Of a stretch of 35,303 bases of DNA, positions 1 through 35,303 are shown in pieces (positions within the stretch are counted from its first letter, which is position 1; every line of letters begins with the position of its first letter). Origin of the DNA: Deltaproteobacteria bacterium (GTDB lineage Bacteria; Desulfobacterota; DSM-4660; Desulfatiglandales; Desulfatiglandaceae); assembly GCA_019307945.1 (NCBI GenBank), contig JAFDIS010000028.1:1-35303 (forward strand). Direction: 5' to 3'. The translations under genes and the position numbers were made by a program. The notes beneath the pieces are model-generated. The model did no database searches, was not told the origin of the DNA, and saw only the letters and a program-made list of their open reading frames with translations.

Positions 1-61
1 GTTTGAGGTGTTTCTGGTAATACTTGTTGAATTGGGGCTTTTCCGGCATGTTGGTGTTCAT
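1..61 (-). CDS. Start of a gene running off the left edge; possible tyrosine recombinase
   Basis: Only the first 20 codons are in the window, starting at an ATG complementary to 59-61. The start is supported by AGGAGG (complement of 67-72) with a 5-nt spacer. The visible peptide is hydrophilic, with a Pro/Lys-rich start followed by NKYYQKHLK. This resembles the N-terminus of tyrosine recombinases that begin a SAM-like core-binding domain with a similar phrase, but 20 residues are too few to prove it. The adjacent toxin-antitoxin pair and repeats make a mobile-element gene plausible. It could equally be an unrelated gene. Confidence 0.45.
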   Translation of the reverse strand, partial: MNTNMPEKPQFNKYYQKHLK

Positions 62-385
62 TGTAACCTCCTTTTATAATAAATAATTGATGTTGAAGGC
101 AAATGCGCTTGCCTTGCCGATTTCTTTTTATTACAAAAAAAGAAGGAAATTACAGCAGGTTAATTGAATTGGTCCGGATGATGTCCGGAATTGTCTGCCG
201 CGTAGCGGCTTCGTCCAACTAATGGATTTCCATGCCTTTTGTCTCATTCATGTTTTTACAGAACCCAAACGAGAGACAGGGTGATTGGTGATTAAGGTTG
301 TCAAAAGCGGACTTGACCCCATGCACATGCGGACATGCATGCATTCGCGCCTCGGGAACCAAACATTCGACCGGGGGGACCTCCG
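62..385. other. Gene-free spacer with AT-rich hairpins
   Basis: No convincing coding frame is seen here. It holds a 7-bp inverted repeat AAGGCAA/TTGCCTT (96-102 and 109-115), about 35 bases upstream of the left-edge gene and so possibly an operator for it. It also holds an AT-rich hairpin TTCTTTTT/AAAAAGAA (122-129 and 137-144). The remainder (about 160-385) is featureless to the eye apart from short ATGC/GCAT repetitions around 320-345. Confidence 0.4.
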
Positions 386-446
386 GATAACCAACAGATC
401 CCTTCCGTTATCACGTAGAACCCGCCGGCCAGCTCGGCATTGGCCG
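386..446 (+). repeat. Structured ~60-bp repeat, copy 1
   Basis: Matches 1192-1250 over 59 ungapped bases with 9 differences (386-444 against 1192-1250). Two inverted repeats lie inside it: GATAAC/GTTATC (386-391 and 407-412, 15-nt loop) and CGGCCA/TGGCCG (426-431 and 441-446, 9-nt loop). The first stem is identical in the two copies. The second differs, yet still pairs in both. The copy ends just before the -35 box of the toxin-antitoxin promoter. Its nature (REP-like element, decayed mobile repeat or RNA leader) is unknown. Confidence 0.75.
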
Positions 447-457
447 AACGAATTGAC

Positions 458-486
458 TTGACATTGCCCATAATGTGGATTATTAT
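458..486 (+). promoter_or_regulatory. Sigma-70-type promoter of the toxin-antitoxin operon
   Basis: A perfect -35 TTGACA (458-463), a 17-bp spacer, and a -10 TATTAT (481-486) one base off consensus. Transcription would start near 493, about 30 bases before the antitoxin start codon. The -10 box lies within the palindrome at 468-509, so a bound repressor would block RNA polymerase. Confidence 0.75.
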
Positions 487-509
487 AGCTATAAAAATCC
501 ACATTATGG
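468..509. promoter_or_regulatory. 42-bp near-perfect palindromic operator
   Basis: Outer arms CCATAATGTGGAT (468-480) and ATCCACATTATGG (497-509) are perfect 13-bp complements. The centre TTATAGCTATAA (483-494) is itself palindromic about the same axis (488/489). Only the pair 482/495 breaks symmetry, so 20 of 21 position pairs are complementary. Antitoxins of the ribbon-helix-helix class autoregulate by binding palindromes in their own promoter. The position over the -10 fits that role. Confidence 0.75.
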
Positions 510-522
510 TGAGGGTTGTAAT

Positions 523-756
523 ATGAGAACAATTCAGATGACCCTTGATGATGACCTTGTCAAAGCAGTCGATAGGGTTTCGAAGGAACTCCACACGAGT
601 CGTTCTGCTTTCACACGAAAGGCACTTCGTGAGGCACTCTCCCGCTATAATCTCGAACAATTGGAACGCAAGCACCGCCAGGGGTATGAGCGGCACCCGG
701 TTACCGCCGAAGAATTTTCTGTTTGGGAGACAGAACAAGCCTGGGGTGATGAATGA
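523..756 (+). CDS. Ribbon-helix-helix antitoxin, MazE/CopG-like
   Basis: 77 residues. The N-terminal stretch MRTIQMTLDDDLVKAVDRVS is a typical ribbon-helix-helix (MetJ/Arc/CopG) start: one DNA-contacting beta strand followed by an amphipathic helix. A second helix follows at about residues 26-41. The acidic and aromatic C-terminal tail (about 55-77, ending WETEQAWGDE) is the kind of segment that wraps a MazF toxin. The ATG at 523 is chosen because it begins directly with the strand and is preceded by GAGG; an upstream in-frame start would run through the operator. Its stop overlaps the toxin start by four bases (ATGA, 753-756), so the two are translationally coupled. Base composition is visibly more AT-rich than the genes to the right, which suggests acquisition by transfer. 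Confidence 0.85.
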   Translation: MRTIQMTLDDDLVKAVDRVSKELHTSRSAFTRKALREALSRYNLEQLERKHRQGYERHPVTAEEFSVWETEQAWGDE

Positions 757-1064
757 AGCATGGTGAAATACGTTGGTACAAGTTTGTAAAGCCAGACAAA
801 AAGAGGCCAGTTCTTATCCTAACACGAGATTCCGTATTGGAGTATCTTGGTGAAATAACCGTCGCACCTATTACAAGTACGATCCGCAATATACCGTCGG
901 AAGTGTTTCTTTCGAAAGTTGACGGCATGCCTCGGGATTGCGCTGTCAACTGTGACCACTTGCAGACTGTTTCAAAGGGAAAAATCGGATCATTGATCAC
1001 ATCCTTGACTCGGGCAAAGATGGGTGATGTGGGGCGGGCAATCCGCTTTGCCCTTGATATTTGA
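753..1064 (+). CDS. MazF/PemK-family toxin, putative mRNA interferase
   Basis: 103 residues, the usual MazF length. The N-terminus MKHGEIRWYKF and the following RPVLIL strand match the MazF/PemK SH3-like barrel opening (G-x-I/V-W, then RPVLV). Further on come the core strand ITVAPITSTIR and the C-terminal helix region with KMGDVGRAIRFAL. Family members are sequence-specific endoribonucleases held inactive by the antitoxin. The ATG overlaps the antitoxin stop, typical of antitoxin-first operons. The proline of the RP pair and the Thr/Ser stretch of the active-site strand are present, so it looks intact. The cleavage specificity cannot be read from sequence. Confidence 0.87.
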   Translation: MKHGEIRWYKFVKPDKKRPVLILTRDSVLEYLGEITVAPITSTIRNIPSEVFLSKVDGMPRDCAVNCDHLQTVSKGKIGSLITSLTRAKMGDVGRAIRFALDI

Positions 1065-1088
1065 GGCAAGACGACCAACCAGTCAGTC

Positions 1089-1128
1089 CACCTCACTGGT
1101 GTTTGTCCATGCTTCACACCGGCAGGTG
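1089..1128 (+). repeat. Hairpin in the spacer after the toxin gene
   Basis: CTGGTGT (1096-1102) pairs with ACACCGG (1116-1122, one G-T wobble) around a 13-nt loop. It is extended outward past a small internal loop by CACCT (1089-1093) with AGGTG (1124-1128). It begins 25 bases after the toxin stop. No run of T follows, so it is not a standard intrinsic terminator on this strand. Confidence 0.45.
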
Positions 1129-1191
1129 ACTTTGGCGTTCCCGAGGCGCTCCGAGCCACGGGAATCCCGACTTGACCTGCGGAACCTCCAC

Positions 1192-3492
<2,301 letters not shown>

Positions 3493-3622
3493 CATGAATG
3501 TTTTCAGCAGGTTCTGGCAGGGTGGCGCAAGAGCAGACAACTGACATTGTAGTGCAGTGGAAAGCCAGGGCCACGGCACTCAGGGACTTTTTCAAGAATT
3601 GTTCTTTTGTTATTTCTTAGAT

Positions 3623-3652
3623 GGTCAGTGGTAGCCCTAGCTGCAACTGACC
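3623..3652 (+). repeat. Long imperfect hairpin downstream of katG
   Basis: GGTCAGT (3623-3629) pairs with ACTGACC (3646-3652). After one G/A mismatch, GTAGC (3631-3635) pairs with GCTGC (3640-3644, one wobble) around a CCTA loop: 12 pairs in all. No T-run follows on either side, so it is more like a REP/BIME-type stem than a rho-independent terminator. It could still protect the katG transcript end. Confidence 0.6.
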
Positions 3653-3679
3653 GCAACGTTCCCGCGGCGTTCCGCGCCA

Positions 3680-3701
3680 GGGGTGTCAGGCTTGACGCCC
3701 C
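3680..3701 (+). repeat. REP-like hairpin
   Basis: GGGGTGTCA (3680-3688) pairs with TGACGCCCC (3693-3701) with one G-T wobble and a GGCT loop. The 45 bases ending here (about 3657-3701) resemble 1135-1180, sharing CGTTCCCG, GGCG, TCCG, GCCA and CTTGAC in the same order. This suggests a dispersed repeat family around katG. Confidence 0.5.
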
Positions 3702-4073
3702 CGGCTTATTAGACCACATCGTGATTCGCGGGATTGAGCGTCCAAAGATCTTCGCCGGTCTTTGATCTCGCCGCATTACCCTGGAACATCGATTGGTTTA
3801 TATTGTCGGGCCTAGGAGAGTCGATTTCGTGCAGTGCCGTTGCCACTACTAATTCCAACTGAAATTGCTTCCTGTAACATGTAAGGGCACCTGGCGTTTG
3901 TTTTGCTGCGCTTGCACGGCGGCACGCAAGCTTTGCCGTTCGCGCCGCTCCCTTTGGCGTGGCTGAGCAAAGATCCCTCCCTCCCGCCGCAGACGCTCCT
4001 CTTGCCCTTTAAGACCATGGAACTTTCATCCACCACTTCCCCGCCGGGTTTCACCTGCTCTCCACAATTTGAC

Positions 4074-4102
4074 TTGTCACCCCGGGGGGAATCTTCTATA
4101 TT
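4074..4102 (+). promoter_or_regulatory. Probable eno promoter
   Basis: TTGTCA (4074-4079), a 17-bp spacer, and TATATT (4097-4102). The predicted start near 4109 gives a leader of about 80 bases before the eno ATG. The boxes are each one or two bases off the sigma-70 consensus, and the AT-rich -10 stands out in a GC-rich spacer. Confidence 0.55.
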
Positions 4103-4170
4103 TTGTCCCCGTGTACAAATCCGGCGGTTTGGTTTACCGAAGGAGCCATGCTTGATCACGTCCACCCTAA

Positions 4171-5457
<1,287 letters not shown>

Positions 5458-5541
5458 GGCGGCCAAAGGCATGACCGCTTTGTGAGACCTTTGAAAAGAT
5501 CGCCCATGAAGTTTCTAGTAAACCCCCGGGGGAGCATGTAA

Positions 5542-5796
5542 ATGGCGTACGACCCAGAAAAGGACCAGGTCCTCGAGACCTGGGAAAACGACGAGACCGG
5601 ACTCATGGTCTCCATCAAACGCTACGGCGAAGGAGAACCCAAGCTACAGATCGGCCCTCGCAGCTATACCCGGCGGGACGGCAGCAAGTCCACCACCAAG
5701 GCCGGACGCCTCACCATCGATGACTTGCTGTGGCTCTCCGAAATCCTGGAGGAAGTAAAGGAAAAGATGAACAGCTTTTTCCTTGAGGAGGCCTGA
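5542..5796 (+). CDS. Small conserved protein, possible PC4-like single-stranded nucleic-acid binder
   Basis: 84 residues. The middle reads as short beta strands rich in Lys, Arg and aromatics (LMVSIKRYGEGEPKLQIG, then SYTRRDGSKSTTKAGRL), followed by an amphipathic helix (TIDDLLWLSEILEEVKEKM). That order, strands then K-x-G-x-L-T/S and a C-terminal helix, is the layout of PC4/YdbC-type transcription cofactors that bind single-stranded DNA or RNA. The similarity is of pattern only and the assignment is tentative. The ribosome site GGGGGAG (5528-5534) is eight bases upstream. It lies 84 bases after eno and before a terminator at 5887, so the two genes probably share a transcript. Confidence 0.6.
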   Translation: MAYDPEKDQVLETWENDETGLMVSIKRYGEGEPKLQIGPRSYTRRDGSKSTTKAGRLTIDDLLWLSEILEEVKEKMNSFFLEEA

Positions 5797-5886
5797 AGCG
5801 CCAACCCGCGCGGCCTCATGGCTCAAGGACCCCGCGCAAAGGCCATACCAGCGAGCAAACGGCTCTATTTTCGGGTCTGTCACACG

Positions 5887-5913
5887 AGCACGCCCCGGCG
5901 GGGTGTGCTTTCT
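5887..5913 (+). terminator. Rho-independent terminator after the eno operon
   Basis: AGCACGCCCC (5887-5896) pairs with GGGGTGTGCT (5900-5909) with one wobble and a three-base GGC loop. A short T-rich tail (TTTCT) follows. It lies 90 bases after the stop of the small protein gene, as expected for the end of the eno transcript. The T-run is short, so termination may be partial. Confidence 0.6.
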
Positions 5914-6200
5914 CGGGGTCCCCTCCGGCAGCACCCCTGCATTTCCCCTTTCACTTCCAGGACTTCCTCCCCGAAACGCCCCAGGTCCTCTAAAGTCGCT
6001 CCGGATCCGTGCCGATGTCAAGGTTGTGTGGAAGGCACGCCACTCTGAGCACGCGAGCCATCGAAATCATGAAACCTATGCCCGGATAATTCCCTGATTT
6101 CGAAGCGAATCTCAGCGCATAAGGCACTGTCGGCTTCTCTCGACAGGGAGTTGTAGCGGCCTTCCAGGGTGATCCCGGCCGCCGGAGAGGAGAAAATCAC
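5914..6200. other. Spacer upstream of pilT
   Basis: No gene is supported. It contains an inverted repeat CTGTCG/CGACAG (6127-6132 and 6141-6146, 8-nt loop), 55 to 74 bases before the pilT start and so probably in its leader or promoter. No clear sigma-70 boxes were recognised, and sigma-54 elements (GG-N10-GC type) were not convincing either. Confidence 0.4.
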
Positions 6201-7235
6201 TTGGCCAAGATTGACGTCCTTCTCAAGATGATGGTCCAGCACGGGGCCTCGGATCTTCACGTGTGCGCGGGAGATCCGCCCATGCTCAGGATCGACGGCG
6301 AGCTTCACCGCACCAAGTACCACGACCTCACGGCACAGGAGGCCGAGGTATTGCTCCTGGAACTCCTGGACGATGATCACCTGGATGTCCTCAAGCACAG
6401 AACGGACATCGATTTCGCTTACGAGATCCCGGGCCTTGCCCGCTTCAGGGCAAACGTTTTCCAGGAGAGAAAGGGTTACGGCGGCGCTTTCCGTATCATT
6501 CCCACACAGATCAAGACGATCCGGGAGCTGAACCTTCCCGAATCCATTCAAACCCTGGCACGGATGAAAAACGGCCTCGTTCTGGTCACGGGCCCCACGG
6601 GATCGGGAAAGTCCACCACCCTGGCTGCCATGATCGACCTGATCAACAAGGAGCGAAACTATCACATCATCACCCTGGAAGATCCCATTGAATTCATCCA
6701 TCCACGCGGCAAATGCCTCATTCACCAGAGGCAGGTGGGCCTGCATGCGGAAAGCTTCGCCAGCGCCCTGCGGGCTGCCCTGCGGGAAGACCCCGACGTG
6801 ATCCTGGTGGGCGAGATGCGGGACCTGGAGACAATCCACCTCGCTCTGACCGCAGCCGAAACGGGCCTGCTGGTGCTGGGTACGCTGCACACATCCAGCG
6901 CCGCCAAGACAGTGGACCGCATAATCGACGTCTTCCCCACCAACCAACAGGCCCAAATCCGGACCATGCTCAGTGAGTCCCTGCGGGGCGTGGTGGCCCA
7001 GCTTCTCCTCAAAAGGGCAGGGGGGCAGGGCAGGGCCGCCGCCGTGGAGGTCATGATCACGAACCAGGCCGTCAAAAACCTGATCCGGGAGGGCAAGACC
7101 TACCAGATCTCTTCCGTGATCCAGACGGGCAAGGGAAGCGGAATGCAGACGATGGAGGGACACATCCGGAGCCTCGTGGAAGCGGGTATGGTGGCGCAGG
7201 AAGAGGCCGACCTGGTTCTAAATCGTCTGGAGTAA
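6201..7235 (+). CDS. pilT: Type IV pilus retraction ATPase PilT
   Basis: 344 residues, the usual PilT length. It is a cytoplasmic hexameric ATPase that drives pilus disassembly (twitching, DNA uptake). Visible motifs: Walker A GPTGSGKS (131-138), Asp box LEDPIEFIH (159-167), Walker B with the conserved acidic residues (LREDPDVILVGEMRD, 194-208) and His box TLHTSSA (228-234). The segment AVKNLIRE (290-297) corresponds to the AIRNLIRE motif that marks PilT, separating it from the assembly ATPases PilB/GspE. The start is TTG at 6201, chosen for GGAGAGGAG (6184-6192) eight bases upstream and because the protein then begins at the normal position. It is followed after 14 bases by the multidomain regulator-like protein. 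Confidence 0.95.
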   Translation: MAKIDVLLKMMVQHGASDLHVCAGDPPMLRIDGELHRTKYHDLTAQEAEVLLLELLDDDHLDVLKHRTDIDFAYEIPGLARFRANVFQERKGYGGAFRIIPTQIKTIRELNLPESIQTLARMKNGLVLVTGPTGSGKSTTLAAMIDLINKERNYHIITLEDPIEFIHPRGKCLIHQRQVGLHAESFASALRAALREDPDVILVGEMRDLETIHLALTAAETGLLVLGTLHTSSAAKTVDRIIDVFPTNQQAQIRTMLSESLRGVVAQLLLKRAGGQGRAAAVEVMITNQAVKNLIREGKTYQISSVIQTGKGSGMQTMEGHIRSLVEAGMVAQEEADLVLNRLE

Positions 7236-7249
7236 AGTGATCTGATACC

Positions 7250-9268
7250 ATGTCCCAGATGGAAATACTCAAGAAAGAACTCCTGAGGTCCGGGGCCCTG
7301 AGCCAAGAGGAGATGGCCAGGGCGGAAGACTACGCCCTGACCCGCGGCATGCCCCTGGACGAAGCCCTGGTATTTCTCAACATGGTGGACTATGAACTCT
7401 TGGGAAATACCCTTTCCAGGCTCCTGGGGGCACCTTACAGGCCTCTCCTGCCCCAACCGCCGGACCCCCCCGAGACCATCGGTCTGATTCCCCTGAAAAT
7501 AGCCCGGCGCTTCGAGGTCTTTCCTTTGAGACACGATCCCGGCGGCAACGAACTACTGCTGGCCGCCTCGGCGCCCGGCGAAAGGGAAAAGGACCAGGAG
7601 CTGATTCGTCTCCTACCCTCCGGACTCCGCCTTTCTTTAGCGGTAGCCTCGGGCGCGGAGATCCGAAAGGCCATCGAGGTCCATTACCTGGGAAAGCCCT
7701 ATACCCCGCCTCGCGAACTGGAACTGCCGGACAACTTCACCATCATGGACCCCGCCGAGGCCGAAAACATCAGGTTGGACATCCCGACCCGACCGCGCAG
7801 GAATATCCTGCTGGTGGAGCCGGACCCCGCACGGGCCAAGGCCCTCAAGACCCTGCTGGCCAAGGAAGGAGTTCGCGTCGCTGCTTCCGCCTCGGATCCG
7901 GAGGAGGCCTTACGGTCAGTGCAGGAAGAAACACCCGACCTTGTGGTCTTCAACCGCCGAGCACTGTCCGGGGCGTTCTCGGAAACCCAGGCACACTGCA
8001 ACCGATCCGGGATCCCCACCTCCGCTTACGATGCCCTGGCCCCCCTCCTCCTGGGTGAGGCATATCCCTATCAGGAAGTGGGCGAGGCCCTTTTGAGAGT
8101 CGTATCCCTGGTGATGTCACGGAGCCTTGCAAAGACACCCGAAAAGCTGAAGGAAACCAGGCGTCGCGCCAGGTACGTCAGGCTCCTGGCCCTTCGGATG
8201 GGTCTTCCGCCCGCCCGCGTGGACGCCGTTGTCCTGGCCTCCTGGCTTTCCGCAGGGCCACTGGGGCGGGAACTGGCCAAAGAACTGGAGCGGCCTTACG
8301 GGGTCCCCGCGCTCCTCCGACCCAGGCAAGGTGAGGGGGGGCGGGGAGATGATGAGACCGCCTCGTCGATCCTCTCGCTGGTAGCGGCCTTTCAGGGGAT
8401 CGAAAGGCGGGATCCTGCCGCCGCAGCGGATGCCCGCAGGGTGCGCAGCATCCTCGGTCAGGTGACGGGCCTGGGGGCGGGGGATCCGGTGCTCGAGGGC
8501 TTCATTCATCTTCTCAGGGACGAAAATTTCCTGGGTCGCCTGGGAGGCCCCATGCCGCGTGTTCTCCTGGTGGACCCGGCGGCCGAACGGGATTCCGGTC
8601 TCGTCCTGCGCCTGGAAAACGAAGGATATGACGTGCGGGTGGTCCGCGGGGCCCGGGAGGCGGCAGGGCTGATCAGGGAGGACGGCGCACACCTGATCCT
8701 GTCCGAAACGGCCCTTCCCGGAACGGACGGTGTGGCCTTCTGTAGGGCCCTGAAACAGAACAGCAAATCCAAGGAGATCCCTTTCATTTTCCTGAGCGCC
8801 CCGGGCCCCGTCGGTCTTCAGGCCCGCTGTCTGGAAGCGGGGGCGGACGATTTCCTGGAAAAGCCGGTCGACCTGGACGTCTTGTGCCTCAAGATCAGGC
8901 GCCTGCTCTCGGAACGCCCGGCCCCGGAAGAGGGAGGAGGCGTTCGCGGCAGATTGACCGAAATGAGTTTCACGGACATCATCCAGAGCCTCACTTCCGG
9001 GGAAAAGGATGTGATGATAGACCTGAAAAACGGGGACCGCCGGGCGCAGGTATTCATCCGCGCGGGAGAGGTGATCCATGCGAAGACGGACCGCAAGGCG
9101 GGCGAGGAGGCCTTCTACCAAGTGATGAGCTGGGAGGACGGTACCTTCCGGATCACCCCGTGCCGCGAGTTTCCGGAAAGGACCGTTCACGCCTCGGCCA
9201 TGTCCCTCCTGATGGAGGGGGCCAGGCTGGCAGACGAACTCCGAAACCCGGCAGAGGAAGAGGACTGA
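7250..9268 (+). CDS. MshEN-like / degenerate double-receiver / PATAN (DUF4388) protein
   Basis: 672 residues, soluble. Domains in order: residues 1-148 resemble the N-terminal MshEN-type domain of GspE/PilB ATPases, but the Arg-Leu-Gly c-di-GMP contacts are not evident. Residues 184-290 form a receiver-like domain. Residues 300-430 are helical and vaguely like an HD-type core but lack an HD pair. Residues 436-555 form a second receiver, and 565-665 a PATAN/DUF4388 domain (GRLTEMSFTDIIQSLTSGEKD). The phospho-acceptor Asp is Asn235 in the first receiver (LVVFNRRAL) and Glu486 in the second (LILSETALPG), while the Lys-Pro pair (538-539) remains. In cyanobacteria PATAN-receiver proteins bind pilus assembly components. 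The position directly after pilT suggests an analogous role here. It lies 33 bases before the next gene. Confidence 0.8.
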   Translation: MSQMEILKKELLRSGALSQEEMARAEDYALTRGMPLDEALVFLNMVDYELLGNTLSRLLGAPYRPLLPQPPDPPETIGLIPLKIARRFEVFPLRHDPGGNELLLAASAPGEREKDQELIRLLPSGLRLSLAVASGAEIRKAIEVHYLGKPYTPPRELELPDNFTIMDPAEAENIRLDIPTRPRRNILLVEPDPARAKALKTLLAKEGVRVAASASDPEEALRSVQEETPDLVVFNRRALSGAFSETQAHCNRSGIPTSAYDALAPLLLGEAYPYQEVGEALLRVVSLVMSRSLAKTPEKLKETRRRARYVRLLALRMGLPPARVDAVVLASWLSAGPLGRELAKELERPYGVPALLRPRQGEGGRGDDETASSILSLVAAFQGIERRDPAAAADARRVRSILGQVTGLGAGDPVLEGFIHLLRDENFLGRLGGPMPRVLLVDPAAERDSGLVLRLENEGYDVRVVRGAREAAGLIREDGAHLILSETALPGTDGVAFCRALKQNSKSKEIPFIFLSAPGPVGLQARCLEAGADDFLEKPVDLDVLCLKIRRLLSERPAPEEGGGVRGRLTEMSFTDIIQSLTSGEKDVMIDLKNGDRRAQVFIRAGEVIHAKTDRKAGEEAFYQVMSWEDGTFRITPCREFPERTVHASAMSLLMEGARLADELRNPAEEED

Positions 9269-9301
9269 CGGGAGGGGGCACAGAGAAGGGAGACCCGAGG
9301 G

Positions 9302-9763
9302 ATGAAGAAGCAGGAACTCAAGCTGGAAACGGTTCAAAAGAGGGCCGAGATCCGCCAGGAAGGAGAATCGATCCTGTCGGGGGATTTCTTCCTGTCCGTG
9401 ATCTCCCCGAATGGACAAGGGCCCGAACGGATCATTGATCTACTAAACGGGGAGAAGCGTTTTCTGCCTTTCAGGCTCGAGGGCGGAGAGGTCATCCTGC
9501 TCCGCAGGCGGGAAATCCTGACTGTGGTCCCCGAGGAAGACGACGCCCCGCCCCCTGTGGGTCTTTTCCGGAAGATCGTTGCGGAAATCCGCCTCACCAG
9601 CGGCGATACACTCAAGGGTCATATCTTTGCAGACCTGCCGGAGAGCCATTCCCGCCTGTCGGACTTCTTCAACCGGTGCGGGGACTTCTTTTACCTGGAG
9701 GCCGGAGGCCGCGGACACTTGGTCAACTCGCTAAAGGTCCTTTCCATCCGGCAGGGGGAATAA
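9302..9763 (+). CDS. Uncharacterised protein with an internal duplication
   Basis: 153 residues, no signal peptide or membrane segment. Two similar halves are visible: residues 42-75 (ERIIDLLN, then FLPFRLEGGEVILLRRREILTV) and 117-149 (SRLSDFFN, then FFYLEAGGRGHLVNSLKVLSI). Each half contains an aromatic-rich strand, a Gly-Gly or Gly-rich turn, a hydrophobic strand and a closing V-x-x-V/I strand, suggesting paired small beta domains. AGAAGGGAG (9283-9291) is ten bases upstream of the ATG. It is the third gene of the pilT transcription unit, so a link to pilus or surface control is inferred from context only. It ends 13 bases before the convergent glycosyltransferase. Confidence 0.7.
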   Translation: MKKQELKLETVQKRAEIRQEGESILSGDFFLSVISPNGQGPERIIDLLNGEKRFLPFRLEGGEVILLRRREILTVVPEEDDAPPPVGLFRKIVAEIRLTSGDTLKGHIFADLPESHSRLSDFFNRCGDFFYLEAGGRGHLVNSLKVLSIRQGE

Positions 9764-9776
9764 GCCCACCCCGAGG

Positions 9777-11414
9777 TCATCCGGGACCTGAAGAGGGGCT
9801 GCCGGGCCCGGCATTCCCTGCCTGTGGCCCGGGCTCCCGAAAAAAAACCGCCAACCTTTTCCGAAACGTCACTACCCGACCCCCCGGCGCGCCCCTTTGT
9901 CCCAGGGCCCGTTTCAGGGCCTCCTCTCCCGCCACCACGGCCTTGAGGTGCGGGTCTGAAAGCAGATCCTCAAGCCTTTCAGCACAAGGGGGGAGCCGGT
10001 CATAGAAAAACGCGGCAAAGTATCGTGCCCGCGCGTCGCAGCCCTGAAAACCCACCTGTGCCGGTTCCAGGCCCCGGGCCCTGAGAGCCAAGCAGAGGGC
10101 CCTGTACCTTCCGGTCTTGTCGTCGCGAATCCCGTCACCCAGCTCGATATTGAGCAGGAGGAAGAGGACACTGACGAAGACCCCGGCGGTCCTCATGGGT
10201 AGGTTCCGCCTGGCCAGCAAGAAGGCTGCGGCGGCCGTAAAGGAGAGCAATAGGGCCCGCGTCACGGCCCCCTGGAAATAGAGGGCCACGGCCAGAGGGA
10301 AAAGGAAACTTGCGGCTGTTATCCAGAAGATAATGCGGTCTGCAGGCCCCATTATCGACGCCCACCTGCCCGGCCTTCTCGCCCGGTAAAAGGAGGCCGC
10401 CCACGCCGCAACAAGGGAGGAGGGCATGAAAACGGGGAGGAGGTACCGGTGATTCTTTACACTGGTGAAATGGAGCACCAGTAAGAAGACACCGATCCAC
10501 AACAAGAGAAAGGACAATTCCTTTCGTCCGGCCAGGGCGCCCCGGTGTCTCAGGAAGGCCCAGACCCCCAGCGCAAGGAAAGGGGTCGCCGGCATGAACT
10601 TTGTGGGAAACTCCACCAGGTAGTAGAACCACCCTCCATGTCTGGTCATGATGGTGACCCGGCGGAGAACCTGAACATAATCCTCAAATTGGGGATGGCT
10701 CAGGAGACCGAGGGCCCAGGGAATGACGGGAACAAACAGGGCCGGGCTCGTGGCGGCCAGGAGCAAAGGGGCCGCGTCTTTTCGGTCCTCTCGTCCCAAG
10801 AGGCCCAGCACTATCGGGATCACGACAGGCAAGACCGCCAGGGCCACGAAGGCCTTCACCATGCCCGCCAGTCCCGTGGAGAACCAGAAGGCCAGGTACC
10901 AGAGAGCCTTTCTGTTTCTGTCCGGCGCCTTTAGCCCGAAATGGAAAGAAAGCAGGGCAAGGCCGAAAAAAAGGCTGAACTCCAGGTCCAGTCTCATCCT
11001 GCGGGCGTAGATGTAAAAGGCATAGGAAGAAAGGAGGAAAAGGCCCGCCAGAAACCCCGTTTCAGCGCTGGAGAAAAAGCGCTCGCCCACGAAAAAGACA
11101 AGCAAGACCGAAGCTAGCGCCGCCAGGGCCTCGGGCATCCTTGCTGCGACCGGTCCCACACCCAGCACACGGTAGGCGCCCGCCATCAACCAGAAATGAA
11201 GCGGCGGCTTGTCCACATAGATGCGCCCTCCGAGGTGGAGGAGATTCCAGTCGCCCAGTTCACGGATCTCGCGCGCCACTTCGGCGTGCTTGATATAGTC
11301 CTTGGTCTCCGGCTCACGCCCGCCCAGATCGAAAAAGATGACGAAACAGGCGAGGAGGGCAAAATAGAAGAGTAATCCTCTTCGCGAAAACGGCCTGGCG
11401 GATGTCTCGGTCAT
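9777..11414 (-). CDS. Family 39-type membrane glycosyltransferase (ArnT-like)
   Basis: 545 residues with about ten to twelve hydrophobic spans. The first large periplasmic loop carries the Asp/Glu motif (LGGREPETKDYIKHAEVAREI) and YVDKPPLHFWL. This is the layout of ArnT/PMT-fold enzymes, which transfer sugars from polyprenyl-phosphate donors to lipid A, glycans or proteins. The last ~130 residues are a soluble periplasmic domain. The ATG at 11414 is chosen because GGAAGGA is six bases upstream; an ATG five codons earlier (11429) has its Shine-Dalgarno only two bases away. It is divergent from the DegT cluster and convergent with the pilT unit. The substrate is unknown. Confidence 0.85.
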   Translation of the reverse strand: MTETSARPFSRRGLLFYFALLACFVIFFDLGGREPETKDYIKHAEVAREIRELGDWNLLHLGGRIYVDKPPLHFWLMAGAYRVLGVGPVAARMPEALAALASVLLVFFVGERFFSSAETGFLAGLFLLSSYAFYIYARRMRLDLEFSLFFGLALLSFHFGLKAPDRNRKALWYLAFWFSTGLAGMVKAFVALAVLPVVIPIVLGLLGREDRKDAAPLLLAATSPALFVPVIPWALGLLSHPQFEDYVQVLRRVTIMTRHGGWFYYLVEFPTKFMPATPFLALGVWAFLRHRGALAGRKELSFLLLWIGVFLLVLHFTSVKNHRYLLPVFMPSSLVAAWAASFYRARRPGRWASIMGPADRIIFWITAASFLFPLAVALYFQGAVTRALLLSFTAAAAFLLARRNLPMRTAGVFVSVLFLLLNIELGDGIRDDKTGRYRALCLALRARGLEPAQVGFQGCDARARYFAAFFYDRLPPCAERLEDLLSDPHLKAVVAGEEALKRALGQRGAPGGRVVTFRKRLAVFFREPGPQAGNAGPGSPSSGPG

Positions 11415-11784
11415 GGTGGTTCCTTCCATCGCCTCCTTGATCTTGGGTGGCGAAGCCCGGGGGGCCGCACAGCCATCTCTCTCATGGGCGGGCCCCCACC
11501 GGCTCCGGTGCGACTATAGGACAGGGCCCCCGGAACTGTCAATGCGACCCCTGCCGGAGCTGCGGCAACAGCGGGTCTTGTCGGGAGGCGATACCCTCTC
11601 CCCTACACTCAGAGGGTCAAATCCCGGGTATACGGCCGGGGAGATTCCAGGTTGACAAAAGGAAAGCCTGGGAATAAAGATTTGGGTCTGGCGATCGCAC
11701 CCGCTGGAACGCCTTCCCGATCCGGCGCTCGTTATCGGCGCGACCACCCGAAAGCCTTTATAACCCTGAGAGGTATCAGTCCCC
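11415..11784. other. Divergent intergenic region between the GT39 and DegT genes
   Basis: 370 bases with no supported gene. It includes a candidate rightward promoter at 11652-11680 and a small CCCGG/CCGGG inverted repeat near 11620-11640. Nothing recognisable as the leftward promoter of the glycosyltransferase was found in 11430-11600, which is uniformly GC-rich. Confidence 0.4.
11652..11680 (+). promoter_or_regulatory. Candidate promoter of the sugar cluster
   Basis: A perfect -35 TTGACA (11652-11657), a 17-bp spacer and TAAAGA (11675-11680), a weak -10. ATTCCAGG just before the -35 and CCTGGGAAT over the spacer/-10 junction form an imperfect inverted repeat (one bulge) enclosing the -35, a possible regulator site. 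The DegT start is about 100 bases downstream. Confidence 0.4.
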
Positions 11785-12891
11785 ATGAAAGTTCCCTTTG
11801 TCGACCTGAGCCGACAGTATGCCCCCTTGATGGACCGAATCCTTGACGCCATGAAGGACGTCATCGACCGGTGCGCCTTTATCAATGGACCCGAAGTCAA
11901 AGAATTCGAAGAGCGCATGGGCGCTTGGCTTGGACAGCAGGTTTGTGCGGTTTCCAATTGTACCCACGCCATCGAACTTACCCTGAAGGCCCTTGGAATC
12001 GGCCCCGGGGACGAGGTGATCACGGTCCCCAACACGGCTTTTCCTACCTGCGAGGCGATCCACGCCACCGGCGCACGAGTGGTGTTTGCGGACATCGCTC
12101 CCGGCTCTTACAACATGGACCCGGAGGCGGCGGAGCAGGCCGTCACGGAAAAGACGAAGGCCCTGGTGCCGGTTCACCTCTACGGCATCCCTGCGGACAT
12201 GGAGGCCATTATCACCGTGGCCCGACGTCACGGCCTTTACGTGGTGGAAGACTGCGCCCAGGCCCAGGGCGCCCGCTATCGCGGCCGACGGGTGGGAACT
12301 TTGGGCATTGCGGGCTGTTTCAGTTTCTTCCCGTCCAAGAACCTGGGCGCCTTCGGCGACGGCGGCGCCATGTGTTCCGGGGATCCGGACCTTGTACGCC
12401 GCGTGCGGATGATGGCCAATCACGGCCGGGAGGAAAAATTCACCCATGTAATGGTAGGGACCAACAGCCGCCTGGACACCCTAAAAGCCGCACAGCTCTC
12501 CATCTGCCTGGATGCCCTAGACGAGTGGAACCGCAAGAGGCGGGAAGCCGCCCGCCTTTACAGTGAACTCCTTCGCGATTACGACGAGATCATTCCACCC
12601 CGGGTGCCCGATCAATGCGAGGCGGTCTGGCACCTTTATGTGATCCGGCATGAAAGGCGCGACGCACTCAGGGCCTTTTTAAAGGAGCAGGGCATCGCCA
12701 CAGGGCTTCACTATCCATCACCCCTCCACCTCCAGCCGGTTTACGCCGACGCGGGCTGGGGCGAGGGTAGCCTACCTAGAGCGGAGGCCGCCTGCCGGGA
12801 GATCCTTTCCCTGCCCATGTTCCCCGGAATCACCCGGGAAGAGGTGGAGGCGGTATGCCGGGCCATCGGGCGTTTTCTGGAGAAAGGGTAG
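11785..12891 (+). CDS. DegT/DnrJ/EryC1/StrS-family aminotransferase
   Basis: 368 residues, full length for PLP-dependent nucleotide-sugar aminotransferases, which convert 3- or 4-keto sugars to amino sugars using glutamate or glutamine. The PLP lysine is Lys185 in FFPSKNLGAFGDGG, and Asp156 of VVEDCAQAQGA would contact the pyridine nitrogen. The usual S-G-T-D-A-L phosphate-binding phrase is changed to SNCTHAIEL (residues 57-65), which is uncommon but near-isosteric. GAGAGG (11768-11773) is eleven bases upstream, a weak ribosome site. It leads a cluster with a GT2 transferase, a TVP38-like protein and a Gfo/Idh oxidoreductase. Together with the last it could make a 3-amino uronate-type sugar, as in WlbA/WlbE pathways, but the acetyltransferase is absent. 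Confidence 0.92.
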   Translation: MKVPFVDLSRQYAPLMDRILDAMKDVIDRCAFINGPEVKEFEERMGAWLGQQVCAVSNCTHAIELTLKALGIGPGDEVITVPNTAFPTCEAIHATGARVVFADIAPGSYNMDPEAAEQAVTEKTKALVPVHLYGIPADMEAIITVARRHGLYVVEDCAQAQGARYRGRRVGTLGIAGCFSFFPSKNLGAFGDGGAMCSGDPDLVRRVRMMANHGREEKFTHVMVGTNSRLDTLKAAQLSICLDALDEWNRKRREAARLYSELLRDYDEIIPPRVPDQCEAVWHLYVIRHERRDALRAFLKEQGIATGLHYPSPLHLQPVYADAGWGEGSLPRAEAACREILSLPMFPGITREEVEAVCRAIGRFLEKG

Positions 12892-12903
12892 GAGGATCTG
12901 GGC

Positions 12904-13644
12904 ATGGAGCCCGACGTGCTGGACATTTCCGTGGTCATCCCTGTGTTCAACGAGGAAGAGAACCTGGGCCCACTGCTGGCCGAGACGGTCCCCGTCCTGG
13001 AGTCCATGAATCGGTCCTTCGAAATCCTGTGTGTTGATGACGCCAGCACCGACGGGTCCCTGGAAGTGCTTCGGGAACTTCAGCGCAAATACCCACCCCT
13101 GCGAGTAATCTCTCACCGGGTCAATTGCGGCGAAAGTGCGGCCGAAGCCACGGGATTCGCCCACGCCCGCGGGCGCTGGATCGTGACAATGGACGCCGAT
13201 CAACAGAATGATCCCGCCGATATACCGGCCTTGATCAAGGCGACCTCCGGTGCGGACGCGGTTTGCGGTGTCCGGAGAAAGCGGCAAGACGACTGGGTCA
13301 AAAGGATTTCCTCGAAAATAGCCAACGGATTTAGAAACCGGATCACGGGCGATCGGATCTCGGATGCGGGCTGCACCTTCAGGGCCCTTCGCCGGGAGGC
13401 CCTCAGGGAAATTCCCCGCTTCAACGGGATGCATCGCTTCCTGCCCACGCTCTTGCGGCTTCAGGGGTATCGGGTGGTGGAGATTTCCGTGAACCACCGC
13501 CCCAGGACCAGGGGCGAGTCCAAGTACGGAGTGGGAAACCGGGCGATGCGTGGCCTGGTGGACTGTTTCGCCGTCCGGTGGTGGCGGAGGCGGTGCTTTC
13601 CCACGGAAAGGTGCCGCGCCGATACCGAGGACACGACGAGATGA
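12904..13644 (+). CDS. GT2 glycosyltransferase, dolichol-phosphate-mannose synthase-like
   Basis: 246 residues. It opens with VVIPVFNEEENLGPLL and contains ILCVDDASTDGS and the metal-binding D-x-D in TMDADQQNDPADI (Asp97, Asp99), the core of GT-A fold family 2 enzymes. It lacks the C-terminal pair of membrane spans of ArnC/GtrB relatives, so it is more like soluble DPM1-type enzymes that load a sugar onto a polyprenyl phosphate. Such a donor would suit a family 39 enzyme like the one encoded divergently. The ATG at 12904 follows the aminotransferase stop by 12 bases. Its stop overlaps the next start (ATGA at 13641-13644). The last ~25 residues are Arg/Trp-rich and unlike the family. Confidence 0.88.
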   Translation: MEPDVLDISVVIPVFNEEENLGPLLAETVPVLESMNRSFEILCVDDASTDGSLEVLRELQRKYPPLRVISHRVNCGESAAEATGFAHARGRWIVTMDADQQNDPADIPALIKATSGADAVCGVRRKRQDDWVKRISSKIANGFRNRITGDRISDAGCTFRALRREALREIPRFNGMHRFLPTLLRLQGYRVVEISVNHRPRTRGESKYGVGNRAMRGLVDCFAVRWWRRRCFPTERCRADTEDTTR

Positions 13645-14390
13645 AGAGGAGAGGGCGGGGAAACCCTCCTTCGGAAGGCACGGAGGCAGGCGTCCGCGCG
13701 GACGAGGACTCCACGGGCCGGGATCTGGCCAAGACACTGATCCTGGCGGCTGTGATCGTTTCGGCCCTGGCTTTCATGAGGATATCGCCCCTGGGTCGGT
13801 ACCTGAACCCAAGAGAGATAGGCGCCCTTCAGGTCCGGCTCCTGGCATTCGGACACTGGGCGCCGGTAATTTTCCTGGCCGGCGGGGGCGCGGTGATCGC
13901 CCTGGGCGCGCCGCGTTCCATTGTGAGCCTTTTGGGGGGCATGGTCTTCGGGCCGCTCTGGGGCACCTGCCTCGCCCTGGGTGCGGCCCTGCTCGGGTCG
14001 GTGCCCGTGTTTCTCCTCACGCGATGGCTGGGCAGGCCCCTTTTCCATAAGAAGGTGGGGCCGTACCTGGAGATCGTCCGGGCCGGGGACACGGTAAACG
14101 GCCTCTTTCTGGTCTTCCTCTTGAGGCAGTTGCCCCTGGCCTGCATCGTGGTCAACGTTCTCATCGGCCTGACCTCCGTTTCCGTCACAGTCTTCTTGGC
14201 GGGCTCCACGGCCGGGCTCCTGCCCGAGGCTTTTATTTTCGCCCTCTTCGGCGGCAGTTTGAGGCACGCATTCCTATGGAGGGTCACCACGGCCTCGGTC
14301 TGCCTCGTGGCTCTTGTCCTTATCATGAGAGCAGTTTACAGGCGCTCCGAGCTGGCCAGGGGAATTCGCCGCAGGGCGCAGACACAATAA
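13641..14390 (+). CDS. TVP38/TMEM64 (VTT-domain, DedA-like) membrane protein
   Basis: 249 residues with about five or six membrane spans. The conserved VTT-domain core is visible: a G-rich segment VSLLGGMVFGPLWGTCLALGA followed by LLGSVPVFLLTRWLGR, then LRQLPLACIVVNVLIGLT. VTT/DedA relatives act as phospholipid or undecaprenyl-phosphate transporters or scramblases. The start at 13641 is chosen for its ATGA overlap with the preceding glycosyltransferase; an in-frame ATG at 13578 would overlap that gene by 67 bases. The coupling suggests that it recycles or flips the lipid carrier used by the GT2 product. That is inference. Confidence 0.85.
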   Translation: MKRRGRGNPPSEGTEAGVRADEDSTGRDLAKTLILAAVIVSALAFMRISPLGRYLNPREIGALQVRLLAFGHWAPVIFLAGGGAVIALGAPRSIVSLLGGMVFGPLWGTCLALGAALLGSVPVFLLTRWLGRPLFHKKVGPYLEIVRAGDTVNGLFLVFLLRQLPLACIVVNVLIGLTSVSVTVFLAGSTAGLLPEAFIFALFGGSLRHAFLWRVTTASVCLVALVLIMRAVYRRSELARGIRRRAQTQ

Positions 14391-14433
14391 CACAATCCCG
14401 CGTGAAATCGCGCATGGAAGGACAGACGTAAAG

Positions 14434-15501
14434 ATGAAAATTCTTCTGATCGGAACAGGCCGCTGGGGATCAAACCACCTTCGGGTCCTCTCCGGCCTGG
14501 ACGTGGACCTCTACGTGGCCGAGGTTTCAGCCGAGCGGCGAGAAAAATGCCTGGAACAGGGCATTCCTGCCGACCATGTCACCTCGGACTATCGCACCTT
14601 TGCCGAGGACGTGGACGCAGTGGATATCGTGACCCCGGCGTCAACCCATTTCGCCCTGTGCGAAGAGTTTCTGGACATGGGAAAAGACGTCTTCGTGGAA
14701 AAACCCATCACCGAAACGGTGCCCCAGGCCCTGGCCCTGGCAGCCAGGGCCGATGCGGGGGACCGGATCCTGCAGGTTGGCCACATCTTCCGATACGACC
14801 CGGCAGCCGACTATATCCGCTCGTTTCTGGGATCGGGCAAGGCCGGGGAGATCCGCTCCCTCTGCGGGAATTTCTCAGGGTTCAAACGCCCTCGCTCGGA
14901 CGGAGGTGTGACTATCTCCGACGCCCTTCACTTCATCGATTTTTTCAATTACATTATGGAAAAAATTCCCGATCGCGTCCTGGCCCGGTGCGAGGACCTG
15001 CTCCGCCGCGGCATGGATGACATGGCCTGGGTGTGGATGTCCTACAACGGCATTCCGGCCCTGGTGGAGGCCAACTATTTTTCAGTGAACAAAAACCGTC
15101 TAGTGACCATTACCGGAGACAAGGCGACCCTGGTATGCGACTTTGCAGCCTCGCAGGACAAGATCCGGGTCTACCGCAACCGACATATCCTGGACGAAGA
15201 CACATGGAAGGCCGTGGGCGGGGAGGTGATCCACCAGGAGATCCCCCCGGCCGAGCCCCTGCTGGAAGAGTTGAAGCACTTCGTCGGATGCGTCAGGGAC
15301 AGGACGAGGCCCAAGGCTGTCGCCCTGGACGGAGTGAATTCACTGCGTGTGGTGGAGGCCGCGATGCGCTCACACAACGAGGGGAAGGAGATCTTCCTGG
15401 AACCGGAGCCGGCTACGACGTGCAGCAGGGCCCCGGCCACCCCGGGACGCGGCCTTAACCCAAGGCGCACCAGGGCTCTGCCAAGGCCTGATCCTGGCTA
15501 A
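14434..15501 (+). CDS. Gfo/Idh/MocA-family oxidoreductase
   Basis: 355 residues. An N-terminal Rossmann fold carries G-x-G-x-x-G (LLIGTGRWGSN, 5-15), and the conserved EKP (Glu89-Lys90-Pro91) provides the catalytic-site lysine. The C-terminal half is the alpha/beta substrate domain, with the usual His region (ISDALHFIDFF). Family members oxidise or reduce sugars and nucleotide sugars with NAD(P). GGAAGGA (14415-14421) is upstream of the ATG. The last ~30 residues (EPEPATTCSRAP onward) are Pro/Arg-rich and run into the convergent dehydrogenase gene, whose stop codon overlaps this one by two bases (15498-15501). This tail looks like a recent extension. Clustering with the DegT aminotransferase suggests joint synthesis of an amino sugar. 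Confidence 0.9.
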   Translation: MKILLIGTGRWGSNHLRVLSGLDVDLYVAEVSAERREKCLEQGIPADHVTSDYRTFAEDVDAVDIVTPASTHFALCEEFLDMGKDVFVEKPITETVPQALALAARADAGDRILQVGHIFRYDPAADYIRSFLGSGKAGEIRSLCGNFSGFKRPRSDGGVTISDALHFIDFFNYIMEKIPDRVLARCEDLLRRGMDDMAWVWMSYNGIPALVEANYFSVNKNRLVTITGDKATLVCDFAASQDKIRVYRNRHILDEDTWKAVGGEVIHQEIPPAEPLLEELKHFVGCVRDRTRPKAVALDGVNSLRVVEAAMRSHNEGKEIFLEPEPATTCSRAPATPGRGLNPRRTRALPRPDPG

Positions 15502-16634
15502 AACCCCTCCAGCTTGGCGATGACCTCCAGCATGACCTCGTTGGCGCCCCCACCGATGGAAAGCAGCCTGGAGTCCCTGAATTTCCGGGAGATCAGGGTC
15601 TCGTTCATGTAGCCCATGCCGCCCCACATCTGGAGACACCCGTGTGCCACGTTGAAGACCAGATCCCCCGCGAACAGCTTGCCCATGGTGATTTCGCGGG
15701 TGGCGTCGAGGCCTTCCATCTTCATGCGGACGATGTGGTAGGTCAACTGCTTCAGGCACTCGAGCTGGGTCACCCACTCGGCCAGCCGGTGCCTCAGCAC
15801 CTGCTTCGCAATGAGGGGTTTTCCGAAGACCTTGCGCTGCCGTATGTATTCCACCGTCATGTCGATCATGTCCCTGGCGCTCACGTAGGCCCCGGGCAGC
15901 GCGTAGAACCGCTCGTGCTGGAATTGCTTCATCTGGATGATGAAGCCCTCCCCTTCCTCGCCGATCAGGTTCTCCGCGGGAATCCTCATGTCGTCGAAAA
16001 AAAGTTCGGCCGTGTCGCTGCAGCGCATGCCCATCTTGTCCAGCTTTTTGTTGACCACGAAGCCCGGGGTCTTGGTGGGCACCACGAAGAGGCCGAAACT
16101 GTGATACCCCGGATCGTCGCTGGTCCGGGCCAGGAGGGTCACGTAGTCCGCCTGGCAGCCATTCGTGATGAAGCGTTTCGACCCGTTGATCACGTAGGAA
16201 TCCCCGTCCTTCACGGCCCGGGTCAGGAGGCTTGCCACGTCGGAGCCCGCCTCGGGCTCGGTCACACCGATGGCCGTCACCATGTCGCCCGCAACGGCGG
16301 GCTTGAGGTAAGTCTCCTTGAGGTACTCACTGCCGAACTCGTGGATGGCGGGCGTGGCCATGTGGGTCTGGACCCCGATGGCCATCGGCACACCGTCGGC
16401 CTTGCAGTGGCCCAGTTCTTCCAGGAAAACCAGGTCGAACCAGTAGTCCAGGCCCTGCCCGCCGTACTTGGGGTCATATGTGATGCCCAGAAGGCCCAGA
16501 TCCCCCATCTTCTTGAAAAGATCATGAAGCGGAACGTTCGACTGCTCCCAGTCGTCCACGTATGGGTTTATCTCCTTGTCCACGAATCTCTTGACCGTCG
16601 CCCGCAAGGCGTTGTGATCTTCGTTGAAATACAT
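15498..16634 (-). CDS. Acyl-CoA dehydrogenase, AtuD (citronellyl-CoA dehydrogenase)-like
   Basis: 378 residues, complete FAD-dependent acyl-CoA dehydrogenase: TEPEAGSD and ITNG flavin/substrate motifs in the middle beta domain, and RQRKVFGKP in the C-terminal helical domain. The Glu of short/medium-chain enzymes is replaced by Gly362 (SIGGGANEVM). A Glu is present at the isovaleryl/long-chain position instead (Glu241, QHERFYALPG), so it is probably active. The opening (EINPYVDDWE, FKKMGDLGLLGI, GVPMAIGVQT) and SIGGGA ending are the signature I recall for AtuD-like dehydrogenases of branched acyl-CoA. It is last in the six-gene operon, 64 bases after the BKACE gene. The exact substrate is unknown. 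Confidence 0.92.
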   Translation of the reverse strand: MYFNEDHNALRATVKRFVDKEINPYVDDWEQSNVPLHDLFKKMGDLGLLGITYDPKYGGQGLDYWFDLVFLEELGHCKADGVPMAIGVQTHMATPAIHEFGSEYLKETYLKPAVAGDMVTAIGVTEPEAGSDVASLLTRAVKDGDSYVINGSKRFITNGCQADYVTLLARTSDDPGYHSFGLFVVPTKTPGFVVNKKLDKMGMRCSDTAELFFDDMRIPAENLIGEEGEGFIIQMKQFQHERFYALPGAYVSARDMIDMTVEYIRQRKVFGKPLIAKQVLRHRLAEWVTQLECLKQLTYHIVRMKMEGLDATREITMGKLFAGDLVFNVAHGCLQMWGGMGYMNETLISRKFRDSRLLSIGGGANEVMLEVIAKLEGF

Positions 16635-16698
16635 GCCCCTTCACCCTTTCTGCACAAATTTGCTAATCAAAAACCGCGTGGTATCCCTTCCCGGAGCC

Positions 16699-17565
16699 TC
16701 ATCCCTTGAGGCCCAGGATGGCGCGGGCCTCTTCGGCCGTGGCGATCTCCCTTCCCACCTCCCGGACGATCCCGGCAAGGGCTTCGACCAGTTCGCCGTT
16801 GTTGCGAGCCTTCTCCCCGCTGGGCAGGTAAAAGGTATCTTCCAGGCCCGTTCGTACGTTTCCACCTTCTTCCAGAGCCTTTCTCTGCAGATCCCAGACC
16901 TCTTTGCGACCCACGCAGATCACCTGCCAGTGGGTACCGGGGAGCATTTCGTTCTTGAGGAGCGGAATCCACTCCGGCTTTGCCGGCTGGCCGCTCGCCA
17001 CGCCCATGACCAGGGAGATGTGGGGGTCGCCCTCGAACATCCCGGCCTTCTTATACAAGGCCACACTGCGGACGATGCCCGAATCGAAGCACTCGAATTC
17101 GGGTACCACGTCGTTGGCCTTCATGGCATCCAGGAATGCCTGGACCTTTTCCACCGGGTTGTCGAACAGCGTGGGCGGCCAGGCCCAGGTCCCGTCGCTC
17201 TTGAGCTTGAGGTAGTTGAGGGAGCCCGCATTACAGGCCGCCATTTCCGGCTTTGTGGCCTCCAGGCAGGCCACGGGTCCCGAGATGTCGGGTCCCACGA
17301 GGCCCGTACTCTGGTTGATGATGATGCCCGGGACCCGATCCCGAATGGCGTCTATGATGGACTTTACCACATCCACGTCCCAGGTGGGCAGGTAGCCCAT
17401 TCCGGGATGCTGGTCCCTGAAGTGACAGTGCACGATGGTGGCCCCCTGGTCCCAGGCCTGCTGGGCCGCTTCGGCCATCTGCTCGGGCGTGACCGGGAGA
17501 TTCGCCATGGAGGGATCCGTCAACACACCCGTCAGGGCGCAGGTCAGTACGACTTTATCGCTCAT
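16699..17565 (-). CDS. BKACE-family (DUF849) beta-keto acid cleavage enzyme
   Basis: 288 residues, full length for a TIM-barrel Zn or other divalent-metal enzyme of the 3-keto-5-aminohexanoate cleavage family. These enzymes condense a beta-keto acid with acetyl-CoA and split the product to acetoacetate and a new acyl-CoA. Evidence: an N-terminal strand VVLTCALTG, the metal ligands His46 and His48 in IVHCHFRD, IINQSTG, and the FECFDSG motif. AGGAGGA lies five bases before the ATG. The substrate side chain varies widely in this family, so lysine fermentation is not implied, and no kamA/kdd/kal genes are present. It sits between a carboxyltransferase and an acyl-CoA dehydrogenase, suggesting that it releases an acyl-CoA in the same pathway. 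Confidence 0.92.
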   Translation of the reverse strand: MSDKVVLTCALTGVLTDPSMANLPVTPEQMAEAAQQAWDQGATIVHCHFRDQHPGMGYLPTWDVDVVKSIIDAIRDRVPGIIINQSTGLVGPDISGPVACLEATKPEMAACNAGSLNYLKLKSDGTWAWPPTLFDNPVEKVQAFLDAMKANDVVPEFECFDSGIVRSVALYKKAGMFEGDPHISLVMGVASGQPAKPEWIPLLKNEMLPGTHWQVICVGRKEVWDLQRKALEEGGNVRTGLEDTFYLPSGEKARNNGELVEALAGIVREVGREIATAEEARAILGLKG

Positions 17566-17620
17566 CTCATCCTCCTGATAAAAATTGCGTAAATTGTCTC
17601 CCCTATATTCCGTCGCCGCA

Positions 17621-19177
17621 TCACGTAGGGGAAGATCCGTGCGGTTTCTTTCGCGGCGGCAAGGTCTCTTTCTTTTTCTCCGTAATCTTCAGAGCGTAAA
17701 TGATTTTCCGGCGCGTGTCCCGGGGCAGGATTATCTCGTCCACCACCTGTGCGGTCCAGGAGCGCGCCGCGGCAAAGGCATCCGCCTTCTCCCTTGACCA
17801 TTTGAAGTAGGAGTCATAGGCGTCGGACTCCACCATGTCCCCCAGCACATCACGGTAGTCCAGGGTGGAGGCCTCCACGGCGAAGCGGGCCATGGGCCAG
17901 GCGAAGGTGACATCCGCGCCCAGACCCTTGAGCCCTCCCATGATGAGGCTCCCCGCGTCTGCGTAAGCCTCCCTGAGGACCACGCCAATCTTGGGCACGG
18001 TGGTGGTGGCGTACACATCCACGATCTTTCCCACGTGGCGGATGAGCCCCCGGGCTTCCTCCGCTTCGCCGGGCACCACCGGCGGGGTGTCCGTCAGATT
18101 CACAAGAGGCAGGTTGTATGCGTCCAGCACCTGCAGGAACCTGTAGTACTTGTCGCATGCGTCCACCGCCAGGGTGCCGCCGGGATACTTGGGATTGTTC
18201 GCCACCAGGCCCACGGGCCTTCCGTCGAAGCGGCAGAAACAGCATATGAGACTCTTGGCGTATTCGTCTTTGATCTCGAAGTAGTCCCCGTCGTCCACCA
18301 GGACCTTGATCACGTCGTGCATGTCATAGGTCTGATCGTAGTCATCCGGCACCAGATCGCCGAGTTCCGGCACTTCCCGGTCCGCCGGGTCGGTACGCTC
18401 CCAGAGGGGGGGCGTTTCCCTGTAATTGGAAGGCAGGTATCGAAGCATCTCCCGGCACTTGAGGATGGTCTCCTCGTCGTCGTCCCCCACCACGTCGCAG
18501 CTCCCTGAAAACTGCATGTGATAATCGGCGCCCCCGATGTTGCGGTCGATCACCTCGGACGTGGCGGCCGCCGTCTGGCGCGGTCCCCCCAGCCACATGT
18601 TGCCCGAAATCCTGCTCATGAGCAGGAAGTCGCACAGGGTGGGCAAATAGGCCGAGCCCGCGATGCAGGGGCCCATGAGCACCGTGATCTGGGGGATAAC
18701 ACCGGAGATGCGTGACTGTATCCTGAAATACCAGTCCAGGCCCGCGGTGGCCACGTCCTGGTATCCCAGTCGCCCCCCGGAGGAGTCCAGCAGGTGCACC
18801 ATGGGCATGCCCCACTGGGTGGCCAGTTCCATGCACCTTGCCACCTTCATGAGGCTCTGAGTGGCCACGGATCCCCCCATCACGGTGAAGTCCGCCGCCT
18901 GGATCATCACCATGCGCCCGTGGATCCTTCCCGTGCCGGCCACTACCCCGTCACAGGGTGCGTCGGGTATCACCCCGTCGATGCGCATCCCCGTGGTGTT
19001 CACGCAGGAGCCAAGTTCTTCGAAGGTGCCCGGGTCCAAAAGGATATCGATGCGCTCCCGGGCCGTCAGCTTTCCCCTTTCGTGCTGGCGGTCTATATGC
19101 TTTTGACCGCCTCCAATCTTGTTCTTTTCCTGGATCTCCAGGTATTTCTTGATGGCCTCTTCCATTGTCCGGCCCAT
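17621..19177 (-). CDS. Biotin-dependent carboxyltransferase-like subunit A
   Basis: 518 residues with the two crotonase-fold halves of PccB/MccB/GcdA-type carboxyltransferases (N half about 30-270, C half about 285-500), ending in the usual LPRDTRRKIIYAL. Motifs are partly degraded. The N-side D-S-G-G-A-R is DSSGGR (131-136). The C-side phrase normally Y-G-G-A is AYADAG (404-409), and the usual R-H-G-A-K is RHVGK. The carboxybiotin side is therefore the more altered. GGGAGGG supports the ATG at 19177; a GTG seven codons earlier has no clear site. It lies 25 bases after subunit B. No biotin carboxylase or carrier is encoded in the window. It may be half of a heteromeric carboxyltransferase or decarboxylase. 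Confidence 0.9.
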   Translation of the reverse strand: MGRTMEEAIKKYLEIQEKNKIGGGQKHIDRQHERGKLTARERIDILLDPGTFEELGSCVNTTGMRIDGVIPDAPCDGVVAGTGRIHGRMVMIQAADFTVMGGSVATQSLMKVARCMELATQWGMPMVHLLDSSGGRLGYQDVATAGLDWYFRIQSRISGVIPQITVLMGPCIAGSAYLPTLCDFLLMSRISGNMWLGGPRQTAAATSEVIDRNIGGADYHMQFSGSCDVVGDDDEETILKCREMLRYLPSNYRETPPLWERTDPADREVPELGDLVPDDYDQTYDMHDVIKVLVDDGDYFEIKDEYAKSLICCFCRFDGRPVGLVANNPKYPGGTLAVDACDKYYRFLQVLDAYNLPLVNLTDTPPVVPGEAEEARGLIRHVGKIVDVYATTTVPKIGVVLREAYADAGSLIMGGLKGLGADVTFAWPMARFAVEASTLDYRDVLGDMVESDAYDSYFKWSREKADAFAAARSWTAQVVDEIILPRDTRRKIIYALKITEKKKETLPPRKKPHGSSPT

Positions 19178-19202
19178 AAGCTGTCCCTCCCTCGACACGT
19201 CC

Positions 19203-20753
19203 CTAAGCAGGCTTGATCCACCGTCTGCGTTCCATTGGTCTTTCGTCCTTGTCCCACGCCGCCCGAAGGGCCCTTATGATCCTGGGCCGCGTATCCCGGG
19301 GGTCGATTACCTCGTGCACAGTGTAGTAGTGGGTGAACCCCTTGCCCATATTCATTACGCTGAACTGTTCCTTGAGAATATTCAGGAAAAAATCGTAGAC
19401 CTCCTGGTAGTTCCCTTCCTCCTTGGCCTTGGCCAACTGCTTATGGAAGACCGCCTGCACGATGGACTCCGGGCCCGTGGGAGCAAACTCCACCGTGGGC
19501 CACCCGTAGATATAATCAGGACCCATCTTTGAGCAGCCCATGGTGATGTTGGAGCCGCCGTAGGAGCGCCGCAGCACGATGGTCACCTTCGGATTGGTGA
19601 GGTTGGAGTAACCGTGCAGGTTCTTGGCGCCGTGCCTGATCACCCCCATGCGCTCCCATTTGTCTCCCGGCGGATACGCCGTGGTGTCGGACATGTTGAT
19701 GATGGGAATATTGAAGTTGTCCAGGAACATCATGAACCGGTCGTATTTGTCCGACGAGTCGGGCTCCATGATGCCGCTCAACTCGTCCGGATTGCTGGCC
19801 ACGATCCCTGCGGGCATGCCGTCGAACCTGGCGAAGCCCGCCACGAGATTGGGAGCGAAATCCTCCTTGATCTCGAAGAACTCCCCATCGTCCACGATCA
19901 GGTCTATGATCTCATGGATGTCGTATGTAAACTTGGGATTGTCCGGCATCACGTCCAGAAGGGCCTCTTCCCGTCGCTCCGGATCGTCCGTGGGCTCTGT
20001 GCACGGGGGCTTGTGCCAGCAGTTCTGAGGCATGAATTCCAGAAGACGCTTGGCCTGGTCCAGTGCCTCCTCGTCACTTTCAGCCAACAGGTCCACCTGT
20101 CCGCTCTTTGTCATATGGAACTCGGCCCGGCCCGCATCTTCCGTTTCCATCTCTCCGCCCAGCCACAGAAAGCCGGTCTTTTCATTCATGATGAGAAAGT
20201 CGGAGAGCACCGGCACGTGGGCCAATGGCCCGGTGCAAGGCCCCAGGACCAGCGCGATCTGGGGAATGACGCCCGAATAGAGGCAATAGTTCCTGATGAG
20301 CCGTGAAAGGCCGTAGAGGCCGGCAAAGCCCCTCGTGAAGGTGATCCGGGAGCCCACGCCGTCGAAGATGCCGATGATGGGGACCCGTTGCTGGCCCGCC
20401 ATCTCCACAAGTTCGGCCATCTTCCAGACCCCCTGTTCCCCCAGGGAACCACACATTACCGTATAATCCACGGCGTACACCATGATCTGTCGTCCGCCCA
20501 CCGTGGCCGCACCCATCACCACCCCGTCTGAGGGGCTGGGTTTTTTCAGTTCACCCAGCCGTTCCCTCGGGTCGCGGACCAGGGAGCCCAGTTCCTCGAA
20601 CGAGCCTGGATCCACCAGGTGCGCAATCCGCTCTCGGGCGGTGAGTTTTCCGAGCTTCCGCTGGAGCGCCAGGGCCTCCGGCCCCCCCGCTTCTTCATTT
20701 TCCCGGCGGTTGGCGGCCAGTTTCTCCAGAAAGCCGTCCATCCATTGTCCCAT
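19203..20753 (-). CDS. Biotin-dependent carboxyltransferase-like subunit B
   Basis: 516 residues, the same two-crotonase architecture as its neighbour but clearly a distant paralogue. Here the N-side D-S-G-G-A-R is degraded to DGVGSR (131-136), while the C-side carboxybiotin motifs are kept: RHGAK (373-377) and SYGGSN (397-402). It ends with IDPRDTRPRIIRAL. GGGAGGA is seven bases before the ATG at 20753; an in-frame TTG six codons earlier is not preferred. Position second to third in the acyl-CoA operon, 66 bases after the small dehydrogenase. The complementary loss of motifs in the two subunits is what suggests that they work together. Confidence 0.9.
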   Translation of the reverse strand: MGQWMDGFLEKLAANRRENEEAGGPEALALQRKLGKLTARERIAHLVDPGSFEELGSLVRDPRERLGELKKPSPSDGVVMGAATVGGRQIMVYAVDYTVMCGSLGEQGVWKMAELVEMAGQQRVPIIGIFDGVGSRITFTRGFAGLYGLSRLIRNYCLYSGVIPQIALVLGPCTGPLAHVPVLSDFLIMNEKTGFLWLGGEMETEDAGRAEFHMTKSGQVDLLAESDEEALDQAKRLLEFMPQNCWHKPPCTEPTDDPERREEALLDVMPDNPKFTYDIHEIIDLIVDDGEFFEIKEDFAPNLVAGFARFDGMPAGIVASNPDELSGIMEPDSSDKYDRFMMFLDNFNIPIINMSDTTAYPPGDKWERMGVIRHGAKNLHGYSNLTNPKVTIVLRRSYGGSNITMGCSKMGPDYIYGWPTVEFAPTGPESIVQAVFHKQLAKAKEEGNYQEVYDFFLNILKEQFSVMNMGKGFTHYYTVHEVIDPRDTRPRIIRALRAAWDKDERPMERRRWIKPA

Positions 20754-20819
20754 ATGCTTTTCCTCCCGCAAACCGTTGATGAGAAGGTCTCTCTCCCCCC
20801 CCGGGCGTTCCGAAGGCCC

Positions 20820-21947
20820 CTACAGGCCCAGGCCCCGGGCTACTTCCTCGTAGTGAAAGTCCGTGTCGCCGAAAGCCACATCCGCCCCCACCGTCCTCCT
20901 ATGGTACAGGTGCAGGTCGTGCTCCATGGTGAAGCCTATGGCCCCGAAGATCCGATGGCCCACTGTGGTGACCTTGCGGCCCAACTGCCCGGCGCGCACC
21001 TTGGCCATGCCCACCTCGTTGCGGGCTGGCCGGCCTGTAGAAATCTTCCAGGCCGCCCGGAGCACAAGGTTACGGGTGCCCAGGATATCCAGCCACATGT
21101 CGGCCAGGTAATGCTGGATCGCCTGAAAACTTCCGATGGGTCTTCCGAACTGGACCCGCTCTTTTGCGTAGGCCAGGGTCAGATCCAGCGTTGCGCGCAT
21201 GGCCCCCACGGTTTCTGCGGCACGGGCCACGGCGGCCCGATCCAGGGCGGAACGGACCATCGGCCACGCAAGGCCCTCGGGGCCCGCCAGGCGCTCGGGT
21301 CCCAGGCGTACCTTCCGAAGGACCACCTCGCACTGCCTCTCCCCCGAGATGGTCTTGAGCGGCGTCACGGAGACACCTTCATCTCTGGAGTCCACCAGGA
21401 AAAGACTCAGGCCTTCGCCCGGGTCCCCGCCGGTCCGGGCCACGCACAGAATCCGGTCAGCGGCCAGGGCATCCGGCACGAAGAGCTTCGTCCCATCCAG
21501 GACCCAGCCGTCTCCTTCCCGCACCGCGGTGGTCCTAACGACGGAAGAGTCGTAACCGCAGTCCGATTCCAGGACCGCCAGTGTGAGGATCTGCTTTCCC
21601 CGGGCCACGAGGGGCAGGATCTCGGACTTTTGGGCCTCGGTGCCGGCCTCAACAAGCAGGGGTGCCGCCAGGACCGCCGTGGAGACGAAGGGCCCGGGGC
21701 AGAGGTTGTATCCCATCTCCTCCAGGAGTACGGCCATGTCCAGGAAAGACCAACCCGCGCCGCCGTAAACCTCGGGCAGGATCAGCCCCTGCCAGCCGAG
21801 CTCGGCCATCTTTTGCCAGAGTTCCGGGGAGTGGCCCGTGTCACTTTCATTGAGTTGACGCACCAGCTCTTTGGGGCATTCCTTTTTGAGAAAGTCCCGG
21901 GCCGTTTTCTGGAGGATCCGCTGCTCTTCGTTCAATTCGAAGTCCAT
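20820..21947 (-). CDS. Acyl-CoA dehydrogenase, small/non-catalytic-type subunit
   Basis: 375 residues with the overall acyl-CoA dehydrogenase fold (N-terminal helices, middle beta domain about 120-225, C-terminal helices with KERVQFGRPIGSFQAIQH). The flavin/substrate motif is weak (LESDCGYDSS for T-E-P-x-A-G-S-D). Neither usual catalytic Glu is seen: the isovaleryl-type position reads SALDRAAVA (Asp236) and the C-terminal position has no Glu-Gly pair. This matches the smaller partner in heterotetrameric dehydrogenases such as the steroid FadE26/27-type pairs. It follows its larger partner by 19 bases. A stand-alone enzyme using Asp236 cannot be excluded. Confidence 0.87.
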   Translation of the reverse strand: MDFELNEEQRILQKTARDFLKKECPKELVRQLNESDTGHSPELWQKMAELGWQGLILPEVYGGAGWSFLDMAVLLEEMGYNLCPGPFVSTAVLAAPLLVEAGTEAQKSEILPLVARGKQILTLAVLESDCGYDSSVVRTTAVREGDGWVLDGTKLFVPDALAADRILCVARTGGDPGEGLSLFLVDSRDEGVSVTPLKTISGERQCEVVLRKVRLGPERLAGPEGLAWPMVRSALDRAAVARAAETVGAMRATLDLTLAYAKERVQFGRPIGSFQAIQHYLADMWLDILGTRNLVLRAAWKISTGRPARNEVGMAKVRAGQLGRKVTTVGHRIFGAIGFTMEHDLHLYHRRTVGADVAFGDTDFHYEEVARGLGL

Positions 21948-21966
21948 GACTCAAGCCTCCCCTAGC

Positions 21967-23166
21967 CTATCTCGCCCGGGGCAGACCCAGGCCCCGTGTG
22001 GCTATGATACTCTTCTGAATCTCCGAGGTCCCGGCCCCGATGGGCCCGGAGATGGAATCCAGGTACCCCAGGGCCACTCTGCCTCCGAACGGGGCCCACG
22101 GGGACCCCTTGTCCAGCAGCCCGTAAGGGCCCAGGATATCCACTGCCGTGTTGGCGAGTTTGACGCCCAGCTCCGTGAAGAAGAGCTTGAGAGCCGACGC
22201 CTCCGTTTCCGGGACCCGCCCCTGGTCCTGTATCCACGCCGACTGCCAGTAGAAACTGTAGAACATCTCGATCTCAATGGCCATCTCGGCGAGTCTCCGG
22301 CGCACATGAGGATCCTGGGCCAGAGGCCTGCCGTAACGGGTGGTCTCCTTCGCGTACTGGACGAGTTCCTCCAGGACTCTTTTAAAGGCACCGGAACCGA
22401 TGGCCAGCCGCTCAAACTGAAGCGCCAGCATCACGTTGTAGAAGCCCTGGTTCACCTCACCCACCACGTATTTCTTGGGGACCCGCACGTCGTCGAAAAA
22501 GACCTCGTTGAAGGAGTGATTCCCGCATATGTTGATGATGGGCTTGATGGTGACGCCGGGCGTATCATTGGGGATGATCATCAGAGTGGCGCTCCGGTGC
22601 CGGGGGGCTTCGGGGTCCGTCTTCACGATGGCCCAGGCATATTCGGTCACGTGGGCCCCGCTGCTCCAGATCTTCTGGCCGTTCACCACGAAGTGATCGC
22701 CCCGGTCCACGGCCGTGGTCTTGATGGCGGCCAGGTCGGAGCCCGCGTTGGGCTCGCTGTAGGCCAGCCAGAAGCCCGCTTCGCCGCTGGCGATCCTGGG
22801 GAGGAACTCCCGCTTCAAATCCTCGCTTCCAACCAGAAGAATCGTGGGAGCCGCGATGGTGACGGCCACCCCGCCCGCCGGGGCACGATAATAGGAAAGG
22901 ACGTCGCCCGCGATGGCCGCCTTCATGGCCGAGTTCCGGCCCCCGTACTCCTCGGGCCACCCGAGGCGGTTCCAGCCCTTTTCCCCAACCATGCGGTTGA
23001 ACCTGCGGGTGATTTCCTGAAACTCGGACTCCATCTGGGGCATGGTGCCGTAGCTTCCGGGCCAAAACACGGCCTGATCGTCCCAATCGGGCGGAAGTTC
23101 GGCCTTGACGAAGTCCTCCACCTCCTTGCGGAACGCCAGTTGTTCCGGTGTGAATGAAAAGTCCAC
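21967..23166 (-). CDS. Acyl-CoA dehydrogenase, large/catalytic-type subunit
   Basis: 399 residues. Full motifs: YSEPNAGSDLAAIKT (flavin and acyl-CoA contact), VNGQKIWSSGA, YGRPLAQDP, and a C-terminal GAGTSEIQKSIIATRGLGLPR. Its probable base is Glu252 in ALQFERLAIGSG, the isovaleryl/long-chain position, with Ala-Gly in the short-chain position. The sequence is of the type seen in large subunits of alpha2-beta2 dehydrogenases for bulky acyl-CoA (steroid side chains, pimeloyl-CoA). The start is GTG at 23166, supported by GGAGGGA. It is the first gene of the operon, about 90 bases downstream of a promoter with a palindromic operator. Confidence 0.92.
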   Translation of the reverse strand: MDFSFTPEQLAFRKEVEDFVKAELPPDWDDQAVFWPGSYGTMPQMESEFQEITRRFNRMVGEKGWNRLGWPEEYGGRNSAMKAAIAGDVLSYYRAPAGGVAVTIAAPTILLVGSEDLKREFLPRIASGEAGFWLAYSEPNAGSDLAAIKTTAVDRGDHFVVNGQKIWSSGAHVTEYAWAIVKTDPEAPRHRSATLMIIPNDTPGVTIKPIINICGNHSFNEVFFDDVRVPKKYVVGEVNQGFYNVMLALQFERLAIGSGAFKRVLEELVQYAKETTRYGRPLAQDPHVRRRLAEMAIEIEMFYSFYWQSAWIQDQGRVPETEASALKLFFTELGVKLANTAVDILGPYGLLDKGSPWAPFGGRVALGYLDSISGPIGAGTSEIQKSIIATRGLGLPRAR

Positions 23167-23237
23167 TTCGATCCCTCCATCCCTGGGAGTGATTCCCGCT
23201 CAGGCCTCATCAACCTCATGGGCTCCTGCGCCGGAGC

Positions 23238-23259
23238 ATTGATTGATTCGTCAATCAAT
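23238..23259. promoter_or_regulatory. 22-bp palindromic operator of the acyl-CoA operon
   Basis: ATTGATTGA (23238-23246) and TCAATCAAT (23251-23259) are perfect 9-bp complements around TTCG. The palindrome begins six bases after the -10 box of the leftward promoter and covers the expected transcription start. Length, spacing and the TGA-N4-TCA core resemble operators of TetR-type acyl-CoA-responsive repressors such as FadR of Bacillus. No TetR gene is in the window. Confidence 0.7.
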
Positions 23260-23264
23260 TTTTG

Positions 23265-23293
23265 ACCATAAATGGCCGGCCCTCGCCTGTCAA
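23265..23293 (-). promoter_or_regulatory. Promoter of the acyl-CoA operon
   Basis: Reading leftward: a perfect -35 TTGACA (complement of 23288-23293), a 17-bp spacer, and TATGGT (complement of 23265-23270), two bases off the -10 consensus. The start point falls near 23258, inside the palindrome. The first gene of the operon starts at 23166. Confidence 0.65.
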
Positions 23294-23476
23294 GGATTTT
23301 TTGCTCCGCAGACGCATCCCGGGCCCCGTCCGACAAGGCGGGAAGAAGTGGGCTTTCCGTGGAAATCGAACCGTCCCGATGCTTGACCCGGCGCGCGAAA
23401 CGGGTCTATGTTCCTGGAGGAACGAGCACGCATTGCGGTACATTCGGCACCGGGCTCTCATAAGGGAATCCACACC

Positions 23477-23767
23477 ATGGAGACGTTGCGCCAGGAAATC
23501 ATGAGACGGCTCGAGGCGGCCGCCCTCACGGCCGGGGAGATCTCCAGGGCCCTGGGAATCCGGGAACGCGAGGTGCTCGAGCACCTCCCCCATGTCGCGC
23601 GGTCCCTGGCGACCCGCGGAAAACGGCTCGAGGTGGTCCCATTTCGGTGCATCTCCTGCGGCCATGTGTTTGAAAGTAGAAAACGGTTCACGCGGCCCGG
23701 GCGGTGCCCCCGGTGCCGGAAGACCCGCATCGAAAAACCCCGATTCCGCGTCATCAAAGACCGCTGA
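23477..23767 (+). CDS. Small HTH/zinc-ribbon protein, putative transcriptional regulator (COG3357-like)
   Basis: 96 residues. Residues 1-45 form a short helical unit with a helix-turn-helix look (LTAGEISRALGIREREVLEHL). A zinc ribbon follows with two CxxC knuckles (CISCGHVF and CPRCRKT). This matches the small predicted regulators grouped in COG3357. The ATG at 23477 has AAGGGAA (23462-23468) eight bases upstream; a longer frame from 23408 lacks a site. It lies alone on the plus strand between two leftward operons and shares its upstream region with the acyl-CoA operon, so it is a candidate but unproven regulator of it. CTGAGG/CCTCAG (23764-23769, 23787-23792) forms a loose hairpin at its end, between the convergent stops. 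Confidence 0.7.
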   Translation: METLRQEIMRRLEAAALTAGEISRALGIREREVLEHLPHVARSLATRGKRLEVVPFRCISCGHVFESRKRFTRPGRCPRCRKTRIEKPRFRVIKDR

Positions 23768-23788
23768 GGGCCTGGGGGGTCCCGCGCC

Positions 23789-24568
23789 TCAGGCACTGCC
23801 CCTGTCTACTGCCGTTCCCGGCACGTGAAGATCCCCCCATTCGTACTGGGCCAGGGCCACCAGGACCGTGCCCGCGGTCTCGGCCCGCAGGATCCGTCTT
23901 CCCAGGGAGACGAGCGTGTAGCCCGCCGCCTCGGCCTCCGCTGCCTCCCGTTCACTGAAGCCCCCTTCCGGCCCCACGAGGCCCGTGAAACTGGGCATGT
24001 GGCCCGAACCGCGGAATAAGGCCTTGAGGTCGCACCGGCGCTCCCGCTCCCAGAGCATGACTTTCAGCGTGTCTCGGGTTTCCCCTTCCAGGCCGAGGAC
24101 CGCCTGAAAGGAAAGAGGCGCTTCTATGACCGGGGGCCGTGCCCGGTCCGATTGTTTCACCGCTGCCGCTGCGATCTCCCGCCACCGTTTCACCTTTCGG
24201 CTCCGGCCCCGGTCGTCCATCTTCGGCACCGACCTTTCAGTGACCACCGGAATGATCCGATCCACGCCCAGTTCACAGGCCTTCTGTACAACGAAGTCCA
24301 TGGCCCTGGACTTGAGCACGGCCTGACAAAGGGTTATGTACACGGGTGAAGGCGGCGGCTGGGGCAAGGGGCGAATCAGGTCCACACGCACGCCCTCCGG
24401 TCCCCTTGAATGGACGGCCCCCTCGAATCGGCGGCCTTCGCGGTCCACGAGGGTGACGCGATCCCCCGGCGCCAACCGCAGCACACGGATCATATGCCGG
24501 GCCTCCGGGCCGCTGACGATACAAAACCCCCTTTCCTCTTCGATCCGATCCACCAGAAAGCGTCTCAC
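23789..24568 (-). CDS. rsmE: 16S rRNA (uracil1498-N3)-methyltransferase RsmE
   Basis: 259 residues from a GTG start, close to family length. It methylates U1498 of 16S rRNA using SAM. An N-terminal PUA-like domain (about 1-70) is followed by a SPOUT fold with the deep-knot segments GLVGPEGGFSERE (196-208) and LGRRILRAETA (222-232). KQSDR (138-142) corresponds to the conserved E/K-Q-S-x-R motif. The GTG at 24568 gives the family-typical beginning VRRFLVD and has CGGAGAA upstream. An alternative ATG at 24619 overlaps the prmA stop as ATGA and would add 17 Arg/Gly-rich residues. It is the last gene of the thiolase-DUF35-prmA-rsmE unit. Confidence 0.94.
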   Translation of the reverse strand: MRRFLVDRIEEERGFCIVSGPEARHMIRVLRLAPGDRVTLVDREGRRFEGAVHSRGPEGVRVDLIRPLPQPPPSPVYITLCQAVLKSRAMDFVVQKACELGVDRIIPVVTERSVPKMDDRGRSRKVKRWREIAAAAVKQSDRARPPVIEAPLSFQAVLGLEGETRDTLKVMLWERERRCDLKALFRGSGHMPSFTGLVGPEGGFSEREAAEAEAAGYTLVSLGRRILRAETAGTVLVALAQYEWGDLHVPGTAVDRGSA

Positions 24569-24615
24569 ATGAATTCTCCGAAAAGCCTGAAAACGTCTTC
24601 CGCGTTCTCCACCTC

Positions 24616-25527
24616 TCATCGCGCCCTTTTGTTCTCTTGCTCGCGGAATGCCAGCACGAGGCAGGCCCACTCCCCTTCTTCCAGGGTCTCCAGGTGTTTC
24701 AGGTGAAGGCGAGAGCTTTTCAGGAGCGCGGCCTCGGTCTGATCCTTCAGGAGCCCCGAGAGGATCAGCCGACCCCGGGGGGCAACAAGCCTGGCCAGTT
24801 GGGGCAACAGATCCAGGATGACCCCCAGGAGTATATTGGCCGCCACCAGGTCAAATCGTTCCGTATAGGATTCGATGGGTTTGAGAGAGAGATGAATCTT
24901 TTCCGGGTTGGGATTCAGGTACAGGTTCTTTTCCGCCCACGCTAGGGCGTCGGGGTCCACGTCCACGGCCTCCACCCAAGAGGCGCCCAGCATGGCTCCG
25001 TAGACGGCCAGGATCCCGCTGCCGGTCCCCACGTCCATCATGCGCCACCCGTCGGGCATAGAGATCCGCTCCATGGCCCGCAGGCACAGTCGGGTGCTCT
25101 CGTGGCTCCCCGTCCCGAAGGCGGGCCCCGGGTCCATCCGGATCACACGGCCTTCGGGCACATCGGGCATGGCCTCCCAGGCAGGCACCACCCATAGCCG
25201 GGGCGTAACCCGCAGGGGTCGGAAAAAACGCCGCCAGGTCAAACCCCAGTCCCGATCGGGGACGTTTCGGAACGAAGCGGTGGGCCTTTCGATGCCCGGG
25301 AACAGAACCGGCAGCCGGTCCAGGAAGGTTTGGAGCAGGAATCGGATCTGTTCCGGATCCGATCCGCCGGGAAGGTAGGCCCTGACAAAAGGATTCGAGG
25401 CCTCCTCCGTCACCACCCCCCCGCAGCCCAGGTCGAAAAGCCTGGCGGCCACGGCGTCTGCCGCCACGGTGTCAACATGCACCGTGATCTCGAGCCAGGA
25501 CAAGGGCCTTTCCCCTTCCCCGCCCAC
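24616..25527 (-). CDS. prmA: Ribosomal protein L11 methyltransferase PrmA
   Basis: 303 residues. It trimethylates ribosomal protein L11. The N-terminal L11-recognition domain (about 10-70) is followed by the class I methyltransferase: DPGPAFGTGSHEST (132-145), motif I MDVGTGSGILA (164-174), acidic VDVDPDA (188-194) and LVAANILL (227-234). The start is uncertain. GTG at 25527 has AAGGGGG six bases upstream, while TTG at 25503 would give the family-like opening LSWLEI and also has a purine-rich stretch before it. The prmA-rsmE pairing is common in bacteria. The upstream DUF35 gene ends 32 bases before it. Confidence 0.94.
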   Translation of the reverse strand: MGGEGERPLSWLEITVHVDTVAADAVAARLFDLGCGGVVTEEASNPFVRAYLPGGSDPEQIRFLLQTFLDRLPVLFPGIERPTASFRNVPDRDWGLTWRRFFRPLRVTPRLWVVPAWEAMPDVPEGRVIRMDPGPAFGTGSHESTRLCLRAMERISMPDGWRMMDVGTGSGILAVYGAMLGASWVEAVDVDPDALAWAEKNLYLNPNPEKIHLSLKPIESYTERFDLVAANILLGVILDLLPQLARLVAPRGRLILSGLLKDQTEAALLKSSRLHLKHLETLEEGEWACLVLAFREQENKRAR

Positions 25528-25559
25528 AAGGCGCCCCCTTACGGGGGCTTTGCAGGGTG

Positions 25560-25994
25560 TTAGGCCTTCTGGAACACGTAGTTGAGTTGCCCGTCGGGCA
25601 GTCGATTGACGACCGTCCGCATATCCATGCCCACGGAGATCTCCTCTTCGGGCACATCCTTGGCGATTCTGCCAAACACCTTGTAGTCCCCGTAATCCAG
25701 TACGGCGATGGCGTAAGGGACGTCATCTCCGAAACCCATGGGAGCGAACTCCAGCTTGCTGTAGGTGATGAGCTTGCCCGGCCCCGTTACCTCGAACCAC
25801 TCCATATTGCTTGCGCGGCAGCGGTGGCAATCGGCCCGGGGCGGGAAAAAGAGCAGGCCGCAGTCCAGGCACCGGGTCCCCATCACCTTGCCCTGTTCCA
25901 AATAATCGATGAAATCATTGACCTTGGTAATAGAGGTAAAGCTGACCGTTCCGAACCTGCTGAATCGGGTATCCACGTCCTTTTTCTTTCCCAT
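25560..25994 (-). CDS. DUF35 OB-fold/zinc-ribbon partner of thiolase
   Basis: 144 residues. A rubredoxin-like zinc ribbon with Cys42, Cys45, Cys56 and Cys59 (CLDCG, CHRC) is followed by an OB fold (about 65-140: GPGKLITYSKLEFAPMGFG, then YAIAVLDYGDYKVFGRI). In archaeal acetoacetyl-CoA thiolase complexes and in steroid-degrading bacteria, DUF35 proteins bind thiolase-fold enzymes and shape the CoA tunnel. It starts only three bases after the thiolase stop, so the two are very probably co-translated and form a complex. Confidence 0.92.
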   Translation of the reverse strand: MGKKKDVDTRFSRFGTVSFTSITKVNDFIDYLEQGKVMGTRCLDCGLLFFPPRADCHRCRASNMEWFEVTGPGKLITYSKLEFAPMGFGDDVPYAIAVLDYGDYKVFGRIAKDVPEEEISVGMDMRTVVNRLPDGQLNYVFQKA

Positions 25995-25997
25995 GAC

Positions 25998-27164
25998 CTA
26001 CCTCCCGAGGATGGTGACGTTGCCGTAGAGACCCACACCGCCGATGTTGTGAATCAGTCCGATTTCCGGGTCCCTCACCTGCATGTCCCCGGCCCGGCCT
26101 CTGAGCTGAAGCACGATGGTCCGAATCTGGGAACCGCCCGTGGCGCCGATGGGGTGCCCCTTGCTCAGGAGCCCTCCGTCCACGTTGACGGGGATGGATC
26201 CCTCCTTATAGGTCTCCCTGGCCCGGATCAGTTCCTTGCCCTCGCCGGGCTTGGCGAACCCGAGGTCCTCGTAAGCCATCATCTCCGCGATGGTGAAGCA
26301 GTCATGGACCTCGGCCACGTCCACGTCCGCGGCGGTGATCCCTGCCATGTCATAGGCCTGCTTGGCCGCCTGCTGGGCAACCCGCAGGCCGGTGAAAAGG
26401 TCACGTCCGGCCAGGTTCACGGAAGCCGACGCCGCCCCCAAGCCCAGAATCCAGACCGGATCCTTGGAAAGGGCTTTGGCCTTTTCCTCGCTTGCCACGA
26501 TCACGCAGGAGCTGCCGTCCGCGTTGGCACAGCAGTCCCCCACGCGCAAGGGGCTTGCCACGGGATTGGACATGGGACTTTCAGGGTTGGAGAACATCTC
26601 GAATTGCACGGGTTTCCGGTACACGGCCTTGTCGTTGATCTGCCCGTAGGTGGAAGCCTTGACCCGAATCAGGGCCAAATCATCCGGTGTGGTGCCGTAG
26701 GTCGCCATGTGCGCCCGGGCGAACATGGCGTAGTAGGCGGGCATCATTGTCCCAAACGGGCTCTCCCATTGGATGTCGGCCCCCCGGCCCATGCGCTCCT
26801 GGGACTCGGCCGATGAAATCTCGGACATCTTCTGAAAACCCAGCACCGCCACCACATCGTGGAGGCCCGATTTCACCAGGGAATAGGCCAGCTTCAAGCC
26901 GGTGCTGCTGGACGAGCAGAGGCTTTCCACGTAAAAGGTCGGCTGGGGCGTCAGGCCCAGGTACTCGGCAAATACCCCCGCGGGGGACCTCTGCTTGTCA
27001 TATTCGGGTGCCGAACAAACCACCGTGGCGTCGATGTCGTCGTTTGAAATCCCCGCGTCTTCCATGGCGTCCTTGAACCCCTCGAAGACCAGCTCCCGTA
27101 TGGAACCGGGATACCCACGAACAAAGGCGGTCTGCCCCACGCCGATAATCCCTACTTTTCCCAT
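25998..27164 (-). CDS. SCP2-type thiolase (thiolase-domain acetyl-CoA acyltransferase)
   Basis: 388 residues. The nucleophile is Cys83 in VESLCSSSSTG, and the catalytic His is His337 in GGLLSKGHPIGATGGSQ. The C-terminal Cys-x-Gly of ordinary thiolases is replaced by HNIGGVG (His372), as in SCP2/lipid-transfer-type and archaeal thiolases that need a DUF35 partner. The reaction is probably acetyl-CoA condensation or thiolytic cleavage of a 3-ketoacyl-CoA; an aldolase-like reaction as in Ltp2 is also possible. The ATG at 27164 has GGGGAGG seven bases upstream; a longer frame from 27320 has no site. It heads the minus-strand unit that ends with rsmE. Confidence 0.92.
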   Translation of the reverse strand: MGKVGIIGVGQTAFVRGYPGSIRELVFEGFKDAMEDAGISNDDIDATVVCSAPEYDKQRSPAGVFAEYLGLTPQPTFYVESLCSSSSTGLKLAYSLVKSGLHDVVAVLGFQKMSEISSAESQERMGRGADIQWESPFGTMMPAYYAMFARAHMATYGTTPDDLALIRVKASTYGQINDKAVYRKPVQFEMFSNPESPMSNPVASPLRVGDCCANADGSSCVIVASEEKAKALSKDPVWILGLGAASASVNLAGRDLFTGLRVAQQAAKQAYDMAGITAADVDVAEVHDCFTIAEMMAYEDLGFAKPGEGKELIRARETYKEGSIPVNVDGGLLSKGHPIGATGGSQIRTIVLQLRGRAGDMQVRDPEIGLIHNIGGVGLYGNVTILGR

Positions 27165-27489
27165 GAATGACCTCCCCTCCACTCGTCCGTGCCAGGGATG
27201 AAAGACTCGCCCCACGGGGCCTGCCGGCAGACAGGCACCGTGGGCATTCCACCCTTCTGGCAATGCATACTTTTTGTGCGCTCCGCCGAAAAAAATCAAC
27301 AGGTTATCGCACACCGGCATTTACGATGAAGCAGTATAGGAAAACGGGCGGCGCCGGGTCAAGGAGAAAGGGTTCCACGGCTTAGGGCTTGCCTTTTGGG
27401 CCGGGCTCCAATAGGTTTTTGGGCGGCCGGCCTTACGGCGGCCCCAGGTGGAGGTTCTCCACAGCCCTGAAAACAAGGGAGAAGGATTG
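27165..27489. other. Divergent intergenic region with a strong hairpin
   Basis: 325 bases between the thiolase and the Dph6-like gene. CCCACGG (27211-27217) pairs with CCGTGGG (27238-27244). After a G/A mismatch, GCCTG (27219-27223) pairs with CAGGC (27232-27236). This 12-pair hairpin would lie in the thiolase leader. No confident promoter was found in either direction, although an AT-richer stretch at 27270-27350 is the likeliest place. Confidence 0.45.
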
Positions 27490-28221
27490 ATGGCACGTGA
27501 AGAAGAAGGACGGCCCCCGGGGCCGGCCGCAGAGGTCTCGGCGGGGGGTGGACGCCCCGAGCCCGCCCTCCTGTGCTGGAGCGGTGGCAAGGACAGCGCC
27601 ATGGCCCTTCACCGGCTGGTTCACGAAGGCGGCCGATATACTCCGGTGGGCCTTCTCACCACGGTGACCGAAGTCTACGACCGGATCAGCATGCACGGAG
27701 TCAGGCGGTCCCTGCTCCGGCGCCAGGCCCGGTCCCTGGGACTTCCCGTCGAAGAGGTGGTCCTTTCCCCCCACAGTTCCAACGAGGAGTATGAGGCCCT
27801 CATGGAGGACGTGTTGGTTCGGTGGAAAAGGAAAGGGGTGAATTCCGTGGTATTTGGTGATATCTTCCTGGAGGATATCCGAAAGTACCGGGAAGAGAAT
27901 CTGAACAAAGTGGGGATGCGGGCCGTTTTCCCCCTCTGGGGACAAGACACGTCCGCGCTGGCGGAGTGGTTCCTGGCTTCGGGGTTTCGCGCCGTGGTCA
28001 CCTGCGTGGACTCCCGTGTCCTGGCAGGCTCCTTTGCCGGCAGGTACATGGACGAAGCCTTCTTTTCGGACCTTCCGGAAGGGGTGGACCCATGCGGGGA
28101 AAACGGTGAATTTCACTCTTTCGTGGTGGATGGTCCCATCTTCCGAAAACCCATGGTCTTCACCGTGGGAAAGACCGTACTGCGGGATGGTTTTTACTTT
28201 TGCGACCTTCTGCCCGCCTGA
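27490..28221 (+). CDS. Dph6/DUF71-family PP-loop ATPase
   Basis: 243 residues. The PP-loop SGGKDSA (31-37) of the adenine nucleotide alpha-hydrolase fold is followed by family-typical phrases: VVFGDIFLEDIRKYREE, FPLWGQDTSALAEWFLASGFRAVVTCVDS, and the C-terminal GVDPCGENGEFHSFVVDGPIF. In eukaryotes and archaea the family makes diphthamide on EF-2. Bacteria lack diphthamide, and bacterial members are of unresolved function, some linked by context to cobalamin salvage. GGAGAAGGA precedes the ATG at 27490; a frame from 27448 is not preferred. It is followed by cutA after 33 bases. Confidence 0.9.
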   Translation: MAREEEGRPPGPAAEVSAGGGRPEPALLCWSGGKDSAMALHRLVHEGGRYTPVGLLTTVTEVYDRISMHGVRRSLLRRQARSLGLPVEEVVLSPHSSNEEYEALMEDVLVRWKRKGVNSVVFGDIFLEDIRKYREENLNKVGMRAVFPLWGQDTSALAEWFLASGFRAVVTCVDSRVLAGSFAGRYMDEAFFSDLPEGVDPCGENGEFHSFVVDGPIFRKPMVFTVGKTVLRDGFYFCDLLPA

Positions 28222-28254
28222 TCCGGGCGCGGCAGAAATTCCGGGAGGACTCCC

Positions 28255-28572
28255 ATGGACCTGTGCCTCGTGTACATGACCGCCGGCGACGAGGAGGAGG
28301 CCCGCAAGATCGGAAAGGCCCTTGTGGAAGAGCGGCTTGCGGCCTGCGTGAATATCTTGGGCGGTATGAACTCCTTTTACTGGTGGGACGGAAAAATCCA
28401 GGACGACGCCGAAGCCGTGCTCCTGGCCAAGACCCGAAGGGCCCTGGTCCCGGATCTCATCAACCGGGTCAAGGCCATTCACAGCTATGAGGTGCCTTGC
28501 ATCGTGGCTGTGCCCATCACCGATGGAAATCCCCGATTCCTTGCCTGGGTGGAGGGGGAAACGGCGCGCTGA
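28255..28572 (+). CDS. cutA: CutA1-family divalent-cation tolerance protein
   Basis: 105 residues, the size of the trimeric CutA1 fold. Family phrases are present: LVYMTAGDEEEARKIGKALVEERLAACVNIL, SFYWWDGKIQDDAEAVLLAKT and YEVPCIVAVPITDGNPRFLAWV. It was named for copper tolerance in E. coli, but its actual biochemical role is unclear and it is widespread. Its stop is directly before the ABC transporter gene (six bases), so it is in the same transcription unit as the Dph6-like gene and msbA. Confidence 0.94.
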   Translation: MDLCLVYMTAGDEEEARKIGKALVEERLAACVNILGGMNSFYWWDGKIQDDAEAVLLAKTRRALVPDLINRVKAIHSYEVPCIVAVPITDGNPRFLAWVEGETAR

Positions 28573-28578
28573 GGCCCG

Positions 28579-30414
28579 GTGGAATCCATGCTGGACTTGA
28601 TCCTGGGAAAAGATATCGCCCGGTACGTCAAACGGCACAAGAAACTGCTCGTGCTGGCCATGCTGCTTACCGCGGCCTCCTCCCTGTTCGTGGTGGTTCC
28701 GGCCTATCTCCTTCAACCCTTTGTGGACGAAGGCATGAAGACGGGCACTGATCCCGTGGCCTGGAAGATTCCCTGGGTCACTTTCGAACCCGGCACCTGG
28801 TGGTCCTGGAAACGGACCGAACGAGTCATCGTGGAGGGAATCTCCCCCAATCACCTACTTTTCATCCTTACTCTGGTGGCATTTGTCTCGGTCCTGCTCA
28901 AATCGATCACCGTCTATTTCGGGGAGATCAGCGCCACGGCCTTTTCCAACCGGGCCGTTCGTTCCCTGCGCATCGACCTCTTCCGCAAGTTCGTCTCTTT
29001 GCCTCTCAGCTTCTACCACAAGAGGCGATCGGGTGAGCTCATCGCCCGCGCCACCGCAGACCTCACAGTGATGCAATCGGCCATCTCGAGCGTCATTATA
29101 GGCCTCATTCAGCACCCACTGACCGCCATAGTCTTTCTTGCCTATCTCCTTTTCATGAACTACCAGCTCACCCTCCTGGTGTTCGTGGCCGTCCCCGTAA
29201 TCCTGGGCATCATCCGCCTTTTCGGGAGAAAGGTCAAAAAACACGCGGTGCGGGTGCAGGACGCCACCGCGGAGGTGACCTCCGCATACCAGGAGATGCT
29301 CGTCTGTCTCAAAGTGGTGCACGGATTTTTCAAAGGAGAGAGGGAGACGGCACGCTTCAAGGAACTGGCCGATAACCTGTACCGTCGAATCATGCGGTGG
29401 GCCCGGTGGAATATCGGCGTGGGCCCCATGCTGGATGCCACGGTGTTCCTGGTCCTGCCGGCCGTATTGATGGCCGGAAAAATATATTTCCACCACACCC
29501 TGGGAGAACTGATGTCCATGATCTACGCCTTTTCCAGGGTGTACAGCCCCATCAAGAGATTGGCCAAGATCCTCAACAGTCTGCGGACCTTACAAGGAGC
29601 CACGACACGGGTATTTGCCATCATGAACACGGAGCCCGACATCCGGGACCGTCCCGGCGCCGTAGAATTGGGCCGACACCGGGACTCGATTCGGTTCGAA
29701 GACGTCCACTTTGCGTATCGGCCCGAGGAGCCCGTGCTGCGAGGCGTTTCCTTCGAGGTGAAGGCGGGGCAAATGGTAGCCTTCGTGGGTTCCACGGGCG
29801 CGGGCAAGAGCACACTGCTGGACCTGGTCCCGCGCTTTTATGATGTGACCCAAGGCGCAGTCACCATCGACGGCCTGGATGTCCGGGAGGTGACGCTGGA
29901 CTCCCTCCGGAGGCAGATAGGCATCGTGAGCCAGGAGGTTCTCCTGTTCCACAAGACCATTGCCGCCAATATCGCCTTCGGAGCGGACCACGTGGACATG
30001 GACCGGGTGGTGGAGGCGGCCCGGGCCGCTCACGCCCACGACTTCATCATGGCCCAACCCAAGGGATACGACACCGTGGTGGGAGACCGGGGCACGTTGC
30101 TGTCCGGGGGGCAGCGGCAGCGCATCGCCATAGCACGGGCCATCCTGATCCGCCCTTCCATCCTCATCCTGGACGAGGCAGCGTCGGCCCTGGACGCGGA
30201 AAGCGAACGATATGTACAGGCGGCCATCGAGAGCCTGCATGGGGGACCCACCATTCTCGTGGTGGCCCACCGCTTGAGTACCATATTGAAGGCCGACCTG
30301 ATCCACGTCTTGGAAAATGGAAAGATTGTGGAGTCCGGAACACTTCATGAACTCCTCTCCGCAGGGGGAAGGTTCCGTGACCTCTACGATATGCAGTTCA
30401 GTAAACAAACATAG
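28579..30414 (+). CDS. msbA: MsbA-type lipid A flippase (ABC exporter)
   Basis: 611 residues, a half-transporter of membrane domain (about 1-340, six spans) plus nucleotide-binding domain. Walker A is GSTGAGKS (404-411), the ABC signature LSGGQRQR (508-515), Walker B ILILDEA (528-534), and the switch His is His564. In Gram-negative bacteria MsbA flips core-lipid A across the inner membrane. The assignment rests on the neighbouring LpxL-like and LPS glycosyltransferase genes. The first external loop (about 50-95) is longer and Trp-rich compared with E. coli MsbA. The start is GTG at 28579 with GAGG overlapping the cutA stop; ATG at 28588 is an alternative. Confidence 0.93.
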   Translation: MESMLDLILGKDIARYVKRHKKLLVLAMLLTAASSLFVVVPAYLLQPFVDEGMKTGTDPVAWKIPWVTFEPGTWWSWKRTERVIVEGISPNHLLFILTLVAFVSVLLKSITVYFGEISATAFSNRAVRSLRIDLFRKFVSLPLSFYHKRRSGELIARATADLTVMQSAISSVIIGLIQHPLTAIVFLAYLLFMNYQLTLLVFVAVPVILGIIRLFGRKVKKHAVRVQDATAEVTSAYQEMLVCLKVVHGFFKGERETARFKELADNLYRRIMRWARWNIGVGPMLDATVFLVLPAVLMAGKIYFHHTLGELMSMIYAFSRVYSPIKRLAKILNSLRTLQGATTRVFAIMNTEPDIRDRPGAVELGRHRDSIRFEDVHFAYRPEEPVLRGVSFEVKAGQMVAFVGSTGAGKSTLLDLVPRFYDVTQGAVTIDGLDVREVTLDSLRRQIGIVSQEVLLFHKTIAANIAFGADHVDMDRVVEAARAAHAHDFIMAQPKGYDTVVGDRGTLLSGGQRQRIAIARAILIRPSILILDEAASALDAESERYVQAAIESLHGGPTILVVAHRLSTILKADLIHVLENGKIVESGTLHELLSAGGRFRDLYDMQFSKQT

Positions 30415-30466
30415 CCTGCACGCGCCCCCACCGCTACCCGTGGGGCCCGTTGGAAAACGCCGAAAC

Positions 30467-31393
30467 ATGCCCGATTCCTTTTTCTCACGCATTCCAAAGC
30501 CTTGGCTCATCCCTCTGGGAAAGGCCCTTGGGCTTTCGGCCTATGCCCTGGACCTGCGTCACCGGCGCATCGTGAAGCGGAACCTGCGCTTCGCAAACCC
30601 GGACTGGCCCGCCGAGCGGGTCCTGCGCGTGTCCAGGCAGGTCTTTCAGCACGCCGCCTGCACCTTCCTGGAAATCGCACAGATGACCGGCATGCGGCGA
30701 GAAGACGTGCTTTCCAGGGTACGCGTGGAGGGGGAGGAGCACCTGACCGACGCGATTCGGGACGGCAAGGGGGCCATCATCATCTCAGCCCACATGGGAA
30801 ACTGGGAGATGGCCGTGGTATTCGCCTCCTGTTTCCTTTCAGAACCCCTGGTGGCCGTGGCCCGGACCATTCGATCCCGGGCCGCCAACCGGAGGATCCT
30901 GGCGTTGCGAACCAGGTTCGGAAACATCATTCTGGACAAGCAAAACGCCCTTCCCAAGATGGTAAGGATGCTCCGACAGGGCCGCTCTCTGGGAATCCTT
31001 ATCGACCAGGGCACTGTGCGCAGCGAAGGGGTGGAGGTGGAATTTTTCGGAAAGACAACCACCGCAACGCCGGTGGCGGCCCTCCTGGGTCGGCGTTACG
31101 GCCGGCCCGTGGTGCCGGCCTTCTGTGTCCGGGAGCCGGACGGGGCCATGAAGGTCATCATCCGGCCGCCGGTGGAGTTGCAGAAGACCGAAGACCTCCA
31201 GGCCGATCTTCAGGTCAACACCCAGCGCATGACCTTTGCCATCGAAGAAATGATCCGGGCCTATCCGGAGCAGTGGTTTTGGTTCCACAAGCGCTGGAAA
31301 AGGCACTACCCAGGCCTTTACCCTGAAGACCTCGCCCGGAGAAGACGCAGACGCGAAAAGAGAAAGGCCAAGGCGGCCCGGGCCTCCGGGTAA
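30467..31393 (+). CDS. LpxL/HtrB-family lipid A acyltransferase
   Basis: 308 residues, family length. It transfers a secondary acyl chain to the lipid A precursor on the inner membrane. The H-x4-D/E active-site motif is His109-Glu114 in ISAHMGNWE. Also typical are RIVKRNLRFANPDWP near the start, LGILIDQGT, and the C-terminal QWFWFHKRWK. The ATG at 30467 gives the normal length and is preceded by GGAAAA; the frame continues upstream into msbA without a good site. It lies 52 bases after msbA, consistent with joint lipid A maturation and export. Whether it is LpxL, LpxM or LpxP by specificity cannot be told. The C-terminal tail is Arg/Lys-rich. Confidence 0.92.
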   Translation: MPDSFFSRIPKPWLIPLGKALGLSAYALDLRHRRIVKRNLRFANPDWPAERVLRVSRQVFQHAACTFLEIAQMTGMRREDVLSRVRVEGEEHLTDAIRDGKGAIIISAHMGNWEMAVVFASCFLSEPLVAVARTIRSRAANRRILALRTRFGNIILDKQNALPKMVRMLRQGRSLGILIDQGTVRSEGVEVEFFGKTTTATPVAALLGRRYGRPVVPAFCVREPDGAMKVIIRPPVELQKTEDLQADLQVNTQRMTFAIEEMIRAYPEQWFWFHKRWKRHYPGLYPEDLARRRRRREKRKAKAARASG

Positions 31394-31410
31394 AGTCGGC
31401 GGAAAAGGTT

Positions 31411-33084
31411 ATGTGGAAGTGGATCCGAAAACTTCCTGAGGAAAGGGCGGGCCTATTGTGGCTCCTGCTGATTTCCGCCTTCTGGAAAGCCGGGCTTGCC
31501 CTTTCGGGAAAGGTCATAAACCCCGACGGCATGCTGTACCTCCAGGCGGCCCGCCAAATCTCCGAAGGCAGGTTCCAGGAGGCCATTCACCTGACGTCCC
31601 TTCCACTCTATCCCACCCTCATCGCCCTGTTCCATGTAATAATCCCCGACTGGCTCTGGGCCGCGCGCTCCATCTCGCTTGTCTGCACGGTACTGGTCCT
31701 GGTTCCGCTTTACCTGCTCACGCGCGACCTCTTCGACCGAAGGGCCGCTTTCTGGGCTGGACTGGTGGGGGCGCTGGCCCCGCCGGTCAATGACTGGGCC
31801 CTTGATGTCATCCGAAACCCGCCCTTTGTCCTGTGCATGCTCTGGGCGGTCCACTTCTCACAGCGCGCCCTGTTGGACGGGAAGGCCCTGCGGTTCCTGG
31901 CCGCATCTGCCCTGGGCTGGCTTGCGGTACTTTTCCGCATCGAAGGAATCGTGATGATTCCCGCCTTTGCCCTCTTCCTGCTATGGGCCGCCCTGTGGGG
32001 AGGGGAGGGGAAAAGACGTCATGCGCTCAAGGGTCTTGCCCTCTGGCTCGGGCTTCCTGTGGGAATTTTCCTGTGCCTTTTTCCTTTTCTGGGTCAAAAA
32101 ATCCTCACCGCCAACCGTCTGGACCAGGTCTACTACTGGGCCCGCGCCCTTGGGTCAGGATCCTTTTTTGAAAGTTACCGGCATATTTACGCCCAAATGA
32201 AGGCCCTGGAGGCGGCATCCGCCTTCCCCGGGGGAAAACAGAACTTTGCGGAGACGGCAAGGCACATGATGCCCCTGATCTACCTCCTGGGCCTGCTCCG
32301 GGCCTTGTCGCGGGTCCTTTTCGAACCTTTCCTCCTCCCCTTGTTCTGGGCCTTCAAACGCCCCTGGACCCGCGGCCGACGGTGGGTATTGTTTCTGGTC
32401 TGCAGCTATCTCCTGGCCATCTTCGCAGACCTCTTGAAGCAGGATTTTCTGGAATACCGTTTCCTCCTGGCGCCGGCCCTGCTCCTCTACCCTTGGGTGG
32501 GTAATGGGACGGCACGGCTCCTGGACCGTTTCGGCGGCATGGGCGGCCGGGGAACCATCCTGGCCTGGGGATTGGTTCTTTTCCTGATCATCGCGCCCCT
32601 GGGCAAGGGGCTCAAAAATGTCAGTGGAGAGGATCACGCCATCCGATGGGCCGGCCACTGGTTCAGGACCCAGGGCCGGTGGAAGAAGGCCCGGGTGGTG
32701 ACGAATGACATGCGGGTGGCGCTATATGCCGGAAGAAGTGACTGGCGGGAGTACGACCTTCATGCCAGGGGCCCCATGCCCGACATGGAAGGTCTGGAGC
32801 GTTTCGCTCTCCAGGCACTGGCGGACCTGGTAGTGGTGAGGCTCTCCAGGAAGGACCGGCGGGCGCTCTCTCTTTTTCGGCATTTTACGGAACGAGTGGC
32901 CCTTTTCGAAGGCCCGAAGCGCCTCGTGGTCGTGATGGCCCCACGGCCGTCCCCGCCTCCTTGTTCAGGAGGTCACGACACAGTCTCCTCAAGCGCCCTG
33001 AAAGCACGCATCACCCTGTTGACGGATAGGAACATGGACCAGTGTCGGCGGCCCCACCGCCCCGGTACGGCCAGGCGGGGGTAG
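31411..33084 (+). CDS. Family 39-type membrane glycosyltransferase with extended C-terminus
   Basis: 557 residues with about ten membrane spans. The first periplasmic loop contains the family Asp motif (VINPDGMLYLQAARQISEG), and a later loop has LDVIRNPPF, consistent with GT-C enzymes that use polyprenyl-phosphate sugars. It starts 17 bases after the acyltransferase gene with GGAAAAGG before the ATG. The last 37 or so codons (after about 32973) overlap the 3' end of the convergent GT9 gene for 112 bases and encode a Pro/Ser/Arg-rich tail unlike the rest. The functional protein probably ends its conserved part near RLVVVMAPRP. It is likely to modify LPS core or lipid A. Confidence 0.87.
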   Translation: MWKWIRKLPEERAGLLWLLLISAFWKAGLALSGKVINPDGMLYLQAARQISEGRFQEAIHLTSLPLYPTLIALFHVIIPDWLWAARSISLVCTVLVLVPLYLLTRDLFDRRAAFWAGLVGALAPPVNDWALDVIRNPPFVLCMLWAVHFSQRALLDGKALRFLAASALGWLAVLFRIEGIVMIPAFALFLLWAALWGGEGKRRHALKGLALWLGLPVGIFLCLFPFLGQKILTANRLDQVYYWARALGSGSFFESYRHIYAQMKALEAASAFPGGKQNFAETARHMMPLIYLLGLLRALSRVLFEPFLLPLFWAFKRPWTRGRRWVLFLVCSYLLAIFADLLKQDFLEYRFLLAPALLLYPWVGNGTARLLDRFGGMGGRGTILAWGLVLFLIIAPLGKGLKNVSGEDHAIRWAGHWFRTQGRWKKARVVTNDMRVALYAGRSDWREYDLHARGPMPDMEGLERFALQALADLVVVRLSRKDRRALSLFRHFTERVALFEGPKRLVVVMAPRPSPPPCSGGHDTVSSSALKARITLLTDRNMDQCRRPHRPGTARRG

Positions 33085-33860
33085 ATCACGGCCCCCGGTC
33101 CCCAGCCCGGCCGCCAGTAGCGGGCCGTACCCCTGCGGCTGAAAACGGAAAGCGTGGGAACGCCCAGGTTGTTGGCCAGGTGGCCCACTCCCGAGTCGCT
33201 TCCGATCATCCAGCCCGACTCGCAGGTATACCGTGCCAGGGCGTCCAGGGTCTTCAGCCGGGGCATTTCAAAGCGATCCCCGAAGATGGCCCGCCACTCG
33301 GGTTGTTCCTCGGGCGCAAGGATAAAAGCCACTTCATACCCCGCCGCATCGAGTCTCCGGGCCACGCCGATGAACTTGCGGAGCGCCCAGTTCTTGGCCT
33401 CATCCTTGCTGGTGGGGTGGATTATCACCCGGCGGCGGATCCTTCGCGGCTCGAGCCCGCCGGGGATCCGAATCCCGTTCTCTGGAGACACCCTGGGCAG
33501 GGCCAGGGTTCGGCGACAGAAGGTCACGAGGTTTTCCACCATACTGCGGTGCCGATCAAGGAGATGCTTTTTGAACACATGACATGGGACGGGAACGCGC
33601 TCGACCAGGCGGTCCGCAGGGGAGTGGGCCTGGGCCAAGACCAGGTCGAACCGGCCCAGCACTTTACCAAAGTCTTCCGGGATCGGTGGTTCTTCGATGG
33701 CGAGGTGGGGGAACCAGGATTGGAGTCCCCGGGCCGCGGGGCTGAAGAGGGTCGCTTCGTAGTGATTACGGTGCAGGTTGTGGGCCAGGGTGAGATAGAT
33801 TAGGGCGTCGCCGATGCCGTCCGAGCAGAACACCGCGACCCGCTTGACCCCTGAGAGCAA
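32973..33860 (-). CDS. Glycosyltransferase family 9 (heptosyltransferase-like)
   Basis: 295 residues, somewhat shorter than WaaC/WaaF (about 320-350). The N-terminus VKRVAVFCSDGIGDALIYLTLAHNL has the family Asp-Gly-x-Gly-Asp loop. The C-terminal nucleotide-sugar site includes RVIIHPTSKDEAKNW and MIGSDSGVGHLANNLGVPTLSVFSRRG. These enzymes add heptose or similar sugars to LPS inner core in the cytoplasm. The TTG start at 33860 has GGGGGAA six bases upstream. Its 3' end overlaps the convergent GT39 gene by 112 bases. It is the only minus-strand gene in the envelope cluster. Confidence 0.9.
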   Translation of the reverse strand: MLSGVKRVAVFCSDGIGDALIYLTLAHNLHRNHYEATLFSPAARGLQSWFPHLAIEEPPIPEDFGKVLGRFDLVLAQAHSPADRLVERVPVPCHVFKKHLLDRHRSMVENLVTFCRRTLALPRVSPENGIRIPGGLEPRRIRRRVIIHPTSKDEAKNWALRKFIGVARRLDAAGYEVAFILAPEEQPEWRAIFGDRFEMPRLKTLDALARYTCESGWMIGSDSGVGHLANNLGVPTLSVFSRRGTARYWRPGWGPGAVIYPRLAVPGRWGRRHWSMFLSVNRVMRAFRALEETVS

Positions 33861-33888
33861 GGTGGTTCCCCCTTTTTCATGGGATATA

Positions 33889-33925
33889 CCGCGGGGACCC
33901 GAAAGCCCCCCAGGGGACCCCGCGG
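33889..33925 (-). repeat. Strong GC hairpin in the GT9 leader
   Basis: CCGCGGGG (33889-33896) pairs perfectly with CCCCGCGG (33918-33925). After an A/A mismatch, CCC (33898-33900) pairs with GGG (33914-33916). It lies about 28 bases upstream of the GT9 start, between the divergent GT9 and CgeB-like genes. No T-run follows on either strand, so it is not a terminator. It may lie in the GT9 leader. Confidence 0.45.
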
Positions 33926-34015
33926 CTCGGCAAGGATCTTAAGAAAACGGGGGCCTGGTGTCAATGCTCCGCGGGCGGAGTCGCCGGGCCTCGTACGAGA
34001 CAGGAAAAGGGCGGA

Positions 34016-35023
34016 ATGAAGATCTTACTGGTCTGCCGCTGCGACGGCTGGATGGGAGATTACATGTCGCAGGTCTCCTCCGGATTCGTGCGCCTGGGCC
34101 ACGAGGTGGAACGCCTGGACTACCACCGATGGGACAAGGGGTTCCTGCGACGGATTTCGGGCAAGGGCCCCCGTGCGGTGGAACACCGAACTGCAAAACT
34201 TGCAAAACACCTGGCCGATTCGCGTCCCCGCCTGGTGATCTTCGCCCTGGCCCATCTCCTGTTCGATTTTGGCTTCCTGCGGAATACATTTGAAGGCCCC
34301 ATGGTCTTTTTCGACATGGACGGCCCGGCCCTTCCCTGCTACCAGGATGACCTCCGCTGGGTCCGGGATATGGACCTGGTGGCAACGGTGAGCCGCAGGG
34401 CCCTGCGCCACTTGAACGCCCGCGGTCACGACAACATCCTCTATTGGCCCCACGGGGTAGACCACGAAAAGTACAGGCCTCTTGCCCTCTCAGCCCAAGA
34501 CCTCTCACGATTCTCCTCGCCCCTGGCCTTTGTGGGACGCCCCACGGAAAGGCGCGCCGCCCTCCTGGGCACCTTGCCCGCCCAATCCCTGGCCCTTTGG
34601 GGGAGCCGCTGGTCCAGGAAGCCCTACCGGGACGACCCGGCGCTCGCGGGCGCGGTGAGGGAAAAGGAGGACATCCTGGGTGAGAACCTCGTCAAGATGT
34701 ACAACGCCTCCACCGTTCTCCTCAACATCCTGCGAGAACCCTTCGCGGAGGCGCCCACCATCCTCAACCTACAGGTCTTCGCCGTGCCCGCCTGCGGGAC
34801 CTGTCTCCTGACCGAGTGGGTGGAAGAGGTGGAGGAGGCCTTCGAGCCGGGCGCGGAGATCCTGACGTTTCGAACTCCCGAACAATTCACGGAACAGGCC
34901 CTGCGTTATTCCCGGGACCCTGCCGCCGCACGAAAGATCGGGGCAGCGGGCCGGAAGCGTTGCCTCGCCCACCACACCCACACTCACCGCGCCCGGGAAC
35001 TCCTGAAGGCCTTGGGGATGTAA
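34016..35023 (+). CDS. CgeB-like glycosyltransferase
   Basis: 335 residues. The N-terminal MKILLVCRCDGWMGDYMSQV and the DUF3880-like first domain, with VFFDMDGPALPCYQDD and TVSRRALRHL, are followed by HGVDHEKYRPL and the C-terminal domain with SPLAFVGRPTERRAALL, NASTVLLNILRE, and LNLQVFAVPACGTCLLTEWVEEVEEAFEPGAEILTF. This is the arrangement of CgeB-type (GT4-like) transferases with a GT-B fold. The name comes from a Bacillus spore-coat protein; homologues in Gram-negatives act on surface polysaccharides or flagellin. It is divergent from the GT9 gene by 155 bases and ends the envelope cluster. Confidence 0.88.
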   Translation: MKILLVCRCDGWMGDYMSQVSSGFVRLGHEVERLDYHRWDKGFLRRISGKGPRAVEHRTAKLAKHLADSRPRLVIFALAHLLFDFGFLRNTFEGPMVFFDMDGPALPCYQDDLRWVRDMDLVATVSRRALRHLNARGHDNILYWPHGVDHEKYRPLALSAQDLSRFSSPLAFVGRPTERRAALLGTLPAQSLALWGSRWSRKPYRDDPALAGAVREKEDILGENLVKMYNASTVLLNILREPFAEAPTILNLQVFAVPACGTCLLTEWVEEVEEAFEPGAEILTFRTPEQFTEQALRYSRDPAAARKIGAAGRKRCLAHHTHTHRARELLKALGM

Positions 35024-35110
35024 GAGGAGAAGGTTCTCTTGATCAGGGGGCGTGCCCTGCTCCCCGGAAGGGTGACAACGAGAGCGGGAAGTCTTTTCTT
35101 GAAAGTTTTG

Positions 35111-35140
35111 AAAAACGCCGCACCCTGCCCAAATGCGGCG
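35111..35140 (-). terminator. Leftward terminator-like hairpin
   Basis: CGCCGCA (35116-35122) pairs with TGCGGCG (35134-35140) around an 11-nt loop. AAAAA (35111-35115) lies to its left, so on the minus strand the stem is followed by TTTTT. The polarity fits leftward transcription, yet both flanking genes point right. It may stop antisense transcription or serve as a mRNA 3'-end stem for the CgeB-like gene. Confidence 0.4.
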
Positions 35141-35180
35141 CTTGTCCGTGCCGTCGCGGCAGATAGGTCACTCTTAACTT

Positions 35181-35209
35181 TTGATTCTCCTATATTGGCT
35201 TTGTAAAGA
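35181..35209 (+). promoter_or_regulatory. Candidate promoter for the right-edge gene
   Basis: TTGATT (35181-35186), a 17-bp spacer and TAAAGA (35204-35209), in an AT-rich stretch that contrasts with the GC-rich surroundings. A leader of about 80 bases would follow before the ATG at 35298. It contains short alternative stems (see findings). Confidence 0.4.
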
Positions 35210-35297
35210 TATTGCTTGCATTTTCGTCTGAAAAATAGTAGACGATGATCATGATAACGCCAAAGGAAACATTCTACTGAGCGAAGGAGGAAATCTT

Positions 35298-35303
35298 ATG
35301 CAA
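35298..35303 (+). CDS. First two codons of a gene running off the right edge
   Basis: ATG CAA at 35298-35303, preceded by AAGGAGG (35284-35290) seven bases upstream, a strong ribosome-binding site. Too short to identify. The AT-rich leader and strong site suggest a well-expressed gene. Confidence 0.5.

Follow-up and report, generated by a model that had tools for sequence, protein, structure and literature searches.

CT-A and CT-B, two neighbouring carboxyltransferase (CT) genes, are paralogues whose products probably belong to a single acyl-CoA carboxylase that depends on biotin. Its CT core would be A3B3 and would work together with a biotin carrier and a biotin carboxylase encoded on another contig of the same genome (C32). 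Besides being paralogous and adjacent, the two genes show a crossed conservation of active-site motifs, and matching carrier and carboxylase genes are present. The following mechanism can be proposed. A PCC-type homohexameric CT ancestor would have been duplicated, after which the copies would have lost complementary halves. The A3B3 ring would be built from three A-B dimers, each having a catalytic site composed of the N-domain of A (DSSGGR, GPCIAGxAY and the GPR...TSE loop) and the C-domain of B (RHGAK and RRSYGG), and the opposite site of each dimer, in which the N-domain of B meets the C-domain of A, would be derelict. A free carrier of 88 amino acids, charged by the AccC-type biotin carboxylase of C32, would deliver carboxybiotin, and the enzyme would serve a catabolic CoA pathway comprising acyl-CoA dehydrogenases and a beta-keto acid cleavage enzyme (BKACE), as well as enoyl-CoA hydratases in relatives.

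The window is the whole of contig C9 (35,303 nucleotides), which belongs to a genome of 4.16 Mb that is 98.5% complete. The pair lies within a same-strand run of six genes, consisting of two acyl-CoA dehydrogenases, CT-B, CT-A, BKACE and a third acyl-CoA dehydrogenase:

21967..23166, minus strand: acyl-CoA dehydrogenase, first gene of the operon; best match the large subunit of pimeloyl-CoA dehydrogenase, below cut-off
20820..21947, minus strand: acyl-CoA dehydrogenase; best match the small subunit of pimeloyl-CoA dehydrogenase, below cut-off
19203..20753, minus strand: CT-B, 516 aa; Carboxyl_trans (PF01039), Pfam 2.5e-115; C-domain half of the active site kept (39 orthologues)
17621..19177, minus strand: CT-A, 518 aa; Carboxyl_trans (PF01039), Pfam 4.4e-111; N-domain half of the active site kept (38 orthologues)
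16699..17565, minus strand: BKACE (PF05853), same operon; Pfam 1.2e-83
15498..16634, minus strand: acyl-CoA dehydrogenase of the short-chain type, last gene of the operon; profile matches

The PF01039 domain spans the full length of both CT proteins, which are approximately 38% identical and have two crotonase-fold domains each (fold search performed with CT-B). The likely start codon of CT-B is the ATG at 20753, and that of CT-A is the ATG at 19177, which is separated from the end of CT-B by 25 bases and preceded by a good ribosome-binding site as read from the sequence, GGAGGGACAG. A scan of the operon for promoters and terminators gave results no better than those for shuffled sequence, save for one TTGACA-N17-TATGGT match some 100 bases before the first gene. 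Elsewhere in the window, a 473-aa and a 213-aa ORF lie next to each other (27433-28854 and 28855-29496, both minus strand); neither has a Pfam match, and the former has no NCBIfam match either.

To compare the active sites, 38 A and 39 B orthologues were aligned with nine carboxyltransferases from the PDB and seven paralogues from the host genome, using the numbering of 1vrg. The motifs are located as follows:

18770..18787, minus strand: CT-A N1 motif DSSGGR, invariant in 38 orthologues
18647..18673, minus strand: CT-A N2 motif GPCIAGSAY, equivalents of Gly184 and Tyr187 in 38/38
18026..18040, minus strand: CT-A C1 motif RHVGK, degenerate; RHGAK in active CTs
17951..17974, minus strand: CT-A C2 motif REAYADAG, degenerate, with a two-residue insertion
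20346..20363, minus strand: CT-B N1 motif DGVGSR, poorly conserved across B orthologues
20226..20243, minus strand: CT-B N2 motif GPCTGP, degenerate, with Pro at the Gly184 position
20145..20162, minus strand: site of the N-domain loop deleted from CT-B; GPxxxKxxTxEE absent in all B
19623..19637, minus strand: CT-B C1 motif RHGAK, intact in 39/39
19554..19571, minus strand: CT-B C2 motif RRSYGG, intact

A preliminary description of this DNA had pointed out that residues 131-136 read DSSGGR in A and DGVGSR in B, and that RHGAK and SYGGSN in the C-domain of B correspond to RHVGK and AYADAG in A. Counted from the likely starts of the two minus-strand ORFs, these readings are correct, and so is the proposal that each subunit has kept a different half, since it is borne out by crossed conservation among the 38 A and 39 B orthologues. 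Neither CT-A nor CT-B has a full set of intact motifs, as A lacks the C half and B the N half. All 38 A orthologues have Gly184, Tyr187 and Phe161, with Pro209 and Glu218 kept as well. Of Gly392-Ala393, Gly416 and Gly444, nearly all are lost in A, whose RKAYGG motif is interrupted by two inserted residues. In B, Gly392-Ala393 of RHGAK, Gly416 and Gly444 are present in 39/39. Position 184 is never Gly in these 39 sequences (Pro in 30, otherwise Val), position 187 is mostly Gln instead of Tyr, and the loop containing residues 209-218 is missing from every one. The clear loss of the N half in B thus consists of the replacements of Gly184 by Pro or Val and of Tyr187 by Gln or another residue, together with the deletion of the GPxxxKxxTxEE loop. 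The change of DSGGAR in B, pointed out in the preliminary description, is a weaker signal, because its D, G and R are present in both subunits.

The crossed pattern is also seen when invariant columns are counted over 36 distinct paired loci. In A, 17/22 columns of the N motifs are invariant vs 9/36 of the C motifs (p = 1e-4); B shows the opposite trend, with 8/22 vs 22/36 (p = 0.10), and the interaction between subunit and half has a z of 3.9. Among the columns that are invariant in the references, seven in the N half are kept by A only and none by B only, and in the C half two are kept by A only and four by B only. The latter test is modest (Fisher p = 0.02 for these counts, range 0.02-0.04) and not significant with PCC-type references alone (p = 0.48), so that the case rests on motif positions and not on bulk conservation. 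The complementary loss of motifs is neither chance nor a quirk of a single genome.

The consequences of this pattern follow from the way in which CT sites are shared between subunits. In MccB, the active site is formed by residues 137-237 of one monomer packed on residues 392-492 of another, with CoA contacting both domains (PMC5187497). Within the GGARI loop, residues 143, 145 and 147 bind the adenine through their backbone, the N-H groups of Ala145 and Gly184 bind the pantetheine, and Gly420 touches the thioester sulphur (PMC5187497). In our alignment the N-domain numbering of MccB equals that of 1vrg, and Gly420 falls within the GGAY motif. With Pro at position 184, B has no backbone N-H to offer to CoA there. 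Since a CT site combines the N-domain of one subunit with the C-domain of its neighbour, an A-B dimer would contain one complete and one derelict site. The division into one acyl-CoA site and one carboxybiotin site, as initially suggested, does not hold, because the MccB sites join N- and C-domains and CoA touches both (PMC5187497). Modelled as monomers, the two proteins reach only moderate confidence (pLDDT 67 and 62), which is low in the segments of the active site. In the fold search, the AlphaFold model of CT-B matches 1vrg with a TM of about 0.83. Assembly of A and B as A3B3, with activity at half of the sites, is what the shared-site geometry would predict.

The statement that biotin genes are lacking nearby is correct for contig C9 but does not extend to the relatives or to the rest of the host genome. 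Scanning species genomes for CT-B resulted in 27 loci, of which 17 have a carrier and/or carboxylase gene within the fetched flanks; most of the other ten have a contig end close to the pair. The gene that most relatives have there is that of a small carrier, often accompanied by a carboxylase. The genome-wide search for a carboxylase and carrier of matching type, which the preliminary description had recommended, retrieved two biotin carboxylase genes and five biotin/lipoyl-domain matches in the host. Among these is a bicistron (C32:3212-4872) encoding the 88-aa carrier and an AccC-type biotin carboxylase of 463 amino acids. The latter is 60-74% identical to the carboxylases beside the CT pair in relatives, which are on average 69% identical among themselves; another carboxylase of one relative, taken as comparison, reaches 54%. 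The C32 carrier is 74-86% identical to the pair-linked carriers of the two relatives compared. As biotin genes adjoin the pair in relatives and occur on C32, their absence from C9 is a matter of location. A matching carboxylase and carrier are present in the genome, and they would be expected to serve CT-A/CT-B. The other host carboxylase, on C84, is of the MCC type, and hence the C32 carboxylase may also, or mainly, serve a fused AccA-AccD protein on contig C118 (L055:7434-9242; 602 aa, an ACCA domain followed by Carboxyl_trans), which is likely the CT of the housekeeping acetyl-CoA carboxylase. A further small biotin/lipoyl carrier gene, on contig C34 (L046), adjoins methylmalonyl-CoA mutase.

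These genes bear directly on whether the pair could function as the CT in a biotin-dependent enzyme passing CO2 to another acceptor, be it a decarboxylase or a transcarboxylase, as in the Na+-pumping decarboxylases or transcarboxylase 12S. This is unlikely. Contig C9 does lack a biotin carboxylase, the host genome does have one OAD-beta gene, and the mmdA subfamily is the best NCBIfam match of the pair; however, an AccC-type carboxylase adjoins the pair in many relatives, and the mmdA scores of 448 and 430 bits are far below the cut-off of 999, which places CT-A and CT-B outside the MmdA class. Matches to GcdA are only at 1e-17 to 1e-23, and OAD-beta was not found near the CT pair. The single host OAD-beta gene, on contig C31 (L047), adjoins a PYC/OadA-type carboxyltransferase located directly upstream of this membrane subunit, instead of the CT-A/CT-B pair, and these two genes are a separate decarboxylase system. 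The missing biotin genes on which the preliminary description had based a decarboxylase, a transcarboxylase or a loss of biotin chemistry are found in the clusters of relatives and in the C32 bicistron of the host, which weakens all of these readings.

It is also quite improbable that each subunit forms a homohexameric CT of its own, with a different substrate, and that the two merely share an operon. Both are full-length two-domain CTs, and all tested mycobacterial CTs, including AccD4 and AccD5, are homo-oligomeric (PMC4347857). On the other hand, every site of a homodimer of A or of B would have one derelict half, the losses in A and B are complementary and conserved, and the two genes were not found apart in the genomes sampled. 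CT-B lies directly upstream of CT-A in 27/27 loci, with CT-A at 64-80% identity, and in a sample of 395 genomes of the phylum B was found in 18 and A in 19, with both in all 18. In the 19th genome (G094), A starts about 1.1 kb from the apparent C-terminus of a B that is cut by the contig end. An orphan A is not demonstrable there, as the contig end falls inside this apparent C-terminus, beyond a repeat-rich stretch. The stretch itself (L089:10020-11280) separates CT-B from CT-A by about 1.1 kb of intergenic DNA containing GGAGGGGCGGGCTCCGCACGCC-like units; at other loci this gap is usually between a few bases and a few hundred. Thus, none of the 395 genomes could be shown to have A or B on its own, nor was a lone homologue with complete motifs found among them. 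The distances within A and within B correlate at 0.88 over 36 loci, which is partly expected from common ancestry. Two CT-B/CT-A pairs per genome occur in G036 and G047, with the second pair of G047 split by contig ends, which suggests diversification of the pair. Several Desulfobacterota have the pair, among them Desulfatibacillum alkenivorans, which degrades alkenes, and it is also present in the Gram-positive sulfate reducer Desulfotruncus.

That A and B are crotonase-fold hydrolases or lyases now outside biotin chemistry could be imagined from the conserved site residues lost in each of them, but it is highly implausible, as the pair together retains one complete motif set and biotin genes travel with it in relatives.

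Returning to one carboxylase built from both subunits, its origin was addressed with two maximum-likelihood trees of the A and B orthologues and 16-17 other CTs, the second of which adds five CTs from plasmids. In both trees A and B each form one clade (100/100), and these are sister clades (100/99 in the first tree, 100/100 in the second). They group with the PCC/ACC-type CTs, apart from the MCC/GCC type, with less support for the exact sister of A+B (88/83). The subunits share a derived LWLGG replacing MFITG, and the nearest CTs outside the A/B group are at approximately 40% identity, with no intermediate seen. Sister clades and a common LWLGG fit a duplication of one homomeric CT followed by complementary decay. 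Combined with the invariable adjacency, the crossed conservation and the lack of demonstrable lone homologues in the 395 genomes, they give good support to the earlier proposal that a homohexamer has become an obligate heteromer.

Concerning the pathway, CT-A/CT-B is most likely an acyl-CoA carboxylase of a catabolic CoA pathway, which we infer to run in the ATP-driven direction. BKACE lies near the pair in 11/27 loci of relatives and might use a beta-keto acid that is released downstream. Genes for an enoyl-CoA hydratase and an acyl-CoA ligase are also among the neighbours in relatives, and four of the loci have a lyase of the AtuA family. AtuA-like lyases split a tertiary-alcohol CoA intermediate during naphthalene degradation (PMC12016498). 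The combination of ligase, dehydrogenase, hydratase and AtuA in some relatives fits an Atu/Liu-like gamma-carboxylation of a beta-methyl-branched acyl-CoA. This candidate was rejected, as A and B belong to the alpha-carboxylating lineage and no AtuA match was obtained in the host genome, the latter being a weak absence since control genomes gave none either. According to PMC5187497, Phe161 is shared by every CT with a known activity on acyl chains of up to four carbons, a rule derived from homomeric enzymes. Its presence in 38/38 A orthologues makes a short acyl-CoA the first, tentative guess for the substrate.

Both mixed CT rings, as in AccD4/AccD5, and CT halves on two proteins, as in AccA/AccD, are already known; in the open-access literature, no report was found of a CT made of two paralogues in which complementary halves have decayed. 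PccB (1vrg, 3n6r, 6ybp) resembles CT-A and CT-B in fold, domain order, lineage and sequence (36-40% identity). However, it is encoded by one gene and forms a homohexamer with six equal sites, whereas CT-A and CT-B are two paralogues with half a site each. The AtuC/AtuF and LiuB/LiuD clusters for geranyl- and methylcrotonyl-CoA carboxylase have ligase, acyl-CoA dehydrogenase, hydratase and AtuA-like lyase in common with some relatives' pairs, but they are of the MCC/GCC lineage, unlike CT-A/CT-B. The mycobacterial long-chain acyl-CoA carboxylase (PDB 9t97, 9yx1) combines the CT paralogues AccD4 and AccD5, for which interaction data have been described (PMC4347857), in one complex that uses AccA3 and a small epsilon subunit. 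In the PDB tables of the 9t97 and 9yx1 series, 12 and 24 chains over 6 entries give a mean of 2 AccD4 and 4 AccD5, suggesting a ratio of 2:4, in contrast to the 3:3 predicted for CT-A/CT-B. Moreover, AccD5 works in its own complex with AccA3, with propionyl-CoA as the principal substrate (PMC4347857), and is therefore not an obligate half-enzyme. Bacterial AccA/AccD, finally, is like the pair in having the N-half and C-half on different polypeptides, with separate biotin carboxylase and carrier proteins. AccA and AccD are single-domain proteins, interpreted as the products of a single CT gene split in two (PMC3199775), whereas CT-A and CT-B have both kept two domains, of which the unused half has decayed, and so fall outside the AccA/AccD class. 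The chances seem about even that the pair represents an undescribed family of acyl-CoA carboxylases with a catabolic substrate new to these enzymes, in which an obligate A3B3 CT ring with three working sites, arisen by duplication and complementary decay, would be a living intermediate between PccB and AccA/AccD. If the mixed ring is true, it would give a functional identity to the pair across several Desulfobacterota and in Desulfotruncus, and it would be a clear case, readable in living sequences, of a shared-site homo-oligomer turning into an obligate hetero-oligomer, with a bearing on how bacterial fatty acid synthesis came to use a carboxyltransferase in two pieces, AccA/AccD.
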